64,000 nt of DNA. Origin: Synechococcus sp. HK05 (GTDB lineage: Bacteria; Cyanobacteriota; Cyanobacteriia; PCC-6307; Cyanobiaceae). The notes beneath the pieces are model-generated. The model did not search any database. It was not told the origin of the DNA and saw only the letters and a program-made list of their open reading frames with translations. Shown one piece after another: positions 1 to 64,000 of this stretch. How positions within the stretch are numbered: position 1 is the stretch's first letter; each line of letters starts with the position of its first letter. Both the position numbers and the translations under genes were made by a program. The DNA lies in the NCBI RefSeq assembly GCF_019104765.1, contig NZ_JAHRXJ010000011.1, positions 496,001-560,000 on the forward strand, given 5' to 3'.

Positions 1-132
1 ACGGCGTCGCGCACCCTGAGCAAACTGCGCAGCCGCGGCACGGTGGAGGAGCTGGATGGTGCGCTGCGGATCACGGATCTCCAGCCCCTGATCAAGCGTG
101 GGCTGCTGCCAGCGCACAGCAAGGGCGGTTGA
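1..132 (+). CDS. Crp/Fnr-family transcriptional regulator, C-terminal fragment
   Basis: The first 43 codons of the window are an open frame ending in TGA at 130-132; the gene begins upstream of the window. The residues TASRTLSKLRSRG look like the recognition helix of the Crp/Fnr winged helix-turn-helix, followed by the usual short beta-wing and a C-terminal tail ending AHSKGG. Proteins of this family bind palindromic promoter sites as dimers, and in cyanobacteria include NtcA and cAMP-receptor-like proteins. Only about 43 residues are visible, so neither the effector nor the subfamily can be named. The 3' end overlaps a small convergent frame. Confidence 0.6.
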   Translation, partial: TASRTLSKLRSRGTVEELDGALRITDLQPLIKRGLLPAHSKGG

Positions 133-310
133 TCAGCTCATGGGCGCGGGCCCGCGTGGAATCCATCGGTTCCAGCACGGTGCTCAGCTTCTGATCGGCG
201 CTCAGGGCTTCCAGCACCAGCAAACTGCCTAACATCACGGCCTGGAAGCTCCACTGATCGAAGCCGGGGAGGGAGAAGGTCATGGCGGTTGTGGGGTGAT
301 CTGGTGTCAC
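92..310 (-). CDS. small hypothetical protein
   Basis: A 72-residue frame (GTG at 310) or 63 residues from an ATG at 283. A purine-rich GGAGAGG lies directly upstream of the GTG and favours it. I do not recognise the family. The segment FQAVMLGSLLVLEALS is short and hydrophobic, and the C-terminus is Ala/Cys-rich. Its 3' end overlaps the end of the Crp-type gene by 41 bases on the opposite strand, which lowers confidence. It fills the gap between that gene and speA and reads in a codon pattern like its neighbours, so it is plausible but unproven. Confidence 0.45.
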   Translation of the reverse strand: MTPDHPTTAMTFSLPGFDQWSFQAVMLGSLLVLEALSADQKLSTVLEPMDSTRARAHELINRPCCALAAAHA

Positions 311-383
311 CCTCTCCGCTTTGGCCGGGTGTTGCGGTGACCCACGGCGATGGCCGCTGTGATTCAGCTCACACCCCCGGCCG

Positions 384-2336
384 CTACTCCTGCAAATACG
401 TGGTCTGGCGCAGGCTGGTTTCCAGGTGATCCATCAGGCGGCGCGCTTCGCTGATCTTCAGCTGGCCCCGTTGGATCGCTGCCTCGCTGGCCACCCGCAG
501 CCGCTCCAGCAGCAGTTCGGGGTCGTGTTCCATCGCCTCGAGCACCTCGGCGTTGGTGTTGCCGCGCACCACATGATCCAGTTGGTAGCCGCCGCCGGGG
601 GCCAGGCGGATGTGCACGGCATTGGTGCTGCCGAACAGGTTGTGCAGGTTGCCCATCACTTCCTGGTAAGCACCACCGAGGAACATCCCGATCAGATAGG
701 GCTCGCCGGGGTGCAGGGCATGCAGCTCCAGCAGCGGTTTGGCTTGGCCGTCGCCGATGAAGCGGGCGAGCTTGCCGTCGGAGTCGCAGGTGAGGTCGGC
801 GAAATGTCCTAGTTGAGTGGGTTCCTCATCCAGCCGGTGGATCGGCATCAGCGGGAACAGCTGCTCGATCGCCCAGGTGTCTGGGGCTGAACGGAACACT
901 GAGAGGTTGGCGTAGTAGGTGCCGGCCATGGCAGCCCGCAGCTGGCGCAGGTCGTCGGGGATGGTGCCGCCGCGGGGCAGGCGGGCCACGATCGCTTCGG
1001 CGCAGGCCCAGGTGAGCTGTTCGGCCATCGCCCGCTGTGGCAGCGAGATGTAGCCCAGGCGGAAGGCCGCCAGTGCATCCTCCTTGAACTTTATCGCGTC
1101 GTTCCAGGCTTCCTGCAGCCGCGAGAGCACGCCCTCATCGCTCGCGGCTGTTGCTGTGATGCCGCTTAACGTCTCCCGCAGGTTGCGCACCGTGAGTGGT
1201 TCGTTCTCCTGCTTGGCCGGCACGGCGCCGGGCATGGCGGCGCTGCCCAGCACGTTGAACACCAGCACCGAGAAGTGGCTGGCGATGGCGCGGCCGCTCT
1301 CGCTCACCAGTGTGGGCACGCTCACCCCATGGGGCTCGCAGCACTCGCGCACCGTGGCCACCACATCGTTGGCGTAGTTCTGCAGTGAGTAGTTGGTGGA
1401 GGCGGCGGTGGCGGTGCGGCTGCCGTCGTAGTCGATGCCCAAGCCGCCGCCCACATCCAGGAAGCCCATCGGGGCTCCCTGTTTGGTGAGCTCCACGTAG
1501 ATCTGCCCGGCTTCCTGCAGGGCGTCTTTGAGCACGGCGATGTCGTTGATCTGACTGCCCACGTGGAAGTGGAGCAGGCGCAGATCCCCCAGTAGATCGG
1601 CGGCCCGCAGGGCCTCCACAGTGGCGAGCAGATCGGGGATCGACAGGCCGAACTTGGCCTTGTCGCCCACTGAGCTTCCCCAGCGGCCGGTGCTGCGGCT
1701 GGAGAGTTTGGCGCGTACACCAATAAACGGAGCCGCACCCAGGGCTTTGCTGGCGCTGATGATCCGCTCCACCTCATCGGCCTGCTCGATCACCACCACC
1801 GGCTGGCGGCCGAGGCGGCGGGCCAGGATCGCGGTTTCGATGTAGCGCTGGTCTTTGTAGCCGTTGCAGATCAACAGCGCTTCCGGGTCGTCGATCAGCG
1901 AGAGGGCAATCAGCAGCTCCGCTTTGCTGCCGGCCTCCAGGCCGAAGTGCCAACGCTTGCCGCAGGCCACCAGCTCCTCCACCACGTGGCGCTGCTGGTT
2001 GCACTTCACCGGAAACACGCCCTGGTAGCGGCCGGCGTAGCCGTATTGCGCGATGGCGCGCTCAAAGGCGGCGTGCAGGCGCTCGAGCCGATCTTCGAGG
2101 ATGTCGTCGAAGCGGATCAGCAGCGGCAGGCCGAGGTTGCGGCCCTCCAGCCCTTGCACCAGCTCCAGTAGATCGAGACTGCCGCCCCGTTCTCCCTGGG
2201 GCTGCACGCTGATGTGGCCGCGCGCGTTCACGGAGAAGTAGGGCTCGCCCCAACGGGTGAGGCCATAGAGCTCGGCGCTGTCGGCGGGAGTCCAGCGCTG
2301 CTGCTGGCCTGCGATGGCGGAGGGGGCGGTCACCAC
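384..2336 (-). CDS. speA: biosynthetic arginine decarboxylase
   Basis: 650 residues, the usual length for SpeA. It decarboxylates L-arginine to agmatine, the first step of the arginine-to-putrescine route, with pyridoxal phosphate. The PLP lysine lies in FPVKCNQQ (K111). The barrel motif HFHVGSQ and the segment VSESGRAIASH are the substrate and cofactor motifs of the fold-III (alanine racemase-like) decarboxylases. The C-terminal domain carries LYxxL-like and GGAYQEVMGNLHNLFG segments typical of SpeA. The start is a GTG followed by another GTG, at 2336. It is the only polyamine gene visible; it faces away from ndk with the toxin-antitoxin pair between. Confidence 0.96.
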   Translation of the reverse strand: MVTAPSAIAGQQQRWTPADSAELYGLTRWGEPYFSVNARGHISVQPQGERGGSLDLLELVQGLEGRNLGLPLLIRFDDILEDRLERLHAAFERAIAQYGYAGRYQGVFPVKCNQQRHVVEELVACGKRWHFGLEAGSKAELLIALSLIDDPEALLICNGYKDQRYIETAILARRLGRQPVVVIEQADEVERIISASKALGAAPFIGVRAKLSSRSTGRWGSSVGDKAKFGLSIPDLLATVEALRAADLLGDLRLLHFHVGSQINDIAVLKDALQEAGQIYVELTKQGAPMGFLDVGGGLGIDYDGSRTATAASTNYSLQNYANDVVATVRECCEPHGVSVPTLVSESGRAIASHFSVLVFNVLGSAAMPGAVPAKQENEPLTVRNLRETLSGITATAASDEGVLSRLQEAWNDAIKFKEDALAAFRLGYISLPQRAMAEQLTWACAEAIVARLPRGGTIPDDLRQLRAAMAGTYYANLSVFRSAPDTWAIEQLFPLMPIHRLDEEPTQLGHFADLTCDSDGKLARFIGDGQAKPLLELHALHPGEPYLIGMFLGGAYQEVMGNLHNLFGSTNAVHIRLAPGGGYQLDHVVRGNTNAEVLEAMEHDPELLLERLRVASEAAIQRGQLKISEARRLMDHLETSLRQTTYLQE

Positions 2337-2399
2337 AGGCTGCGGAGGTGCGGGTAGGCCCTGATTTTGGGGTCTGCTGTCACCAGGGGGATGGTGTGG

Positions 2400-2843
2400 T
2401 CAGAGGAGCTGGAGATCCAGGCCGTGATCCACGAAGTTCAGAAAGTCGCGATCGAGTGTGATGAGCCTCCAGTGGCCTGCCACAGCGAAGGCAGCCAGAT
2501 AGGCGTCCATCCAACGTTTCGGCGCTGCCTGATCCAGGCAGGCGAGCTTCATCCAGCCCGGCATCAGGTTGGGTGGCTCCTCCACAACAGCCACCTGCGG
2601 CAGAGCCGAGAGGCTTTGCAGGGCGTGGAAGGCGTCGCGGTTGGTGGCTTTCGGAACTCCGTAGGCCTTGAGCAGTGTTGGCGTTGAGGCCAGGCGCAGA
2701 AAGCTCTGCTGGCTTGCCCGGCACCAGAGCCAGGGTTGATCCGGTGTGGCCTCCAGCAGGGCTTGGCGCGTCTGCTGATGGCAGGGATGCGCCTCGAAGC
2801 TCACGGCGAGCCATACGCAGGTGTCAATCAGGCAGGCCGGCAC
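2400..2843 (-). CDS. PIN-domain toxin, VapC family
   Basis: 147 residues from a GTG at 2843, which gives VPACLIDTCVWLAV, the usual PIN opening with the first catalytic aspartate in LIDT. The distal motif DAYLAAFAVAGHWRLITLDRDF carries the remaining acidic residues and matches VapC C-termini. PIN toxins are Mg-dependent ribonucleases that cut tRNA or rRNA when not held by their antitoxin. A longer in-frame extension to 3008 exists but would run through the antitoxin and has no PIN character. The start lies inside the antitoxin gene, a 20-base overlap typical of coupled toxin-antitoxin operons. The RNA target cannot be told. Confidence 0.86.
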   Translation of the reverse strand: MPACLIDTCVWLAVSFEAHPCHQQTRQALLEATPDQPWLWCRASQQSFLRLASTPTLLKAYGVPKATNRDAFHALQSLSALPQVAVVEEPPNLMPGWMKLACLDQAAPKRWMDAYLAAFAVAGHWRLITLDRDFLNFVDHGLDLQLL

Positions 2844-3123
2844 GCAGGCGGTCCTCCTCGGCGAGGGTGCTTTGCTCCAGGGCCAGCAGTTGCTCCAGCG
2901 GTGGCGTGATGCCTGAGCTGGCGGGATCGCGGCGAAACAGCGGCAGGCCATCGGGGGCGATCTCAAGGGCCCCTGAGCTGGATCCCGTGGGCGCCACGGG
3001 CAGCTCACTCAATCCCTGGCGGATGTAGTCGGCCACGAGCTCTTTAAACGGGCGGCCCAGCTGGAGTGCGCGCTGGCGTGCCTGCTGCACCAGCACATCG
3101 GGAAGGTCGATGGTGGTTTTCAT
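2824..3123 (-). CDS. antitoxin, VapB-like with N-terminal DNA-binding motif
   Basis: 99 residues from ATG at 3123. The N-terminus MKTTIDLPDVLVQQARQ is the ribbon-helix-helix/Arc-like opening of many VapB antitoxins (MRTTIDLPD-type), which bind the operon promoter. The C-terminal part, Pro/Gly-rich then acidic (LFRRDPASSG, LAEEDRLRAGLPD), is the likely toxin-binding tail. It is the first gene of the pair and overlaps the toxin start by 20 bases. A longer upstream frame runs antisense through ndk and is a shadow. Such pairs usually autoregulate their promoter, here in the 126-base gap shared with ndk. Confidence 0.85.
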   Translation of the reverse strand: MKTTIDLPDVLVQQARQRALQLGRPFKELVADYIRQGLSELPVAPTGSSSGALEIAPDGLPLFRRDPASSGITPPLEQLLALEQSTLAEEDRLRAGLPD

Positions 3124-3249
3124 GGCACCGCCTCCTTGCACCCAGTTTACTGGCTTCCTGGTTTGCTGGCTTACGGGGTGTTGGCGCCTGTGCTTGCCAA
3201 CCGGTAGCCCCGCCGCGGACGATGGGCCGGATCTGAACCTTTTGTTTCC

Positions 3250-3708
3250 ATGGCTGCTGAACGCACTTTTGTTGCCATCAAGCCCGATGGCGTGCAGCGC
3301 GGCCTGGTGGGCGAGATCCTCGGCCGCTTCGAGCGCAAGGGCTTCAAGCTGGTGGGCCTCAAGCAGCTCACCCCCAGCCGTGAGCTGGCCGAGAGCCACT
3401 ACGGCGTGCACCGCGAGCGCCCTTTCTTCGCTGGCCTGGTCGACTTCATCACCTCCGGCCCCGTGGTGGCGATGGTGTGGGAAGGCGATGGCGTGATCGC
3501 CAGCGCCCGCAAGCTGATCGGCGCCACCAAGCCCCTGGAAGCTGAGCCCGGCACCATCCGCGGTGACCTGGCCGTGAACATCGGCCGCAACGTGATCCAC
3601 GGCTCCGACGCTCCCGAAACCGCCCAGTTCGAGATCGGTCTGTGGTTCCAGCCCTCCGAGCTGAGTGACTGGACCCCCGCTGATCAGACCTGGCGCGTGG
3701 AGGGCTGA
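3250..3708 (+). CDS. ndk: nucleoside diphosphate kinase
   Basis: 152 residues, normal length. It transfers the gamma phosphate of ATP to other NDPs through a phospho-histidine. The active-site histidine is in [12 protein letters not shown], and the opening [20 protein letters not shown] is the family signature including the substrate-binding lysine. The ATG at 3250 gives MAAERTF. It is a housekeeping cytosolic enzyme, and its position between speA and thiO agrees with the order in related picocyanobacteria apart from the inserted toxin pair and DUF3307 gene. Confidence 0.97.
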
Positions 3709-3734
3709 GGCCCGGGAGTGGTGCTGGCTGCGGC

Positions 3735-4064
3735 TCAGGCTGTGGCCAGCGCTGCCCATAGCAGCTTGCAGAGCAGGTGCAGGCCTTGATCAGCGCCCAT
3801 CGAGTAGCGCTGCCTGCACTTGCCGAGATCAATCAGGGTGTGCAATCCCCATTCCGCGAGCCCCAGGAGGGGCACGCCGGTGATCAGCGCCACCAGCAGC
3901 CCATGGATGCCCCCGTGGGCGCTTACCCACCAGCGCCACGACACGCTGCCAGAGCAGCCTGGACATTTCTCCTGGGCCATGCGGTCGCCCTGAAGACCGA
4001 AATCACCCAGGAAGTGGCCCATGCAGAGCAAGGCCAGCAGGTTGAAGAAGGGCAGCGGATCCAT
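3735..4064 (-). CDS. DUF3307 family membrane protein
   Basis: 109 residues. The opening FFNLLALLCMGHFLGDFGLQGDRMAQEK matches the DUF3307 pattern (hydrophobic helix, HxxGDFxxQ, then a short loop). It continues with a second region GGIHGLLVALITGVPLLGLAEWGLHTLIDLGKC, giving about three membrane segments, with conserved His and Asp residues inside them. Function is unknown in the family, which occurs in bacteria and phages. It converges on ndk with a 26-base gap. No partner gene is obvious. Confidence 0.75.
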   Translation of the reverse strand: MDPLPFFNLLALLCMGHFLGDFGLQGDRMAQEKCPGCSGSVSWRWWVSAHGGIHGLLVALITGVPLLGLAEWGLHTLIDLGKCRQRYSMGADQGLHLLCKLLWAALATA

Positions 4065-4149
4065 CGCGCAGGTCTGGCCCCGGTTGCATCCCCATGCTGC
4101 TGCGGGTCCGGGGCTCTGACTGCCCTTTGAGGTGATCCGTTGCGCAGGC

Positions 4150-5271
4150 TTATCCCCCGAAGCGATCCCAGCGGAAGAGCTCCAACAGGGCCTGTTGGTC
4201 TGGGTTGCAGCCTTCCGGGCTGAGGTTGGCGCTCAGCAGTTCGGCCGTGATCGCCGCCAGCAGCACACCGTTGCGGTGGTGACCGGCGGCCAGCTGCAGC
4301 CCGTTCAGCGGACTGGCCCCCAGCAGCGGCCCTTCATCGGGGGTGCAGGGCCTGAAGCCCCACCAGCGCTCCATCGGTGGCCACTGGCTCGCCTCGGGCA
4401 GCAAGGCCTCGATTCCGGCCTGGAGCTGCCGCTGCCCGAAGGGAGTGAGCCCTTCCGTGAAGCCCGCTTCCCGTTCGCTGGTGGCGCCCACCACCAGCAG
4501 GCCGTCTTCGCGGGGCACGAGGTAGGTGCCAGGTCCAAAGATCACCCGCTGCAGGGCCTCCCGTGGACCCTGCAGCGAGAGCATCTGCCCCTTCACCGGG
4601 AACACCGGCAGCTCGGGCAACAGTTGGGCGCTCCAGGCACCGCTGCAGAGCACCGCAGCCTCGGTCTGCAGGGTCTCCACATGGGCCGCGGCATCACGCA
4701 CCCGCACGCCCGTGAGCTGGTGGTTGTTGTGCAGGAGCTCCAGCACCTCGACGCCTTCCTGGAAGCGCACACCCAGTTCCACGCAGGCGCGCTCCAGCGC
4801 CCGCATCAGCTGGCGGCGGTTGTCGATCTGGCCGTCCTGGCGGAACAGCAGCCCGGCCTGCCAGCCGGGGCCGATACCCGGCAGTTCGCGCTCCAGGCCG
4901 TCACGATCCAGGGCCTCGCCCCACGGGGCCGTGGGGTACACGTCGCGCTCGGCGGCCGTGGCAAAGGGCACCACGATTCCGCAGGGTCGCAGGCCGCAGC
5001 TGAGGCCGCTGTCGGCCTCAATCTGCGCCACCCAGCCAGGGATGCGCTCCAGGCTGCGCTGGCCGAGCTGCAGCAGGGCGCCGCTGAGGCCCTCCGCATG
5101 GGGCGCGAGCATGCCGGCGGCCACAAATCCCGCCGCTTCGCTGCGCCGGCGGCTCAGCACTTCCACAGCTCGGCCGCCTCTGGCCAGGGCATGGGCAATC
5201 GCCAGACCCATCAACCCCCCGCCCAGGATCAGCACCGGCGTATCGGTGTTGGTCGCAGGGGTGGCGGCCAT
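4150..5271 (-). CDS. thiO: glycine oxidase ThiO
   Basis: 373 residues, an FAD-dependent amine oxidase of the DAO fold that oxidises glycine to iminoglycine for the thiazole ring of thiamine. The N-terminal dinucleotide fold is VLILGGGLMGLAIAHALARGG (GxGxxG-type), followed by RR and an acidic residue region. The motif AAVLCSGAWSAQLLP and the C-terminal block GTYLVPREDGLLVVGATSE, then GFRPCTPDEGPLLG and AAGHHRNGVLLA, are the expected flavin and substrate contacts. In some cyanobacteria ThiO is fused to ThiG; here it stands alone. It is divergent from gatB. Confidence 0.92.
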   Translation of the reverse strand: MAATPATNTDTPVLILGGGLMGLAIAHALARGGRAVEVLSRRRSEAAGFVAAGMLAPHAEGLSGALLQLGQRSLERIPGWVAQIEADSGLSCGLRPCGIVVPFATAAERDVYPTAPWGEALDRDGLERELPGIGPGWQAGLLFRQDGQIDNRRQLMRALERACVELGVRFQEGVEVLELLHNNHQLTGVRVRDAAAHVETLQTEAAVLCSGAWSAQLLPELPVFPVKGQMLSLQGPREALQRVIFGPGTYLVPREDGLLVVGATSEREAGFTEGLTPFGQRQLQAGIEALLPEASQWPPMERWWGFRPCTPDEGPLLGASPLNGLQLAAGHHRNGVLLAAITAELLSANLSPEGCNPDQQALLELFRWDRFGG

Positions 5272-5373
5272 GGCTGGGGGGCAGCGGCGAAGGGCACTTC
5301 AGTGTTTCAGCCCGCAGCGGTTGATGGCCACCGGCGCCCTTCCATAGGATCGGCCCACGCTTGGAGATGACAC

Positions 5374-6846
5374 ATGGCTGCTGAGGCCGCCTGGGAAGCC
5401 GTGATCGGCCTGGAGACCCACGTGCAGCTGGGCACCAACAGCAAGATCTTCACCAGTGCCTCCACGGCCTTTGGCGACGACCCCAACACCCACATCGATC
5501 CGGTGGTGTGTGGCCTGCCGGGCACGTTGCCGGTGCTTAATCAGAAGGTGCTGGAGTATGCGGTGAAGGCGGCGATGGCGCTCAACCTCAACATCGCCGA
5601 GCACAGCAAGTTCGACCGCAAGCAATATTTCTATCCCGACCTGCCGAAGAACTACCAGATCTCCCAGTACGACGAGCCCATCGCCGAAGAAGGCTGGATT
5701 GAAGTGGAGGTGGCGGAGAAGGGCAAAGACACCTACCTCAAGCGCATCGGCATCGAACGCCTGCATATGGAAGAAGACGCCGGCAAGCTCGTGCACGCCG
5801 GCAGCGATCGCCTGGCGGGCTCCACCCATTCACTGGTGGATTACAACCGCGCCGGTGTGGCCCTTGCGGAGATCGTGAGCAAGCCGGATCTGCGCACCGG
5901 GCGTGAGGCAGCGGAATATGCCTCCGAGATTCGCCGGATCATGCGCTATCTCGGCGTGAGCGACGGCAACATGCAGGAGGGTTCCCTGCGCTGCGACGTG
6001 AACATCTCCGTGCGCCGCGGGCCCGATGCCCCCTTCGGCACGAAGGTGGAGATCAAGAACATGAACTCGTTCTCCGCCATCCAGAAGGCCTGTGAGTACG
6101 AGATCCAGCGCCAGATCAAGGCCTACGAGAGCGGCGAGCCGGTGGTGCAGGAAACGCGCCTCTGGGATGAAGGCAAGCAGCTCACCAAGAGCATGCGCGG
6201 CAAGGAAGGTGCCAGCGATTACCGCTACTTCCCCGATCCCGACCTGGGCCCGATCGAGGTGAGCGTCGAGCGGCGCGAAGGCTGGCGTGCTGAGTTGCCC
6301 GAGCTGCCTGCTGCCAAGCGCCACCGCTATGCCGAAACCCTGGGGCTCTCCCAGTACGACGCCCGCGTGCTCACCGATGAGCGCCCGATGGCCGAATACT
6401 TCGAGGCAGCCGTCGCCGCCGGTGCCGATCCCAAGGGCCTGGCCAATTGGATCACCGGCGATATCGCTGCCTATGTGAATGCCAATCGCCTCTCCTACGC
6501 CACGCTCCCCTTCCGCCCCGAGCAACTGGCGGAGATGGTGCAGCTGATCGATGGCGGCAAGATCAGCGGCAAGATCGCTAAGGAGATCCTGCCCGAGCTG
6601 CTGGAGAAGGGCGGCTCACCGGCGGCGATCGTGGAAGCCAAGGGCCTCGGCATGATCAGCGACCCTGCGGCGATCACGGCGATCGTGGAGGAGCTGCTGG
6701 CCGCTCACCCTGAGGAGGTGGAGGCTTTCCGCGGCGGTAAGACCAAGCTGCAAGGCTTCTTCGTGGGTCAGCTGATGAAGAAAACCGGTGGCAAAGCCGA
6801 TCCAAAGCTGGCGAACCAGATCCTTAATCAGAAGCTGAAGGGCTGA
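5374..6846 (+). CDS. gatB: aspartyl/glutamyl-tRNA(Asn/Gln) amidotransferase subunit B
   Basis: 490 residues, full length. GatB is the kinase/transamidase subunit of GatCAB, which converts Glu-tRNA(Gln) and Asp-tRNA(Asn) to the amidated forms. The family blocks are all present: WEAVIGLETHVQLGT, the metal-binding CGLPGTLPVLN region, RKQYFYPDLPKNYQISQYD, and the GMISDPAAI..NQILNQKLKG tail domain that binds tRNA. It starts at ATG 5374, 102 bases from the divergent thiO start. There is no gatA or gatC nearby, as is usual in cyanobacteria. Confidence 0.98.
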   Translation: MAAEAAWEAVIGLETHVQLGTNSKIFTSASTAFGDDPNTHIDPVVCGLPGTLPVLNQKVLEYAVKAAMALNLNIAEHSKFDRKQYFYPDLPKNYQISQYDEPIAEEGWIEVEVAEKGKDTYLKRIGIERLHMEEDAGKLVHAGSDRLAGSTHSLVDYNRAGVALAEIVSKPDLRTGREAAEYASEIRRIMRYLGVSDGNMQEGSLRCDVNISVRRGPDAPFGTKVEIKNMNSFSAIQKACEYEIQRQIKAYESGEPVVQETRLWDEGKQLTKSMRGKEGASDYRYFPDPDLGPIEVSVERREGWRAELPELPAAKRHRYAETLGLSQYDARVLTDERPMAEYFEAAVAAGADPKGLANWITGDIAAYVNANRLSYATLPFRPEQLAEMVQLIDGGKISGKIAKEILPELLEKGGSPAAIVEAKGLGMISDPAAITAIVEELLAAHPEEVEAFRGGKTKLQGFFVGQLMKKTGGKADPKLANQILNQKLKG

Positions 6847-6855
6847 GGCTGGCTG

Positions 6856-6883
6856 TTGGCAGATAAAGAAAATAACTTATAAT
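6856..6883 (+). promoter_or_regulatory. near-consensus sigma70-type promoter
   Basis: TTGGCA at 6856-6861 and a perfect TATAAT at 6878-6883, separated by 16 bases, sit in an A/T-rich stretch between gatB and the oxygenase gene. The predicted start of transcription is near 6890, only about 13 bases before the ATG at 6903, so the leader would be very short. It is the clearest promoter by eye in the window. Confidence 0.6.
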
Positions 6884-6902
6884 TGGTCATCGCATCTCTT
6901 CT

Positions 6903-8429
6903 ATGCCGTCACTGCCACGATTTGCGGATAAGCCGTTTCAATTGGTGCCAACGCCCGGAAGGCTCCAGTCGGCCTTGATTGGTGAATATAAATCGATGAT
7001 TTTTGAGCCTATTCTTGAGGTTCCGCAGGTTGACGGTGACTATGGCCAAGCCGTTGTTCATGGAATTTCTTCTGCAAAGGCTTCTTCCCCGCAGCTTGCT
7101 TATGCACCGATAAGCCCTGAGCTCATGGAGCTTGCTTATGTTGAGATTACCCCGTTGATTGAGGCCTGGGCGGGGTGTCGCTTAGAGCGTAGTTGGGGTT
7201 ATGGCATTCGTAGTTATGGCCCGGGGTCAAAGTTGCATGTGCATCGCGATCGCGTTGATACTCATGTTGTAAGTTGTATTGTCCATGTTGACGATGATGC
7301 TCCTGCTTCATGGCCCCTAGACTTTGTTGACCACGAAGGACAGCTTCACGAAGTCTGCTTTCGCCCTGGTCAAATGCTTTTCTACGAAAGTCTTTGTCCC
7401 CACGCTCGTGTCCAGCCTTTTAATGGAAAATACTACCGAAATATGTATTTTCACTGGCGTCCGGTTGACTGGGATCCTTCGCCTTATTCCGGCTTTCGGT
7501 GCAAGTTTTCAAGTCTTGAAGAGGCTCAGCAGGATTGTATCCAGTTGGCCACTTCAGGCTGTGAATTGATTCCTCAGGATTGGAAGGAATGGCTGCGCCT
7601 GAACTTTAGTCGCGGTTGTGATCGCCAAGGGATGATCGAGCGAGCACAGCGGGATGGTGGATTTTCACCTTCGGTGCTCGAGGCATTCCTGGATCGCCTC
7701 GGGGAGGACAATGGGGTGACCCTCGCAGATGCGACTGAAACGAAGTTCGATTCTGCCAATTTGGCGGATCAGGATTCAACGAGTGTCCTGAGCTGGTTGC
7801 AGTGGTTTGAAGCGCCTCTGACAAAGCCCGATCACGCGCCTAGGGCTTGGAAGCTTGATACGGCCTTGGCTCAAATCTATGAATTGCCTGACCTGCTGAG
7901 TCGAGAAGATTGTGAATTATTGATTGGTGCTATTAATCGACAACTCGTGCCCTCATCGGTCACGCGGGGCGAGAGTGCTTATCGGACAAGCCGTACCTGC
8001 CATCTTCACGATAGTGATTCGGGGCTTTCTGCGAGAATTGATCAATACTTATCAAGTCTTCTAGGTGTGGATCCGAGTCTGTCGGAGCCTTTGCAGGGAC
8101 AGTGCTATGGGCCAGGTCAATATTTCAAGGAGCATACCGATTGGTTCGCTCCAGGCACCGAGGAGTTTTCTGAACATGCCCATCCTGGTGGACAACGTAC
8201 CTGGACAGTTATGATCTATTTGAATACCGTTCAGCGTGGTGGTAAAACTTGTTTTAAGCATTTAAATCGTTGCTATTCGCCCATCCAGGGCTTTGCCCTA
8301 GCTTGGAATAATTTGATGGCAGATGGCTCTCCGAATCCCTATACCTTGCATGAGGCGATGCCTGTAGAGGAGGGTGAGAAGTGGGTGATCACCAAATGGT
8401 TTAGGGCGCTGCCGGGTCGTAATGGCTAG
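6903..8429 (+). CDS. two-domain 2-oxoglutarate/Fe(II) oxygenase, prolyl 4-hydroxylase-like
   Basis: 508 residues. The C-terminal ~170 residues are a P4H-type double-stranded beta helix: CYGPGQYFKEHTDWF supplies HxD, and GGKTCFKHLNR, a distal His in YTLHEAMPV and a Lys/Arg in KWVITKWF complete the set for iron and 2-oxoglutarate. The N-terminal half looks like a second, diverged copy: GIRSYGPGSKLHVHRDRVDTH, then PLDFVDHEGQ, FYESLCPHARVQPFNGKYYRNMYFHW. Substrate is unknown; candidates are a protein proline or a secondary metabolite. Base composition is clearly lower in GC than the genes around it, suggesting transfer. It stands alone with its own promoter. Confidence 0.8.
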   Translation: MPSLPRFADKPFQLVPTPGRLQSALIGEYKSMIFEPILEVPQVDGDYGQAVVHGISSAKASSPQLAYAPISPELMELAYVEITPLIEAWAGCRLERSWGYGIRSYGPGSKLHVHRDRVDTHVVSCIVHVDDDAPASWPLDFVDHEGQLHEVCFRPGQMLFYESLCPHARVQPFNGKYYRNMYFHWRPVDWDPSPYSGFRCKFSSLEEAQQDCIQLATSGCELIPQDWKEWLRLNFSRGCDRQGMIERAQRDGGFSPSVLEAFLDRLGEDNGVTLADATETKFDSANLADQDSTSVLSWLQWFEAPLTKPDHAPRAWKLDTALAQIYELPDLLSREDCELLIGAINRQLVPSSVTRGESAYRTSRTCHLHDSDSGLSARIDQYLSSLLGVDPSLSEPLQGQCYGPGQYFKEHTDWFAPGTEEFSEHAHPGGQRTWTVMIYLNTVQRGGKTCFKHLNRCYSPIQGFALAWNNLMADGSPNPYTLHEAMPVEEGEKWVITKWFRALPGRNG

Positions 8430-8455
8430 GCCATGAAAGCGATCCTGGCTTTTTC
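8428..8455 (+). terminator. weak terminator candidate after the oxygenase gene
   Basis: AGGCCA (8428-8433) can pair with TGGCTT (8446-8451) with one G-U pair and a 12-base loop, followed by TTTCG and a T-rich tract. It begins on the stop codon. The stem is short, so the call is tentative. Confidence 0.3.
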
Positions 8456-8897
8456 GATGTTTTTCTGTCTTCCTTGCTTTTAGGCATTCGATTAACTTGG
8501 TTCTGGCGGACTCGTTTGCTGTGCAAGTGCTTATATGTTTGTCCTTGCATTGCATTGCGAAGGTTGTCGTTATTCTTTGCAGCTGCGGAATGTGTCGTGG
8601 TCTCTATCTGTGTGCCATGGGGATGAATATTGCCTTGTTTGAACCTGCGTGTGTGCGGTTTTGCTTGCCGCGTTGAAAGACGTCGTCGCATTGCAGATCG
8701 GTTTCGATGCGGGCGAGCCAAGTCCTGCATAGAAAGTTGAAGGGCTTCGGCTCAGGCTTCGCTTCCCTGTGATCAACGGCACAGGGCTGGATGAGCGGGG
8801 TCAATAGCTGGAGCGGTTGTGTCGGCGAGCTTGGGTGTATCGGAAGGAAACAGCCCCAACCGCTTCATTCACTCACTCACACGCACGTTTCAAAGCC
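8430..8897 (+). other. 468-base noncoding spacer of lower GC
   Basis: No frame here has a convincing start, codon pattern or recognisable product on either strand; the short minus-strand frames are Arg/His/Thr-rich and look like noise. It has the same depressed GC as the preceding oxygenase gene. The one structure I see is a perfect 7-bp inverted repeat, CCCTGTG at 8765-8771 and CACAGGG at 8780-8786, about 110 bases upstream of the next gene. No tRNA or known RNA was recognised. Confidence 0.5.
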
Positions 8898-9389
8898 ATG
8901 ACCCTCAAAGCTTCCGCCGCTGCCGCTCTGCTTGCTGGTGCTGCCACTCTGTCGATCGCTGCACCTGCGGCCCATGCTCAGAACTTCGGGATTTACGGTG
9001 CCTGTGATTCCGGTTCGGTGAACATCAGCGGTAATGGTGGCGGATTCAATGCTTCCGGTCGTGATTGCACCGCAGCGCGTGACTGGCAATCGAAGGAAAA
9101 TGCCCGCGACCGCCAGCACGTTACCCAGGATCAGCTGATTGGCCTGGGCGGCAATCTGACCACAGGCCTGATCATGAATGCGCAGAACCGCCAGCCGCAG
9201 GTGCAGCCCCAGCCTTTGTGGCAGGTTGCTGCACCTAGCACCACCGAGCTGGAGTTGATGCGCCAACAGCAGGAAATCGAACTGCTGAAGCTGAAGTTGC
9301 AACTGGCGTACCAGCAAAACGGCAGCACCTATACGAATGCATCGGTCATGCAGCCCATGGGGGGTTACGTGATGGTTCCGGCTCGATGA
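8898..9389 (+). CDS. small exported protein, unknown function
   Basis: 163 residues from ATG 8898. The first ~28 residues are a classic signal peptide (Ala/Leu-rich core ending AAPAAHAQ). The mature part has two cysteines (GACDSG and GRDCTAA), a Gly/Asn-rich stretch, an arginine/glutamine-rich middle and a short helical segment ELELMRQQQEIELLKLKLQLAYQQ that could form a coiled coil. A GTG 27 codons upstream would add a sequence that spoils the signal peptide, so I prefer the ATG. I do not recognise the family. It is followed closely by a second small exported protein. Confidence 0.7.
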   Translation: MTLKASAAAALLAGAATLSIAAPAAHAQNFGIYGACDSGSVNISGNGGGFNASGRDCTAARDWQSKENARDRQHVTQDQLIGLGGNLTTGLIMNAQNRQPQVQPQPLWQVAAPSTTELELMRQQQEIELLKLKLQLAYQQNGSTYTNASVMQPMGGYVMVPAR

Positions 9390-9433
9390 CTGCGTCGCAA
9401 TCGCCGCTTGATCACTCCCTCGCTCTAATCACC

Positions 9434-9733
9434 ATGCATGCTCCTTCGATTGTTCGGCTCCCTGTTGCCGTTGTGCTGGCTGCTTGTTCTGCCGCCGGCC
9501 TCGCGTTCGGTGTTCCGGCAGGAGCCCAGCCTTCCGACACCTGCTCCACCCATCAGCTGGGGCTCCATGTGGATGGATCGCGGTTCGTGCTCCAGCATCA
9601 AGCCTGCGGCGCCCCTGATCAGCCCGAGCTGGAGCGCCCGGCGCCGCGCGGTCCTCTGCTCAACAGCAACCTCTTGGAGCGTTTGCTGGAGCTCAGGCCT
9701 CTGGTCCAGCGGGAGTTATCCGTCCAGCGCTGA
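9434..9733 (+). CDS. small exported protein, unknown function
   Basis: 99 residues from ATG 9434; an in-frame ATG at 9386 overlapping the previous stop is the alternative. The N-terminus has a signal peptide (VAVVLAACSAAGLAFGVPAGAQ). The mature part has two cysteines (SDTCSTHQLG, QHQACGAPDQ) and ends with a Leu/Glu/Arg-rich helix. Family not recognised. The last 18 bases overlap the 3' end of coaE on the opposite strand. It may form an operon with the exported protein before it. Confidence 0.6.
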   Translation: MHAPSIVRLPVAVVLAACSAAGLAFGVPAGAQPSDTCSTHQLGLHVDGSRFVLQHQACGAPDQPELERPAPRGPLLNSNLLERLLELRPLVQRELSVQR

Positions 9734-10354
9734 TGCTTTGAGCAGGTGGCCGAGCCGTGCTGGAAGTTGGCTGGGGTCTGTGCGGTTGTCGATCAGCTGA
9801 TCGGCCAAGGGCCGTTTGCGCTCCAGGGGCCACTGGGCCTGGATGCGCGCCTCCGCCGCCGCTTCGCTGAGCCCATCGCGTTGCATCAGGCGCTCCAGCT
9901 GCTGCTCCGGTTCGCAGTCCACCAGCCACACCTCACTGCACAGGCCCTCGAGGCCGGCTTCAAACAGCAGCGGAACCACCAGCACCACCGCTGGGGCGCT
10001 CGCCAGCCTGGCGAGCTCGTCTTCAAACCGTGCGCGCACCAGCGGGTGCACCAGTTGCTCCAGCCAGCTTCGTTCCTGGGGAGCGTTGAACACGATCTGG
10101 CCCAGTGCCGCTCGATTGATCACGCCCGCTGCGGCAGCGCTGCCTTCGCCCCGCACCACCTCCCCATAACGCTCAAGCACCGCAGCCGCACCGGCAGTCC
10201 CCGGAGCCAACGCCTCCCGCGCATACACATCCGCATCCAGCACCGGCAGCCCCTGCTGCTCCAGCCAACGGGCCACGGTGCTTTTGCCACTCGCGATCCC
10301 GCCGGTGAGGCCAATGCGGCGTTGCGGTCCGCTCCAGCGGGGCGAGGCGGGCAT
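9716..10354 (-). CDS. coaE: dephospho-CoA kinase
   Basis: 212 residues. CoaE phosphorylates the 3'-hydroxyl of dephospho-CoA, the last step of coenzyme A synthesis. The P-loop is GLTGGIASGKST near residue 15, followed by the substrate motif LPVLDADVYAREAL. EQLVHPLVRARFEDEL and VPLLFEAGLE are the expected family blocks. The C-terminal region carries the LID/base contacts (QRDGLSEAAAEARIQAQWP). The gene is divergent from argJ across 64 bases, a pairing seen in related cyanobacteria. Confidence 0.95.
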   Translation of the reverse strand: MPASPRWSGPQRRIGLTGGIASGKSTVARWLEQQGLPVLDADVYAREALAPGTAGAAAVLERYGEVVRGEGSAAAAGVINRAALGQIVFNAPQERSWLEQLVHPLVRARFEDELARLASAPAVVLVVPLLFEAGLEGLCSEVWLVDCEPEQQLERLMQRDGLSEAAAEARIQAQWPLERKRPLADQLIDNRTDPSQLPARLGHLLKASALDG

Positions 10355-10418
10355 CGGCGGGCTGGGGCGCGGGCGATCAGCGCTCAGAATCGCAGCATTC
10401 GAGCGAGTGGCGGCGGCC

Positions 10419-11648
10419 GTGACTCACCCCTGGTATCCCATCCCCGGCGGCGTGACAGCCCCTGAGGGTTTCCTGGCCGCTGGCATCACCGCTGGCCTCA
10501 AGGCCTCCGGTAAGCCCGATCTCTCGCTGCTACTGGCGCCAGAAGGGGCGGTATGCGCCGGCACGTTCACCACCTCGCTGGTGCGGGCCGCCTGCGTGGA
10601 TCTCTGCGCCGAACGGCTGCAGGCCAGTGGCGGCCATGCCCGGGCTGTGCTCACCAATTCCGGTCAGGCCAATGCCTGCACGGGCGATCGTGGCTTGATC
10701 GACAGCCAGCGCGCCACCCAGGCCATGGCCGATCGGTTGGGGCTGGCGGCGGAGGAGGTGCTGATCTGCTCCACCGGGGTGATCGGCGTGCCGATCCCGA
10801 TGGACACGCTGCTGGCGGGGCTGGATCCCCTCGTGGCGGCCCTCAGCGCCGAGGGGGGAGCTGATGCGGCCACGGCGATCCTCACCACCGATCTGATCGA
10901 CAAACAGATCGCCCTCGAGGCCGAGCTGGGCGGTCGCCGCGTGCGCATCGGCGGCATGGCCAAGGGCTCGGGAATGATCCACCCCAACATGGCCACCATG
11001 CTCGGTTACCTGAGCTGCGATGCCGGCGTACCGCCTGAGGTGTGGCAGGCGATGGTGAAGCGGGCGGTGGATCGCTCCTTCAATGCGATCACGGTGGACG
11101 GCGACACCAGCACCAACGACACATACCTGGCGTTTGCAGCCGGTGAGCCCTTGAGCCCCGAGCACTTCGACGCACTGGAGGCCGGCCTGACGGCGGTGTC
11201 GCAACATCTGGCCAAGGCGATTGCCCGCGATGGCGAGGGCGCCACCTGTTTGCTGGAGGTGCAGGTGGAGGGTGCCAGCGATGACGCCGCTGCCCGGGCC
11301 ATTGCCCGCACCATCTGCGGCTCCTCCTTGGTGAAGTGCGCCGTGCACGGCCGCGATCCCAACTGGGGCCGGATCGTGGCGGCTGCCGGCCGGGCCGGAG
11401 TGCCGATGGATCCCGATGCCGTCGCCCTCTGGCTGGGGGAGCATCAATTGATGGCCGCAGGTCAGCCCCTCGCCTTTGATCGCCCTGCGGCTTCGGCCTA
11501 CATGCGCGATCGGGCGGCGGGCGCTTACCTCAGCGACGACACGGTGCTGATCCGCATCCAAGTGGGCGCGGGGCAAGGTGCAGGCCGTGCCTGGGGATGC
11601 GACTTGTCTGATCAATATGTGCGCATCAACGCCGATTACACGACGTAA
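10419..11648 (+). CDS. argJ: bifunctional glutamate N-acetyltransferase/amino-acid acetyltransferase
   Basis: 409 residues from a GTG at 10419 (MTHPWYPIPGGVTAPEGF), which matches the usual ArgJ opening; the frame extends further upstream but into coaE territory. ArgJ recycles acetyl groups from N-acetylornithine to glutamate in arginine synthesis. The self-cleavage and nucleophile threonine is in GMIHPNMATMLGYLSCD. The oxyanion and substrate blocks are STGVIGVPIPMD, FNAITVDGDTSTNDT and KCAVHGRDPNWGRI. The 3' end overlaps the convergent LysR-type gene by 13 bases. Confidence 0.96.
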   Translation: MTHPWYPIPGGVTAPEGFLAAGITAGLKASGKPDLSLLLAPEGAVCAGTFTTSLVRAACVDLCAERLQASGGHARAVLTNSGQANACTGDRGLIDSQRATQAMADRLGLAAEEVLICSTGVIGVPIPMDTLLAGLDPLVAALSAEGGADAATAILTTDLIDKQIALEAELGGRRVRIGGMAKGSGMIHPNMATMLGYLSCDAGVPPEVWQAMVKRAVDRSFNAITVDGDTSTNDTYLAFAAGEPLSPEHFDALEAGLTAVSQHLAKAIARDGEGATCLLEVQVEGASDDAAARAIARTICGSSLVKCAVHGRDPNWGRIVAAAGRAGVPMDPDAVALWLGEHQLMAAGQPLAFDRPAASAYMRDRAAGAYLSDDTVLIRIQVGAGQGAGRAWGCDLSDQYVRINADYTT

Positions 11649-12529
11649 GCCACCGGCTGTCGATGCACCACCACATCCTTGTGCGGGGCGGCCAGGTGGG
11701 CGATGTGATCGATCAGCTGGTTGAACAGGGCCTGCGTGCGGGGATGGTCGGCATAGGGCTCGCGCACCATCAGCACATCGCCCACTTCAACGGGGAGTTG
11801 CTGGGGCAGGCGAACCCAGTCATCGCCGAAGAGATGAAGGGTGAGGGGTGAGGAGTAGCCAACCAACATCGCTTCCACCGGACTCTGGCCAAACCACGGC
11901 GCCTGCTTCATCGCGGCTTCCCGCGCGGCGCTGGGGAGCAAGCCGCAGTTGCGCAGCACCTGCTCGAACACCGGGAAGCTGCCATCCGGCAGTGGGAGCA
12001 CCGGATAGGGCAACAGCTCATCCCAGGTGATGGCATCGCGCCGTTCGGCCAGGGGATGGCCCACCGGCACCATCAGGTGCATGGGCATGGTGGTGAGCCG
12101 CAGGCCCCGGAGACCGTCCCGCAGCGGGGCATCGGGCGCGGAGCAGATCCAGGCGTCGATCACCCCGTCTTGCAACAGAGCCAGGGGTTGTTCGTAATCG
12201 AGGTAGTTGAAGTTGCCGCGCTGCCAGTTGTCGAGTGCCACACCATCCAGCCCTGGCGCTGACCAGTGCTGCGCGTCCAGTCGCAGGGTGTGATCACGGC
12301 TCCAGCGCCATTGCTGGTGCACGTGCCGCTCCAGGTTGATCAGTTCGGTGTCGCCGATGAGCCGCCACTCGCCTCGGCTGCGGGCCAGCTGCAGATCAAG
12401 CAGCTCCAGGCATTTGCGGCTGTTGCGGCTCACGGTGGGCTGGGCGCAGGCCAGGGCTTCTGCCGCCCGTTGGCCCGTGCGCAACCAGATCAAATGATCC
12501 AGCGCGGCGAGGCAATCCAGTGAAATCAT
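11636..12529 (-). CDS. LysR-type transcriptional regulator
   Basis: 297 residues from ATG 12529 (a start four codons upstream is also open). The N-terminal winged helix is recognisable in LDHLIWLRTGQRAAEALACAQPTVSRNSRKCLELL, in which AQPTVSR is the recognition helix. The rest resembles the two-lobed periplasmic-binding-like effector domain (APDAPLRDGLRGLRLTTMPMHLMVPVGHPLAERR). It is more divergent than standard LysR proteins in the linker. The effector and targets are unknown. The divergent spacer upstream holds a perfect 9-10-9 inverted repeat that could be its operator. Confidence 0.75.
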   Translation of the reverse strand: MISLDCLAALDHLIWLRTGQRAAEALACAQPTVSRNSRKCLELLDLQLARSRGEWRLIGDTELINLERHVHQQWRWSRDHTLRLDAQHWSAPGLDGVALDNWQRGNFNYLDYEQPLALLQDGVIDAWICSAPDAPLRDGLRGLRLTTMPMHLMVPVGHPLAERRDAITWDELLPYPVLPLPDGSFPVFEQVLRNCGLLPSAAREAAMKQAPWFGQSPVEAMLVGYSSPLTLHLFGDDWVRLPQQLPVEVGDVLMVREPYADHPRTQALFNQLIDHIAHLAAPHKDVVVHRQPVAYVV

Positions 12530-12581
12530 CCCTCCTCCCACACGCGACGGTGCCGAAATTACGCGGCGGGATCACGTGGTC

Positions 12582-12609
12582 CTTGTGTTGTTGGCTGCTT
12601 CAACACAAG
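12582..12609. promoter_or_regulatory. perfect inverted repeat, candidate operator
   Basis: CTTGTGTTG (12582-12590) and CAACACAAG (12601-12609) are exact reverse complements separated by 10 bases, giving half-site centres 19 bases apart, close to two helical turns. It lies in the divergent spacer, 53 bases from the LysR-type start and about 105 from the start at 12715. That is where a divergently acting regulator would bind. A second small dyad (ATGCA-5-TGCAT, 12622-12636) follows. Confidence 0.5.
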
Positions 12610-12714
12610 CGGACGTTGTTTATGCAATGTCTGCATGCGCCCGCTACCTGTTGGGGGCGTGGTCTGAGGCTTGCGGTGGGTGCTGCTTAGAGTTGGCGCC
12701 CTCGTGCTGGCCCC

Positions 12715-13275
12715 ATGGCCCGGGTGTCGCAGTCAACCCAGCCTCGGCCGCAGCCCATCTGGAAGGGGCCACTGGTGGCAGGCCTCTGCTTTGGCGTGGC
12801 CTACGGCATTACCCAACGGCTCGTGAGCTTCAACGTGGCAGAGCTGATCCGCTTTGGCCCTGGCTTCGACGTGCAGGTGTTCCCCGGCACCAGCCTTGAG
12901 AGCCTGAAGTTGCGCTTTGGGGATGCCCAGGCGGAAATCAGGGGCGATCTGGAGCTGCAGGAACTGGAGCGGCAGCAGCAGGAAGAGGCCAAGCAGCGCG
13001 CCGAGGAAGCCAAGAAGGCTGAGGAACGCCTTAAGAACGCTGCTCAGCTTGAACCGCTGCAGGATGCCGAAGCAGGGCCCGCCCCTGAGCCAGTTGTTGC
13101 ACCCATAACTGCGCCTGCACCAACCCCTGCTGCGGTTCCGGCTCCCAAACCCAAGCCCAAGCCGACACCACAGGCGAAGCCCAAGCTGCAGGACAAGCCA
13201 CCTGCAAGCGTGCCGCCTGTGCCCGTGCTCCAACCCCAGCCCTTGCCTCTGCCGCCTCCCGCTCCCCAGCTCTGA
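12715..13275 (+). CDS. conserved hypothetical, membrane-anchored Pro/Ala/Lys-rich protein
   Basis: 186 residues. A hydrophobic segment near residues 18-33 (PLVAGLCFGVAYGITQRLV) may anchor or export it. The next block (FNVAELIRFGPGFDVQVFPGTSLESLKLRFG) looks folded. Residues ~75-110 are a Glu/Gln/Lys/Ala-rich coiled coil, and the last 75 are low-complexity PAPKPKPKP-type sequence that could span or bind the cell wall. Function unknown. It is followed by another small hypothetical and the AarF kinase on the same strand. Confidence 0.7.
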   Translation: MARVSQSTQPRPQPIWKGPLVAGLCFGVAYGITQRLVSFNVAELIRFGPGFDVQVFPGTSLESLKLRFGDAQAEIRGDLELQELERQQQEEAKQRAEEAKKAEERLKNAAQLEPLQDAEAGPAPEPVVAPITAPAPTPAAVPAPKPKPKPTPQAKPKLQDKPPASVPPVPVLQPQPLPLPPPAPQL

Positions 13276-13325
13276 TCTGCCACAGTTTCAGCAGATCACG
13301 CCTGGCCTCGGCCCGGTCGGCCGCC

Positions 13326-13634
13326 ATGAGCACACCTCAGACCCTGGTGCAGGCAGCACTGAATCGACTCTCCGCACGCCTGGGTAGCGGTTTGGCGGAT
13401 GCCGCCGCCGGTCTGGCGGTGTTGGCACAGGATGCGCCTGATCGGTTTCGGCAGGAATGGGATTTGTTCCGCGAAGAGGTGGAGTTGGAGGCTCAGCGCC
13501 TGGAGCGCGGTGATGGCGAGCCCGCCCCCGCGGCTGGTGAGCCGATGTCGCCCCCGGTTGATCCGCAGCAGCAGATCGATCAGTTGCGGGCGCAGGTGGC
13601 GCGGGTGGCGCGTCGCTTGGAGGAGCAGCCCTGA
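13326..13634 (+). CDS. conserved hypothetical protein upstream of AarF-type kinase
   Basis: 102 residues, mostly alpha-helical, with an Ala-rich first half (LADAAAGLAVLAQDAPDRFRQEWDLFREEVELEAQRLE) and a C-terminal coiled-coil-like segment QQIDQLRAQVARVARRLEEQ. Its stop overlaps the kinase start (TGATG at 13632-13636), so the two are translationally coupled. I do not recognise a named family. The coupling suggests it works with, or is dosed with, the kinase. Confidence 0.75.
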   Translation: MSTPQTLVQAALNRLSARLGSGLADAAAGLAVLAQDAPDRFRQEWDLFREEVELEAQRLERGDGEPAPAAGEPMSPPVDPQQQIDQLRAQVARVARRLEEQP

Positions 13635-15301
13635 TGCCTGCCTTGACGCAGGGTGTGCGCAGTGCCACGCGCGTGTTGCGCATCTGGAGTGCTGTGTTGC
13701 AGCTTCTCCTATGGCTCTGGCTCGATGCCCGCGATTGGAGCTATCCCGGTGGCGCCAGCGAGGAGCGCCGCGCGGAGCGGCAGCGGCGCCGGGCCCGCTG
13801 GCTCACCGCCGAGCTGCTCACGCTCGGCTCGGCCTTCATCAAGCTCGGGCAGTTGCTCTCAGCCCGCCCCGATGTGCTCCCTGCCAGCTGGGTGGAGGAG
13901 CTCTCGCGCCTGCAAGACAGCGTTCCCGCCTTTTCCTTCCAAACGGCCCAGGCGCTCCTGGAGCAGGAGCTGGGTGAGCGTTGCGCCGAGATCATCGATC
14001 TCGATCCCGATCCGCTCGGGGCCGCCAGCCTGGCCCAGGTGCACCGCGCCAGCCTGCGCAGCGGCCGCCAGGTGGTGCTCAAGATTCAGCGCCCGGGCTT
14101 GGAGCGCTTGTTCCGCCTCGACCTGGAGGTGATGCAGCAAGTGGCAGCGGTGCTGCAACGCCATCCCAGCTGGGGGGTGGGGCGCGATTGGGTGTCGATC
14201 GCCCAGGAGTGCCGGCGTGTGCTGCTGCGGGAGCTCGATTTCCGCCTGGAGGCCGAACACGCTGCCCGCTTCCGCCAGCAATTTTTGGACGATCCGGGTA
14301 TTCGCATTCCGGCCGTGGTGTGGGAGCTCACCACCCGCCGGGTGCTCTGCCTGGATTACGTGCCGGGCATCAAGATCACCGACCGCGAGGCGATCCTCGA
14401 GGCGGGCATCGATCCGGCGGCGGTGGCCGAAAAGGGCGCCGCCAGCTACCTGCAGCAGCTGGTGCGCTTCGGCTTCTTCCACGCCGATCCCCACCCGGGC
14501 AATCTGGCGGTGGCCCGTGATGGGGCACTGATCTACTACGACTTCGGCATGGTGGGCAGCCTGTCGCAGCGGCTGCGCAGTCGCCTGGGCCGCATGGTGA
14601 CGGCCGCCGCCGCCCGCGACGCCGGTGGGCTGGTGAACGAACTGCAGGCTGCTGGGGTGATCGCACCCGACATCGATCCAGGGCCTGTGCGGCGCTTGGT
14701 GCGGGTGATGCTCACCGAGGCGCTCACGCCCCCCTTCTCCGCCAACGTGATCGAGAAGCTCTCGGGTGATCTCTATGAGCTGGTGTATGGCCAGCCCTTC
14801 CGCCTGCCCCCCGAGCTGATCTTTGTGATGCGGGCCCTCTCCACCTTTGAGGGCGTAGGCCGCAGCCTCGATCCCAGCTTTAGCCTCGTGGCGATTGCCC
14901 GCCCCTACCTGCTGCCCCTGATGAGCGCTTCCGGCAACGGCCCCAACGATCTCTTCAATCAGCTGGGTCGCCAGGCCGTGGAGGTGGGCAGCCGCGCTCT
15001 GGGTCTGCCGCAGCGCCTCGAAGACAGCCTCTCGCGCATCGAGCAGGGCGACCTGCAGGTGCAGATTCGCGCCGGTGAAACCGATCGGCTGCTGCGGCGT
15101 GTGGCATTGAGTCAGCAGAGCGCTGGTCAGTCGATGCTGCTGGGTGCTCTGTTGGTGTCGGCTGCGTTGCTGGCGGCCAGCGCGAGGCCAGCGCTCACCG
15201 CCGTGCCGATCGTGCTCTCAGCGCCTGTGGGCCTGAGCTGGTTGAAGCTGCAGGCCCGGCTGCGGCGCGATGGCCGCATCGACAAGTTGGGGCAATCCTG
15301 A
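13634..15301 (+). CDS. AarF/UbiB/ABC1 family protein kinase-like protein
   Basis: 555 residues. It has the diagnostic KxGQ motif (FIKLGQLLSARPDVLP), the Ala-rich nucleotide loop (LGAASLAQVHRA), the lysine VVLKIQRPG, the catalytic loop HADPHPGNL and the metal motif YDFGMVG. The C-terminus has two hydrophobic helices (MLLGALLVSAALLAASA, LTAVPIVLSAPVGLSWL), so it is likely at the thylakoid or plasma membrane. Relatives support quinone/tocopherol lipid metabolism, probably by an ATPase activity. Cyanobacteria carry several paralogs and I cannot say which this is. It converges on eno with 6 bases between stops. Confidence 0.9.
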   Translation: MPALTQGVRSATRVLRIWSAVLQLLLWLWLDARDWSYPGGASEERRAERQRRRARWLTAELLTLGSAFIKLGQLLSARPDVLPASWVEELSRLQDSVPAFSFQTAQALLEQELGERCAEIIDLDPDPLGAASLAQVHRASLRSGRQVVLKIQRPGLERLFRLDLEVMQQVAAVLQRHPSWGVGRDWVSIAQECRRVLLRELDFRLEAEHAARFRQQFLDDPGIRIPAVVWELTTRRVLCLDYVPGIKITDREAILEAGIDPAAVAEKGAASYLQQLVRFGFFHADPHPGNLAVARDGALIYYDFGMVGSLSQRLRSRLGRMVTAAAARDAGGLVNELQAAGVIAPDIDPGPVRRLVRVMLTEALTPPFSANVIEKLSGDLYELVYGQPFRLPPELIFVMRALSTFEGVGRSLDPSFSLVAIARPYLLPLMSASGNGPNDLFNQLGRQAVEVGSRALGLPQRLEDSLSRIEQGDLQVQIRAGETDRLLRRVALSQQSAGQSMLLGALLVSAALLAASARPALTAVPIVLSAPVGLSWLKLQARLRRDGRIDKLGQS

Positions 15302-15307
15302 GGCGGC

Positions 15308-16639
<1,332 letters not shown>

Positions 16640-16726
16640 CTATGGGTCGCCCCTGCCGCTGCTCTTGTGCCCGTTGGCACCGAATGGTGAGCTCTGGTCA
16701 GAATGCGCCTGGCTGATGCGGCTTCC

Positions 16727-17128
16727 ATGCGCTTGCTCCACACGATGCTGCGGGTCGGCGACCTGGAGCGTTCGATCACCTTCTATACAGAGGTGCTCGG
16801 GATGCGCCTGCTGCGCCGCAAGGACTATCCCGGCGGCCGTTTCACCCTGGCCTTTGTGGGCTATGGCGAGGAGAGCGACACCACGGTGCTGGAACTCACC
16901 CACAACTGGGATACCAGCAGCTACGAGATCGGCACGGGCTATGGCCACATCGCTCTCGGCGTGGACGACATCGTGGGTGTGTGCGATCAGATCCGTTCCA
17001 AGGGTGGCCGGGTGGTGCGGGAGCCGGGGCCGATGAAAAACGGCAGCACGGTGATCGCCTTTGTGGAAGATCCCGACGGCTACAAGGTGGAACTGATCGA
17101 GCTGAGCTCACGCGCCCATGCGGCCTGA
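16727..17128 (+). CDS. gloA: lactoylglutathione lyase (glyoxalase I)
   Basis: 133 residues from ATG 16727 ([16 protein letters not shown]), the standard start; an upstream ATG adds 8 residues. It isomerises the methylglyoxal-glutathione hemithioacetal to S-lactoylglutathione. The four metal ligands are visible: H5, the Glu in VLELTHNWD, the His in [13 protein letters not shown] and the Glu in GYKVELIEL. Length and the missing insertions put it in the short Ni/Co-type bacterial class. Its end overlaps the next gene by 11 bases. Confidence 0.95.
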
Positions 17129-19874
17129 CACTCTCACCGCTGAACCGGATCGCTTCAGTGATGCGGCCTGGGATCTGCTGCTTGCCAGCCAGGAGCAGGC
17201 CCGCCGCTGGCGCCACGCCGACATGGATGTGGAGCACCTGCTGCAGGTGCTGTTCAGCGATGCGCGCTATGCCAGCTGGATCGATCCGCTGCCCCTCGAT
17301 CCAGAGGCATTGCTCGATCAGCTCGACGACGTGTGCGCCGATCAGCCCACCAGCTCCAGCCGTGAGCTCTACATCGGGGAAGCCCTCGAAGAGCTTTTGG
17401 ATGGCGCGGAGCGCTGCCGCGAGGCAGCGGGCGCCCGCCTGATTGACATCCCCCAGATCCTGCTGGCGCTGTTGGATGAACCGCGCCTGGGGCGGCGCCT
17501 GTTGGCGGATCAGGGCCTCAGCGAAGACCTGTTGCGCCGCCAGCAACGCTCCGAACGGCCCGCGCCCCCCGCGGCTGAGCCGGTGCGTCGCGCCCCGGAG
17601 CCCAGGGCGGCCCAGCAGACCAGCGACAGCTGGATCGATCGGGGTGCTTCCTCCGCCCCCGCGGGGCCGTCTGCCCCTGCTGCCGCGCCCCGCCCGCCTG
17701 CCGCGGAAGCGGAATCGGATTCAGCCCTCACCCTCGAGCAGGAGCCCAGCGCCCTCGATCAGTTCGGCCGCGATCTCACCGCTGCGGCGCGCGCCGGCGA
17801 GCTGGATCCGGTGATCGGCCGCGACACCGAGATCCGCCGCTTGATGCAGGTGCTCTCTCGCCGCGGCAAGAACAACCCGGTGCTGATCGGTGAACCCGGC
17901 GTGGGCAAAACCGCGATCGCTGAATTGCTGGCCCAGCGGATCGTGGCTGGCGAAGTGCCCGATGCCCTCAAGGGGCAGCGCCTGATCAGCCTCGATCTCG
18001 GTGCCCTGATTGCCGGCGCCAAATTCCGCGGGCAATTTGAAGAGCGCCTGCGCAGCGTGCTCAAGGAGGTGCGTGAGGCGGAGGGCAAAGGCGCCGGCGT
18101 GATCCTGTTCATCGATGAGCTCCACAACGTGGTGGGGCCGGAGCGCTCCAGCAGCGATGCCGGCAGCATCCTCAAGCCGGCCTTGGCCCGTGGCGATCTG
18201 CGCTGCATCGGTGCCACCACGCCCGAGGAGTTCAGCCGCACGGTGGAAAAGGATCCCGCCCTCAACCGCCGCTTCCAGCAGGTGTTGATCAAGGAGCCGG
18301 GGCTCGATGACAGCACCCTGATCCTGCGCGGCCTGAAGGAGCGCTACGAGCTACACCACGGCGTTGCGATCACCGATGGCGCGGTGGTGGCGGCTGCGCG
18401 CCTGGCGGATCGCTACATCGCCGATCGCTGCCTGCCGGATTCCGCCATCGATCTGATCGATGAGGCCGCCGCCCAGCTGCGGATGGAGGTGACCTCCAAG
18501 CCGCGGCTGGTGGAGGAGGCCGAAGCCGAGCTGCGCCGGGTGGAGCTGGCCTTGCTCTCAGCGGAGAGCGCGCCTGAGCCGGAGCGGGTGGCGTTGCAAG
18601 AGCAGCGCCGGCAGGCCAATGCCGCGCTCCAGGAGCTGCAGCAGCGCTGGCAGGGCGAGCGCGAGGAGCTGGCGGAGTTGCGGCAGCTCCTCGCCGACGA
18701 CGAGAGCTTGCGGCTGCAGATCGCCGAGGCTGAGCGCGATGGCGATCTGGAGGAAGCGGCCCGGTTGCAATACGACCAGCTGCACGGCGTGCAACAGCGC
18801 CGCAGCGAGCTGGAGGCGCAACTGCAGGAGCAGCAGCGAGCGGGCCAGTCGTTGCTGCGCGAGCAGGTGGAAGAGGGCGACATCGCTGATGTGGTGGCCC
18901 GCTGGACCGGGATTCCCGTGCAGCGCCTGATGGCGGGCGAACGCCAGAAGTTGCTGGAGCTGGAGCAGCGGCTGGGTGAGCGGGTGATCGGCCAACAGGA
19001 GCCGGTGGCGGCGGTGGCGGCAGCGATCCGCCGGGCTCGGGCGGGGATGAAAGATCCGCGCCGGCCGGTGGGTTCGTTCCTGTTCCTGGGCCCCACCGGT
19101 GTGGGTAAAACCGAGCTGGCCAAGGCCCTGGCCGCGGCGCTGTTCGATGAGGAGGAGGCGCTGGTGCGGCTCGACATGAGCGAGTTCATGGAGCGCAACG
19201 CCGTGGCGCGCTTGCTGGGTGCTCCTCCTGGCTATGTGGGCTACGAGGAGGGGGGGCAGCTCACCGAGGCGGTGCGTCGCCGTCCCTATGCGGTGCTGCT
19301 GCTCGATGAGGTGGAGAAGGCCCACCCGGATGTGTTCAACGTGCTGTTGCAGGTGCTCGATGACGGCCGCCTCACCGATTCCCAGGGCCGCACCGTGGAT
19401 TTCCGCCACACCGTGGTGGTGATGACCAGCAACCTCGCCAGCCGCGCGATCCTCGACCACGCCCGCAGCTCGGGTGATCCGGCGCAGCTGGAGCAGCAGG
19501 TGGAGCAGGCCCTGGCCAGCCAGTTCCGCCCCGAATTCCTCAACCGCATTGATGAGGTGATCCGCTTCCAGCCCCTCGGCCCCGAGCAGCTGCAGCGCAT
19601 CGTGCATCTGCAGCTGGCGGAGTTGGCTGCCCTGCTGCGGGAGCAGGGGTTGGAGCTGCAGGTGGAGGAGCCGGTGGTGCCTTGGCTGGCCCAACAGGGC
19701 TACGAGCCGGAATACGGGGCGCGGCCCCTGCGCCGGCTGTTGCGCCGGCGCATCGAAAATCCATTGGCCACCGAGCTGCTCGAGGAGCGCTTCCTCGGGG
19801 CCTCCGCCGTGCAGGTGAGCCTGCAGGAGGCGGAGGGGCAGCTGCGCTTCAGCCCGATCAGCCAGGCGGTTTGA
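17118..19874 (+). CDS. ClpB-type AAA+ disaggregase (ClpB2-like)
   Basis: 918 residues with two AAA+ modules. An N-terminal Clp-R-like domain (1-~150) is followed by a Pro/Ala-rich linker (~150-205), then Walker [10 protein letters not shown] and Walker B LFIDELHN, then a full-length coiled-coil middle domain (Glu/Gln/Leu-rich, ~430-560). The second module has GPTGVGKTE and [14 protein letters not shown]. The long middle domain and the absence of a ClpP-binding IGF-type loop make it a ClpB-type unfoldase that resolubilises aggregates, rather than ClpC. Cyanobacteria have two ClpB paralogs; the divergent N-domain and the place next to secE suggest the second, non-heat-shock type, which is inference. 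It overlaps gloA by 11 bases. Confidence 0.88.
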
Positions 19875-19946
19875 TCACGTCCGGTAGGGTGGCTGTTTGC
19901 GCAACAGCGCGCGCCCTCGCTCTGCGAACACCTTCTGGACACCGCG

Positions 19947-20189
19947 GTGGAAACCCCGACTGAGCCACAACCCAATCCGCCAGCCCCCGGGCCTTCTGCT
20001 GAACCCACCCCAGCCCCCTCCGGCTTTGTGGGCAGCACGGTGGCCGAGCTGCGCAAGGTGGTGTGGCCCAGCCGCCAGCAGCTGTTTGCCGAATCGGTGG
20101 CCGTGATTCTGATGGTGACCCTCTCGGCCTTTGCCATCGCCGCCATCGACCGCTTCTACAGCTGGGTGAATGCCCAGGTGTTCCGCTGA
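19947..20189 (+). CDS. secE: preprotein translocase subunit SecE
   Basis: 80 residues, one membrane segment (SVAVILMVTLSAFAIAAIDRFY), preceded by the conserved amphipathic motif STVAELRKVVWPSRQQLF that clamps SecY. The first ~28 residues are Pro/Thr-rich and poorly conserved. The start is a GTG at 19947; a later start would lose the linker only. It heads the secE-nusG-rplK-rplA run. Confidence 0.93.
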   Translation: METPTEPQPNPPAPGPSAEPTPAPSGFVGSTVAELRKVVWPSRQQLFAESVAVILMVTLSAFAIAAIDRFYSWVNAQVFR

Positions 20190-20215
20190 GTTCTCCTTCC
20201 CCTTTGCCGTTGCCC

Positions 20216-20884
20216 GTGTCCGACGTTGATCTGAGCGATCTGAGCACCGAAGATCTGGCCGTTCCCGAGCTGGTGGATGCGGCCGAGCCCGCTGCTGCTC
20301 CCGCCGCCGAAGGTCGTGCTCCCATCGCCCGCTGGTACGCCGTGCAGGTGGCCTCCAGCTGTGAGAAGAAAGTGAAGGCCACGCTCGAGCAGCGTGCCGT
20401 GACCCTGGGCGTGGACAACCGCATCCTTGAGATCGAGATCCCCCAGACCCCGGCGGTGAAGCTCAAGAAAGACGGCAGCCGCACCAGCACCGAAGAAAAG
20501 GTGTTCCCCGGCTACGTGCTCGTGCGCATGGTGCTGGATGAAGACACGATGATGGCGGTGCGCAGCACCCCGAACGTGATCAACTTCGTGGGCGCTGAAG
20601 ATCGCCGCGCCACCGGCAAGGCCCGCGGTCACATCAAGCCTCGCCCCCTGAGCCGCTCGGAGGTGGATCGCATCTTCAAGCGTGCGGCCGAGAAGAAGCC
20701 TGTGGTGAAGGTCGACCTCACCGAGGGCGATCAGATCCTCGTGACCGCTGGTCCGTTCAAGGACTTCCAGGGCGAGGTGATCGAAGTGTCGGGCGAGCGC
20801 AACAAGCTCAAAGCCCTGCTGTCGATCTTCGGCCGGGAAACCCCGGTGGAACTCGAGTTCGCTCAGATCAGCAAGCAGAGCTGA
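20216..20884 (+). CDS. nusG: transcription termination/antitermination factor NusG
   Basis: 222 residues from GTG 20216 ([14 protein letters not shown]); the frame is open further upstream through secE. The NGN domain runs from [21 protein letters not shown] through [29 protein letters not shown], and the KOW domain is [22 protein letters not shown]. It binds RNA polymerase and couples it to ribosomes. The acidic N-terminal extension of ~35 residues is longer than in enterobacteria. It lies 26 bases after secE. Confidence 0.96.
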
Positions 20885-21002
20885 TTCCGGTGCGGCCGTC
20901 TCCCTGCGGAGGGCGGCCACAGGCTGGGTTCCGGTCTCCGGGATCCGCCGCACCCGCTGCCCTAGGGTCGCGGATCCGCAGATTGCTCAAGCCGCCAGGA
21001 CG

Positions 21003-21428
21003 ATGGCAAAAAAAGTTGTAGCTGTGATCAAGCTGGCCCTCCAGGCCGGCAAAGCCAACCCCGCGCCGCCGGTGGGCCCTGCCCTCGGTCAGCACGGCGT
21101 CAACATCATGGCGTTCTGCAAGGAGTACAACGCTCGGACGCAGGACAAGGCTGGCTATGTGATCCCGGTTGAAATCTCGGTCTTTGAAGACCGCAGTTTC
21201 ACCTTCATCACCAAAACCCCTCCCGCTTCCGTGCTGATCACCAAGGCAGCCGGGATCGAGAAGGGTGCCGCCACCTCCTCCAAGGGTTCCGTGGGCGCTA
21301 TCAGCCGCGCACAGCTCGAGGAGATCGCCAAGACCAAGCTGCCCGACCTCAACTGCACCAGCGTTGAGTCGGCCATGCGCATCATCGAAGGCACCGCCCG
21401 CAACATGGGCGTCGCCGTGAAGGACTGA
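21003..21428 (+). CDS. rplK: 50S ribosomal protein L11
   Basis: 141 residues. The N-terminal domain [30 protein letters not shown] and the C-terminal rRNA-binding domain ([40 protein letters not shown]) match the L11 signature. It forms the GTPase-associated centre of 23S rRNA. The ATG at 21003 follows a 118-base gap after nusG in which I see no terminator. Confidence 0.98.
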
Positions 21429-21521
21429 GATCAGTGGGCCTCGGCCCAGCCCTGATCCCACGCCACGTTTTGTCCCTTATCGGGGGAGAGCCCTTCGGCT
21501 CGCCTGCACCCCACGCCTGAC

Positions 21522-22229
21522 ATGCCCAAAGTTTCTAAGCGTTATTCCGCCGCCTTCGGCAAGGTTGAGACCCGCACCTACTCCCCGCTCGAAGCGGTGG
21601 AACTGGTGAAGGCCAACGCCACCGCCAAGTTCGACGAGACCGTTGAGGCCCACGCCCGCCTCGGTATCGACCCCAAGTACACCGACCAGCAGCTGCGTAC
21701 CACCGTGGCGCTGCCCCACGGCACCGGCCAGAGCATCCGCATCGCCGTGATCGCCCGTGGTGAAAAGGTGGCTGAGGCCAAGGCCGCCGGCGCCGACCTG
21801 GCTGGTGACGACGATCTGGTTGACACCATCGCCAAAGGCGAGCTGGAGTTCGATCTGCTGATCGCCACCCCGGACATGATGCCCAAGGTGGCCAAGCTGG
21901 GTCGTGTGCTCGGTCCCCGTGGCCTGATGCCGAACCCCAAGGCCGGCACCGTGACCACCGACCTGGCCTCCGCTATCAACGAGTTCAAGGCCGGCAAACT
22001 CGAGTTCCGCGCCGACCGCACCGGCATCGTGCACGTGCGTTTCGGTAAAGCCAGCTTCGACGCCGCCAAGCTGCTCGACAACCTCAAGGCCCTCCAGGAG
22101 ACCATCGACCGCAACAAGCCCAGCGGTGCGAAGGGTCGCTACTGGAAGAGCCTCTACATCACCTCCACCATGGGTCCCTCGGTGGAAGTGGATGTGTCGG
22201 CTCTGCAGGACATCAAGCAGGAAGGCTGA
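21522..22229 (+). CDS. rplA: 50S ribosomal protein L1
   Basis: 235 residues. It has the L1 signature [25 protein letters not shown] and the opening [12 protein letters not shown]. It forms the mobile stalk at the E site. It ends ~40 bases before a strong terminator-like hairpin, so the rplK-rplA transcript probably ends before the rplJ leader. A classical autoregulatory L1 target was not recognised in the 93-base spacer after rplK. Confidence 0.98.
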
Positions 22230-22267
22230 TCCGGCTTTCCAGAGCTGGCTCTCCCCCAGCCTCCTTT

Positions 22268-22292
22268 GCCCCCGCCCCGGCGGGGGCTTTGT
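22268..22292 (+). terminator. intrinsic terminator after rplA
   Basis: GCCCCCG (22268-22274) pairs perfectly with CGGGGGC (22281-22287) across a 6-base loop, followed by TTTGTTG. It sits 39 bases after the rplA stop, separating the L11-L1 and L10-L7/L12 units. Confidence 0.75.
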
Positions 22293-22337
22293 TGTAGGTT
22301 GGATTGCTGGCTTAGGCCAGAAGGGCACGCGCCCTAC

Positions 22338-22418
22338 CCAAGACAGCAGGTCTGCTCAAGGCCAGCGCTCACTTCGGTGAATCGCTGCCGACAGCCGTAA
22401 ACCCTGCCGAGGTGCACG
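22338..22418 (+). ncRNA. ribosomal protein L10 leader (rplJL autoregulatory RNA)
   Basis: The spacer before rplJ contains CAAGACAGCAGGT (22341-22353) and, downstream, TAAACCCTGCCGAGG (22400-22414). These are the two conserved sides of the L10 leader that fold into the kink-turn structure bound by the L10-(L7/L12) complex; CAGCAGG pairs with CCTGCCG. This RNA gives feedback control of rplJ-rplL. Recognition is by motif and position; I have not folded it. Confidence 0.8.
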
Positions 22419-22463
22419 CGACTGGTTTTGCCCTGGCGGTTCGCTGCCGGGGGAATGCAAGCC

Positions 22464-22498
22464 GCAGCCCCTCGAGTGCATCCGCACTGGGGCTGCGT
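22464..22498 (+). promoter_or_regulatory. strong hairpin between L10 leader and rplJ
   Basis: CGCAGCCCC (22464-22472) is exactly complementary to GGGGCTGCG (22490-22498), and inside it AGTGC (22476-22480) pairs with GCACT (22485-22489). Only a 3-base bulge interrupts 14 pairs. No T-tract follows, so it is not a simple terminator. It ends 34 bases before the rplJ start and may be an attenuator or an mRNA-processing site. Confidence 0.5.
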
Positions 22499-22532
22499 AC
22501 CCGGCTTGTTCCCCCGATCCGTTCCGTTTCCC

Positions 22533-23066
22533 ATGGGCCGCACGCTGGAGAACAAGCAACAGATCGTCGAAGAGCTCAAGCAGCTCCTCGGTGAGGCCGA
22601 AATGGCGCTGGTTCTTGATTACAAGGGCCTGTCCATCAAGGAGATGTCTGATCTGCGGACCCGTCTGCAGGCCAGCAACGGTGTGTGCAAGGTGACCAAA
22701 AACACCTTGATGCGCCGTGCCATTGATGGCAACAGCGCTTGGTCGGAACTGGATTCCCTCCTCACCGGCACCAACGCCTTCGTGCTCGTTAAGGGCGACG
22801 TGGGTGGTGCCGTGAAGGCCGTTCAGGCCTTCCAGAAGGACACCAAGAAATCGGAAACGAAGGGCGGCCTTTTCGAAGGCAAGCTCCTCTCGCAATCCGA
22901 GATCAAGGCCATCGGGGATCTGCCCTCCAAGGAGGTGCTCATGGCGCAGATCGCCGGTGCGATCAACGCCGTGGCCACCAAGGTGGCTGTGGGCATCAAC
23001 GAAGTTCCCTCCGGTCTTGCCCGGGCGCTCAAGCAGCACGCCGACGGCGAGGGCACGGCCAACTGA
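22533..23066 (+). CDS. rplJ: 50S ribosomal protein L10
   Basis: 177 residues from ATG 22533 ([19 protein letters not shown]); the longer frame upstream runs through the leader RNA. L10 anchors the L7/L12 dimers to the ribosome stalk. Conserved blocks are [18 protein letters not shown] and [13 protein letters not shown]. It is cotranscribed with rplL. Confidence 0.97.
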
Positions 23067-23128
23067 GGCCTGCTCTGCTGAGCTCTCCGCTCCGACTGTT
23101 CACACAGATCTGTTGCTGATTCCCAACC

Positions 23129-23515
23129 ATGTCTGCTACTACCGACCAAATTCTCGAGCAACTGAAGTCGCTCTCCCTGCTTGAAGCTTCCGAGCTCGTT
23201 AAGCAGATCGAAGAGGCTTTCGGTGTGTCCGCCGCCGCTTCCGCTGGCGTTGTGATGGCTGCTCCCGCCGCTGGCGGTGCTGCTGAGGCTGCTGAAGAGA
23301 AGACCGAGTTCGACGTCGTGCTCGAGAGCTTCGACGCCGCTGCCAAGATCAAAGTGCTGAAGGCCGTGCGCGAAGCCACCGGCCTGGGCCTGGGCGAAGC
23401 CAAGGCTCTGGTGGAAGGTGCCCCTTGCGCCGTCAAGGAAGGTGCTTCCAAGGCTGATGCCGAGGCCATGAAGAAGGCCATCGAAGAAGCCGGCGGCAAG
23501 GTCGCTCTCAAGTGA
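23129..23515 (+). CDS. rplL: 50S ribosomal protein L7/L12
   Basis: 128 residues. It has the N-terminal dimerisation helices ([24 protein letters not shown]), an Ala/Gly-rich hinge (~35-55) and the C-terminal factor-binding domain [40 protein letters not shown]. It recruits translation GTPases. It is followed by two hairpins, the second a strong terminator. Confidence 0.98.
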
Positions 23516-23523
23516 TTTCGCCC

Positions 23524-23590
23524 GTGGCCCGCTTGTTCGGGCCACACCGCTTCCCATCAGCCGGCTCCTGCGGGGGCCGGCTTTTTTTTG
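23524..23590 (+). terminator. tandem hairpins and intrinsic terminator after rplL
   Basis: The first hairpin, GTGGCCCG/CGGGCCAC (23524-23531 and 23538-23545), is perfect but lacks a T-tract. The second, AGCCGGC (23559-23565) pairing with GCCGGCT (23576-23582) with further inner pairs, is followed by a run of eight T. This is a textbook intrinsic terminator for the rplJ-rplL transcript. Confidence 0.88.
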
Positions 23591-23629
23591 CGCGTGATCG
23601 CGCCGGGGCTGGCCTAACCACTCGCCAAC

Positions 23630-23655
23630 AAAAAAGCCCCGCCGAAGGCAGGGCT
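23630..23655 (-). terminator. intrinsic terminator of the DUF3747 transcript
   Basis: On the minus strand, AGCCCTGCC and GGCGGGGCT form a 9-bp stem (one G-U) closed by a UUCG-type loop and followed by a T-run. It lies about 135 bases past the stop codon at 23790, implying a long 3' UTR. The plus-strand terminator of rplL ends 40 bases away, so the two transcripts end face to face. Confidence 0.85.
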
Positions 23656-23789
23656 TTGAGTTCGGAACGCTTCTGGGAGTCTGTCCTCGTTTCGACCCCG
23701 GAAGTGGTGTTCCGCACTCCTCACACAAGAGAAACATACAGCCAGAGGAAAAGGCCTCCTAGGGATCTTGGGCCGCTATCTCAGCTGGC

Positions 23790-24482
23790 CTAGGGCTTGT
23801 AGGGGATCACCTGCAGGGCGATCGGACCGCTGGAGGACCGCAGGGATCCGTTGCCTCGCGACACCGGGGCTTGAGCGGTCTTGCTGCTGCCTGGCACAGC
23901 AGGCAGCAGGGCCGGTGGTCGGGCGATCAGGTTTCCGTTGTTGCGTGCTTTCGCCATCAACACCGCCAAAGGCTCTGCATTAGATAGGTAGATGTGTTGA
24001 AGGGGCTTGCCCTGATAAGAGCGTCGTTCGGGAGACCAGCCAGGCTCCAGCTTGAAGGCCGTCATGCCGCTTGGGCGCCGTGGTGAACGACCAATCACCA
24101 ACGAGAGGTCGGTCGCTGGGTTGATCAACTCCAGGACGAGCTGCTGACCGGATGGTTCCACCCGCAGGCGCCAGCCTCGGCTCAGGTCATCTCCAGCAAC
24201 ACGCGCCGAGTAGCCACTGCTGGAGGTGAATTCCTTGCAGTGCACATCGCTCGTTGGCGGAGCCACGACGTCGATCACGCCTGATGGTGCTGCGCTCCAG
24301 CAGGGAGCGTTGCTGTTGATTTGATCGAGCACCACCAGCTTCCACTGGTCTTTCCCTAAGGCTTGCCCTGCCACGAGAACGCCGTTCTGCGGTACAGGCT
24401 CTGCATCGAAGACTGCAGCCCAAGCAGCTGGGGCTGCCACAGCCGCGGAGAGGGCCAGCAGGGGAAGGTAGGTTCGCTGCAT
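23790..24482 (-). CDS. exported DUF3747 family protein
   Basis: 230 residues. It has a signal peptide ([18 protein letters not shown]), then [50 protein letters not shown] and [22 protein letters not shown], which follow the DUF3747 pattern found almost only in cyanobacteria. Two cysteines (PCWS, VHCKEF) may pair. The C-terminal ~35 residues are Ser/Gly/Ala/Pro-rich. Function unknown; likely periplasmic or extracellular. It sits between rplL and rnhA, divergent from rnhA by 63 bases, with a long 3' UTR that contains a perfect complement to the conserved Yfr1 loop. Confidence 0.85.
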
Positions 24483-24545
24483 GGGGTTTCTCTTCGGCGC
24501 ACGTCGTCAGGAGAGTGTTGTACCGGACCCGGAGGTAAGCGCCCA

Positions 24546-25328
24546 GTGCCCGATCAGCCAGTGGTGGTAGCGGCTGCCTGCGACGGCGCCTGCAGCGGCA
24601 ACCCAGGACCTGGTGGCTGGGGCTGCCTGCTGCGCTTCAGCGATGGTTCAGTGCAGGAGTTTGGGGGCTTTGAGCCCAACACCACCAACAACCGCATGGA
24701 GCTCACGGCGGCGCTGACGCTGCTCGAGAAGCTGGCGGTGCTGCCGCGCGATCCGGGCCTCACGATCCGCACGGATTCGAAATACCTGATCGATGGCTTC
24801 AGCAAGTGGATCAACGGCTGGAAGCGCAAGGGCTGGCGCACCGCCTCCGGCAGCCCCGTGCTCAACCGCGACCTCTGGGAAGCCCTCGATGCCGCCCGCC
24901 TGAGCGGCCTCCCCTTCACCTACGTGAAAGGCCACAGCGGCGATCCCGATAACGACCGCTGCGACGCCATCGCCGTGGCCTTCTCCAAGGGGCAACAACC
25001 CCAGCTGGCCCACGGCGATTACGGCGGCCTGATGGTGAGCGCCCCGGAGCCATTGGCTGAGCCAGCAGCCCCGCAGGATGCGGCTCCCCCGGCCCTGCAG
25101 CAGCTGCTCACCCGCCTGGAGCTGGCGGATCGCCTGGCTGAGGGTGGCTACGGCCTCAGCCTGATGGAGCTCGCCCAGCTGGTGGAACAACCGCTGAAAA
25201 AGCTTGAGGGGCGCAATGAACCCTGGCGCTGGCGCGACTGGTTGGTGCAGCCGGGGGCTGACGGACGCTGGCGTCTGGCGCGGGACGCGTCAGGATCGGG
25301 TGTAACGGAGCAACAACGGGATGGCTGA
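24546..25328 (+). CDS. rnhA: ribonuclease HI with C-terminal extension
   Basis: 260 residues from GTG 24546, with GGAGG about 11 bases upstream. RNase HI cuts the RNA strand of RNA-DNA hybrids. The catalytic carboxylates are in [26 protein letters not shown] and [11 protein letters not shown], and the last acidic residue follows [13 protein letters not shown]. The domain ends near residue 150; the remaining ~110 residues include a linker and a helical segment ([30 protein letters not shown], then [10 protein letters not shown]) absent from E. coli RNase HI. The extension may be a DNA/RNA-binding helix-turn-helix, which is inference. The stop overlaps pyrD by 8 bases. Confidence 0.92.
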
Positions 25329-26481
25329 ACTCGGCACCGGCGCTCTTTACCAACGCTTTGTGGGGCCGCTGCTCAGCCGCGACGAGGGGGCTGACGCCGA
25401 GCAGCTCAGCCAGCTCACGCTCCAGGCCCTCGGTCAGGCGTCGCTGCGCCGCAACTGGCCTTTGGTGAGCGGCAGCCTGGCGGGCCTGGCCGCTGAGCTG
25501 GAGGTGCGCGACCTGCGCCTCGAGCAAACCCTGTTCGGTTGCCGCTTTCGCAACCCCGTGGGTCTGGCGGCTGGTTTTGATAAGAACGCCGTTGCCGCCG
25601 GCATCTGGCATCTGTTCGGCTTTGGCTTTGCCGAGGTGGGCACCGTCACCTGGCACGCCCAACCCGGCAACCCCAAGCCGCGCCTGTTCCGGCTGGCCGC
25701 CGAGCGCGCAGCCCTCAACCGCATGGGTTTCAACAACAACGGCGCCCTGGCGGCCCGCCGCACCCTCGAGCGCCAGGCGCTCCCGCCCGCGGGCCAGCGC
25801 CCGGCCGTGCTCGGGATCAACCTCGGCAAATCGAAGATCACGCCGCTGGAGCAGGCTCCAGACGATTACGCCTCCTCCCTCGAGCTGCTCGCTCCCCTGG
25901 CGGATTACGCCGTGATCAACGTGAGCTCCCCCAATACCCCTGGGCTCAGGGAGCTGCAGGACGACGCCCAGCTGCGCCGCCTGGTGGAGCGTCTGCGGCG
26001 GCTGCCGGCCTGCCCGCCGCTGCTAGTGAAGATCGCCCCCGATCTCGAGGACGAAGCGATCGACGCCATCGCTCGCCTCGCCTACGAAGAGGGCCTGGCC
26101 GGGGTGATCGCCGTGAACACCAGTCTCAACCGCCTAGGCCTCGAGCAGCGCCGCATCGCCCAAACCGGCCGCAGCCTTGCGGAAGAAGCCGGCGGCCTGA
26201 GTGGCGCTCCCCTGCGGGCCCGCGCCCTGGAGGTGCTGCGCCGCCTGCGGGCGGTGGCCGGCCCGGGGCTGCCGCTGATCGGTGTGGGCGGGATCGATTC
26301 GCCGGAGTCGGCCTGGGAGCGCATCAGCGCCGGGGCCTCGCTGATTCAGCTCTACACCGGTTGGATCTACGAGGGGCCGCAGCTGGTGCCGGCGATTCTC
26401 GAGGGGATTTGCCAGCAGCTCGATCGCCATGGCTTCCGCACCATCAGCGAGGCGGTGGGCAGCGGCGTGCCCTGGCGGTAA
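25321..26481 (+). CDS. pyrD: quinone-dependent dihydroorotate dehydrogenase
   Basis: 386 residues, class 2. It oxidises dihydroorotate to orotate in pyrimidine synthesis with FMN, passing electrons to membrane quinone. Motifs are [39 protein letters not shown] with the catalytic serine, [17 protein letters not shown] and [15 protein letters not shown]. The N-terminal helix before the barrel ([21 protein letters not shown]..) is the membrane-quinone binding segment of class 2. Coupled to rnhA. Confidence 0.96.
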
Positions 26482-26509
26482 CTTGCTGGCAGTGGGCAGC
26501 TGAGCTGCG

Positions 26510-27478
26510 GTGGTGCTTGCGGGCGTACAAGATCGTCTGGCGCCGCTTCAGAGCTGGCTGTTCCCGCGGCGAGTTTTTCTTCAGCTCGAGGATTTGGCTC
26601 TCACCGCATTGGTGCTGAATGGGCGCCGGTTGCGATGGCTGGAACGGGTGGTGTTACCGGAAGGCCTGTGTCGTGATGGCATCCCACAGGAGCCTGAAGC
26701 CTTGGGTGACTTCGTGGGTGATTGGTTGGTGGAACGAGGCTTTGCAGGGGCCCGTGTTCGGGCTGTCTTGCCGCGAGCCGCGACAGCATGGCGTGTAATC
26801 GAATGGCCCGATGCCGAGTGGCCGGAGAATCCCGAGCATGAGCTGATGAAGGATGCAGAGGCCCTGCAGTTGCCATGGCGGCTTGACGATCCGGCCGATG
26901 GATCGGATGTCTGCCTCACTGCATTGGCTGGAGTGTTGCCGCGCTCGTTGATGGTGGCGACGCGGCGCTCTGTGCTGGAGGGATGGATTGAGGTGTTGAG
27001 CCAAGCCGGTGTTGCCCTGGATGCCCTTGAGCCTTGGCAGGTGTGTGTGTGGAGAGGGGTGCCTCAGCCGGAGCATGCCGATGCGCCTGCTGGGCTGCGG
27101 CTGATGCTCGAGTTGGGTGTGAGGCAGAGCTGGCTGTTGGCGATCCATAACGGGGAGCCCTTTGGGGAGTGGCCCATGCCGGCTGCCCACGAGGGTTCAC
27201 GGTTGATTGATGCCTTGGATCAGTGGAGGCGTGAGGGCCCATGGTCGGCTTTGGTCGCTGATGCCCAGGTGCTGTGGCTGGTCTCGGTGGATGGCCTGCA
27301 GGCCCAGATTGAACCTGTTAGTGCTCTGCTGCGGCAGTGTTTGGCGTGGAAGCCTTGTCATCTCGACCCGTTGGCTTTGGGTTGGTGGATCAAGCCCGAT
27401 GGGATGGCCAGTGGAACTGAGAGCGAACTTGACCTGGCTGGGCTCTGGGGCTTAGCGGCAGGTGAGCACCTGTCATGA
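26510..27478 (+). CDS. pilM: PilM-like type IV pilus assembly protein
   Basis: 322 residues from a GTG doublet at 26510. Sequence similarity is weak. The call rests on position (first of four genes, followed by PilN-like, PilO-like and a secretin), size, and an actin-like/GspL-like layout with LEDLALTALVLNGRRLRWLERVVLPEG and VRAVLPRAATAWRVIEWPD. PilM is a cytoplasmic ATP-binding protein that holds the PilN N-terminus. I do not see a convincing phosphate-binding loop, so this version may not hydrolyse ATP. It overlaps pilN by 4 bases. Confidence 0.7.
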   Translation: MVLAGVQDRLAPLQSWLFPRRVFLQLEDLALTALVLNGRRLRWLERVVLPEGLCRDGIPQEPEALGDFVGDWLVERGFAGARVRAVLPRAATAWRVIEWPDAEWPENPEHELMKDAEALQLPWRLDDPADGSDVCLTALAGVLPRSLMVATRRSVLEGWIEVLSQAGVALDALEPWQVCVWRGVPQPEHADAPAGLRLMLELGVRQSWLLAIHNGEPFGEWPMPAAHEGSRLIDALDQWRREGPWSALVADAQVLWLVSVDGLQAQIEPVSALLRQCLAWKPCHLDPLALGWWIKPDGMASGTESELDLAGLWGLAAGEHLS

Positions 27479-28203
27479 AGTCGCCCAGTTGGTGGAATCT
27501 GGATTGGGATCTGTTGCGGCAGCGTCGCCTGGAGCGGGGCTTGTCTGGGAACGGTCAGCAACTTGTGCCGGCGACCCAACTGCTAGGGCGCGGATCGGCA
27601 CTCGGGGGAGGAGTTGTTCTGAGTGTGTTGTTGGTCTGGGGCTGGCTGCAGCTACGTGAAGGTCAGCTGGATCGGCGACTGGAGGGGTTACGGGGCATCC
27701 CTGGAATTGTTCAAACCCTCGAGAATCAGGCTCAGCAGCGCCGTCGTGCCTTAACGGCGATCCAGCGCAGTAACGAAGGGATTGCGAATGGTCTGGTTGC
27801 AGTGTCTTCGGGATCAGCACTGTTGGCGCAATTGGCTGCGATCACTCCGAAGGGCATTCAGATTACTGATGCAACGGTGCAAGGGCCCAACCTCCTGTTG
27901 AAGGGATTGGCCACTGATCCTCAGTCTTTTCGCCGGGTTAACGGGCTGAGTTTGCTGTTGTCGCAAACGCCATTGTTTCAGCCGGGTTCGGTTCAAGTGG
28001 TGAAACTTGTGCGTGAACCCATGGAGAAGGGTAAGCCGCAGAACGGCGAGGTCACTGTGGAGGTGCCTCCAGTGGCCTGGGAACTCAACGCGAAACTTGC
28101 CAAGCTCCCGGCTGATCGTCAACTGGCTCTGTTGCAGAAGCTGGGTGCTGATGGAATGGCCCGACGCTTACTGATTTTGGAGCAGGCGGGGGTATTGCGA
28201 TGA
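27475..28203 (+). CDS. pilN: PilN-like type IV pilus inner-membrane protein
   Basis: 242 residues. The short cytoplasmic N-terminus (NLDWDLLRQRRLERG) fits the conserved PilN tail that binds PilM. One membrane segment follows (residues ~43-60, ALGGGVVLSVLLVWGWLQL), then a coiled-coil region and a ferredoxin-like periplasmic domain (GSALLAQLAAITPKGIQITDATVQGPNLLLKGLA). With PilO it forms the inner-membrane alignment ring. It overlaps both neighbours by 4 bases. Confidence 0.82.
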   Translation: MKSPSWWNLDWDLLRQRRLERGLSGNGQQLVPATQLLGRGSALGGGVVLSVLLVWGWLQLREGQLDRRLEGLRGIPGIVQTLENQAQQRRRALTAIQRSNEGIANGLVAVSSGSALLAQLAAITPKGIQITDATVQGPNLLLKGLATDPQSFRRVNGLSLLLSQTPLFQPGSVQVVKLVREPMEKGKPQNGEVTVEVPPVAWELNAKLAKLPADRQLALLQKLGADGMARRLLILEQAGVLR

Positions 28204-28910
28204 CCAACTTTCAAGGTGGTTCTGCTAGCCCTGTTAGCCGCGAGCAGGTGTTGTTTTGGCTGCCTGTGGTGATGGCGGGCTTGATCAGTGTTGGCCTCGG
28301 TGCTTTTCTCATGTGGCCGAAGTGGCAGAGCTTGCAACAGGCCGAACGAGAGCTGCAGCAGTTGGATGAACAACGCCAGAGGATTCCGCTGCTCAGAGCG
28401 CAGCTGAAAAAGCTGGATGGCGATCGCAGCCAAGCTGAACTGCGCAGCAGTCAAATCTTAGGCTTGGTTGCTGGTAGTGGCGACATCCAAACCTTTATGG
28501 CGCAACTGAGCGCTGAGTCCCAGCGAACAGGTGTACAGCTGGAGAGTTATGAACCGCTGATTGAGCTCCCAAAAGATGATGTGGATCAGAAAAAACTGTC
28601 TACTTCTCAGCAAAAGAAAGATCCTGCTCCCCCCGTTGATCCATTGCTGGCGCCAGGTTTGCAAAAGACATCATTGCTGCTGGTTGCCCAAGGAAATGGT
28701 CCGCAACTCCTGGCTTTTTTGCGTAGCTTAGAGCGTTTAAGCCTGCTGGTTGTACAGAGTGATCTTAAGGTCACAGTTGACCAGTCAGAGGCAAAGCAGG
28801 CTGGTGCCAATGCTGAAGCAGTGCCGCCAAAGCCTGAGCTTCGTATTAATCTTGGATTGTATGCAGAGGCTCCTCAAAAAGCTGACGTGAAAAAGTCGGA
28901 GAAGCGCTGA
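28200..28910 (+). CDS. pilO: PilO-like type IV pilus inner-membrane protein
   Basis: 236 residues. One membrane segment at ~18-38 (LFWLPVVMAGLISVGLGAFLMW) is followed by a coiled coil (LQQAERELQQLDEQRQRIPLLRAQLKKL) and a periplasmic domain (IQTFMAQLSAESQRTGVQLESYEPL, LLLVAQGNGPQLLAFLRSLERLSLLVVQSDL) typical of PilO/GspM folds. It pairs with PilN. The Lys/Asp/Pro-rich insertion near 130-150 is unusual. There is no PilP gene between it and pilQ. Confidence 0.82.
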   Translation: MTNFQGGSASPVSREQVLFWLPVVMAGLISVGLGAFLMWPKWQSLQQAERELQQLDEQRQRIPLLRAQLKKLDGDRSQAELRSSQILGLVAGSGDIQTFMAQLSAESQRTGVQLESYEPLIELPKDDVDQKKLSTSQQKKDPAPPVDPLLAPGLQKTSLLLVAQGNGPQLLAFLRSLERLSLLVVQSDLKVTVDQSEAKQAGANAEAVPPKPELRINLGLYAEAPQKADVKKSEKR

Positions 28911-28995
28911 CTTCTCTTCTTGTGTTGTTGATGCTATCGAGGCACTGGCGTGAGCCGTCAAAATCGATACCATGCGTCAGGCTCGGACGTTTTGA

Positions 28996-31632
28996 GTGGT
29001 GCATCAGTCGTGGTCGCACTGGCCCGCGATGGGTTTGTCAGCGTTGCTGTTGGCTTCACCTCTGGAGATGCCTGTAGCTTTGGCTCAGGCTGAAGTGCGG
29101 CGAGATGGCGTGCAACTGAAGATTCGGCGCTTGCCCGATGCGATTGAGCTTGTTCTTGAAGATGTTGGTGGTGGTGGCGCGCTGGAGCAGAAGCGTGATG
29201 GCAAGCTTTGGTTGGGTGAATTGCGTACAGACCGGATTCGCGGTCTGAAAAGCGGACCGCAATCCTTAGCGATGCCTGATTCAGGCATGGAACGCATCAC
29301 ATTTGATGGCACGGGCCGCCTCTTTCAGCTGAAGGTGACCCCTGTGAAGGGGCAAGACGTGCCCGCACCGGTGGTGAGTAGTGATGGGAAGAACCTGGTG
29401 CTGCGTTTTGATGCACCTGTGTTGCCTGTGGTTCAAACGGCGCGGCCGAATCTGAGCACGCCTGTTCCGGTTCCTACCCCAGCGTTCGTACCTCCGCTTC
29501 GTCCTCGAGCCGTTGCACCGCCGCTGGGTGATATGGCAGTGGGGTCGATGGTGATTCGTAATCGAGCCTATGTCAATCTCAGCGGACCCCCCGTCACGAT
29601 GACAACGCGTGGCGCCAATGCGCGGGATGTTTTGATGGTGTTAGCGCAGATGGGAGGATATGGCTTTGCCTATTCAGATATGCAGGCCAATCAGATGAAT
29701 GGCCAGAACACTTCGGGACAATCAACTCGCTCCACTACATCGGAACCGCCGCCAGTCACTCCGGTAACAGTGGCATTTCGCAATGAACCCTATGAACGAG
29801 CCTTTAACTTCGTGTTGTTGACTTCTGGCCTCCAAGCTCGAAGGGAGGGAAATACTATTCTTGTTGGCGCTAATGTTTTATCCAAATCTATTGGTGCTCA
29901 ACTTTCTAAGGTTTATAGATTGAACCAGGTTGGCCCTGACCAGGCGGCAGATTACCTTGCCAATCTCGGTGCACAAGTCACAAAAACCAATACTATCACT
30001 ACAGCAAGCTCGCAAGGGGTTAGCCAGACAAATTCTGTTTCCAATGCACCTGCAGCTCAGACAACGACGTCAACAACAACTACTTCTGTCGAGTCTTTTG
30101 GCGCTGTAACTGGCCCTCTCTTAGGTCTTAATGCAACCACGGATACGAGGTTGGGTACTATTACCTTGTTCGGTGAATCTGCACTGATCTCTATTGCAGA
30201 GCAGTATTTGCGTCAGCTTGACCTCAGGCAGCGACAAGTTGCCTTGTCAGTCAAAATCCTTGACGTTAATCTCAGCAATGTCAGCGAAATAGACAACAGC
30301 TTTGCCTTGCGTTTTGGTAATAATTTCATTGTCAATGATCAAGGTCGTCTTCTTGCGGCTTTTGGCAGAAATCTTCCCGCTAATGGTGAGGAATTTTCGC
30401 AAGCACAAGCCTCCGTCACAAGAAGGAACTCTGGTTCTCGGGTGGATGCTGATTCGACGCGTTCAACTGGAAATGAGTCGACATCGACGTCGGGGAGCTC
30501 TTCTGGTATTCAGCGCTCATTGCAGTTGAATGTCGGTAATGACAGGTCGTTGACTCAGCAGCAGATCGAAGAACTCAATCTTGAGCTCACCAGGGAAACG
30601 GGGACAAAAGTTGTGCCTTTCCAAGAGAAAATCTTTAATGATGCGGGTGAGGTTGTTGCGGAAAACACCGTCTTTCGGGTGGAGCCTATTGATTCGCGCA
30701 GTAAATCTCTTAGCAATACACTTGCTAATTCAGTCACGGAAATTGTTCGCTCGACACTTGGATCTTCGGTTCAAATATCTCGAGCTGAAACGACTAATAC
30801 CTCTGAAGAAACTACGGGTTCTGGGCGTCGGTCGCGTAATGCATCGAGAAGCACTTTCGCGGATGCGGATAGATCTTCCGAATATCCATTTTCGACTCGG
30901 CCCAATCCTGGTAGAAACTATCCGGATCAAGAATTCTTTGACTTCTTGCAGGCCCAGATCATTTCAAGTAATACCAAGATTCTTGCGAGTCCAACCCTTA
31001 TCCTTCAGGAAGGAGATGGACCTAATGGCTCTAATCCAGATTTAAGGGGCACGGATAGCACCCGCATATCATCCGATGGAAAAATAGGAAGAGAGAGGGC
31101 AAATGAAGCCTACGTTCGGGTTGGAACCCAGTTAGTTACTTCGTATAATGTAAAGCAGGATATCAATGGTAATAACTTTTGTGAGCCTGTCTTTGGGAAT
31201 GCGGGCTTGACGTTTGGGGCCAGGGTGGAAAAGGTTGATGATAATGGATTTGTATCATTCTCCTTGTCTCCTGAAATATCGGCAGCGGTCGGTACTCAGG
31301 AGGTTGGTAATTGTGGTCTGATCAATCTGATTAATGATCGGCTGTTGGATACAGGGCGTGTTCGCGTGCGCGATGGTCAAACTCTGATTCTTACGGGTGT
31401 GATCTCATCGCGAGATCAGCAGGTTGTCTCCAAGTGGCCCATCTTGGGCGATATGCCTTTGATTGGGCAGTTCTTTAGGCGCACGAATGGTGATCGCACG
31501 AAGAACGAGCTTGTGATTATGGTGACACCACGCATTATCAACGATGAGCAGGGCGGCCTGTATGGGTATGGTTATCAACCATCTACGCGTGACGCTAGAA
31601 CATTGATCTATAGTGCTGATCGCAACCCATAG
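28996..31632 (+). CDS. pilQ: type IV pilus secretin PilQ with AMIN domain
   Basis: 878 residues from GTG 28996. After a signal peptide, residues ~33-135 are an AMIN-like beta domain that would bind peptidoglycan (VQLKIRRLPDAIELVLED). STN/N0 follows (TTRGANARDVLMVLAQMGGYGFAYSD), then an N1-type domain (VYRLNQVGPDQAADYLANLG), with Ser/Thr-rich loops between. The secretin core near the C-terminus has NTKILASPTLILQEG, RVRDGQTLILTGVIS, WPILGDMPLIGQFF and NELVIMVTPRII. It forms the outer-membrane pore for the pilus. The second half is less GC-rich than the first. Only 2 bases separate its stop from the convergent RTX gene. Confidence 0.93.
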   Translation: MVHQSWSHWPAMGLSALLLASPLEMPVALAQAEVRRDGVQLKIRRLPDAIELVLEDVGGGGALEQKRDGKLWLGELRTDRIRGLKSGPQSLAMPDSGMERITFDGTGRLFQLKVTPVKGQDVPAPVVSSDGKNLVLRFDAPVLPVVQTARPNLSTPVPVPTPAFVPPLRPRAVAPPLGDMAVGSMVIRNRAYVNLSGPPVTMTTRGANARDVLMVLAQMGGYGFAYSDMQANQMNGQNTSGQSTRSTTSEPPPVTPVTVAFRNEPYERAFNFVLLTSGLQARREGNTILVGANVLSKSIGAQLSKVYRLNQVGPDQAADYLANLGAQVTKTNTITTASSQGVSQTNSVSNAPAAQTTTSTTTTSVESFGAVTGPLLGLNATTDTRLGTITLFGESALISIAEQYLRQLDLRQRQVALSVKILDVNLSNVSEIDNSFALRFGNNFIVNDQGRLLAAFGRNLPANGEEFSQAQASVTRRNSGSRVDADSTRSTGNESTSTSGSSSGIQRSLQLNVGNDRSLTQQQIEELNLELTRETGTKVVPFQEKIFNDAGEVVAENTVFRVEPIDSRSKSLSNTLANSVTEIVRSTLGSSVQISRAETTNTSEETTGSGRRSRNASRSTFADADRSSEYPFSTRPNPGRNYPDQEFFDFLQAQIISSNTKILASPTLILQEGDGPNGSNPDLRGTDSTRISSDGKIGRERANEAYVRVGTQLVTSYNVKQDINGNNFCEPVFGNAGLTFGARVEKVDDNGFVSFSLSPEISAAVGTQEVGNCGLINLINDRLLDTGRVRVRDGQTLILTGVISSRDQQVVSKWPILGDMPLIGQFFRRTNGDRTKNELVIMVTPRIINDEQGGLYGYGYQPSTRDARTLIYSADRNP

Positions 31633-31634
31633 GC

Positions 31635-32813
31635 TTAAAGGTTGACGGGTTCAAAGTCTCCGTTATCGATGGGTTGTATGCCATCGGTGCTGAATAGGAT
31701 GTCGTTGGCTGTTAAACCTGTAAAAAATGGTAGCAGGATCGTCGAGTTTCCATAGTTAATGCGTGTGTCGCGACCGTTCTCCAGTGCTTGGATCTCATTG
31801 ATGGAGAGCCCATTAGCGAATACGAGGCGATCGCCTTCGGCGGGATTGAAGTCAAAAATAATATCGCTCCCTTCGTCTAGTGTCTTGAAGACAAATCGGT
31901 CGGCGCCCCCCTTTGGAGCATTGTTGTCTACGGTGCGATCGGGGATAACGTAGGTTTCTTTCGTTGTTCTGCCGCTGAATTGCCCATCTTCTCCAATCAC
32001 GGGTACGTCAAAGGTGATTGTCTTGGCGTTGGCAGGCACGTTATCGGGGTCGAAATTGCTTGGGTCCTGATTGAAGAGGTCGAAAATAATTGGATCGTAG
32101 ACAAAGGGTTGTAGGCCTTCGGTTGGAGGTGTGAAAAAGCCGAGCTGATCGTAGATGTCAAAGATGAATGGATCCGTTGCAAATGGTGCCGGAAATGCAA
32201 ATTGATAGTCTCCATACATAAAGTCGTCGCTGGCGCCGCTAATCAGTTGGTCGCTCCCTCCGCGAGCTGGCCCATAGAAGCTGATGCCATCGCCATACAT
32301 CGTGGTGCGTGTTCCGAACACAGGGGAGCCTGTGAGAATGTCATTAGCGCCCTGGGCGCTGGCTTGTAGCTCAAGCGCATCGCCCACCATTTCTGTGATC
32401 ACGCCAAAGGCTTGGAGATCATCAATCCCGCCTCGGCCATAGAGATTCTGGCTATCTCCCACCAAGCGGTCGATGCACCCAAATCCCCCCAGAAGTTCGT
32501 CTTCGCCGCCAGCCTCGCCAACCTTGATGAGCGCAATATCGCCAAGCAGCTGGTTCTGATCTTGGCGGCGAGCCTGCGTGTTTCCAGCCCTGAGCTGATC
32601 ATTGCCGAGATCGCCAATCATGTTGTCGAATCCCGAGCCGCCATCGATCACATCATTGCCACGGCTGCCTGTGCCGGCGTCGTTGTTGCCGCGCAGCAGG
32701 ATCGTGTATCCACGATTCGTTGTTTTGACTGTGACCTTGTTCGGCTTGCCGTTAAACCGGTACACCGTGCGGCCATTCCTGGGTCCCGTGATCAAGGTGC
32801 GTTCTGCGGCCAT
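31635..32813 (-). CDS. RTX-type calcium-binding repeat protein
   Basis: 392 residues, no signal peptide. The N-terminal part (GPRNGRTVYRFNGKPNKVTVKTTNRGYTILLRG) leads into nonapeptide-like repeats (NDAGTGSRGNDVIDGGSGFDNMIGDLGNDQLRAG, later DDFMYGD), with a C-terminal beta-rich module (ADRFVFKTLDEGSDIIFDFNPAEGDRLVFANGLSINEIQAL) typical of proteins exported by type I secretion. It probably binds calcium outside the cell; any enzymatic role is unseen. GC is lower than in the core genes. It lies 8 bases after the pentapeptide gene, so the two are likely one operon. Confidence 0.82.
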   Translation of the reverse strand: MAAERTLITGPRNGRTVYRFNGKPNKVTVKTTNRGYTILLRGNNDAGTGSRGNDVIDGGSGFDNMIGDLGNDQLRAGNTQARRQDQNQLLGDIALIKVGEAGGEDELLGGFGCIDRLVGDSQNLYGRGGIDDLQAFGVITEMVGDALELQASAQGANDILTGSPVFGTRTTMYGDGISFYGPARGGSDQLISGASDDFMYGDYQFAFPAPFATDPFIFDIYDQLGFFTPPTEGLQPFVYDPIIFDLFNQDPSNFDPDNVPANAKTITFDVPVIGEDGQFSGRTTKETYVIPDRTVDNNAPKGGADRFVFKTLDEGSDIIFDFNPAEGDRLVFANGLSINEIQALENGRDTRINYGNSTILLPFFTGLTANDILFSTDGIQPIDNGDFEPVNL

Positions 32814-32821
32814 GGTTCAGC

Positions 32822-33613
32822 TCAGAAAGGAACAGGTGCGAAAAACTTCACGGCAAGTGGCGCAAGCTGTTGGAACAGGCCAGCGGCGCCGCTGAGAATC
32901 TGACTGCCCCAACCGTTGCCAGCCTGACCTTTCGCCGCTTTTTGTTGTCGTTCCACGGCTTGACGGATGTCTTTCGCAAGTTTTGGATCGCCTTCCCCTT
33001 CAAACAGCTGAGCGGCGTACAGCAGGTCACGCTGTGCTGGCTCAAGTTGTGCTTGTTCTGATCGGATGATGCCTCGCGCTAGCCAAGTGATAGCAGCATC
33101 AGGTTTTTTGGTGAGCGCTTTGTTGAAAAAATCTTCCGCTTGCATCAGCTGCCCTCGTTGTGCAGCTTCCACGCCTGCATTGTGCATGGCGGCGTAGCTG
33201 CTCGATTCGGCCGTGATGCCAACCGCACCTGTCCAGTGGGTGCTGGCCAGCCCCTCGGGATCCACAAGGGCACCGCTGAGATCGCTCTCGCGTAGATCAG
33301 CTCCGTTCAGCTGTGCGCCCCGTAGATCAGCGCCGCGCAGCGTGGCACCCATCAACGTGGTGTGGCTCAGATTGGCGCCGCGAAGATCCGCCCCATCCAG
33401 GCGAGCACGGCTCAAATTGGCGCGTTGCAGTTGCGCTTTTGCCAGTTGGGCATCACGCAGGTCGGCAAAGGTGAGATCGGCATCCTGAAGCTTGCAGCCC
33501 GTGCAGGCTTTCGCATCCAGCAACCGCACGAGATCCTCTGACGCCACGGCCGCTCCACTTCCGATCAAGCAGCTCGCCAGGCCAATCACAAGGGGAGCTA
33601 GTGGTTTCCTCAT
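32822..33613 (-). CDS. exported pentapeptide-repeat and TPR protein
   Basis: 263 residues from ATG 33613. It has a signal peptide (LAPLVIGLASCLIGSGAAVAS), then a CxxC (AKACTGCKL), then about eight A(D/N)LxxA pentapeptide units (DADLTFADLRDAQLAKAQLQRANLSRARLDGADLRGANL in short form) forming a right-handed beta helix to about residue 120. A helical part follows with tetratricopeptide character (NAGVEAAQRGQLMQAEDFFNKALTKKPDAAITWLARG). Such proteins are common in cyanobacteria and mostly of unknown role, probably protein-binding scaffolds in the lumen or periplasm. The upstream start at 33661 would bury the signal peptide. Confidence 0.82.
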   Translation of the reverse strand: MRKPLAPLVIGLASCLIGSGAAVASEDLVRLLDAKACTGCKLQDADLTFADLRDAQLAKAQLQRANLSRARLDGADLRGANLSHTTLMGATLRGADLRGAQLNGADLRESDLSGALVDPEGLASTHWTGAVGITAESSSYAAMHNAGVEAAQRGQLMQAEDFFNKALTKKPDAAITWLARGIIRSEQAQLEPAQRDLLYAAQLFEGEGDPKLAKDIRQAVERQQKAAKGQAGNGWGSQILSGAAGLFQQLAPLAVKFFAPVPF

Positions 33614-33675
33614 CAACCTGCGGACGATGGTTCTGCGGATGATGGCTGCTTCATACCCCATTTGGCCGGCGCTGC

Positions 33676-34041
33676 CTACGGGGTTGGTGACGGTGTGGGC
33701 GTTGTTGCTTGGGATGACGACTGTTCAGGCTGTGCGGTTGGCACCGACTGCAGGCAAGGCTGCAACGGCGGCTCTCGCTTCACGATCCGATGGGCCGCTG
33801 GTAGCGGCTGTGTTGCGGCCATGGCTGCACGCACCTGATTGAGGCAGGGCAGGCCACTGCTGCAGCTGGAGAGGTTGATCCCATTCACCCGCTCTCGAGG
33901 TGTGGCTGGCGTGGGTTTCTCCTGGAAGAACTGCTCGTCGGGATCGCAGAACGTTTGCGCCTGGGCAACGGGACAGGTGTGTAGTGCGAGCAGACCAAGA
34001 CCTGTGCCCAAGACCCATCCGGCCCTTGTCTTCGATCTCAT
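33676..34041 (-). CDS. small exported protein, unknown function
   Basis: 121 residues from ATG 34041. A signal peptide (WVLGTGLGLLALHTCPVAQAQ) is followed by TFCDPDEQFFQEK and a region with a CSSGLPCLNQVRAAM motif, giving cysteines likely to pair, and a Gln/Ser/Thr/Pro-rich tail. Family not recognised. It lies 62 bases before the pentapeptide gene on the same strand and may share its transcript. It is divergent from the CobD-like gene by 100 bases. Confidence 0.6.
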   Translation of the reverse strand: MRSKTRAGWVLGTGLGLLALHTCPVAQAQTFCDPDEQFFQEKPTPATPRERVNGINLSSCSSGLPCLNQVRAAMAATQPLPAAHRIVKREPPLQPCLQSVPTAQPEQSSSQATTPTPSPTP

Positions 34042-34141
34042 CCCCCTTCTTGGCCAAGGCGCGCTGCGAATCCTATGGAGATATCTGCGGATCGCAGCAT
34101 CCACCGGGGATGTTCTTAGCTGGTGGGCACCAGGACCGTTC

Positions 34142-35254
34142 ATGGTGCAGGCAACCCACGGCGGCAATCTCGACGCAACGGCCCGTCGCCTCGGCTGCAG
34201 GCCTGAGCAGCTCTTGGATGCCAGTGCTTCCCTGGTGCCGTTTGCCTGGCCCGGCTATCTACGGCGTGCGCTTCGCCAGGCAGCTTGCAGGCCTTATCCC
34301 GATCGCGAGGCGTTTGGCTTGCGCAGCCGTTTGGCTGCGGTGCATGGTGTGGACCCACTTGCCGTGCTGCCTGGCAATGGTGCCTCTGAGCTGTTCACCT
34401 GGGCTGCTCGCGACGCCACTGATCTCGGCGTTTCGATTCTTCCGCAACCGGGCTTTGCGGATTACAAGCGTGCATTGCGTTGCTGGGGCGGGCGCTGGTC
34501 TGCTCGGCCGCTGCCGCTGCACTGGTCCCTGGCGCGGTCTGGTTTTGATTCAGCAGTCTCGGCTGGTGATGCAGACGTGCTGTGGATCACCAACCCTCAC
34601 AACCCCACTGGTCAGCTTTGGGACCGTGCATCTTTGCAGCCCTTGCTGCAACGCTTTGCGCTGGTGATCTGTGATGAGGCGTTTTTACCTTTAGTTCCAG
34701 AGGGAGATCAACAGTCCCTGATTCCTTGGGTGGAGAACTATCCCAACCTCATTGTGATTCGGAGTCTGACCAAGCTGTACAGCATTGCAGGTTTGCGCTT
34801 GGGCTATGCCATTGCAGATCCGGCTCGGCTGCAGCGCTGGAGCCAATGGCGAGATCCCTGGCCCGTGAATGCCATAGCGGCGGCCGTGGGCGAAGAGCTG
34901 GTTCGTGAACCTCGCCGCTACCAAGCCTGGATCCAGCGTGTGCAGCGTTGGACATCGCAAGAGGGAGCATGGTTGCAGCGCCAGCTTGCTTCCCTGCCAG
35001 GCATCAATCCGATGCCATCGGCGGCGAATTATGTGCTGATCCGTGGTGAGTGCAACGGAGAGCCCTGTTCATTGCAGCCCCTACGGGAGGTGTTGGAAGT
35101 TCAACGTCGCATTCTTTTGAGGGATTGCCGCTCGTTTGATGAGCTTGATGAGAGCTGGCTGCGTATGGGTTACCAGAGCCATCGCGATAACCGTCGCATC
35201 CTTCACGCGATGCGTCAGGAGCTGAGCTCCATCAACAACCCGGCCAACAGCTGA
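34142..35254 (+). CDS. CobD-like threonine-phosphate decarboxylase / fold-I aminotransferase
   Basis: 370 residues from ATG 34142 ([18 protein letters not shown]), the usual opening of CobD-like proteins (HGG). It is a fold-type-I PLP enzyme: [31 protein letters not shown] and the PLP lysine in [16 protein letters not shown]. CobD makes aminopropanol phosphate for the cobalamin nucleotide loop. Similarity to histidinol-phosphate aminotransferase is close, but a better HisC candidate is at 61723, which supports the cobalamin role. No other cobalamin gene is adjacent. It overlaps murG by 40 bases at the 3' end. Confidence 0.8.
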
Positions 35255-36291
35255 TCCGCATCCCGCACCGCCAGCCGCTCCATCCCCGCGCGCAGCTGCA
35301 GCAGCGGATCCACAGCTGGATCGCAGCCCCGCAGGCGCGGCCCCAGCAGCCGCCAGATCGCCTGCTCCAGCGCCGGGTGCTCCGGTGGGTGCTGCCACAC
35401 GATCACGGCGGCGCCGAGGGCGGCGGCGGCACCGGCGTTGGCGTCTTGATGCTTGTCGGCGGCCTGGGGGAAGGGCACCAGGATCGACGGGCTGCCGCAC
35501 ACCGCCAGTTCGCTCAGGCTGCCGGCACCGGCGCGGCTGATCACCAGATCGGCGTGTTGGAGCAGGCCGGCCACTTCATCGCTGAACGGGCGCTCGGCGT
35601 AGGCGGGGTGCTGCAGCTGGCCGCTCTCGGGATCGTTGCTGCCGCTGAGGTGCACCACGCGGCAGCCGGCCGCGAGCAGCCGTGGCAACACGGGGCGCAC
35701 CATGCGATTGAGGCCCACGGCCCCCTGGCTGCCGCCCATCACCACCAGCAGGGGCCCGGAGCCGGCGGGCACCCAAGCCGGCAGGGCGGCGGGTTGCAGA
35801 AACTCCCGCCGCACGGGCGTTCCCGTCACCCTTGGCTGGCAGCCCTGGAGACGCTCGGCGGCCTGGGGTAAGCCCACGGCCACGTGGGTGCAAAAGCGGC
35901 CTAGCAGCCTCGTCACCCGGCCGGGCACGCCGTTGGATTCGTGCAGCACCACAGGCACGCTGCACCAGCGGGCGCCAAGGATCGCTGGCGCAGCGATGTA
36001 GCCGCCGGTGCTGAACACCACGCGGATGCCTTCGCGGCGGATCAGCTGGCGCACGCTCCAGCTGGCGCCAAACAAGCGCAAGAGGTTGAGCAGTTTCTCC
36101 AGGCCGCGCCCTTGTAATCCGCCGGCGTTCACGGTGTGGAGCGGGATGTCGGCAGGCACCAGCTCTGTTTCCAGCCGATCCGGCACCCCCAGCCATTGGA
36201 TCTGCCAATCGGCTGGAAGGGCCTGAGCTACCGCCAGAGCCGGAAACAGATGTCCGCCGGTGCCGCTGGCCGCGATCAACAGGCGGGACAT
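35215..36291 (-). CDS. murG: UDP-GlcNAc:lipid I N-acetylglucosaminyltransferase
   Basis: 358 residues. MurG adds GlcNAc to lipid I to form lipid II at the inner face of the plasma membrane. The N-terminal loop [18 protein letters not shown], then [46 protein letters not shown] and the UDP-binding region [36 protein letters not shown] are all present. The start ATG is at 36291, divergent from the next exported protein by 54 bases. The 40-base tail overlap with the convergent aminotransferase gene is the longest between two well-supported genes here. Confidence 0.95.
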
Positions 36292-36345
36292 GGGCGCGGC
36301 GGGAAGGCGCGCCTAACTTAAGGGCCGTTTGTTGGTTGAGCCCCA

Positions 36346-37086
36346 GTGCTGTTGCGCCCTCTCCTGCCGGCTGCCGTTGCTCTGGCCGGATTGGTGTTGG
36401 GGGCGGCAACCCCGTTGCGGGCCGCCCCCAGCCTCCAGGCCCTGCAGGAGGCCCTCAACAGCACCTCTCCTGAGGCGCTCACTGCGGTGCTCGAGCCCGG
36501 CCAGGGTCTTGACCCCGATGAGGTGGCGCGCCGCCGCTTGTTGCTGCGCGAGCAGTTTCCGGATGCCAGCTGGAGCGTTCAACCCGGCGCCCCGCTCAAA
36601 GACGGCCGATCCACCACTCAGATCTCGGTGACCGGCAGCCGCGGGGAGGGTCCTTATCAGTTCCGCTTCCAAGCGCAGCAACAGCTGGTGCTCGGCGATG
36701 GCGGCAGCCGCTTCAACAGCCAGGAGGTGATCCGGGAGAGCTCGATCCTGCGCAGCGGCGACAGCGACCTTCAGGTGAGCCTGCTCATCCCCGATGCCGT
36801 GCTCACGGGCCAGCGCTACGACGTGGACGTGGTGTTCGATGAGCCCCTCGATGGGGCCGTGGTGGCTGGCTCGCTGAAGCCGGTCACCGCCGGTGAGCTG
36901 CTGCGCATGCGCACCCCCGATCTCCAGCTCGAAGCCCTGGGCGGTGGGGGCATCTTCAAAAGTGCCCAGGCGCCCTACCTGCCGGGCACACAAACCTGGG
37001 CCGTGCTGCTGGTGCATCCCAAGGGCATCGTGGCCGCCAGCAAGCAGGTGCGCGTGGTGGCGGATCGGGCCGCCCTCAGCTTCTGA
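36346..37086 (+). CDS. conserved exported hypothetical protein
   Basis: 246 residues with a signal peptide (LPAAVALAGLVLGAATPLRA). The mature part begins with a helical, acidic segment (LQALQEALNSTSPEALTAVLEPGQGLDPDEVARRR) and continues as a beta-rich domain (TTQISVTGSRGEGPYQFRFQAQQQL, LQVSLLIPDAVLTGQRYDVDVVFDEPLDGAVVAGSL, QTWAVLLVHPKGIVAASKQVRVV) that resembles an immunoglobulin-like fold. Product unknown; likely periplasmic. The 3' end overlaps the convergent dehydrogenase by 11 bases. Confidence 0.75.
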   Translation: MLLRPLLPAAVALAGLVLGAATPLRAAPSLQALQEALNSTSPEALTAVLEPGQGLDPDEVARRRLLLREQFPDASWSVQPGAPLKDGRSTTQISVTGSRGEGPYQFRFQAQQQLVLGDGGSRFNSQEVIRESSILRSGDSDLQVSLLIPDAVLTGQRYDVDVVFDEPLDGAVVAGSLKPVTAGELLRMRTPDLQLEALGGGGIFKSAQAPYLPGTQTWAVLLVHPKGIVAASKQVRVVADRAALSF

Positions 37087-37945
37087 ACCAACGGGCCAGG
37101 GCCGACACATCCAAGTCGCCGTGGCCGCTGGCGAGCAGGGCATCCTCCATGGCGGCCACCTGTTCGGTGACGGGCAACTCCAGGTGCTGGGCCGCGGCGG
37201 CCTCCAGGGCAATGCCTAGATCCTTGCGGTGCAGCGCCAACTTGAACCCCAGCGGGTAGTGGTCGTTGATCATCTGGGTGCTGCGGTGCTCCAGGGCCCA
37301 GGAGCCGGCGGCGCCGCCCTTGAGGGCCTCCACCACCTGGTGGCGATCGAGGCCGAGCCGTTCCGCGAGCTGCAGGGCTTCGGCCACGGCGGCGTAACTG
37401 CCCGCCACCAGCACCTGGTTCACCGCCTTGGCTTCCTGGCCCGATCCCACGGGGCCGAAGTGGGTGATGCGGCCGCCGATCACCTCCAGCAGCGGTCGGG
37501 CCCGCTCCAGATGTTGGCTGTCACCGCCCACCAGCACCGAGAGCGTGCCGGCCTTGGCGCCTTCGGTGCCGCCGGTCACGGGGGCGTCGATGTAGCCCAC
37601 CTGCCGCTCGGCCAGAGCGGCCGCCAGGCGGCGGCTGGTGGCCGGGCCGATGGTGGAGCAATCGATCACCAGGCAGCCGGGGCGCAAGCCGGCCACAGCG
37701 CCTGCGGGATCGGGCGCGCCCAGCAACACTGCTTCGGCGGCGGCGTCATCACTCACGCAGATGAGCAGCGCATCGGCCTGGCGGGCCGCAGCTGCGGGGC
37801 TGGGGGCTACCGCCGCTCCAGCGGCCTGCAGCGGAGCGCAGCGCCCTGGGGTGCGGTTGTGCACGGTGAGGCCGTAGCCCGCCTTCAGCAGGTTGAGGGC
37901 CATCGGTGTGCCGATGGCGCCTAAGCCGATCCAGGCCAGGTTCAT
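37076..37945 (-). CDS. 3-hydroxyisobutyrate dehydrogenase-family NAD(P)-dependent oxidoreductase
   Basis: 289 residues from ATG 37945. The nucleotide fold is GLGAIGTPMALNLLKAGYGLTVHNRT, the substrate loop is DAPVTGGTEGAKAGTLSVLVGG, and the catalytic lysine is in GSGQEAKAVNQVLVAG. The family reduces or oxidises beta-hydroxyacids; cyanobacterial members are often assigned to glyoxylate/succinic semialdehyde reduction, but substrate cannot be told here. Its start overlaps the EF-hand gene stop by 4 bases (ATGA), so the two are cotranslated. Confidence 0.9.
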   Translation of the reverse strand: MNLAWIGLGAIGTPMALNLLKAGYGLTVHNRTPGRCAPLQAAGAAVAPSPAAAARQADALLICVSDDAAAEAVLLGAPDPAGAVAGLRPGCLVIDCSTIGPATSRRLAAALAERQVGYIDAPVTGGTEGAKAGTLSVLVGGDSQHLERARPLLEVIGGRITHFGPVGSGQEAKAVNQVLVAGSYAAVAEALQLAERLGLDRHQVVEALKGGAAGSWALEHRSTQMINDHYPLGFKLALHRKDLGIALEAAAAQHLELPVTEQVAAMEDALLASGHGDLDVSALARWFRS

Positions 37946-38406
37946 GGGGGGGATGTGGAGGAGGAGGCGCGCCGCCGTTCGGCCAGGCCCTGCAGTTCTG
38001 CCGGATCCACGCGGCCATCGCCATTGCGATCGGCTTGGCCGAAATGGCGTCTCAGCCACGCGAACGCCTCCGCTTCGCGCCGATCAATCACGCCATCGGC
38101 GTTGCGGTCGGCCTGCTGAAAGAAGCGCACGGCCCGGGAGGGATCGTTGCGTGTGAGGTCGTCCGGCCCGAGATAGCCGCGCTGGCGGCTGTCGAGGCGA
38201 TCGAAATGGCGCTCGAGATAGCGCTGGCCCTGCACCTCTTGCCGCTGAAGGCGTTGGTCGTTGTTGCGATCGAGCCGCTCAAACAGCAGCCGCATGCGTT
38301 GTTGGTAGCTCTGCTGCTCCGCCGTTGTCTGTGCCCATGCAGCAGAGGTCAGGCCCAGGCTGATCGCCAGGGCCAGGGGCCCACATCGCTGCAGCATCCG
38401 GCGCAT
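37942..38406 (-). CDS. exported EF-hand calcium-binding protein
   Basis: 154 residues with a signal peptide (LALAISLGLTSAAWAQ). There are four EF-hand-like loops: DRNNDQRLQRQE, DSRQRGYLGPDD (degenerate), DRNADGVIDRRE and DRNGDGRVDPAE. Three keep the D-x-N/D-x-D/N-G pattern. It should bind calcium in the periplasm. The ATGA overlap with the downstream dehydrogenase is odd because that enzyme is cytosolic. It is divergent from the response regulator gene by 128 bases. Confidence 0.85.
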   Translation of the reverse strand: MRRMLQRCGPLALAISLGLTSAAWAQTTAEQQSYQQRMRLLFERLDRNNDQRLQRQEVQGQRYLERHFDRLDSRQRGYLGPDDLTRNDPSRAVRFFQQADRNADGVIDRREAEAFAWLRRHFGQADRNGDGRVDPAELQGLAERRRASSSTSPP

Positions 38407-38457
38407 GTCCCAAGGCTATGGAGCGAGGGCCAGCGTCAGCCGCTCCCGGCACCACCA

Positions 38458-38471
38458 AGCTGTGACCAGAT
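38458..38471 (+). promoter_or_regulatory. 14-base element upstream of the response regulator
   Basis: AGCTGTGACCAGAT ends 63 bases before the response regulator ATG. Its exact reverse complement lies at 40503-40516, ending 70 bases before the first small exported protein gene downstream of the kinase. Equal distance from two starts suggests a shared operator for this two-component system. Confidence 0.45.
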
Positions 38472-38534
38472 CTGTCTGAGGCGGCCTCGGCGCCCGGATC
38501 TCCATACAGTCTGACCAGGCCCTGGACCCCCTCG

Positions 38535-39275
38535 ATGGCTGTCGCGTCCCGCACGGCATCAGCGCGCATCTGGGTGGTGGACGACGACCCCGAGCAGCGC
38601 CGGCTCCTCGGCACCTACCTCACCGATCAGGGCTACGACGTGCGCTGCCTCAGCAGCGGCGAGCAGCTGATGGCCCGCCTGGAGGGGCAGCGTCCCGATC
38701 TGGTGGTGCTGGATGTGATGCTCCCCGGCGACGATGGCCTCACCCTGCTGCGCCGTTTGCGCGATGGCGGCGACGATCTGCCGGTGGTGATGCTCACCGC
38801 CCGCGGCGATGGGGTGGATCGGATCATCGGCCTGGAGCAGGGCGCCGACGATTACCTCGGCAAACCCTTCCTGCCGCGGGAGCTCACCGCCCGCATTGAA
38901 GCGGTGCTGCGCCGCCGGGTGGCCCTGCCGGCTGGAACGCCGCTGGCGGAAGGTCAGCTGGTGGAGTTCGGCGACAACCGCCTTGACCTGGCGGCCCGCA
39001 GCCTGGAGCGCGGTGGAGTGCCGGTGGTGATCACCAGCGGTGAGTTCAGCCTGCTCTCGGCCTTTGTGCAGCACCCCCACAGGCCGCTGTCGCGCGAGCG
39101 GCTGATCGAGCTGGCCCGCGGTCCGGGCTCCGACACCGACAGCCGCAGCATGGATGTGCAGGTGTCGCGCGTGCGCAAGTTGGTGGAACCTGATCCCACG
39201 CGCCCTCGCTACCTGCAAACGGTGTGGGGTTACGGCTACGTGTTTGTGCCCGATGGCCAGCCCCGCAGCCGCTAA
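38535..39275 (+). CDS. OmpR-family response regulator
   Basis: 246 residues. The receiver has the acidic pair in VVDDDPEQ, the phosphoacceptor in LVVLDVMLPGDDG, the switch Thr in VMLTARG and the lysine in DYLGKPF. The C-terminal winged helix is of OmpR type (VITSGEFSLLSAFVQHPHRPLSRERLIELARG, RSMDVQVSRVRKLVEPDPTRPRYLQTVWGYGYVF). Its last 23 bases overlap the kinase gene, so they form a cognate pair. It is not RpaA/RpaB by gene context; those are usually unlinked to a kinase. Confidence 0.94.
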   Translation: MAVASRTASARIWVVDDDPEQRRLLGTYLTDQGYDVRCLSSGEQLMARLEGQRPDLVVLDVMLPGDDGLTLLRRLRDGGDDLPVVMLTARGDGVDRIIGLEQGADDYLGKPFLPRELTARIEAVLRRRVALPAGTPLAEGQLVEFGDNRLDLAARSLERGGVPVVITSGEFSLLSAFVQHPHRPLSRERLIELARGPGSDTDSRSMDVQVSRVRKLVEPDPTRPRYLQTVWGYGYVFVPDGQPRSR

Positions 39276-40539
39276 GTACGCGCTGGTGGGGGCCGGCGTG
39301 TCGGCCCTCAGCCTGGGTCTGCTGCAGACGCTGTTGGCCCAGCGGTTGGAGCGGGCTCAGATCATCCAGCTCGGCCCTGAGGTGGCCTTCAACCTGCGGC
39401 TCGGTGAGTTAGCCCTCGATCGCCTGCCCCCGGCAGCCCTCTCGCGCTTGAGCGGTTTGCCGCTGCGGGTGGGGGCTAATCCGCCCCTGAGCCGCGATAG
39501 CCGCCTGCAGCGTCAGGCCCGGCAGCTGCAGCAGGAGCTGTGCCGGGAGATCACCCCTTGCCCCCCGGTGTTGCCGGCTGGTGGCGAACGCCCCGGGGTG
39601 TGGGTGGAGCTGCTCTCTCCCCTCGAGCCGGTGTGGCTGTTCACGCCCCTGGATGCCTCACGCCGCGGTGCCCCCGATCCGCTGCTGTTGGCTTTGGCGC
39701 TGTTGGCGGGCAGCATTTCCAGCTCGCTGCTCTACCTCTGGTGGGAAGTGCAGCGGCCGCTGCAACAGCTCGAGCAGGCCCTGGCCCAGGTGGGCAACAG
39801 CGAGTCGTCTGCGGCACCATTGCCCGCTGCCGGCAGCGGAGCCGTGCGGCGGCTCACGGCCCGCTTCAAGGCGATGGTGCAGCGCCTGGCGGCCAATGAC
39901 CGCGAGCGCTCCACCATGCTCGCTGGGATTGCCCACGATCTGAAAAGCCCGCTCACCCGGTTGCGGCTGCGGCTGGCGGGCCATGCCGAGCAGCAGCGAG
40001 CCGAGGCCGATCTCGATGCGCTCGAGCGGATCACAGCCCAGTTTCTGCTGTTTGCCGGCGGTGGTGATGCGGAGCCCGCCGTGGCGTTGCCGCTGGATCA
40101 GTGGTTGGCGGAGCTGAGTGCCGCGCTCGAACCGGATCAGCTCAGCCTCGATCTCGAGCCCCTCCAGGCTTGCGTGCAACCCACCGCCCTGGGTCGCGCC
40201 GTCGGCAACCTGATCGACAACGCCTTGAGCCATGGCCGGCCGCCGCTGCGACTCGTGCTGCGGCGTGATGGCCAGGACGGTTTCCGCATGGAGGTGTGGG
40301 ATCAGGGCGAGGGCATCAGCCCTGAGGCCTGGCCCCAGGCCCTGCAGCCCTTCCTGCGGCTCGACCGCGCGCGGGGCGGCAGCGGTCATTGCGGCCTGGG
40401 CCTGGCGATTGCAGCGCGGGTGGCGGCCAGCCATGGGGGGCAGCTCACCTGCTTGCGCTCCTCGGAGGGGTTTGCGGTGGTGCTGCAGGCCCGCTCAGTC
40501 GCATCTGGTCACAGCTGTGTCGGCTCCGGAAACCCCTGA
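39253..40539 (+). CDS. EnvZ-like sensor histidine kinase
   Basis: 428 residues from ATG 39253. Two membrane segments (YALVGAGVSALSLGLLQTLLA at ~8-28 and LLLALALLAGSISSSLLYLWWEV at ~142-164) enclose a ~110-residue periplasmic domain with a cysteine pair (ELCREITPCPP). A HAMP-like linker leads to the H-box GIAHDLKSPLTRLRLRLA, the N-box GRAVGNLIDNALSHG, and G-boxes VWDQGEGIS and GHCGLGLAIAARVA. The stimulus is unknown; envelope stress is my inference from the small exported proteins downstream. Confidence 0.93.
   Translation: MASPAAAKYALVGAGVSALSLGLLQTLLAQRLERAQIIQLGPEVAFNLRLGELALDRLPPAALSRLSGLPLRVGANPPLSRDSRLQRQARQLQQELCREITPCPPVLPAGGERPGVWVELLSPLEPVWLFTPLDASRRGAPDPLLLALALLAGSISSSLLYLWWEVQRPLQQLEQALAQVGNSESSAAPLPAAGSGAVRRLTARFKAMVQRLAANDRERSTMLAGIAHDLKSPLTRLRLRLAGHAEQQRAEADLDALERITAQFLLFAGGGDAEPAVALPLDQWLAELSAALEPDQLSLDLEPLQACVQPTALGRAVGNLIDNALSHGRPPLRLVLRRDGQDGFRMEVWDQGEGISPEAWPQALQPFLRLDRARGGSGHCGLGLAIAARVAASHGGQLTCLRSSEGFAVVLQARSVASGHSCVGSGNP
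40503..40516 (-). promoter_or_regulatory. inverted copy of the 14-base element, upstream of the small exported protein genes
   Basis: ATCTGGTCACAGCT on the plus strand is the exact reverse complement of 38458-38471. It lies inside the last codons of the kinase gene, 70 bases before ATG 40587, at nearly the same distance as the other copy has from the response regulator start. Confidence 0.45.
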
Positions 40540-40586
40540 AGCCAGTGTTGCTCCGCAGGATGTGGGGGCTTCCTTCTGAGCCCTCC

Positions 40587-40970
40587 ATGGCCCATCGCCT
40601 TCTTCGCTCTCGCCTTGCCCTCGCCCTCAGCGGGGCGTTGCTGCTGAGCGCCGGTTCCGCCTTCAGCAAGCCTCCGAAAGCCGGTGCCGGCGGCCCGATG
40701 GTGGATGCCCTCAGCCGTCTCACCCCGGCGCAGCGCAGCGAGTACATCCAGGGCCTGCGCGGCATCGAGCAAGCCCGCAGCAGTGAGCGCCTGCAGCAGC
40801 TCGATCAGGCGCAGACCTGCCTCGGCCAAGCCGCCAACCCCTCCGCCGTGAAGAGCTGTTGGCAGAGCTTCGCCAGTGCTTCGCAGAAGACGCGCGCTGA
40901 GCAGGCTCAACAGCAGCAGGCCCTGGCGGATCGCCTTGGTCTGCCTACCGGCGGCAAGAAAAAGCAGTGA
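40587..40970 (+). CDS. small exported helical protein, first of a tandem pair (Spy/CpxP-like layout)
   Basis: 127 residues from ATG 40587, with a signal peptide (RLALALSGALLLSAGSAFS). The mature part is nearly all helical: LSRLTPAQRSEYIQGLRGIEQARSSERLQQLDQAQTCLGQ, then a second cysteine (VKSCWQSF), a Gln-rich helix and a Lys-rich end. LTPAQ echoes the LTxxQ motif of Spy/CpxP periplasmic chaperones, though I cannot claim homology. It aligns with the next gene, with both cysteines conserved. It follows the kinase by 47 bases and is probably under the same regulator. Confidence 0.72.
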   Translation: MAHRLLRSRLALALSGALLLSAGSAFSKPPKAGAGGPMVDALSRLTPAQRSEYIQGLRGIEQARSSERLQQLDQAQTCLGQAANPSAVKSCWQSFASASQKTRAEQAQQQQALADRLGLPTGGKKKQ

Positions 40971-41347
40971 GGCCGCCTTTGATGACCCCGCTCAAAGCCC
41001 TCCCCCTGGCGCTGCTGCTGGCCGCTGCCGCCGTGGCTCCGGCTGCGGCTCAGGCACGCCGCCCCACGGCGCAGGAGCAGGAGGCACAGGCCTTGGCTCG
41101 CCTCAGCCTCCCTGATCTGCGCAACTACTTCGAGGCGCGGCGGCAGATCGAGCGCCGTAGTTCCGATCTGCGCCTGGCTCAGCTGCGCAACCTCGAGGAC
41201 TGCCTGCAGCGCACCCGTCAGCGCTCTAGCGCTGATGCCTGCCTGGAGCAGGCCCGGGTGCAGCGGGAGCGTGATCGCGCCCAGTGGATGCGCGAGTTGG
41301 CCGCTCTGCGCCAGCGCTATCAGCTGCCTGCGCTCGACGATCGCTAG
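40967..41347 (+). CDS. small exported helical protein, second of a tandem pair
   Basis: 126 residues from a GTG overlapping the previous stop (or 121 from ATG 40982, which gives a cleaner signal peptide, LKALPLALLLAAAAVAPAAAQ). The mature part reads LARLSLPDLRNYFEARRQIERRSSDLRLAQLRNLEDCLQRTRQRSSADACLEQ, in register with the previous protein including both cysteines, then an Arg/Leu helix ending LRQRYQLP (compare LADRLGLP). It is thus a diverged tandem duplicate. A terminator follows the stop within 10 bases. Confidence 0.7.
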   Translation: MRPPLMTPLKALPLALLLAAAAVAPAAAQARRPTAQEQEAQALARLSLPDLRNYFEARRQIERRSSDLRLAQLRNLEDCLQRTRQRSSADACLEQARVQRERDRAQWMRELAALRQRYQLPALDDR

Positions 41348-41352
41348 GCACT

Positions 41353-41377
41353 AAAAAGGCCCCCGCGAGGGGGCCTT
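41353..41377 (-). terminator. bidirectional intrinsic terminator between pgk and the exported pair
   Basis: AAGGCCCCC and GGGGGCCTT pair in a 9-bp stem around a short GCGA loop. On the minus strand it is followed by TTTTTAG, a good T-tract for pgk, whose stop is 34 bases upstream. On the plus strand the tract is poor, but the hairpin lies right after the last exported protein gene. Confidence 0.8.
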
Positions 41378-41410
41378 CGATGGCTTGTGTTAGCCCGGGC
41401 CCGGAACGGA

Positions 41411-42616
41411 TCAGGCTTCGTCGAGGGCGGCCACACCGGGCAGCACCTTGCCTTCCAGCAGCTCGAGGCTGGCGCCGCCACCGGTGGAGATGTGCGACAT
41501 CTTGTCGGCCAGGCCGGCCTTCTCCACAGCAGCCACGGAGTCGCCACCGCCGATGATCGTGCAGCAGCCCTTGCCGCTCAGGTCGGCCAGGGTGGTGGCG
41601 ATGGCGTTGGTGCCGGCGGCGAAGGCGTCGAACTCGAACACGCCCATGGGGCCGTTCCAGATCACGGTCGTGCAATCGGCCAGAGCGTCCTGGAACACCT
41701 TCACGGAGTCGGGACCGATGTCGAGGCCCATCCAGCCGTCGGGGATGGCATCCACCTTGGCGATCTGGCTGTTGGCGTCAGGGGCGAAGTTGTCGGCCAG
41801 CACCACATCGGTGGGCAGCAGGAACTGCACGCCCTTGGCCGCGGCCTTGGCCTCGAGCTCCTTGGCCAGCTCGAGCTTGTCCTCTTCCACCAGGCTCTTG
41901 CCAACGGCCAGGCCGCGGGCCTTGTAGAAGGTGAAGATCATGCCGCCGCCCACGAGGATCTTGTCGCACTTGTCGAGCAGGGCCTCGAGCACGCCGATCT
42001 TGGAGCTCACCTTGGAGCCGCCCACGATCGCGGCCAGGGGACGCTTGGGCTCATCGATGGCGCCCTGGAGATACTGCAGCTCCTTCTCCATCAGGTAGCC
42101 GGCCACGCTGGGGCTCAGGTACTGGGTCACGCCCTCGGTGGAGGCGTGGGCGCGGTGGGCGGCGCCGAAGGCGTCGTTCACATACACATCGGCCAGGGCT
42201 GCCAGCTGCTTGGCGAAGTCGCCCTCGTTCTTTTCTTCTTCAGCGAAGAAGCGCACGTTCTCCAGCAGCACCACATCGCCCTCGGCCATGGCAGCCACCT
42301 TGGCTTCGGCGTCGGGGCCGATGCAGCTGTCGGTCTTCACCACGCTCTTGCCCAGCAGCTCGCTCAGGCGGGCAGCCACGGGGGTGAGGCGCATGCCCTC
42401 GTTCACCTGACCTTTGGGACGGCCGAAGTGGGCCGAGAGGATCACCTTGGCGCCCTTGCCGGTGAGGTCGTTGATCGTGGGCAGGGCAGCGCGGATGCGG
42501 GTGTCATCGGTGATGGCGCCGGCATCGTTGAGGGGCACGTTGAAGTCGACCCGAACCAGCACGCGCTTGCCGCGCAGTTCATCAGCGGAGAGGCTGGCCA
42601 GGGAGCGCTTCGCCAT
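41411..42616 (-). CDS. pgk: phosphoglycerate kinase
   Basis: 401 residues. It interconverts 1,3-bisphosphoglycerate/ADP and 3-phosphoglycerate/ATP in glycolysis and the Calvin cycle. The signature [16 protein letters not shown], the substrate loop [48 protein letters not shown] and the C-terminal ATP-binding [13 protein letters not shown] are all present. ATG at 42616; divergent from the universal stress gene by 123 bases. Confidence 0.97.
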
Positions 42617-42739
42617 GGGTGAGGGCTAAGGGAAAGGTCGGGCGAATTTAGCGGGCCGGTCAAGGGGGAACCCCCACGGTGCGTTCTCTGGTGATCGGCG
42701 TTTCTGGCGCTAAACAGAGGAAGCACCGGCCAAGCGGCC

Positions 42740-43117
42740 ATGTTTGAGATCGTTCTCTTCCCGATTGATCGCAGCCGTCAGGCGGCTGAAACCGCCGCCA
42801 CGGCCCTCAAGCTCGCCCAGCAGCACCAGAGCACCTTGGTGGTGCTCTCGGTGGTGGAGCCCGGCCAAGACGACCCCGCCGCCGTTGCCGAGCTGCTGGA
42901 GCAGGCCCGCAGCCGTTTTCAGGAGCAGGGGGTGAGCTGCGAGGTGATCGAACGGGAGGGCAAGCCGGCCTTTGTGATCTGCGATGTGGCCGATGAGATC
43001 AATGCCGATGTGATCGTGATGGGCACGCGAGGCCTCACGCTGGAGGCTGATGTAGCGCCCAGCACCGCCTCGCGCGTGATCCAGCTGGCGCCCTGCCCTG
43101 TGTTGGTGGTTCCGTGA
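42740..43117 (+). CDS. universal stress protein (UspA family)
   Basis: 125 residues. It opens with FEIVLFPIDRSRQAAETAATALKLA and ends with VIVMGTRGLTLEADVAPSTASRVIQLAPCPVLVVP, which contains the G-2x-G-9x-S/T-type nucleotide-binding pattern of ATP-binding Usp proteins. Role in stress survival is general to the family; no specific signal is evident. Its stop overlaps the start of the GTPase gene, suggesting an Usp-rbgA-rluD operon. Confidence 0.9.
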   Translation: MFEIVLFPIDRSRQAAETAATALKLAQQHQSTLVVLSVVEPGQDDPAAVAELLEQARSRFQEQGVSCEVIEREGKPAFVICDVADEINADVIVMGTRGLTLEADVAPSTASRVIQLAPCPVLVVP

Positions 43118-44031
43118 GTGAGTTGTTGAGTTCCGCTGCGCCGGCGATCCAGTGGTATCCGGGGCACATCGCCAAGGCGGAACGCTCACTCACAGACAAC
43201 CTCGCCAAGGTGGATCTGGTGATTGAGGTGCGCGATGCGCGCATCCCCACCGCTACGGGTCACCCCCGCCTGCAGCGCTGGATCTCCGGCAAGCAGCACC
43301 TGCTGGTGCTCAACCGGCGCGACATGATCCCAAAAGCTGCCCAAGACGCCTGGGATGCCTGGTTCCGCGGCCAGGGCCAGACCCCTTGGTGGAGCGATGC
43401 GAAGGCCGGCACCGGCGTGAAACAACTGCAGCAGGCGGCGATCCGTGCCGGCGATGCGCTCAATGAACGCCGCCGCTCCCGGGGCATGCGGCCCCGTCCG
43501 GTGCGGGCCCTGATGCTCGGCTTCCCGAATGTGGGCAAGTCGGCCCTGATCAACCGCCTGGTGCGCCAGAAGGTGGTGGACAGCGCCCGCCGCGCCGGTG
43601 TGACCCGCAGCCTGCGCTGGGTGCGCCTTGGGCAGGACATTGATTTGCTCGACGCACCAGGTGTGCTGCCGCCGCGGCTCGACGATCAGCTGGCAGCCCT
43701 GCGCCTGGCCCTCTGCGATGACATCGGCCAGGCCGCCTACGACGGCGAGGCGGTGGCAATGGCGTTCGTGCAGATGCTGGCGGGTCTGGAAGCTTCGGCG
43801 GCATCAGGGGTGAAGCCGGGTCTGCTGCAGAACCGCTATGGCGTGCCGCTGGAACCACTCCCAGATTCTGTGCAATCTGTACAGAACTCCGGGGTGCTGC
43901 CCGACGCCCATGGCTGGCTGGAGGCCGCGGCAGCTCGCCACACCAGCGGCGATACCGCCCGCATGGCGCAGCGGTTTCTCGACGATTTCCGCCGGGGCAT
44001 GCTGGGCCCCTTGGCCCTGGAATTGCCGTGA
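43114..44031 (+). CDS. rbgA: ribosome biogenesis GTPase RbgA/YlqF
   Basis: 305 residues from GTG 43114. It is a circularly permuted GTPase: G4/G5 motifs come first (VLNRRDMI, SDAKAGTG), then the P-loop GFPNVGKSALIN and LLDAPGVLPP (G3). The N-terminal IQWYPGHIAKAERSL is the YlqF signature. It assists late assembly of the 50S subunit. The C-terminal helical domain is shortened relative to Bacillus. It overlaps the Usp and rluD genes by 4 bases each. Confidence 0.93.
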   Translation: MSELLSSAAPAIQWYPGHIAKAERSLTDNLAKVDLVIEVRDARIPTATGHPRLQRWISGKQHLLVLNRRDMIPKAAQDAWDAWFRGQGQTPWWSDAKAGTGVKQLQQAAIRAGDALNERRRSRGMRPRPVRALMLGFPNVGKSALINRLVRQKVVDSARRAGVTRSLRWVRLGQDIDLLDAPGVLPPRLDDQLAALRLALCDDIGQAAYDGEAVAMAFVQMLAGLEASAASGVKPGLLQNRYGVPLEPLPDSVQSVQNSGVLPDAHGWLEAAAARHTSGDTARMAQRFLDDFRRGMLGPLALELP

Positions 44032-45242
44032 GCGGATTCGGTGAAGGCGAAGGGGAGCTGCTCACCCTCACCTACCCCAAGCCGTTGCCGATGCGGCTGG
44101 ATCGTTGGCTCGTGGCCCAGCGCCCCGAACAGAGCCGTGCCCGTATCCAGAAGTTCATCGAATCGGGCTATGTGCGGGTGAACGGCGTCACCGGCCGCGC
44201 CAAAACGCCCCTGCGCCAGAGCGACACGGTGGAGCTCTGGATGCCGCCGCCGGAGCCGCTCCCCTACCTCGTGCCCCAGGAGATTCCCCTGGATGTGCTG
44301 TTTGAAGACGAGCACCTGATCGTGCTCAACAAACCTGCGGGGCTCACGGTGCACCCGGCCCCCGGCAATAAAGACGGCACCCTGGTGAACGGCCTGCTGC
44401 ATCACTGCCCCGATTTGCCGGGCATCAGCGGCAAGCTGCGGCCGGGCATCGTGCACCGCCTCGATAAAGACACCACCGGGTGCATCGTGGTGGCCAAGAG
44501 CCAGGAGGCGCTGGTGAAGCTGCAGGTGCAGATCCAGAAGCGCATCGCCTCCCGTGAATACCTGGCGGTGGTGCATGGCGTGCCCGCCGCCGAGCACGGC
44601 ACGATCGTGGGCGCCATCGGTCGCCATCCCGCCGATCGCAAGAAATACGCCGTGGTGCATGACGACAGCGGCCGCCATGCCTGCACCCACTGGACCCTGC
44701 TGGAGCGCCTGGGCGACTACTCCCTGATGCGCTTCAAGCTCGACACCGGGCGCACCCACCAGATTCGGGTGCACTGTGCCCACATCGGCCATCCGATCGT
44801 GGGCGACCCGGTGTATTCCCGTTGCCGCAAGCTGCCGATGGCGTTGCCCGGCCAGGCTTTGCATGCCTTCCAGCTGGGGCTGGATCACCCGATCAGCCGC
44901 GAGCGGATGCTGTTTGAAGCGCCACTGCCGGAGGTGTTGGAGAAGTTGCTCGCCTTACTGCGCCGCCGCACCCAGACTGGGATGTCGTTCCCTCCTGAGG
45001 CCTTATCCATGGCCGAACACAGCCTGCAGGCGTTCATCACGGCGGTGCGTCAGGACCCTGCCTTGCAGCAGCAGCTCTCCGCTACGTCGGCCGCTGATGC
45101 GGATGAGGTGGCAGCGATCGCCCGCCAGGCCGGCTTTGAGGTGCGCTCCTCCGATCTGGTGAACCACGCGGGTGGTGCCCTCGTGGATTACGAGGACGAG
45201 GACTACTTCATGAAGCCTCAGTGGTGGGAGCTGGCGGGCTGA
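44028..45242 (+). CDS. rluD: 23S rRNA pseudouridine synthase RluD fused to a Nif11 domain
   Basis: 404 residues. Residues 1-~75 are an S4 RNA-binding domain (MRLDRWLVAQRPEQSRARIQKFI), and ~85-325 the synthase with catalytic D146 in HRLDKDTTG and LDTGRTHQIRVH. The normal protein would end near residue 327. The frame then runs on without a stop through residues 328-404, which match the Nif11 domain (SLQAFITAVRQDPALQQQLS, then ADEVAAIARQAGFEV) and end YFMKPQWWELAG without a double-glycine cleavage site. An internal ATG at 45009 with a weak upstream TGAGG could also start the Nif11 part alone. RluD modifies helix 69; the role of the tail is unknown. Confidence 0.9.
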   Translation: MSGFGEGEGELLTLTYPKPLPMRLDRWLVAQRPEQSRARIQKFIESGYVRVNGVTGRAKTPLRQSDTVELWMPPPEPLPYLVPQEIPLDVLFEDEHLIVLNKPAGLTVHPAPGNKDGTLVNGLLHHCPDLPGISGKLRPGIVHRLDKDTTGCIVVAKSQEALVKLQVQIQKRIASREYLAVVHGVPAAEHGTIVGAIGRHPADRKKYAVVHDDSGRHACTHWTLLERLGDYSLMRFKLDTGRTHQIRVHCAHIGHPIVGDPVYSRCRKLPMALPGQALHAFQLGLDHPISRERMLFEAPLPEVLEKLLALLRRRTQTGMSFPPEALSMAEHSLQAFITAVRQDPALQQQLSATSAADADEVAAIARQAGFEVRSSDLVNHAGGALVDYEDEDYFMKPQWWELAG

Positions 45243-46849
45243 GGCAGCCGCGGGCAGGCCTCCACCAGGGTGCGGGTGATCGCTGCGTTGGGGTGCTCCA
45301 GCAGTGCATCACCCGGGCCCTGCTCCACGATGCGGCCCCCATCGAGCACGATCACCCGCTGGCAGAAGCCGCTGGCCACCGAGAGGTCGTGGGTCACGAA
45401 GATCAGCCCCAGACCCAGGCGTTGCTGCAGCTCCCGCAGTAGCTCCAGCACCTCCGCCTGAATCTCGGCATCGAGCATGCTCACGCTCTCATCGCAGAGC
45501 AGCACCTGCGGCTCGAGCACCAGGGCCCGGGCGATCGCCACCCGTTGCTGTTGGCCGCCGGAGAGCTGCCGGGGCAGCCGGTTGGCGAAGGCTTCCGGCG
45601 GATTGAGCCCCACAGCGGCCAGTAGGTCGCGGGCTCGCTCGCGGGCGGCAGCTGGTGTGGCCAACCCATGGATCAGCAGCGGATCGGCGATGGCCTCGAC
45701 CACGCTCATCACGGGGTTGAGGCAGGCCAGCGGGTCTTGAAACACCATCTGGATGCGCCGCCGAGCCCGGCGCAGCGGCTCGCCCCGTAGCCGCCGCAAA
45801 TCCTGCCCTTGGAGCCGCACGCTGCCGCCCCGCACCGGTACCAGCCCCATCAGCGCCCGGCAGAGGGTGCTCTTGCCGCAGCCGGAGGCACCCACCACCC
45901 CCACGGTTTCGCCCTGGCGCAGCTGCAGGCTCACCCCGTCCACGGCGCGATACCAACGCTTCTGCCACGGCAGGCCGGGTAAGGGATGCCAGCAGCGCAG
46001 ATCCTCCAGCTCCAGCAGCAGTGGGGCTTCCGTTGGGGCCTTGGGTGTTCGGCTGCCTTCACGGGCGCGGGCCGCGCCCACCAGGCGCTGGGCCAGCGGA
46101 GAGCTGGGGGCGGTGAGCAGCTGCTGGGCCGGGGCCTGTTCCACCAATTGGCCTTGATCAAGCACGGCGATCTGCTGGCACCAGCGGCCGGCCATGGCCA
46201 GGTCGTGGCTGATCAGCAACAGCGCTGTGCCCGATTCCTCGCAGAGCCGGCACAGCTCCTCCATCACCTGGCCAGCCACGGCCACATCCAGGCTGGTGGT
46301 GGGTTCATCGGCGATCACCAGCGCCGGCTCCAGCGCCATCGCCAGGGCGATCGCCAGCCGCTGGCGCATGCCGCCGCTGAATTCGTGGGGGTAGCTGCCG
46401 TAGCGGTTGCAGCTGATGCCAACCCTCTCCAGCAGCATCTCCGCCCGCAGCCGCACTTGGTGGCGCTTCCAGCTCGGGCGGTGCTGGGCGAGGGTGTCGC
46501 TCAGGTGTTCGCCGATGCTCAACAGCGGGTTGAGCCGCGTCATCGGGTCTTGAAACACCAGGCCCACGGCCTCGCCCCTTAGCTGCCGCAGCGCACCGCG
46601 CCGCAGGCGGCGGGGATCCTGGCCGCAAAGCTGCAGCCCACCGCTGCACACACTCCCCTGAGGCAAGAGCTGCAGCACTGCCCGGGCCACGGTGCTCTTG
46701 CCGCAACCGGAGGGGCCCACCAGCGCCAGCCGTTCGCCGGGATTCAGACGCACGCTCAGGCCCGCCAGGGTGTCGGCGCTGCTGCCGGGGTAGCGCACCA
46801 CCAGCTGATCGAGCTGCAGCACCGGGCCGGAGGTCTGGCGGGCGGCCAT
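45218..46849 (-). CDS. peptide-type ABC transporter, fused double ATP-binding protein
   Basis: 543 residues from ATG 46849. Two complete ABC ATPase modules lie in one chain: Walker A GPSGCGKST with signature EFSGGMRQRLAIA, then GASGCGKST with QLSGGQQQRVAIA. Both Walker B aspartates are followed by E or its equivalent (IADEPTTSLD, LCDESVSMLD). The arrangement is that of GsiA/YejF-type subunits of dipeptide/oligopeptide or glutathione importers (DppD+DppF fused). No permease or binding-protein gene is adjacent, so the substrate is unknown. The longer frame to 46987 has no ABC character. Overlaps rluD by 25 bases at the 3' end. Confidence 0.9.
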   Translation of the reverse strand: MAARQTSGPVLQLDQLVVRYPGSSADTLAGLSVRLNPGERLALVGPSGCGKSTVARAVLQLLPQGSVCSGGLQLCGQDPRRLRRGALRQLRGEAVGLVFQDPMTRLNPLLSIGEHLSDTLAQHRPSWKRHQVRLRAEMLLERVGISCNRYGSYPHEFSGGMRQRLAIALAMALEPALVIADEPTTSLDVAVAGQVMEELCRLCEESGTALLLISHDLAMAGRWCQQIAVLDQGQLVEQAPAQQLLTAPSSPLAQRLVGAARAREGSRTPKAPTEAPLLLELEDLRCWHPLPGLPWQKRWYRAVDGVSLQLRQGETVGVVGASGCGKSTLCRALMGLVPVRGGSVRLQGQDLRRLRGEPLRRARRRIQMVFQDPLACLNPVMSVVEAIADPLLIHGLATPAAARERARDLLAAVGLNPPEAFANRLPRQLSGGQQQRVAIARALVLEPQVLLCDESVSMLDAEIQAEVLELLRELQQRLGLGLIFVTHDLSVASGFCQRVIVLDGGRIVEQGPGDALLEHPNAAITRTLVEACPRLPQPASSHH

Positions 46850-46964
46850 GGCGGGCGCGGCTCGGCTGTTACCGATCAGGTTGGCAGCTGCTTCGCCTGC
46901 AGTCCCGCACATGGGGCCGGTTTGTTTCAGCTGCTGCATACGATGGTCTGAACGGCAGGGCGTC

Positions 46965-49295
46965 ATGCTCCAGGCGGTGACCGGCACAGCGGAAGCGGTG
47001 GCTCCGAGCCACGCCAGCCGAGTGCTCGGTGTGCGCCAGATCCATGGCCCCGGCGATTACGGCATTGAGCTGCCTGAGTGGCTCTGCCGCTGCATCGAGC
47101 ATGTGCCCCCTGGGGCAGGCGATAGCTGCCCAACCGACGCCGAAGGGCTACTGGCCTCCGCCTTCCACTTCGCCTTTCAGCTCCACGACGGCCAGGTGCG
47201 GGCCAGTGGTGAGCCCTACATCTGTCATCCGGTGGCGGTGGCGGATCTCCTGCGCGACATCGGCGCCAGTGCCGGCGTGATTGCTGCCGGTTTCCTGCAC
47301 GACGTGGTGGAAGACACCGACGTCACCCCGGAAGAGATCGAGCAGCACTTCGGTTTGGAGGTGCGCTGCTTGGTGGAGGGTGTAACCAAGCTTGGCGGCA
47401 TTCATTTCACTAACAAAACCGAAGCCCAGGCCGAAAACCTGCGCCGCATGTTTCTGGCCATGGCCAGCGACATCCGCGTGGTGCTGGTGAAGCTGGCGGA
47501 CCGGCTGCACAACATGCGCACCCTTGGGGCGCTGAAACCCGAGAAGCAACAGCGCATCGCGCGCGAAACCCGCGAGATCTACGGGCCGCTGGCCAACCGC
47601 CTCGGCATCGGCCGTTTCAAGTGGGAACTGGAAGATCTGGCCTTCAAGATCCTCGAGCCCGACGCCTACCGCGACGTGCAGCAGCAGGTGGCCAGCAAGC
47701 GCAGCGACCGAGAGGAGCGCTTGGGTGTCACGGTGCAGCTGCTGCGTGATCGTCTTGCGGGGGTAGGACTGGCCGATTGCGACGTGAGCGGCCGTCCCAA
47801 ACATCTCTATGGCATTTGGAGCAAAATGGAGCGCCAGCAGAAGGCGTTCCACGAGATCTACGACGTGGCCGCCCTGCGGATCATCTGCCCCAATCTCGAG
47901 AGTTGCTACCGGGCCTTGGCGGTGGTGCACGACACGTTCCGCCCCATCCCCGGTCGCTTCAAGGACTACATCGGCCTGCCCAAGCCGAACGGCTACCAAT
48001 CCCTGCATACGGCGGTGATCGGGCGGCATCGGCCGATTGAGGTGCAGATCCGCACGGCCGAGATGCATCGCGTGGCGGAATTTGGGATTGCGGCCCACTG
48101 GAAATACAAAGAAGGCGGTTCGCCGGCCGCCACCGGTTCCGATGCCGAGCGCTTCAACTGGCTGCGTCAGCTGGTGGATTGGCAGAAGGATGGCGTCGGC
48201 GACGACAGCAACGACTTCCTGCGTTCGATCAAGGAAGACCTCTTTGATGAAGAGGTGTTTGTGTTTACCCCCAAGGGTGATGTGGTGGGTCTGAGGAAGG
48301 GTTCAACTGCCGTGGATTTTGCCTATCGCATTCACTCTGAAGTCGGCAACCACTGCCAGGGCGTGCGCATCAACGATCGCTTATCCCCTCTGGCCACGCC
48401 GCTGCAGAACGGTGATTTTGTGCAGGTGGTGACGTCCAAATCGGCACACCCCAGCCTCGATTGGCTCAATTTCGTGGCCACGCCCACGGCCCGCAATCGC
48501 ATCCGTCACTGGTACAAAAAGAGCCACCGCGACGAGAACATCCAGCGCGGCACCGACATGCTCGAGCGGGAGCTGGGGCGCGATGGCTTCGATGCTCTGC
48601 TGAACGGTGAGGCCATGGCCCGGGTGGCCAAGCGCTGCAACCTGTTGGCCACCGAAGACCTGCTGGCGGCCATCGGCTTCGGTGGCGTCACCCTGCATCA
48701 GGTGCTCAACCGCCTGCGCGAGGAGCTACGCCTCGCTTCGGCTGAAGCGCAGCCGGTGCTCAGCAACGAGGAGCTGGCCCGCAAGGTGGAAGCCCAGGCC
48801 GTGGCGGCCCCGGCGCCGCCGGTGAACACCCACGGTGAGGCCAGCCCGATCCTGGGCTTGGAAGGTCTGGAATACCGCCTGGGCGGTTGCTGCAGCCCTC
48901 TGCCCGGCGAAGCGATCGTGGGCACCGTGGCCCTCGGCAACCACGGCATCACCATCCACCGCCAGGACTGCTCCAACCTCAGTTCGGTGCCGGTGGAGCG
49001 CCGTTTGCCGGTGCAATGGAACCCGCAGGCCGCTGATGCTCTGCGGCGCCGCTACCCCGTGCAGCTGCGCATTGAAGTGCTCGATCGGGTGGGCGTGCTC
49101 AAAGACATCCTCACGCGCCTCTCCGATCACCGCATCAACGTGAGTGACGCGCGGGTGCGCACCAATCCCGGTAAACCGGCCCGCATTGATCTGCGGGTGG
49201 AGCTGCAGAGCGCCCATCAGCTGCGCGACACCCTCGATCAGATCCGCTCGATGGCGGATGTGCTCGACATCGCCCGCACTGGCATCGGTTCGTGA
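46965..49295 (+). CDS. bifunctional (p)ppGpp synthetase/hydrolase Rel/SpoT
   Basis: 776 residues from ATG 46965. The HD hydrolase domain has the metal set in HPVAVADLL and AGFLHDVVEDT, and the synthetase domain has RFKDYIGLPKPNGYQSLHTAVIG. TGS (VFVFTPKGDVVGLRKGSTAVDFAYRIH) is followed by a helical/zinc-finger region with CCSPLPGEAIVG, and a C-terminal ACT domain (RYPVQLRIEVLDRVGVLKDILTRLS). Both catalytic centres look intact, so it should make and break the alarmone in response to amino acid or light limitation. It overlaps the ClC gene by 4 bases. Confidence 0.95.
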   Translation: MLQAVTGTAEAVAPSHASRVLGVRQIHGPGDYGIELPEWLCRCIEHVPPGAGDSCPTDAEGLLASAFHFAFQLHDGQVRASGEPYICHPVAVADLLRDIGASAGVIAAGFLHDVVEDTDVTPEEIEQHFGLEVRCLVEGVTKLGGIHFTNKTEAQAENLRRMFLAMASDIRVVLVKLADRLHNMRTLGALKPEKQQRIARETREIYGPLANRLGIGRFKWELEDLAFKILEPDAYRDVQQQVASKRSDREERLGVTVQLLRDRLAGVGLADCDVSGRPKHLYGIWSKMERQQKAFHEIYDVAALRIICPNLESCYRALAVVHDTFRPIPGRFKDYIGLPKPNGYQSLHTAVIGRHRPIEVQIRTAEMHRVAEFGIAAHWKYKEGGSPAATGSDAERFNWLRQLVDWQKDGVGDDSNDFLRSIKEDLFDEEVFVFTPKGDVVGLRKGSTAVDFAYRIHSEVGNHCQGVRINDRLSPLATPLQNGDFVQVVTSKSAHPSLDWLNFVATPTARNRIRHWYKKSHRDENIQRGTDMLERELGRDGFDALLNGEAMARVAKRCNLLATEDLLAAIGFGGVTLHQVLNRLREELRLASAEAQPVLSNEELARKVEAQAVAAPAPPVNTHGEASPILGLEGLEYRLGGCCSPLPGEAIVGTVALGNHGITIHRQDCSNLSSVPVERRLPVQWNPQAADALRRRYPVQLRIEVLDRVGVLKDILTRLSDHRINVSDARVRTNPGKPARIDLRVELQSAHQLRDTLDQIRSMADVLDIARTGIGS

Positions 49296-50575
49296 ACCAG
49301 CACCGCAACGTCCTTCCGGCGCTGGTTGTCTGGCTCGGTTTGGGGTTTCTGCTCGGGTTGGCGGAGTGGCCCTATCAGCTGTTGTCGGAGCTGGGCTTTG
49401 TCTTGCAGCAGCGCCTGTGGCTGCAGGCACAAGCGCCACCCTTGCTGCCAGCAGCCCTGGTGTTTTCGGCGGCTGCGGCCACGCTCTGCTTGGCCTGGGG
49501 CCCGTTGGCGCGCGGCAGAGGTGGTGGGATCACGCCAGTGTTGGCGCTCCAGCAAGGCGCTGAGGAAACAGCAACCCTCGATCGGCTTGATCTACGCACG
49601 CAGCTCTGCCGTTTGCCTCTGATGGTGCTGACCCACTTGGCGGGTTTCAGCGTGGGTGTGGAGTCACCCTCTGCAGCCTTAGGCGCTGCGTTGTTGTTGG
49701 CCTTCCGGCAGCGGTGGCCAGCCGTGCGTGCCTGGGCGTCGCTTCCGATACCCCTGGTGGCGGCGATCGGCGGAGGTGCTGGCCTTGGCGCGGCGTTCCG
49801 TTCGCCTCTGTTGGGGGCGGCTTATGCCATCGAAGAGCTCAGCCGTGAGAAGGGCATTTCCCTGGTCACGCCCACGATCTTGCTGGCAGGGAGTGGCACC
49901 TTGGTGGTCTCCAGCCTCGGTCAGCCGGCTCGCTTGGTTGGGTTGGAGTTTGGCCCGTTTTGCAGTGAAGCCTGGCTATGGGCCGTGATGCTCACCGTGC
50001 TTGGGGCCTTGTTGGGTTCGTTGTTTGTGCGGGTACTGATTCCCTTGGCTGGTTGGTTGGCGGGTCGGCTACGTGCCTATCGGCTTCCTGCTGTGCTGGC
50101 TGTGGCTTGCGTGCTCGCAGTGCTGGCCTGGCTGAGCGGCGGCCTTAGCCTGAACGATGGATCTATATCGCTAGCGGCAGCGTTGCAAGGGGAAGGGGGT
50201 GGCTCGATGGCCACGCTGCTTTGGCGCTTCTTGGCCTCATTGATCAGCATCGCCGCCGCTGCACCGGGTGGCCTCATGCACGACACCATGACCCTCGGAT
50301 CGTTGCTGGCGAGCCCGCTCACCTTTCTTTCCGTTGATGCTCGTGGCCAATTGGCAGCCGTAGGCTCCGTAGCGCTCTTTGCTGCTGCTAATCGCACACC
50401 ATTGTTCTCCGCATTGTTTGTGTTCACCTTGCAGGGAGATCCCCAGCTGCTTCCCCTGTTATTGCTCGTGAGTGCTGTGAGCGGCGCACTTGCTGAACGG
50501 ATTCGCGGCCTCACCTGGAATGAGGCTCAGGCACAGAGTCCGTCATTCAATCCGAGCAAGATTGCCGGGCCTTGA
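49292..50575 (+). CDS. ClC-family chloride channel/transporter
   Basis: 427 residues from GTG 49292, with about ten hydrophobic helices. The ion-filter motifs are modified: GVESPSAALGAALLLA takes the place of GxEGP, and GGGAGLGAAFRSPLLGAAYAIEEL is the conserved E-helix with the gating-type region. The selectivity GSxxP loop is not clear. It lacks CBS domains. It is a Cl-/H+ or halide transporter by family. The last ~55 residues (ALFVFTLQGDPQL..LTWNEAQAQ) recur in degenerate form at 53050-53217, beyond the inserted metalloprotease gene. Confidence 0.87.
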   Translation: MNQHRNVLPALVVWLGLGFLLGLAEWPYQLLSELGFVLQQRLWLQAQAPPLLPAALVFSAAAATLCLAWGPLARGRGGGITPVLALQQGAEETATLDRLDLRTQLCRLPLMVLTHLAGFSVGVESPSAALGAALLLAFRQRWPAVRAWASLPIPLVAAIGGGAGLGAAFRSPLLGAAYAIEELSREKGISLVTPTILLAGSGTLVVSSLGQPARLVGLEFGPFCSEAWLWAVMLTVLGALLGSLFVRVLIPLAGWLAGRLRAYRLPAVLAVACVLAVLAWLSGGLSLNDGSISLAAALQGEGGGSMATLLWRFLASLISIAAAAPGGLMHDTMTLGSLLASPLTFLSVDARGQLAAVGSVALFAAANRTPLFSALFVFTLQGDPQLLPLLLLVSAVSGALAERIRGLTWNEAQAQSPSFNPSKIAGP

Positions 50576-50732
50576 GGCTTTGATGCTGCGATGAAGTCGT
50601 CAGCCGCCAGAATCAAATCTTCGGCAAAGTCTTTTGTGAGACATCCTGATGGGGCTTCAGTTGTTGGGTGAGGCTGACGAGCGCTCTAACTTGGACGGCG
50701 CGGTAGCGGATGTGTTTCGCAGACGAGGAGTG

Positions 50733-50768
50733 AGGGTCGCAGAGTTGGTTGTCCTGGGCTGCGACCCT
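50733..50768. repeat. perfect 10-bp inverted repeat at the left edge of the metalloprotease insertion
   Basis: AGGGTCGCAG (50733-50742) and CTGCGACCCT (50759-50768) are exact complements with a 16-base loop. A smaller dyad, AGAGAA-T-TTCTCT, lies at 50778-50790. Neither is followed by a T-tract on the minus strand, so it is not an obvious terminator for the protease gene. The rest of the 222-base spacer shows no gene. Confidence 0.55.
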
Positions 50769-50797
50769 TAGGGGAAAAGAGAATTTCTCTACTTTGA

Positions 50798-52849
50798 TTA
50801 GGTGGTAAAAGACGTTAAATCTTGTATTTGTTGGGACCTTAAGATGCCGCCGGTATACAAAGCCTCTAGGTTATTGCCAACAAAAATACCGACCCCGGCT
50901 AGGCCGTCGGTAGAGATGTCTCTCGCGGATATAGGCTCTGCGCCAGTGCCGGAGATCAAAACGATATCGAAAGGATCTAGTCCTTCGATAATATCAAAGT
51001 TTTGACTGCCATCACGATCTGGCTTGATCACAAGTGTGTCTATAAATCCATCTTCGGCAGACAGGAAGGTGTTCTTCCCGGTCCCTCCTAGAATCTTGTC
51101 GGACCCGACATTGCCGTTAAGCGCGTCATCTCCACTCCCGCCGTCGATAATGTCATCTCCTTGTAGTCCATCGATAGTATCGTCGCCTTGTTTTCCGGTT
51201 AGAACATTAGGCAAGAAGTTGCCTATTATGGAGTCGGAGAAAGCGCTGCCGACAGCATTTTCGATTTCAACACCGGCCGCAATCGTGAAGCCTCCTTGAT
51301 TCTTTATGACTTGATTAAAGTAGCCGCCAACATTGATGGCACTTTCAAGGAGTTGTTCTTGTTGCTCCAGTTCAACATTTAGGCTTTTTTCTCGATAGTC
51401 AGGATCGGATTCCGCCAGCGATCTGCTCACTTTTCTGATGCTGTCGACCGCACTGCTAATTGAATCGATAAGCGTGTCAATGTCTGAGGTGTCAATATTG
51501 CTAAAGAAGTAGTCTCCAAAGGATTGAGTGCCCCACTTTCCTTCTGAGCTCTCTAGCTTGATGTCAGCAGGTGCTTCCAGGATAGCAGGAGCTAGTACGG
51601 CAAATTTGTAGCTGGTCCCCAGGAGTGATCCAGGCGCATTAACAACATTAATAATTGTTTGTAATGCCTCTGCGCTTTTGGCATCTGTAACACCAATGGC
51701 TTCCCAGTTGTATTGCTCGCTCATTTCATCTGACTGTGGCCGATATGCGTTCATCGGCGCGGCCCGAAGATTGATGACAGCCTTATTTCGGGCGTTTCGT
51801 GCGTTGATCGTGTCGATGCCGCCCGCATCCCATACGGACGCCCAGCCAGTGAGTTCATCGCGACCTCCGGTTAGTTCGTAGGTATCGTTGCCGGTCCTGG
51901 TTTTAATATTGTAGCCATATTTGAGTTGTATATTCATGATATCAAGTGCCATTGGAGTCTGGGCATGCCCTGCACTGTCGACATCCGGCAAGAGTAAGGG
52001 ATTATTCTCTTGATCAAATTGCAGGCCTCTATTATAAGACATAATAGTGTTTGGAGTTTGATTCTGTCCAAACAGGCCATAGCCGAAGACGCCAAACTGG
52101 TCTCCTGCCGCAAGAACTGGGTTGAGCCCAACAAAGATCGGCGATGGGTTTAGTGGGTCAAGGCCGCCATCATGCGGGTGAGAGAGGCCAATGCCATGCC
52201 CAATCTCATGGATGGCTGTCTCTAGAAAAGAGTATCCAGGATTTGTATTCGTAGTCTCGTTGTAAAACTTGGCGTTAATCCAGGAGGTCTGTGGCTCGCC
52301 TGGTGGCGGATCTAAGATCCCTTGGTGAGAGCCGAGGACGTTTTGGGGAATCCCTGAGGAGGGATCAATGCTGATTAGATAATATTCTATGTTTGCGGCA
52401 GAGCCCTCTTCGACTTCTGTGAATTCGATGTTGGCAACTTCTTTCCAGGCTTCAAAGGCGTTGAGGTAAGCCCTTTTGAGATTGCTTGGCCATCCATTAA
52501 GCGGACCCAATTCGGCCAGTTTTGCGGAGCCGGATAAAGTAGGTTTGTCAACAAATGAGATTAAGACCTCTACAGGCTTCTCGTTGAGGGGGCCAGGTGC
52601 GTATCCGCCTACGTCAATCAGTTCATTCTTGAGTGGATTAAAGTTGATCGATGCGATTAAGTCCGAATTTTCGTTGTAGAGCTTTCCGTCGTAATTGATG
52701 CCATCTATCCAGGGGTTGTTCCCTTGCGTTGGAAGAATCCCTAGGATTGGATTCAAAGAGAAGGGAATCTTCGCTCGGGCAGCGGGTGATGGCATTGTCT
52801 TTGAAGGTGAATCTATTTGCGCTGTAGCCAGGGCTCGGGATTTCGACAT
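50798..52849 (-). CDS. M10-type RTX metalloprotease
   Basis: 683 residues, no signal peptide. The zinc site is complete: H214-E-x-x-H218 with H224 in AIHEIGHGIGLSHPHDGG, and the Met-turn is in NTIMSYNRG. This makes it a metzincin of the serralysin/M10 type. The central ~300 residues are not recognised. Near residues 555-600 are RTX repeats (GKQGDDTIDGLQGDDIIDGG..NGNVGSDKILGGTG) that bind calcium, and a beta-rich C-terminus for type I secretion. No ABC/HlyD/TolC genes are nearby. GC is much lower than in flanking genes, and it sits between two copies of the ClC 3' end, indicating acquisition. Confidence 0.88.
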   Translation of the reverse strand: MSKSRALATAQIDSPSKTMPSPAARAKIPFSLNPILGILPTQGNNPWIDGINYDGKLYNENSDLIASINFNPLKNELIDVGGYAPGPLNEKPVEVLISFVDKPTLSGSAKLAELGPLNGWPSNLKRAYLNAFEAWKEVANIEFTEVEEGSAANIEYYLISIDPSSGIPQNVLGSHQGILDPPPGEPQTSWINAKFYNETTNTNPGYSFLETAIHEIGHGIGLSHPHDGGLDPLNPSPIFVGLNPVLAAGDQFGVFGYGLFGQNQTPNTIMSYNRGLQFDQENNPLLLPDVDSAGHAQTPMALDIMNIQLKYGYNIKTRTGNDTYELTGGRDELTGWASVWDAGGIDTINARNARNKAVINLRAAPMNAYRPQSDEMSEQYNWEAIGVTDAKSAEALQTIINVVNAPGSLLGTSYKFAVLAPAILEAPADIKLESSEGKWGTQSFGDYFFSNIDTSDIDTLIDSISSAVDSIRKVSRSLAESDPDYREKSLNVELEQQEQLLESAINVGGYFNQVIKNQGGFTIAAGVEIENAVGSAFSDSIIGNFLPNVLTGKQGDDTIDGLQGDDIIDGGSGDDALNGNVGSDKILGGTGKNTFLSAEDGFIDTLVIKPDRDGSQNFDIIEGLDPFDIVLISGTGAEPISARDISTDGLAGVGIFVGNNLEALYTGGILRSQQIQDLTSFTT

Positions 52850-52974
52850 CGCCCTGGTTTGGCCTGTAATGAAATGTCACGCCCTGTGTTCGTGTTGGCT
52901 GGCCGTCTGTTGGAGGTTTTTGAAAAGCTCGTCCGATCCTCCGAAAATTGTGTGTCTTTCTGTCTGTGATGCGC

Positions 52975-53031
52975 GGTCACCAGGAGCAGAGAGTTTCCTT
53001 CTTCTAGAGCCTGTTGATTCCCCTGGTGACC
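52975..53031. repeat. perfect 10-bp inverted repeat at the right edge of the insertion
   Basis: GGTCACCAGG (52975-52984) and CCTGGTGACC (53022-53031) are exact complements separated by 37 bases. They lie just where low-GC sequence gives way to the GC-rich ClC-like remnant. Confidence 0.5.
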
Positions 53032-53049
53032 TGGTGGCGCAGTGGCTGC

Positions 53050-53217
53050 GCGCTCTTCGTGTTCACGCTGTCGCGGGATCCCCAGCTGCGGGTGCCGTTG
53101 CCGCTGGCCAGTCCGATGAGTGTGGCCGTGGCCGAGCCTCTCCGCGACATCACCTGGAATGAAGCCCAGGTTCAGGCCGCCGCGGTTTCTGCATCTTCAG
53201 ATCCGAGGCCGTCATGA
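53050..53217 (+). pseudogene. remnant of the 3' end of a ClC channel gene
   Basis: The frame reads ALFVFTLSRDPQLRVPLPL, then LRDITWNEAQVQ, ending in TGA. It aligns over its whole length with the C-terminus of the intact ClC protein (ALFVFTLQGDPQL, LRGLTWNEAQAQ; positions 50411-50575) at similar but not identical DNA. Upstream of 53050 the similarity stops. It is therefore a truncated paralogous or ancestral copy. A frame from ATG 53014 covers it but is unlikely to make a useful protein. Confidence 0.75.
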
Positions 53218-53333
53218 GGGTTTGCAGCTTTTCGCCGCGTGCGGATCCGCCCACATGCACTGGAGGCGGTGCCCTGCACTACAGCTTGGGCAGGCGGCGG
53301 CGCCTACGACGGTGGAACGAATTAGCTGATTCC

Positions 53334-53522
53334 ATGACATCCGAACAAGCCGCTCAACTGATCGACGACACCCTCGATCTGGTGCATCAGCGCTTGATCT
53401 CGCTGGAGCACGAGCAGCAAACCCAGGCGCACAAAGCCCTCACCGAGGAGTTCCGCGAATGGCGCCACCCCAGCGGGGGCCATATCGACCTGATGGTGTG
53501 CCCGGGATTCCCGCCAACCTGA
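53334..53522 (+). CDS. small hypothetical protein upstream of mnmE
   Basis: 62 residues from ATG 53334 (MTSEQAAQLIDDTLDLVHQRLISLEHEQQ). It is strongly charged and helical, with a C-terminal GGHIDLMVCPGFPPT. The frame is open further upstream but that part is basic and unstructured. Family not recognised. It is 45 bases before the mnmE start on the same strand and probably cotranscribed. Confidence 0.65.
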   Translation: MTSEQAAQLIDDTLDLVHQRLISLEHEQQTQAHKALTEEFREWRHPSGGHIDLMVCPGFPPT

Positions 53523-53567
53523 GTCGCTTCGCCGCGGGAGACACTGGAGGCATCGCAGCCTCCCGCC

Positions 53568-54926
53568 TTGCCGGACGACACCATCGCTGCTGTGGCCACG
53601 GCCATTGCCCCCGGAGAGGGCAGTGTTGCGATCGTGCGGCTGTCCGGGCCTGAGGCAGAAGCTATCGGCCAACGTCTGTTTGTGCCCCCTGGTGATCAGG
53701 CCTGGGAGAGTCATCGCGTGCTTTATGGCCATGTGTGTGATCCCGCCAGCGGCGAACGTGTGGACGAGGTGCTGCTGCTGCTGATGCGAGCGCCCCGCAG
53801 CTTCACCCGTGAAACGGTGGTCGAGTTCCACTGCCATGGCGGCCTGATCAGCGTGCAGCGCGTGCTGGAGCTGGTGCTGGGTAGCGGTGCCCGCCGCGCC
53901 TTGCCAGGGGAGTTCAGCCAGCGGGCCTTTTTGAATGGCCGGCTCGATCTCACCCGTGCTGAGGCGATCAGCGAATTGGTGACGGCCCGCAGCCGCCGCG
54001 CCGCCCAGTTGGCGATGGCTGGCCTGGATGGCGGTTTGCAGGCCCGGATTGCTGGTTTGCGGGAGCGGTTGCTGGATCAGCTGGCGGAGCTCGAAGCGCG
54101 GGTCGACTTTGAAGACGACCTGCCGCCCCTCGATGGCGATGCTGTGGCGTCTGAACTGGCCGAGGTGCAAGCCCAGCTCGAGCAACTGGTGGCCGATGGC
54201 GAGCGTGGCCAGCTGCTGCGTGAGGGCTTGCGGGTGGCCATCGTGGGCCGCCCCAACGTGGGCAAGAGCAGCCTGCTCAACCGGCTCAGCTGCAGTGAGC
54301 GGGCGATCGTGACCGATCTGCCCGGCACCACCCGTGATCTGGTGGAGAGCGAGCTGGTGCTCCAGGGGGTGCCGCTCACCTTGCTCGATACCGCCGGCAT
54401 TCGATCCACCAGCGATCGGGTGGAGCAGATCGGGATTGAGCGCAGCCGCTCCGCCCTGCAGGCCGCCGATGCGGTGCTGTTGCTGTTTGACCTCAGCGCC
54501 GGCTGGTGCGCCGACGATGCGGCGTTGCGTGAGCTGGTGCCGCCGGGGGTGCCCCTGCTGGTGGTGGGCAACAAGGCCGATCAGCTCACGCCAGGTGCCG
54601 GCCCCGCGTCAGCAGCGGCGGATGTGTGCATCAGTGCGCTCACTGGCGCGGGTGAGAGCGAGCTGGTGGCGCAGCTGCTCGCCCGCTGCGGCCACAGCGA
54701 TCCACAGGGGGTGCACCTCGCCCTCAATCGCCGTCAGCAGGATTTGGCGGCGGCGGCGGCGGCCAGCCTCAGCGCCAGCCTGGAGGCGGCCCGGCAGCAG
54801 CTGCCCTGGGATTTCTGGACGATTGACCTGCGCACCGCCGTGCGCGCCCTCGGGGAGATCACGGGCGAGGAGGTGAGTGAAGCGGTGCTGGACCGGGTGT
54901 TCTCCCGCTTTTGCATCGGTAAGTGA
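53568..54926 (+). CDS. mnmE: tRNA uridine-5-carboxymethylaminomethyl modification GTPase MnmE
   Basis: 452 residues from TTG 53568. It has the N-terminal formyl-THF-binding domain (TIAAVATAIAPGEGSVAIVRLSG), a helical domain, and an inserted G domain with GRPNVGKSSLLN, LPGTTRD, DTAGIR and NKADQL. The C-terminal CIGK provides the cysteine needed for modification. With MnmG it modifies the wobble U of several tRNAs. No earlier ATG is in frame before the preceding stop region, so the TTG is the best start. Confidence 0.95.
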   Translation: MPDDTIAAVATAIAPGEGSVAIVRLSGPEAEAIGQRLFVPPGDQAWESHRVLYGHVCDPASGERVDEVLLLLMRAPRSFTRETVVEFHCHGGLISVQRVLELVLGSGARRALPGEFSQRAFLNGRLDLTRAEAISELVTARSRRAAQLAMAGLDGGLQARIAGLRERLLDQLAELEARVDFEDDLPPLDGDAVASELAEVQAQLEQLVADGERGQLLREGLRVAIVGRPNVGKSSLLNRLSCSERAIVTDLPGTTRDLVESELVLQGVPLTLLDTAGIRSTSDRVEQIGIERSRSALQAADAVLLLFDLSAGWCADDAALRELVPPGVPLLVVGNKADQLTPGAGPASAAADVCISALTGAGESELVAQLLARCGHSDPQGVHLALNRRQQDLAAAAAASLSASLEAARQQLPWDFWTIDLRTAVRALGEITGEEVSEAVLDRVFSRFCIGK

Positions 54927-54965
54927 GCCCCAGCTGGGCCCACAGAATGGGCAGGCTCAGCCGCA

Positions 54966-55844
54966 ATGCTTGCCCGGATGGCAGCTCCACTGCCCATCAC
55001 TCCTCAACTTTGCGCTCAGCTCCAGGCCTGGCTCACTGAAGACATCGGCCGCGGCGATCTCAGCGCTCCAGCCCTGCAAGGTTGCGCGGGCCGTGCGCAC
55101 TGGATCGCCAAAGCCGAAGGTCGCTTCTGCGGGGGCGTGCTGCTGGAGCCGTTGCTGCACCAGCTCGATCCAACGGCCCAGGTTCGGTTGTTGGTGACTG
55201 AAGGGGCGCCGGTGATTCCAGGGCAGCGTTTGCTGGAGCTGGAGGGTGCGGCAGCGGCCTTGGTGGCGGTGGAGCGCACGGCTCTCAACTTGGCCATGCG
55301 GCTCTCCGGTATTGCCACGGCCACGGCTGCTCTGGTGGCTGAGCTCGCTGGCACGGGTGTGCAGTTGGCCGATACCCGCAAAACCACCCCAGGGCTGCGG
55401 GTGTTGGAGAAATATGCGGTGCGTTGCGGCGGCGGGGTGAACCACCGCATGGGCCTCGACGATGCCGCCATGCTCAAGGAAAACCATCTGGCCTGGGCCG
55501 GTGGCGTGCGCGCGGCGGTGGCGGCGGTACGGGCCTCGGCTCCCTGGCCGGCGCGGGTGATCGTGGAGGCGGAAACCGAGCAGCAGGCCCGCGAAGCGGT
55601 CGAGGCCGGTGCCGATGGGGTGTTGCTGGATGAATTCAGCCCCGAGACGTTGCTGCTGCTCGTGCCGCAGTTGCGTCGTTGCGCGGCCTCCCGCGTTGCC
55701 GGGGCCTCGGTGGTGCTGGAAGCCTCCGGAGTGCAGCCCGAGCAGCTGCGGGCCTACGCCGCCACTGGGATCGATCTGATCTCCACCAGTGCGCCGATCA
55801 CCCGCAGCTCCTGGCTCGACCTGAGCATGCGCTTCGAGGGCTGA
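54966..55844 (+). CDS. nadC: nicotinate-nucleotide pyrophosphorylase (quinolinate phosphoribosyltransferase)
   Basis: 292 residues. It makes nicotinate mononucleotide from quinolinate and PRPP in NAD synthesis. Motifs are LTEDIGRGDLSAPAL, VERTALNLAMRLSGIAT, DTRKTTPGLRVLEKYAVRCGGGVNHRMGLDDAAMLKENHL, VEAETEQQAREAVEAGADGVLLDEFSPE and the C-terminal ATGIDLISTSAPITRS. All Arg/Lys substrate residues of the family are there. It follows mnmE by 39 bases. Confidence 0.96.
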   Translation: MLARMAAPLPITPQLCAQLQAWLTEDIGRGDLSAPALQGCAGRAHWIAKAEGRFCGGVLLEPLLHQLDPTAQVRLLVTEGAPVIPGQRLLELEGAAAALVAVERTALNLAMRLSGIATATAALVAELAGTGVQLADTRKTTPGLRVLEKYAVRCGGGVNHRMGLDDAAMLKENHLAWAGGVRAAVAAVRASAPWPARVIVEAETEQQAREAVEAGADGVLLDEFSPETLLLLVPQLRRCAASRVAGASVVLEASGVQPEQLRAYAATGIDLISTSAPITRSSWLDLSMRFEG

Positions 55845-55931
55845 GTTCGCCCCGCTTGTGTGCAGTCGCATCTGGGGCTGTTGCTTTTGCAGCGTGCCCC
55901 TTACCTTGTGGGGGCGAACTGTGGCTGCGAC

Positions 55932-56876
55932 ATGAAGTTCCCGGTGCTCCAGGGCTGGATGGTGGGCTCCGGGCAGCGGCCGCTCCGCAAGCAGTTGGCC
56001 ATCACGCTCTCGGCCATCTTTGCGCTGTCGATTCTGGTGGCTGTGCTGCTGTTGAATCAACTCTTTGGCTTGCAGGCGCGCAGCCTGATTGATCAGCGCT
56101 CCAGCTTCTTTATGGATGCGATGTTGGCCGTGCGCGAATACACCAGTAAAGATGTCAACCCCATTGTCGCGCCTTTGAATGAAGGAGCGGGTGCATTTCG
56201 TCCTGAGTCTGTGCCCAGCTATTCGGCTCAGACGGTCTTCTCCTATCTCAAGGCAAAGCCTGAGTATCGGGAATATTCCTACCGTGAAGCGGCTCTCAAT
56301 CCCACAAACCTGCGCGATAAGGCCGACAGCTTTGAAACCGGTGTGATCGAGCGTTTTCGCAACGAGCCATCGCTGACCACGCTGGCGGGTGAAAAAAATA
56401 CACCGCTTGGTCCCATGCACTTTGTGGCGCGTCCGATCAAGATCACCAAAGAGAGTTGCCTGGTTTGTCACTCCACGCCCGCCCGGGCTCCCGCGAGTCA
56501 GCTGCTCACCTACGGCGACAGCAGCGGCTTTGGCTGGAAGCTCAATGAGATCGTGGGCGCTCAGATTGTGACGGTGCCCCAGAAGGCTGTGTTTGAGGCC
56601 AAGGATCGGTCGCTGTTCACCACGGCGTTGCTGTTTGTGATTGCTTTTGTGGCGGTGGGTTTGATTACTAACAGTGTGCTCAATCAGTTGATCCTGCGCC
56701 CCATGCGTGAGATCAGCCGCAAGGCGGAGGAGGCCAGCGTCACTCCGGCCACGGTGTCGTTCGACGAGCGCAGTCGCAGCGATGAGATTGGCTTGCTGGC
56801 CCGCAGCTTTGAGCGGATGAAGCAGAGTTTGGCGATCTCGATGCAGATGCTCAAAGACCGGCAAGGGCGTCCATGA
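55932..56876 (+). CDS. membrane heme-c sensor: Tll0287/DUF3365-type domain plus HAMP, no output domain
   Basis: 314 residues from ATG 55932. TM1 (~22-44, LAITLSAIFALSILVAVLLL) is followed by a periplasmic DUF3365/Tll0287-like domain with a c-type heme motif C176-LV-C179-H180 (CLVCH), the FETGVIERFRNEP and MHFVARPIKI segments, then TM2 (FTTALLFVIAFVAVGLI). A HAMP linker follows (LRPMREISRKAEEAS, RSDEIGLLARSFERMKQSL). The protein stops right after the HAMP helix, so it has no kinase, cyclase or methyl-accepting domain and must signal in trans. Its stop overlaps the next gene start (ATGA). Confidence 0.85.
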   Translation: MKFPVLQGWMVGSGQRPLRKQLAITLSAIFALSILVAVLLLNQLFGLQARSLIDQRSSFFMDAMLAVREYTSKDVNPIVAPLNEGAGAFRPESVPSYSAQTVFSYLKAKPEYREYSYREAALNPTNLRDKADSFETGVIERFRNEPSLTTLAGEKNTPLGPMHFVARPIKITKESCLVCHSTPARAPASQLLTYGDSSGFGWKLNEIVGAQIVTVPQKAVFEAKDRSLFTTALLFVIAFVAVGLITNSVLNQLILRPMREISRKAEEASVTPATVSFDERSRSDEIGLLARSFERMKQSLAISMQMLKDRQGRP

Positions 56877-57811
56877 GCGTTGCTGGCTTGGGGGTGCGGT
56901 GGCCGCTGCTGGCTGTCGCTTCAATGCTGTGGGGTTTGGCTGGCTGCGGACAGCAGCCGTCTGAGCGGGTGAGTCTGTGTGGGCCTGTCGGTCAGCTGCG
57001 GGTGGGTTATGTGGGTGCCGAAGAGGGCCGAGCTATGGCGGGGCAAGCCGTTTTGCCCGATTCCGACATCTCGCGTCTGCGCGATCTGTTGACCATCGCC
57101 AGCCGCTGCGAGGTGTCGCTGGAGCCGGTGGTAAGTCCGGAGCAGGCACGGCAACGGCTCGGGGCCGGCGAATGGGATGTGGCGTTTCTGCCGCCCGGTC
57201 TGGCAGCCCTGGCGATGGAGGGGTCTGATCAGCGGGATTACAGCCTGCTGCGGCCCCTTGGGCAGCGCAGTCAGTCGCGCTCGCAGTTGTTGGTGCCTTC
57301 CGGCAGTGATCGGCGCACGCTCGCGCAATTGAACGGCGCTCGGCTGGGTCTGCTGCCGCGGGGTTCACTCACGGGTTTTTATCTGCCCCTTTACAACCTG
57401 CACGGCTTGCGTTTGCAGTCAGTTCACTATGCCCTCAGTTACCGCGAGTTGCTCGATCAATTGCGTGCCGGCAAGTTGGATGTGATCGCCTGGGATGCAT
57501 CGCTGCCCGATCCCGGTACAGATGTGCGGGTGATCGTTGATGATCCAAATCTCATTCCTGTTGGTGCGTTGGTGCTCAGTCAGCCTCTGGTGGCAGCTGA
57601 TCACCAGCCGTTTCTCAAGCTGTTGGATCAGAGTGCTGCCCAGCTTCCTCCCAGTCTGGGTTATGTGGCTGGGGTGTTGCCAGAAGCCCAGGGGCTGCAA
57701 CGGCTCCGCACAGTGGTGACCAACGTGGAGAGCTGGACCTTGCCGCTGAAGGGGCAGCCCTATGCGGTTTACGGTCGCAAGCAGCAACTCAATGCGGAGG
57801 GGGCGAGTTGA
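56873..57811 (+). CDS. PhnD-like periplasmic binding lipoprotein
   Basis: 312 residues with a lipoprotein signal: a hydrophobic segment then the lipobox LAGC. The mature fold resembles PhnD/SsuA-type substrate-binding proteins (LRVGYVGAEEGRAMAG, AGEWDVAFLPPGLAALAMEG, LLPRGSLTGFYLPLYNLHGLRLQSVHYALSYRELLDQLRAGKLDVIAWDA). PhnD proteins bind phosphonate or phosphite for an ABC importer, but no permease or ATPase gene is present. In this cluster it may instead be the ligand receptor for a signalling complex. Starts and stops overlap both neighbours. Confidence 0.8.
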   Translation: MSVAGLGVRWPLLAVASMLWGLAGCGQQPSERVSLCGPVGQLRVGYVGAEEGRAMAGQAVLPDSDISRLRDLLTIASRCEVSLEPVVSPEQARQRLGAGEWDVAFLPPGLAALAMEGSDQRDYSLLRPLGQRSQSRSQLLVPSGSDRRTLAQLNGARLGLLPRGSLTGFYLPLYNLHGLRLQSVHYALSYRELLDQLRAGKLDVIAWDASLPDPGTDVRVIVDDPNLIPVGALVLSQPLVAADHQPFLKLLDQSAAQLPPSLGYVAGVLPEAQGLQRLRTVVTNVESWTLPLKGQPYAVYGRKQQLNAEGAS

Positions 57812-59880
57812 TGGCTGGGCGTGAGCGCCAGCTCAAGGCCATCGTGTTCAGCGATGTGGTGGATTCCTCCGTGAAAATCTTCGCGGATGAGCTGATTGCT
57901 ATTCAGCGCATCAAAGAAGATCTGGCGCTCATTCGTGATGAGCTGCAGCGCCATGGCGGGTCCTTGGTGAAATCGCTGGGTGATGGCCTTCTCGCCACCT
58001 TCGATGGCCCCACCCAGGCGCTGGAGTTCATTCAGTCGTGCGTGCAGAGCCTGACGGCGAGAGGGCGTCAATCCTTGGCCCATCGCTTTGGCTTGCACAC
58101 CGGCGAGATCTATGCCGACGGCGACGACATTCTCGGCCAAGGCGTGCATTTGGCGTCTCGCCTCCAGACGGTGAGCCCGGCCAACGGCGTGGCCTTTGTG
58201 CGGTCCACCTATGACCTGATTGATCCCCGCTTCCGTCGTTTGGCACAGCCGATGGGCGAGGTGGAGCTCAAGGGGTTGCCGGAGCCGATGCAGGCGTATT
58301 GCCTCGGTCAGGAGCAGTTGCTCGACTTTGCCCAGGCCCATACGCCGGAGGCCGTGCAAGTGGAGATGCTGCTGGCGGATACCCCGTTTGAGTTGGTGCG
58401 CCCATTGGGGCGCTCGCCCGCCCAGCAGACCCTGCTGCTTCAGGAGCGGCAGCGGGAGCGCCAGGCGGTGATGAAGCTGATTCCTGCGGGGCCGTCGCTT
58501 GTGGAGGCCCTGCAGGTGGAGGCTGCCTGTTTGGATCGATTGCGGCATCCCCGTATTCCGAGGGTGCTCGATGGCTATGCCCGCGCCGGGATGTTCTGCT
58601 TCATTCAGGAATACATTCCTGGCCCTTCCCTGCAGGGATCACTCGATCTGTTGCGGCGCAAACAGCGGTTGGCGGAGTTGCTGCGGCAAGTGCTCCAAGT
58701 GCTCGAGCAGGTGCATGCAGCTGGCCTCGTGCATGGCGATTTGCATCCCGCCAATCTGATTCCTCCCCCAGAGGCGGGCCCCCTCTTCCTGGTGGATTTC
58801 TCCTTGCTGAAGGCCCGTCTCGATGTGGGATCGGATCAGCGTCGCTCGGGCTTCACGGGTGTCTCGGAGGCTGGGCGTGCATTTTTCTCAGCGCCGGAGC
58901 GGGCTCGCTTCGGCCGGCTGACGCCAGCCGCAGACCTTTACGCCTTGGGGGTGTCGGCCCTGAGCCTCTACACCGGTCAAGATCCCGCCAGCCTCTACGA
59001 CGAAGCCCAGGGCTGTTGGTCGCTTCAGGGGGTGGAGGCGGAGGTGGCCGGCTGGCTGGCGCCCCTGCTGGAGGATTTACCGGCCCGGCGTGTGCAACAG
59101 GCGGCCGATGCGCTGCGGCTGCTCGATCAGTCGCCCGCGACTCCGTTGGTGAGTGTTCTCCCCGTGCTGGGGAGTCCGGGGACCGGCCTTTCTGCACTCA
59201 GCAAGCCCGTGCTGCATCAGCAACTGGTGAGCACGTATGGCCCGATGGTGGAGTTGCTGCTCGAGAGCCAGCCCAGTGTGATTCCGGCTGGGCAGGTGCC
59301 TGCGCTGCAGGAGCGGTTGGTGGCAGCCGGCTTGGCCCGTGCCGATGTGGAGGAGGCCTGTCGGGCCGCCCAGGTGCAGCCGGAGCCGGCTCTGGCGGTT
59401 GAGGCTGAGCCTGCTCCGGCTTCCGTGTCCCCACCAGCTGAATCGGCTGGGCCTGGGCGTGGGTATCTGCAAGAGCTGCGTCTGGCGATTGGTCCGATTG
59501 CTGATGTGATCTGGACGTCGGAGATGGAGCGAGCTGCGTTGGATGATCCCCAGCGGCTGCGTCCGTTATTGCTGCAGGCCAGCGTTCCCGAGGTCGCTGT
59601 GGAGTCGTTGTTGAAGCAGGTCTCCGGGGCGGTACCTGCGTCGCCTCCGGAAGGGATGGAGGTCGTTCAGCCCCCCACCCCAGAGCCGGAGGAGGCTGCG
59701 CCCGTTGATGGTGAGCAGTTGCTGCTGCGCCTGATCGGCCCCATCGGCAGCACGGTGTGGCACGAGGTGGCCCACTTGCCGGCGGAGCAGCGGCTGGCAG
59801 CCTTGGAAACGACCCTGCGGGGCTATGGCCTGGATGCGCTCACCCTGGCGGATCTGCGCCGGCAGCTTCAAGGGGGATGA
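57811..59880 (+). CDS. class III cyclase-like and protein kinase-like fusion with three C-terminal repeats
   Basis: 689 residues from ATG 57811, with a good GGAGGGGG just upstream; it overlaps the previous TGA by 1 base. Residues ~8-168 form a cyclase homology domain with metal aspartates D15 (FSDVVDSS) and D58 (LGDGLL). The transition-state Asn is replaced by H113 (GVHLASR), though R117 remains. Residues ~193-450 form a kinase fold with K222 (VMKLI), D310 and N315 (HGDLHPANL) and D329 (VDFSLLK, DFS for DFG). Three ~50-residue repeats follow, each with a GPxxxxxW/L core (YGPMVELLL, IGPIADVIW, IGPIGSTVW). No membrane segment. Probably the cytosolic output of the cluster. Confidence 0.85.
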   Translation: MAGRERQLKAIVFSDVVDSSVKIFADELIAIQRIKEDLALIRDELQRHGGSLVKSLGDGLLATFDGPTQALEFIQSCVQSLTARGRQSLAHRFGLHTGEIYADGDDILGQGVHLASRLQTVSPANGVAFVRSTYDLIDPRFRRLAQPMGEVELKGLPEPMQAYCLGQEQLLDFAQAHTPEAVQVEMLLADTPFELVRPLGRSPAQQTLLLQERQRERQAVMKLIPAGPSLVEALQVEAACLDRLRHPRIPRVLDGYARAGMFCFIQEYIPGPSLQGSLDLLRRKQRLAELLRQVLQVLEQVHAAGLVHGDLHPANLIPPPEAGPLFLVDFSLLKARLDVGSDQRRSGFTGVSEAGRAFFSAPERARFGRLTPAADLYALGVSALSLYTGQDPASLYDEAQGCWSLQGVEAEVAGWLAPLLEDLPARRVQQAADALRLLDQSPATPLVSVLPVLGSPGTGLSALSKPVLHQQLVSTYGPMVELLLESQPSVIPAGQVPALQERLVAAGLARADVEEACRAAQVQPEPALAVEAEPAPASVSPPAESAGPGRGYLQELRLAIGPIADVIWTSEMERAALDDPQRLRPLLLQASVPEVAVESLLKQVSGAVPASPPEGMEVVQPPTPEPEEAAPVDGEQLLLRLIGPIGSTVWHEVAHLPAEQRLAALETTLRGYGLDALTLADLRRQLQGG

Positions 59881-59924
59881 TCACATCACCTTGAAGGCCG
59901 CCCCAGGGGGTGGTGGGTGATTCC

Positions 59925-61718
59925 ATGCTCCGCATCGCTGAAACCCTGGAAGCCCAGCTGCGCGCAGCGATGGAGCGGGCCTTCCCCGAGGCGGCGCCGC
60001 CGGCAGGAGGCTTTGATCCCCAGTTGGCCCCTGCCAGCAAGCCCGAATTTGGCGATTTTCAGGCCAATGGAGCCCTGCCGCTCGCGAAACCGCTGGGGCA
60101 GCCACCACGGGCGATTGCCACGGCGGTGGTGGAGCAGCTGAAGGCAGACCCGAGTTTTGCGGAGTTGTGCCTTGAGCCGCAGATCGCAGGGCCTGGCTTT
60201 ATCAACCTCACCCTGCGCCCCGAGCGGCTCGCCGCTGAAGTGCAGGCCTGCCTCCAAGACCAACGTCTTGGGGTGCCTGCGGTGCAGGGCAATACGCCGG
60301 TGGTGGTGGATTTCTCCAGCCCCAACATCGCCAAGGAGATGCATGTGGGGCACCTGCGTTCCACGATCATTGGCGACTCTCTGGCGCGGGTGCTGGAGTT
60401 CCGCGGCCATCCGGTGCTGCGGCTCAACCATGTGGGCGATTGGGGCACCCAGTTCGGGATGCTGATCACCCACCTCAAGCAGGTGGCCCCCGAGGCGCTC
60501 AACACCGCTGATGCCGTGGATCTCGGTGATCTCGTGGCCTTCTACCGCCAGGCCAAGCAGCGCTTCGACGACGATGAAGCCTTCCAAGCCACCTCGCGCG
60601 AGGAGGTGGTGAAGTTGCAGGGCGGCGATCCGGTGTCGCTCAAGGCCTGGGGGCTGCTCTGCGATCAGAGCCGGCGTGAATTTCAGAAGATCTACGACCG
60701 CCTCGACATTCGCCTCAGCGAGCGCGGCGAATCCTTCTACAACCCCTACCTCGAGGCAGTCGTTGCGGATCTGGAGGCCGCTGGTTTGTTGGTGGTGGAC
60801 GACGGCGCCCGCTGCGTGTTCCTCGAAGGGGTGAGCGGTAAAGACGGCAAACCGCTGCCGGTGATCGTGCAGAAGAGTGATGGCGGCTTCAACTACGCCA
60901 CCACCGATCTGGCGGCAATCCGCTACCGCTTTGGCGCAGCCCCCGATGGCGATGGCGCCCGCCGCGTGATCTACGTAACTGATGCTGGCCAGGCCAACCA
61001 TTTCGCTGGCGTGTTCCAGGTAGCCCGCCGCGCCGGTTGGCTGCCGGAGGATGGCCGGCTAGAGCACGTGCCCTTCGGCCTGGTGCAAGGCGAAGACGGC
61101 AAGAAGCTCAAAACCCGCGCCGGTGACACCGTGCGCCTGCGCGATCTGCTCGATGAGGCCGTTGAGCGCGCCGAAGCCGACCTGCGTCGCCGCCTCGACG
61201 AGGAAGGCCGCAGCGAAGACGAAGCCTTCATCCAGCACGTGGCCACCACGGTGGGCCTGGCGGCAGTGAAGTACGCCGACCTCAGCCAGAACCGGATCAC
61301 CAACTACCAGTTCAGCTTTGACCGGATGCTGGCGCTTCAGGGCAACACGGCGCCCTATCTGCTCTATGCGGTGGTGCGCATCGCCGGTATCGCCCGCAAG
61401 GGCGGCGATCTTGAGGGCAGCTCTTCAGCCGCTGCTCAGCCCCTCAGCTTCAGCGAACCGCAGGAGTGGGCCCTGGTGCGCGAGCTGCTCAAGTTCGATG
61501 CGGTGATCGCTGAGGTGGAGGAGGAGCTGCTGCCCAACCGCCTCTGCACCTACCTCTTTGAGCTCAGTCAGGTGTTTAACCGCTTCTACGACCAAGTGCC
61601 GGTGCTCAAGGCCGAAGAGCCGGCCCGTTCCTCACGCCTGGCCCTCTGCCGCCTCACGGCCGACACCCTCAAACTGGGGCTGGGCCTGTTGGGCATTCCC
61701 ACCTTGGAGCGCATGTGA
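59925..61718 (+). CDS. argS: arginyl-tRNA synthetase
   Basis: 597 residues from ATG 59925 ([19 protein letters not shown]), the common start; a GTG 15 bases upstream is possible. It is a class I enzyme with HIGH as HVGH ([10 protein letters not shown]), the N-terminal additional domain for tRNA elbow recognition, the KMSK-type loop degenerate as is usual for ArgRS ([25 protein letters not shown]), and a DALR anticodon-binding domain ([31 protein letters not shown]). It ends 4 bases before hisC. Confidence 0.96.
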
Positions 61719-61722
61719 TCCG

Positions 61723-62853
61723 ATGACGGCAGACCGCAATGCCCTCGACCGGCTGTCTCCGGACCTCCCGTTCCCCAGCCCTCGCCCTGAGGTGGAGAGC
61801 TTGCACGCCTACAGCGCGCCGCTGGAGGGACGGCGCCAGATGTTGCGGCTCGACTTCAACGAGAACACCATTGGCCCCAGCCCGAAGGTGGTGGAGGCGT
61901 TGCGGGCGATTCCCGCTGATCACATCGCCATCTACCCCGAGTACGACGGTCTGCGGGAGGCTGTGATCGCCAACCTGAATCTGCCCTTGCAGCCCGATCA
62001 GATGGGGTTGTTCAACGGGGTGGATGCAGCGATCCACGCCATCTTTCATGCCTATGGCGACCGGGGTGCGACGTTGCTCACCACTGCGCCCACCTTTGGC
62101 TACTACACCCCCTGTGCCCAGATGCAGGGCATGGCGATCGAAGCCATTCCCTACGACGGCGAGACGTTCGCCTTCCCATTGGAACGCATCCGAGAGGCCC
62201 TGCTCCAGCCCCGCTCCGGCCAGCCGCCGCGCCTGCTGCTGATCTGCAATCCCAACAACCCCACCGGTACCCGTCTGGCACCCGAGCGGATCCTGGAGTT
62301 GGCGGCGGCTGCACCGCAGACCCTTGTGGTGGTGGATGAGCTCTATGAGGCCTTCACCGGCGACAGCGTGTTGCCCCAGGCCGATTTCACCGCTCTGCCC
62401 AACCTGCTGGTGCTGCGTTCCCTGGCCAAAACGGCCGGCCTGGCCGGCCTGCGCATCGGTTTTGCCATCGGCCACGCCGCCGTGGTGGATCGCATCAGCC
62501 GCGTCACCGGCCCTTACGACATCAACAGCTTTGCCGTCACGGCAGCCTTCGCTGCGTTGAAGGATCAGGCCTATGTGGATGCCTACGTGGCGGAGGTGAC
62601 CGAAGCTCGGGCCTGGCTGGCTGAGCAGTTGCGCTCTGCTGGCGTGCGCCACCATGTGGAGGGCGGCAACTACCTGCTGCTCTGGCCCCAGACCGACCCT
62701 GCCGCGGTGGATCAGGCTCTGCGTGAGGCCGGCATCCTGGTGCGCGCGATGACTGGCAAACCCCTGATTGATGGCTCGCTACGGGTGAGCATCGGCACCC
62801 GCGACCAGATGCAGCGCTTCTGGGCTACCTATCAGCGCATCACCTCGATCTGA
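61723..62853 (+). CDS. hisC: histidinol-phosphate aminotransferase
   Basis: 376 residues from ATG 61723, directly after argS. It is a fold-type-I PLP enzyme: LRLDFNENTIGPSPKVVEAL, NGVDAAIHAIFHAY, ICNPNNPTGT, VVVDELYEAFTG, and the PLP lysine in RSLAKTAGLAGLRIGFAIG. HisC converts imidazole acetol phosphate to histidinol phosphate. The N-terminal ~35 residues are Pro-rich and poorly conserved. The 3' end overlaps the convergent MBL gene by 22 bases. Other aminotransferase roles are possible but the whole motif set fits HisC. Confidence 0.87.
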   Translation: MTADRNALDRLSPDLPFPSPRPEVESLHAYSAPLEGRRQMLRLDFNENTIGPSPKVVEALRAIPADHIAIYPEYDGLREAVIANLNLPLQPDQMGLFNGVDAAIHAIFHAYGDRGATLLTTAPTFGYYTPCAQMQGMAIEAIPYDGETFAFPLERIREALLQPRSGQPPRLLLICNPNNPTGTRLAPERILELAAAAPQTLVVVDELYEAFTGDSVLPQADFTALPNLLVLRSLAKTAGLAGLRIGFAIGHAAVVDRISRVTGPYDINSFAVTAAFAALKDQAYVDAYVAEVTEARAWLAEQLRSAGVRHHVEGGNYLLLWPQTDPAAVDQALREAGILVRAMTGKPLIDGSLRVSIGTRDQMQRFWATYQRITSI

Positions 62854-63578
62854 GTGCCGTCGCTGAGGTTGGCGGGAAGGCTGAGCACCCGGCCCACCCG
62901 CTTCACCGGGGTGCCGCTCATGGCCTGGAGGAAGGGATCCACGCCGCTTTGATCACAGTCTTTCGGGGTGGTGCCGCTCACGTATTGCACCGGGATCACA
63001 CGCCGGGGATTGAGCTCGCGCACCACCGCGGCGGCTTCCACGCCGGTGTACACCTTTGCCCCGCCGCCCACGCCGATGATCAGCACATCGGGTTTGCCCA
63101 GCAGCACCTTGTCTTCTGGGTTCAGCGTGGCGGCGGTGCCGCCCAGATGGGCGAACTCCAGCCCGCCCTGCTTCCAGCGCCACAGGGTGGACTGGCCGAA
63201 GCGGCGCCCGCCGAAGCGATCGTGAGGGGCTGAGATGCCGTCGATTTTCAGGCCGGCTACCCGGTAGGAGCCGGGGCTGCTGAGCAGGCGGCCGCTAGCC
63301 ACGGGCGCTCCCTCATCCAAAAGGCGACTGCTGGCCAAAATCACGTTGGCGCTCACCCGTGGTTCTGCCAGGCCGGCAGCACAGCCCACAGCCTTGAACG
63401 GGTTGATCAGCACCGTGGCCCCGCCGCCGCGGATCAGCAGGGCGCTGTGGCCGTAGCTGGTGATCGTCACGCCGGTGTTGGCGCTGGCGGCCAGCGGCAG
63501 GGTGACGGCCGCCGCTGTCAGCAGGCGGATCGGCAACGAAGCGGTCTTGCGCAGAGCAACCATCGTCGGCAGGGCCAT
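62832..63578 (-). CDS. exported metallo-beta-lactamase-fold protein, degenerate metal site
   Basis: 248 residues with a signal peptide (LPIRLLTAAAVTLPLAASA). The fold is UlaG/MBL-like: VTITSYGHSALLIRGGGATVLINPF, GSYRVAGLKIDGISAPHDR, LEFAHLGGTAATL, DVLIIGVGGGAKVYTGVEAAAVVRELNPRRVIPVQY. The HxHxDH motif expected between strands is replaced by ILASSRLLDEG, and the usual HLGD is HLGG. Most zinc ligands are therefore missing, so it may be inactive or bind something else. It is located upstream of the amidotransferase gene on the same strand, 36 bases away. Confidence 0.8.
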   Translation of the reverse strand: MALPTMVALRKTASLPIRLLTAAAVTLPLAASANTGVTITSYGHSALLIRGGGATVLINPFKAVGCAAGLAEPRVSANVILASSRLLDEGAPVASGRLLSSPGSYRVAGLKIDGISAPHDRFGGRRFGQSTLWRWKQGGLEFAHLGGTAATLNPEDKVLLGKPDVLIIGVGGGAKVYTGVEAAAVVRELNPRRVIPVQYVSGTTPKDCDQSGVDPFLQAMSGTPVKRVGRVLSLPANLSDGTQIEVMR

Positions 63579-63614
63579 GGTGGAGCGGGTTGCCTGAAAT
63601 GCGTGGGCCGAACC

Positions 63615-64000
63615 CTAGCCCGCTGCTGCCTGGGCGAGGAAATTGCTGAGCAGTTGGTGGCCGTTCTGGGTGAGCACGCTCTCGGGGTGGAACTGCACCC
63701 CCTGCAGGTGCGGATACGTGCGGTGGCGCAGACCCATGATCGTGCCGTCGTCGAGCCAGGCCGTGATCTCGAGGCAGTCAGGCAGGGACTCGCGCTCAGC
63801 GATCAGGCTGTGATAGCGGGTCGCGGTGAGGGGGTTGGGCAGGCCGGCGAACACGCCCTGGCCTTCATGCAGCACCGGAGAGGTTTTGCCGTGCATCAGC
63901 TCCTTGGCGCGCACCACCTTGCCGCCATACACCTGGGCAATCGATTGATGGCCGAGGCACACCCCCAGGGTGGGGATGGTTGGGCTCAGCTCCCGCAACA
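63615..64000 (-). CDS. anthranilate/para-aminobenzoate synthase glutamine amidotransferase subunit, partial
   Basis: The C-terminal ~128 residues; the 5' end lies beyond the window. The class I amidotransferase nucleophile is in LGVCLGHQS, and the His-Glu pair in [11 protein letters not shown]. The segments [32 protein letters not shown] and [22 protein letters not shown] are typical of TrpG/PabA. It supplies ammonia to TrpE or PabB. Which partner it serves cannot be decided from this part; many cyanobacteria use one protein for both. Confidence 0.92.

Follow-up and report, generated by a model that had tools for sequence, protein, structure and literature searches.

The layout of the CpxRA-CpxP system, in which a regulator-kinase operon stands beside a divergent gene for an exported protein under one operator, recurs at the Synechococcus locus described here. 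The kinase of this locus resembles solved CpxA, but CpxA ranks below EnvZ among its relatives, the operator differs, the divergent gene encodes an EF-hand protein, and the likeness of another exported protein at the locus, E1, to ZraP/CnrX is not significant. OmpR/EnvZ of Escherichia coli and its relatives provides the closest NCBIfam models for both proteins; the kinase core is nearest to solved EnvZ, the DNA-binding domain of the regulator matches solved OmpR, and tandem 10-bp direct half-sites lie upstream of the promoter in both systems. Unlike OmpR/EnvZ, however, both proteins here score below the equivalog cut-offs of their best models (regulator against OmpR, PRK09468, 311.6 bits with a cut-off of 331; kinase against EnvZ, PRK09467, 140.9 bits with a cut-off of 415), the operator is built on GTCRCA, and the predicted targets are EF-hand, E-type and DUF2808 proteins, with no porin among the assigned profile matches. 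The regulator belongs to the OmpR/PhoB family by its receiver and Trans_reg_C domains (104.1 bits against a Pfam cut-off of 30.2, and 72 against 26.2), and the kinase, when searched against the named genome collection, returned four close relatives, of which two carry the name Vulcanococcus, plus distant kinases.

The periplasmic sensor domain of the kinase, modelled at pLDDT 84, has a third counterpart, as periplasmic chains of RisS from the Burkholderia RisS/RisR system made up its top seven Foldseek matches (probability 1.00, E 1.2e-3 to 2.4e-2, Z 7.9, against 5.1 for the next unrelated entry), but sequence identity to RisS is 11-20%, and signal and targets need not be common to the two. 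Two cysteines six residues apart are invariant in all 17 aligned sensor domains and could possibly form a disulfide or a metal site. In the passages of one study that deal with a predicted osmoregulation network, SYNW0807-0808 of Synechococcus WH8102 were assigned to EnvZ/OmpR (PMC2874817), and going by that mapping they are the probable orthologues of our regulator-kinase pair; the same passages give no operator or regulon. Neither SYNW0807 nor its CC9311 homologue was significantly changed by two DNA-damaging agents, according to the relevant part of PMC3744912, and three further reports describe OmpR-family regulators as binding tandem direct half-sites (PMC4117788, PMC3973317, PMC3264566). 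Our literature search, which covered few subscription journals, returned no description of the operator, the regulon or the targets of this system.

The window analysed here, 64 kb of the Synechococcus sp. HK05 genome, contains the genes for the EF-hand protein (minus strand), the regulator, the EnvZ-like kinase, E1 and E2, followed by pgk (minus strand), and the gene order around the regulator-kinase pair is kept in relatives (Table 1). E2 is probably co-transcribed with E1. Each divergent gene has a CTCCATA block in its -10 region (38500-38511 and 38411-38421), the two blocks being in inverted orientation.

Table 1. Annotated genes and predicted regulatory features of the locus, in window coordinates.
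Feature	Position	Strand	Basis
Exported EF-hand protein gene, 154 aa	37942-38406 with stop (37945-38406 without)	-	ORF, EF-hand Pfam matches, conserved beside regulator
Predicted -10 of EF-hand gene, TAGCCT	38413-38418	-	48 bp from GTCACAG, 6 nt before ATG
Predicted operator 1, CAGACAGATCTGGTCACAGCTT, holds first 14-mer	38457-38478	-	GTCACAG at 38460-38466; profile E 5.6e-7
Predicted -10 of regulator-kinase operon, TACAGT	38505-38510	+	Within conserved CTCCATACAGTC
OmpR-family response regulator, 246 aa	38535-39275	+	Pfam Response_reg and Trans_reg_C; best NCBIfam model OmpR
EnvZ-like sensor histidine kinase	39253-40539	+	HATPase_c; best NCBIfam model EnvZ; best solved relative EnvZ
Predicted operator 2, CAGTCGCATCTGGTCACAGCTG, holds second 14-mer	40496-40517	+	GTCACAG at 40508-40514; kinase 3' end; profile E 1.9e-6
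Predicted -10 of E1, CAGGAT, weak consensus match	40556-40561	+	48 bp from GTCACAG; spacing kept in 14 loci
E1, small exported protein, 127 aa, predicted site 2 target	40587-40970	+	
E2, small exported E1 paralogue, 121 aa	40982-41347	+	Second own-genome match of E1

A sequence-only reading of this DNA had pointed to a 14-base element, AGCTGTGACCAGAT, at 38458-38471 (plus strand), with its exact reverse complement at 40503-40516, and proposed that the two copies are a shared operator of the OmpR-type regulator. We located both copies exactly and found no other in the window; the distances given, 63 bases from site 1 to the regulator ATG and 70 bases from site 2 to the E1 ATG, hold, as does the placement of the second copy in the 3' end of the kinase ORF. 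Such a match between two given upstream regions had been called very unlikely by chance, with some random 14-base matches expected in the window as a whole. We counted 99 14-mers that also occur in the window as their reverse complement, which makes a bare match weak evidence, and we rejected the counting of bare 14-mers as proof. Allowing up to three mismatches, the window holds 9 matches, against 5.4 +/- 2.3 in shuffled sequence. Conservation of the element at both positions in relatives settles that the match is not due to chance. A third exact copy exists elsewhere in the 2.53 Mb genome, at C9:159775, and has 20 consecutive bases in common with site 2. The single one-mismatch copy, at C4:217769, was not counted as a site, as it has no upstream half-site and is absent from the profile matches described below. 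A reversed-pattern control of the genome searches was composition-biased and was not used for significance.

The 14-mer is the core of a directional element of about 22 bp, CAGTCGCATCTGGTCACAGCT, in which GTCRCA half-sites are spaced by 10 bp and another GTCACA copy often lies 22 bp downstream; a -10 hexamer comes about 48 bp from GTCACAG or one helical turn further. When the GTCACA columns of a 34-site alignment were compared as direct repeats, -10 and +22 were the best of the direct offsets, the former being the arrangement of an OmpR-type operator, with tandem direct half-sites about 10 bp apart. A consensus scan of the region found no -35 promoter element. We examined 42 kinase loci (L092-L121 and L182-L193), and the core TGTGACCAGAT or a close variant occupies both places, with its orientations unchanged, both within the genus and in other genera, drifting in relatives to forms such as GGATCCGGTCATGG. 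Conservation in orthologous loci was the check that the sequence-only reading had put forward, and its outcome upholds the shared operator. What the data do not support is the description of the two copies as opposite in orientation with respect to the regulator operon: the element has a direction of its own, site 1 points at the EF-hand gene with a -10 spacing equal to that on the E1 side of site 2, and the orientation relative to the target is therefore the same in both cases.

In the direction of the element, the gene ahead of site 1 is the divergent EF-hand gene and not the regulator. A -10 hexamer of the form TA[AG]C[CT]T lies 48 bp from the GTCACAG start in all 15 loci L092-L106, and at 47-49 bp in all 12 further loci of the same genus; overall, the distance is 47-49 bp in 27 of 42 loci and 58-59 bp, one helical turn further, in 11 of 42, the remaining four consisting of three unmatched by the -10 search pattern and one without a regulator match. 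On this side the site is 88.5% identical and the -10 region 88.9%, against 40.4% for the spacer between them, and one locus (L099) carries a second full copy of the element 22 bp downstream. These sequences are best read as making the EF-hand gene, in place of the regulator operon, the predicted target of site 1. The EF-hand ATG follows the predicted -10 by only 6 nt in 13 of the 15 loci L092-L106 (here 38398-38418, minus strand), and because of this short distance the EF-hand mRNA is probably leaderless.

Site 2 faces E1, and a -10-like hexamer lies 48 bp after its GTCACAG, reading CAGGAT here and CAGCCT, CAGTCT, CACAGT and others in relatives. Among 14 loci, site 2 falls within the kinase ORF in 6 and beyond the kinase stop codon in 8, with the spacing to the hexamer kept; coding constraint thus does not explain it. 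Several relatives (L095, L096, L097) have a second full copy 22 bp downstream, and E-type genes on contigs that lack the kinase keep the site in three genomes (G018, G096, G137). Members of the E1 family are small and exported and share two invariant cysteines. E1 was modelled as a helical hairpin (pLDDT 90); a fold search gave only weak helical matches (ZraP, E 1.5, Z 8.0; CnrX lower) to a shape that is common among proteins, and a comparison with the sequences of solved structures gave no useful match.

The third genomic copy lies 56 bp before a gene for an exported DUF2808 protein (PF10989; 88.4 bits against a Pfam cut-off of 25.3) and points at it, although the -10 of this gene is not at the 48-bp spacing. 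All 25 same-genus genomes have the gene and 17 have the site upstream of it, comprising 17 of 19 kinase-positive and none of 6 kinase-negative genomes (Fisher 1.6e-4; here and below, the test treats genomes as independent, though they are related). At family level, among genomes having the gene, the site is found in 23 of 71 with the kinase and 1 of 63 without it (Fisher 8.5e-7). Two genomes (G064 and G162) have the kinase and no DUF2808 site match, and one (G131) has the DUF2808 site and no kinase match. The sequence-only reading, which spoke of control of two effectors, agrees with ours on E1-E2 as predicted targets of site 2 and missed both the EF-hand gene and this third target.

The genome-wide motif search that the same reading had suggested was run with a profile (R1) built from sequence and trained on same-genus sites, so that matches within the genus arise partly by construction; G018, G096, G137 and the DUF2808 sites beyond the window's genus fall outside the training set. 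The genome of the window has exactly three matches at E<=0.5, namely site 1, site 2 and the DUF2808 copy. Within the genus, all 19 genomes with the kinase have a match at E<=0.02 and none of the 6 without it does; these six are incomplete assemblies (62-86%), and a regulator search turned up nothing above 62% identity in them. Among 151 genomes of the family, the kinase is present in 41 of the 44 with a profile match, compared with 73 of 151 overall (Fisher 1.5e-13), and 32 of the 73 kinase-positive genomes have no profile match. Three genomes have a match without the kinase: in G098 the regulator sits at a contig end and the match resembles coding sequence, in G107 the match is weak and the kinase was not found, and G131 is a real exception. 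The 80 matches comprise 25 upstream of DUF2808 genes, 16 upstream of E-type genes, 16 between the EF-hand and regulator genes, 6 at the 3' end of the kinase and 17 without an assignment. Matches in genus g29 (L231, L232, L235, L237) resemble conserved coding sequence and were assigned to no target. In two genomes (G150 and G151) a further match precedes another small exported-looking ORF (L205 near 2470, L206 near 2353), a possible fourth target. Computation shows where the sites lie, which way they face, how they are spaced and conserved, and that they occur together with the system, this last association being partly confounded by linkage and descent.

Taken together, we consider it very probable that both sites serve as operators for the OmpR/EnvZ-like system whose genes lie between them, a system that would activate a regulon of exported proteins; kinase co-occurrence and the 10-bp direct-repeat form both support the sequence-only attribution to the OmpR-type regulator. 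A different division of labor, with site 1 mainly autoregulating the regulator-kinase operon and E1-E2 controlled through site 2, was the earlier proposal and now appears unlikely. It has in its favor that site 1 is 63 bp before the regulator and that the regulator has a conserved block of its own containing TACAGT, which lies 36 bp from TGACC in 11 loci (L092-L100, L119, L120). However, the direction of site 1 fits the EF-hand gene and not the regulator, the TACAGT distance shifts to 79-92 bp in most other loci (79-81 or 90-92), and the block is missing altogether in L101-L106, where site 1 and the EF-hand spacing are retained. An operator shared by the divergent genes is possible, and with it autoregulation through site 1, but because the TACAGT spacing varies or is absent this arrangement is less conserved than that of the EF-hand gene. 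In the genera with the 79-92 bp gap (L107-L118), the interval from site 1 to the regulator -10 contains a second conserved block, approximately GTCACCTTTGG, which is perhaps an extra autoregulation site.

Other readings question what binds the sites and with what effect. OmpR-family regulators can both activate and repress, so the same regulator might act here as a repressor, which we think improbable: the sites lie upstream of the -10 hexamers, there is no consensus -35, and the two spacings, 48 and 58-59 bp, differ by one helical turn, as expected for activation. That the sites belong to a different regulator, such as a CRP-type protein, is very unlikely. The core does contain TGTGA, a CRP half-site, but cyanobacterial CRP sites, in the part of the literature consulted, read TGTGAN6TCACA (PMC2633013), whereas the second half here is GCGAC (GCGAC or CTGTC across sites) rather than TCACA, leaving the CRP palindrome incomplete; moreover, the element repeats directly and tracks the kinase across genomes, and we rejected the CRP reading on these grounds. 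Least credible of all is that the match arose by chance or reflects conserved coding sequence at the kinase 3' end. The abundance of inverted 14-mer pairs in the window and the position of site 2 within the kinase ORF in this genome would allow it, but conservation at both places across genera, the loci in which site 2 lies outside that ORF and the third copy in front of an unrelated gene already refute it.

With an operator of the OmpR/EnvZ-like system as the preferred reading, we infer regulator binding, activation rather than repression, and the nature of the signal. The regulator would bind tandem GTCRCA half-sites 10 bp apart, often together with the copy 22 bp downstream, and once bound would activate promoters whose -10 lies about 48 bp away or one helical turn more. 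Its targets would be the EF-hand protein through site 1, E1-E2 through site 2 and the unlinked DUF2808 protein through the third copy. The sensor domain of the kinase probably reads an envelope condition, and a reasonable, though unproven, candidate would be pH or osmolarity.

These results give a well-defined candidate regulon for the OmpR/EnvZ-like system of this cyanobacterial family, with exact operator bases and -10 positions predicted, and tie three exported-protein families of unknown role, DUF2808 included, to one signal. They also illustrate how a conserved operator can stand behind a 14-mer match seemingly at chance level, and that the direction and spacing of an element are better guides to its target than proximity to an operon of interest. 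We tentatively suggest, as an idea that we hold at somewhat less than even confidence, that the locus represents a previously undescribed envelope-surveillance regulon of picocyanobacteria, in which an EnvZ/RisS-type sensor governs a periplasmic, Ca2+-binding EF-hand protein together with ZraP/CnrX-like hairpin and DUF2808 proteins through one promoter architecture. If this is true, the regulon would do the job of Cpx/OmpR in cells that have few two-component systems, and the DUF2808 family, whose role is unknown, would gain a place in envelope homeostasis.

Follow-up and report, generated by a model that had tools for sequence, protein, structure and literature searches.

A probable split receptor in a freshwater Synechococcus-type cyanobacterium: an output-less heme-Cache-HAMP sensor encoded with a STAC-tailed cyclase-kinase

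Introduction

How might a transmembrane receptor signal when its cytosolic part ends with the HAMP domain? Three overlapping genes from a freshwater Synechococcus-type cyanobacterium (genome 2.53 Mb) raise this question: they encode an output-less sensor, a PhnD-like lipoprotein and a soluble protein with enzyme domains. Af1503 is the standard HAMP model without an effector, and we know of no account of how it signals; the domain of Af1502, STAC, was reportedly named in 2015, with its role left unclear. A preliminary description of the cyanobacterial cluster had suggested a split receptor, in which a HAMP sensor acts on an enzyme encoded by a neighbouring gene. That core idea receives strong support from comparative genomics, but the lipoprotein, which the description had cast as a ligand-binding component, proves to be accessory, and the STAC-like tail of the enzyme had been overlooked.

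Results

Layout of the locus

The window (the whole stretch of DNA that was analysed, 64,000 nt) carries the following features:

55932-56876, plus strand: sensor gene, ATG start, 314 aa (ORF, Pfam, hydropathy)
56457-56471, plus strand: CLVCH (CXXCH) heme-c attachment motif, residues 176-180 (sequence; invariant in the sensor family alignment)
56679-56831, plus strand: HAMP domain, residues about 250-300 (Pfam; top PDB match the Af1503 HAMP)
56814-56852, plus strand: conserved post-HAMP tail RMKQSLAISMQML, proposed STAC contact (motif pattern in relatives)
56873-57811, plus strand: PhnD-like lipoprotein gene, 312 aa (PF12974, E 1.6e-10; family alignment, PDB relatives)
56936-56947, plus strand: lipobox LAGC (sequence; Cys25 invariant in the lipoprotein family alignment)
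57811-59880, plus strand: cyclase-kinase-STAC effector gene, ATG start, 689 aa, soluble (ORF, Pfam, no TM segment)
57838-58305, plus strand: class III nucleotide cyclase domain (Pfam Guanylate_cyc, 1.5e-7; alignment)
58429-58995, plus strand: Ser/Thr kinase-like domain (Pfam Pkinase, 2.8e-16; alignment)
59194-59370, plus strand: tentative STAC-like repeat 1 (STYGPMVELLL...), outside the profile match (GP-centred pattern, conserved with relatives)
59455-59634, plus strand: STAC-like repeat 2 (LAIGPIADVIW...) (hhalign probability 93, E 3e-7; top PDB match of the model Af1502)
59707-59877, plus strand: STAC-like repeat 3 (LLRLIGPIGSTVW...) (hhalign of the picocyanobacterial profile against the tandem-tail profile)

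These coordinates and reading frames agree with the initial claim of three genes on one strand that overlap by 4 and 1 bases. The sensor and lipoprotein genes share 4 nt (ATGA, 56873-56876), and the lipoprotein and effector genes share 1 nt (TGATG, 57809-57813) if the effector starts at the ATG at 57811; an alternative upstream start, TTG at 57808, would extend this overlap to 4 nt. Coupled translation of a stoichiometric system, also suggested at the outset, fits the overlaps in the window but is not general, since opposite strands are typical of the relatives (69 of 79 pairs are convergent). The flanking ORFs, identified by eye, are nadC-like, argS-like and hisC-like; no gene for a phosphonate-type permease or ATPase flanks the lipoprotein gene, which bears out the view that the lipoprotein has no transporter partner.

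The sensor ends just past HAMP

The sensor is arranged as TM1, a heme-c Cache domain (Tll0287-like, sCache_heme, PF11845), TM2 and HAMP. Its PF11845 match has an E-value of 2.4e-37 and scores 129 bits against a curated Pfam cut-off of 24.1, and its two TM segments appear as hydropathy peaks near residues 22-47 and 227-250. Only about 14 residues remain after the HAMP match (PF00672, E 2.5e-8), so that the protein indeed stops without an output domain, as first described. The top PDB match of the sensor is the HAMP domain of Af1503, ahead of every other HAMP structure.

By cysteine count, the only cysteines of the sensor are those of its CXXCH motif, in which it differs from Tll0287 and from the genome's other heme-Cache paralogue. 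This second heme-Cache gene stands alone elsewhere in the genome. According to a preprint (PMC12889525), a TM-sCache_heme-TM-HAMP protein of P. azotoformans without an axial Cys binds NO tightly, the stand-alone form behaves in a redox-like manner, and about half of sCache_heme proteins are stand-alone. The sensor has the features of the NO-sensing branch, namely the TM-Cache-TM-HAMP layout and no axial Cys. Because its NO-binding relative likewise lacks an axial Cys and the stand-alone form is redox-like, NO is our best guess for the signal by analogy, with NO or a redox change being the most likely.

The effector tail resembles Af1502

We found no Pfam or NCBIfam domain for the C-terminal tail of the effector (64 members tested against Pfam); the window's tail gave a weak Pfam match to PP-binding, with an E-value of 0.019. 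The window's effector ends in divergent copies of a helical domain of ~60 aa with an IGPIA core, and its counterparts beside the sensor elsewhere carry one or more copies. The window's tail was scored weakly by the tail-domain HMM, the picocyanobacterial STAC repeats being too divergent, and its assignment rests on profile-profile comparison: a profile of four picocyanobacterial sequences matched the tandem profile in hhalign with a probability of 93% and an E-value of 3e-7, covering the last two repeats. The STAC motif, (L)GPx(x)A between helices 1 and 2, reads IGPIA in the family profiles, and IGPIAD and IGPIGS in the window.

Searches of the PDB with the tail-domain profile gave Af1502 of Archaeoglobus fulgidus as the first match (E 0.0068), and a deeper, single-copy tail profile gave Af1502 as its sole match at E<=1 (E 0.00079). 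Af1502, which has a four-helix fold, was also the first Foldseek match of an AlphaFold model of the tandem from one relative, L147 (probability 0.97, TMt 0.68), and of a model of the window's last two repeats (probability 0.93); an alignment of the relatives guided the window-repeat model, and since members are shared between the two alignments, the models do not count as independent. The highest VIA Z of each model was likewise to Af1502, at 7.1 over 61 residues for the L147 tandem and 5.7 over 59 residues for the window repeats, values that are modest for helical bundles and weak if taken alone, the weight lying in the agreement of motif, sequence profile and fold. These profiles and models are best read as identifying the effector tail as a STAC-like domain related to Af1502. 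In the archaeal pair, HAMP is the sole cytosolic part of Af1503, and Af1502, whose domain was named STAC, is encoded beside it and translationally coupled to it (PMC4834066). We regard this correspondence as the strongest single evidence on the cluster, because the two halves of one archaeal pair are the top matches of the cluster's two halves.

STAC tails accompany the sensor on different enzymes

We searched 386 cyanobacterial genomes with each protein and then read 80 named loci. The sensor, the PhnD-like lipoprotein and a Ser/Thr kinase occur together in many filamentous and unicellular cyanobacteria, most commonly with the lipoprotein gene divergent from the sensor gene and the kinase gene convergent with it. 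The STAC effector gene lies directly beside the sensor gene in most relatives, and is third, behind the lipoprotein gene, in the window. STAC-tailed effectors were present near the sensor in 73 of the 80 named loci, as a kinase, a cyclase, both, a caspase, a TIR protein or a histidine kinase. The cyclase is fused to the kinase in the window and in Nodosilinea, Halomicronema and Leptolyngbya; it takes the kinase's place at two loci (L149, L166), is encoded behind the kinase as a separate FHA-GAF-cyclase protein at L093, with a comparable separate cyclase gene at L123, or is lacking. Some loci without a kinase have a caspase-like protein next to the sensor, others a HisKA_3 histidine kinase or a TIR protein. 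Irrespective of the enzyme, a median of 4 residues follows the STAC domain at the C-terminus (80 named loci), and one locus (L128) encodes a near stand-alone STAC protein of 161 aa.

Of the 386 cyanobacterial genomes searched, 50 have the sensor and 29 a detectable tandem STAC tail, and each of these 29 also has the sensor, an overlap with a hypergeometric probability of 2e-30 that ignores kinship and is inflated by shared ancestry. In some genomes (e.g. G340, G060) the STAC effector is encoded away from the sensor. Beyond cyanobacteria, we searched 72,556 plasmids with one STAC tail, and all five matches were kinases adjoining a DUF3365-HAMP sensor. Plasmids of Rhodovulum, Skermanella, Paraburkholderia and Caballeronia carry a gene for an output-less heme-Cache-HAMP protein together with a tandem-tailed kinase, and the sensor and kinase reading frames of the proteobacterial plasmids overlap in two cases.

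The lipoprotein is an accessory part

The PF12974 (Phosphonate-bd) match of the lipoprotein exceeds the curated Pfam cut-off, and among its PDB relatives are PtxB, PhnD and ArrX, a sensory protein for arsenate. Its pocket keeps a Ser/Thr-rich turn (GSxTG), with the remainder unlike PhnD and PtxB. A canonical PhnD relative is encoded elsewhere in the genome. PhnD-fold binding proteins that serve sensors are established in AioX, ArxX and ArrX (PMC5908839), and the gene context supports a putative AioX-type sensory, non-transport role for the lipoprotein. It is present near the sensor in 53 of the 80 named loci, and was not found in the five proteobacterial sensor-kinase pairs that we read, nor in one class of Nostoc loci. 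Because it is frequent yet absent from these pairs and from that class, the lipoprotein is not a core component but an accessory.

The existence of such sensory proteins, and the frequency of the lipoprotein beside the sensor, could instead mean that ligand sensing falls primarily to the lipoprotein, as in AioX/AioS, with the heme Cache mainly its docking receptor and the heme no more than a structural element or redox gate. We think this rather unlikely, given that 27 of the 80 named loci and all five proteobacterial pairs have no lipoprotein near the sensor, whereas the heme motif is near-constant.

A conserved sensor tail and matching sensor and STAC clades

A tail pattern, R[ML][KRQ]xS[LF]xx[ASLG][MLF], is present in 96 of 101 sensors encoded near STAC effectors, whose C-terminal consensus is DEIGxLAxxFxRMKxSLxxAMxML followed by a few residues; the Af1503 counterpart is RLRRSLKVAMESL. 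Paralogues with long coiled tails lack the motif, and some of these adjoin a MinD-like ATPase gene instead. The motif is kept in 19 of 24 sensors with no STAC gene in the same stretch, several of which are cut by a contig end or have a STAC gene elsewhere. Sensor and STAC distances are correlated (Mantel r 0.63, against a maximum of 0.19 in 2,000 permutations), a correlation that is inflated by shared ancestry. Two paralogous sensor clades pair with two STAC clades, and they do so also inside genomes that hold both. None of the fetched loci has a sensor-STAC fusion in a single ORF.

These patterns bear on the possibility that the proteins share a physiological context but no single signalling path, with the heme Cache acting in redox or electron handling and STAC in oligomerisation or in docking to another membrane protein. 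Such a reading draws on the many stand-alone, redox-like sCache_heme proteins described in the preprint (PMC12889525), on CbrA, in which STAC packs against the SLC5 transporter (PMC13022988), and on the enrichment of transport components in the neighbourhoods of Af1503-like receptors (PMC4834066). We nevertheless consider it quite unlikely: the HAMP domain and the conserved post-HAMP tail of the sensor point to a relay, the STAC tails are nested in sensor-bearing genomes and adjoin the sensor on enzymes without a transporter domain, and the sensor and STAC paralogue clades match.

The cluster recurs as a unit in picocyanobacteria

The preliminary description had allowed that homologues of the three genes might never co-occur elsewhere; they do co-occur, and other picocyanobacteria keep their order. 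A congener (L036) carries the block with 97%, 91% and 90% identity for sensor, lipoprotein and effector, respectively, and so does another genus (L037, L038), with about 80%, 58% and 62% identity and different flanks. Synechococcus sp. UW105 and UW140 are carriers of the same-order block in the named collection. Among 151 genomes of the family, the 7 with a full-length sensor are also the 7 with a full-length cyclase-kinase, and a lipoprotein-sized gap always separates the two genes; in another three genomes, which lack the effector, the sensor is different or truncated. Since sensor and effector share the same seven genomes, the three-gene set is gained or lost as a unit. Close DNA relatives of the cluster were not found on plasmids.

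Effector domains and predicted activity

The Guanylate_cyc and Pkinase matches, with no TM segment, confirm the first assessment of the third gene product as a soluble protein with cyclase and kinase homology; its Guanylate_cyc match is the sole one in the genome. For individual residues we take the roles that are generally assigned to them in both families. In the alignment, the cyclase domain keeps both metal Asp residues, the Lys/Asp pair typical of adenylate cyclases and the transition-state Arg; the transition-state Asn is His in every picocyanobacterial copy and is retained as Asn in relatives. The kinase-like domain keeps the Lys, the Glu, the catalytic Asp and the metal Asp, but has lost the glycine loop, with DFG changed to DFS and HRD to HGD. 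The kinase domains of relatives are intact at the motifs that are degraded in the picocyanobacterial lineage. The genome holds three kinase-domain matches and nine cNMP-binding matches. We predict that the cyclase is probably of the adenylate type; because the glycine loop is gone from the picocyanobacterial kinase and Asn has become His in the cyclase, one or both of the predicted enzyme activities may be lost. As output of the effector, cAMP appears more likely, and the kinase domain may be regulatory.

That the picocyanobacterial effector is a pseudo-enzyme scaffold, non-catalytic in both domains, and the cluster a decaying or repurposed remnant, would fit these substitutions, the divergence of the STAC repeats and the patchy presence of the set (7 of 151 family genomes), but seems improbable to us, given three intact ORFs conserved across several genera (sensor identity 63-98%), the retained cyclase metal aspartates, cyclase Lys/Asp pair and kinase Lys and Asp, and the genome's cNMP-binding matches.

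Discussion

A model for signalling in trans

We consider it probable, though by no means assured, that the cluster encodes a split transmembrane receptor, in which HAMP relays a signal from the heme Cache to a separate effector through the STAC tail of the latter. In this model, a dimeric periplasmic Cache domain with covalent heme c would sense a diffusible signal, most likely NO or a change in redox state. Anchored on the outer face of the inner membrane, the PhnD-like lipoprotein would bind a small, perhaps oxyanion-like, ligand and probably modulate the sensor. A conformational change would then pass through TM2 to HAMP, and the sensor, having no output of its own, would engage the C-terminal STAC-like repeats of the effector through its short post-HAMP helix (RMKxSLxxAMxML). 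This engagement would control how active the class III (probably adenylate) cyclase and its attached kinase-like domain are. Elsewhere, the same type of sensor would be served by STAC-tailed kinases, cyclases, caspases, TIR proteins and histidine kinases.

Because the same sensor is paired with differing STAC-tailed enzymes in other bacteria, STAC may be a universal plug, through which a widespread class of output-less receptors of bacteria and archaea would signal in trans, the STAC tail docking on HAMP, such that a swap of the partner gene rewires the sensor. We see the chances of this broader proposal as evenly balanced.

The clusters pair an Af1503-type HAMP with STAC tails on recognisable enzymes, and because of those enzymes, soluble domains and a readable output would allow a direct test of how HAMP signals. 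If the model is correct, it would illustrate how receptors without an output domain can signal, define a type of receptor that departs from the familiar fused one- and two-component schemes, and connect heme-c Cache sensing, as the upstream step, to Ser/Thr kinases, cAMP and caspase-like or TIR proteins. It would also give a name to a domain that has so far been uncatalogued (64 members, no Pfam match).

Comparison with known systems

In the SLC5-STAC histidine kinases CbrA and CrbS, as in our proposal, STAC connects an input at the membrane with an output in the cytosol (PMC13022988, PMC5715377). These are, however, single fused chains with a transporter as input and a histidine kinase as output, and their STAC domain is mid-chain rather than terminal; we found no SLC5 transporter fused ahead of the STAC repeats in the window, where the effector has no TM segment and no such Pfam match. 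The P. azotoformans sCache_heme (DUF3365/Tll0287) protein has the same sensor domain, with CXXCH, no axial Cys and HAMP, and the accessible part of the preprint covers proteins with fused outputs, domains that stand alone and the HAMP protein, naming no in-trans partner there (PMC12889525). AioX/AioS and ArrX/ArrS resemble the cluster in having a PhnD-fold periplasmic protein that works with a membrane sensor instead of a transporter (PMC5908839), but there the sensor, a histidine kinase, brings its own output, and they have neither heme Cache nor STAC. Our search of the literature on STAC with SLC5 or HAMP and on the three-part set returned papers on STAC, CbrA, CrbS and RpuS, in which the system is undescribed.

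The closest likeness is to Af1503/Af1502, in which the cytosolic part of the receptor consists of HAMP alone and the coupled gene encodes a STAC-fold protein with the GPxA motif (PDB 4cq4, 5a1q; PMC4834066). The early statement that no standard named system has this set of parts needs qualifying, since an output-less HAMP receptor with a coupled STAC protein is the same arrangement. The archaeal receptor differs in not being described as a heme-c Cache protein, and Af1502 has 68 residues and no enzyme. In the window, by contrast, the STAC repeats form the C-terminal part of an enzyme, the 689-aa cyclase-kinase, and a PhnD-like lipoprotein is encoded as well. Our preferred reading of the cluster is a split receptor of the type seen in Af1503/Af1502, to which STAC partners that carry enzyme domains, and an accessory lipoprotein, have been added.

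Other possible partners and neighbours of the sensor family

Long sensor paralogues (351-371 aa) in three relative loci have a coiled, extended tail without the RMKxSLxxAM motif, and are adjoined by a gene for a MinD/ParA-like ATPase rather than a STAC effector:

L125:6257-8344, long sensor paralogue and MinD/ParA-like ATPase gene
L127:6946-9021, the same pair
L143:3093-5057, the same pair

The ATPase is possibly a second partner type of the sensor family. Type VI secretion genes adjoin the proteobacterial sensor and STAC-kinase pairs (L133, L134, L135 and L136). At three of these four loci, the position upstream of the sensor, which the lipoprotein holds in cyanobacteria, is taken by a gene whose product is either FecR-like or an unknown protein.

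Caspase-STAC effectors are accompanied by two further genes, one sigma-70-region-like and the other encoding a DUF1822 protein (L177:9024-13865, the one locus covered by the Pfam check; similar genes in L165, L179 and L198). In L099 (4184-6070) and similar Nostoc loci, the gene on the sensor's other side encodes a Ser/Thr kinase with WD40 repeats, about 600-630 aa long, and a 644-aa GTPase-like gene (MMR_HSR1/dynamin-like; L039:4915-6849) adjoins a sensor and cyclase-kinase pair.

The window's own genome has a second, stand-alone Tll0287-like gene (G000:C10:86587-87060; L041:6444-7103), whose product has an additional cysteine that may be the axial ligand. Elsewhere in the window, the ORF list examined by eye includes:

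50798-52849, minus strand, a large ORF whose product is protease-like and putatively secreted; it contains HExxHGxGxxH as well as GGxGxD segments resembling calcium-binding repeats

Finally, a 161-aa protein adjoining the sensor in L128 (7946-8431), with an N-terminal part of ~100 aa followed by a STAC tail, is the nearest cyanobacterial counterpart of the small archaeal protein Af1502.
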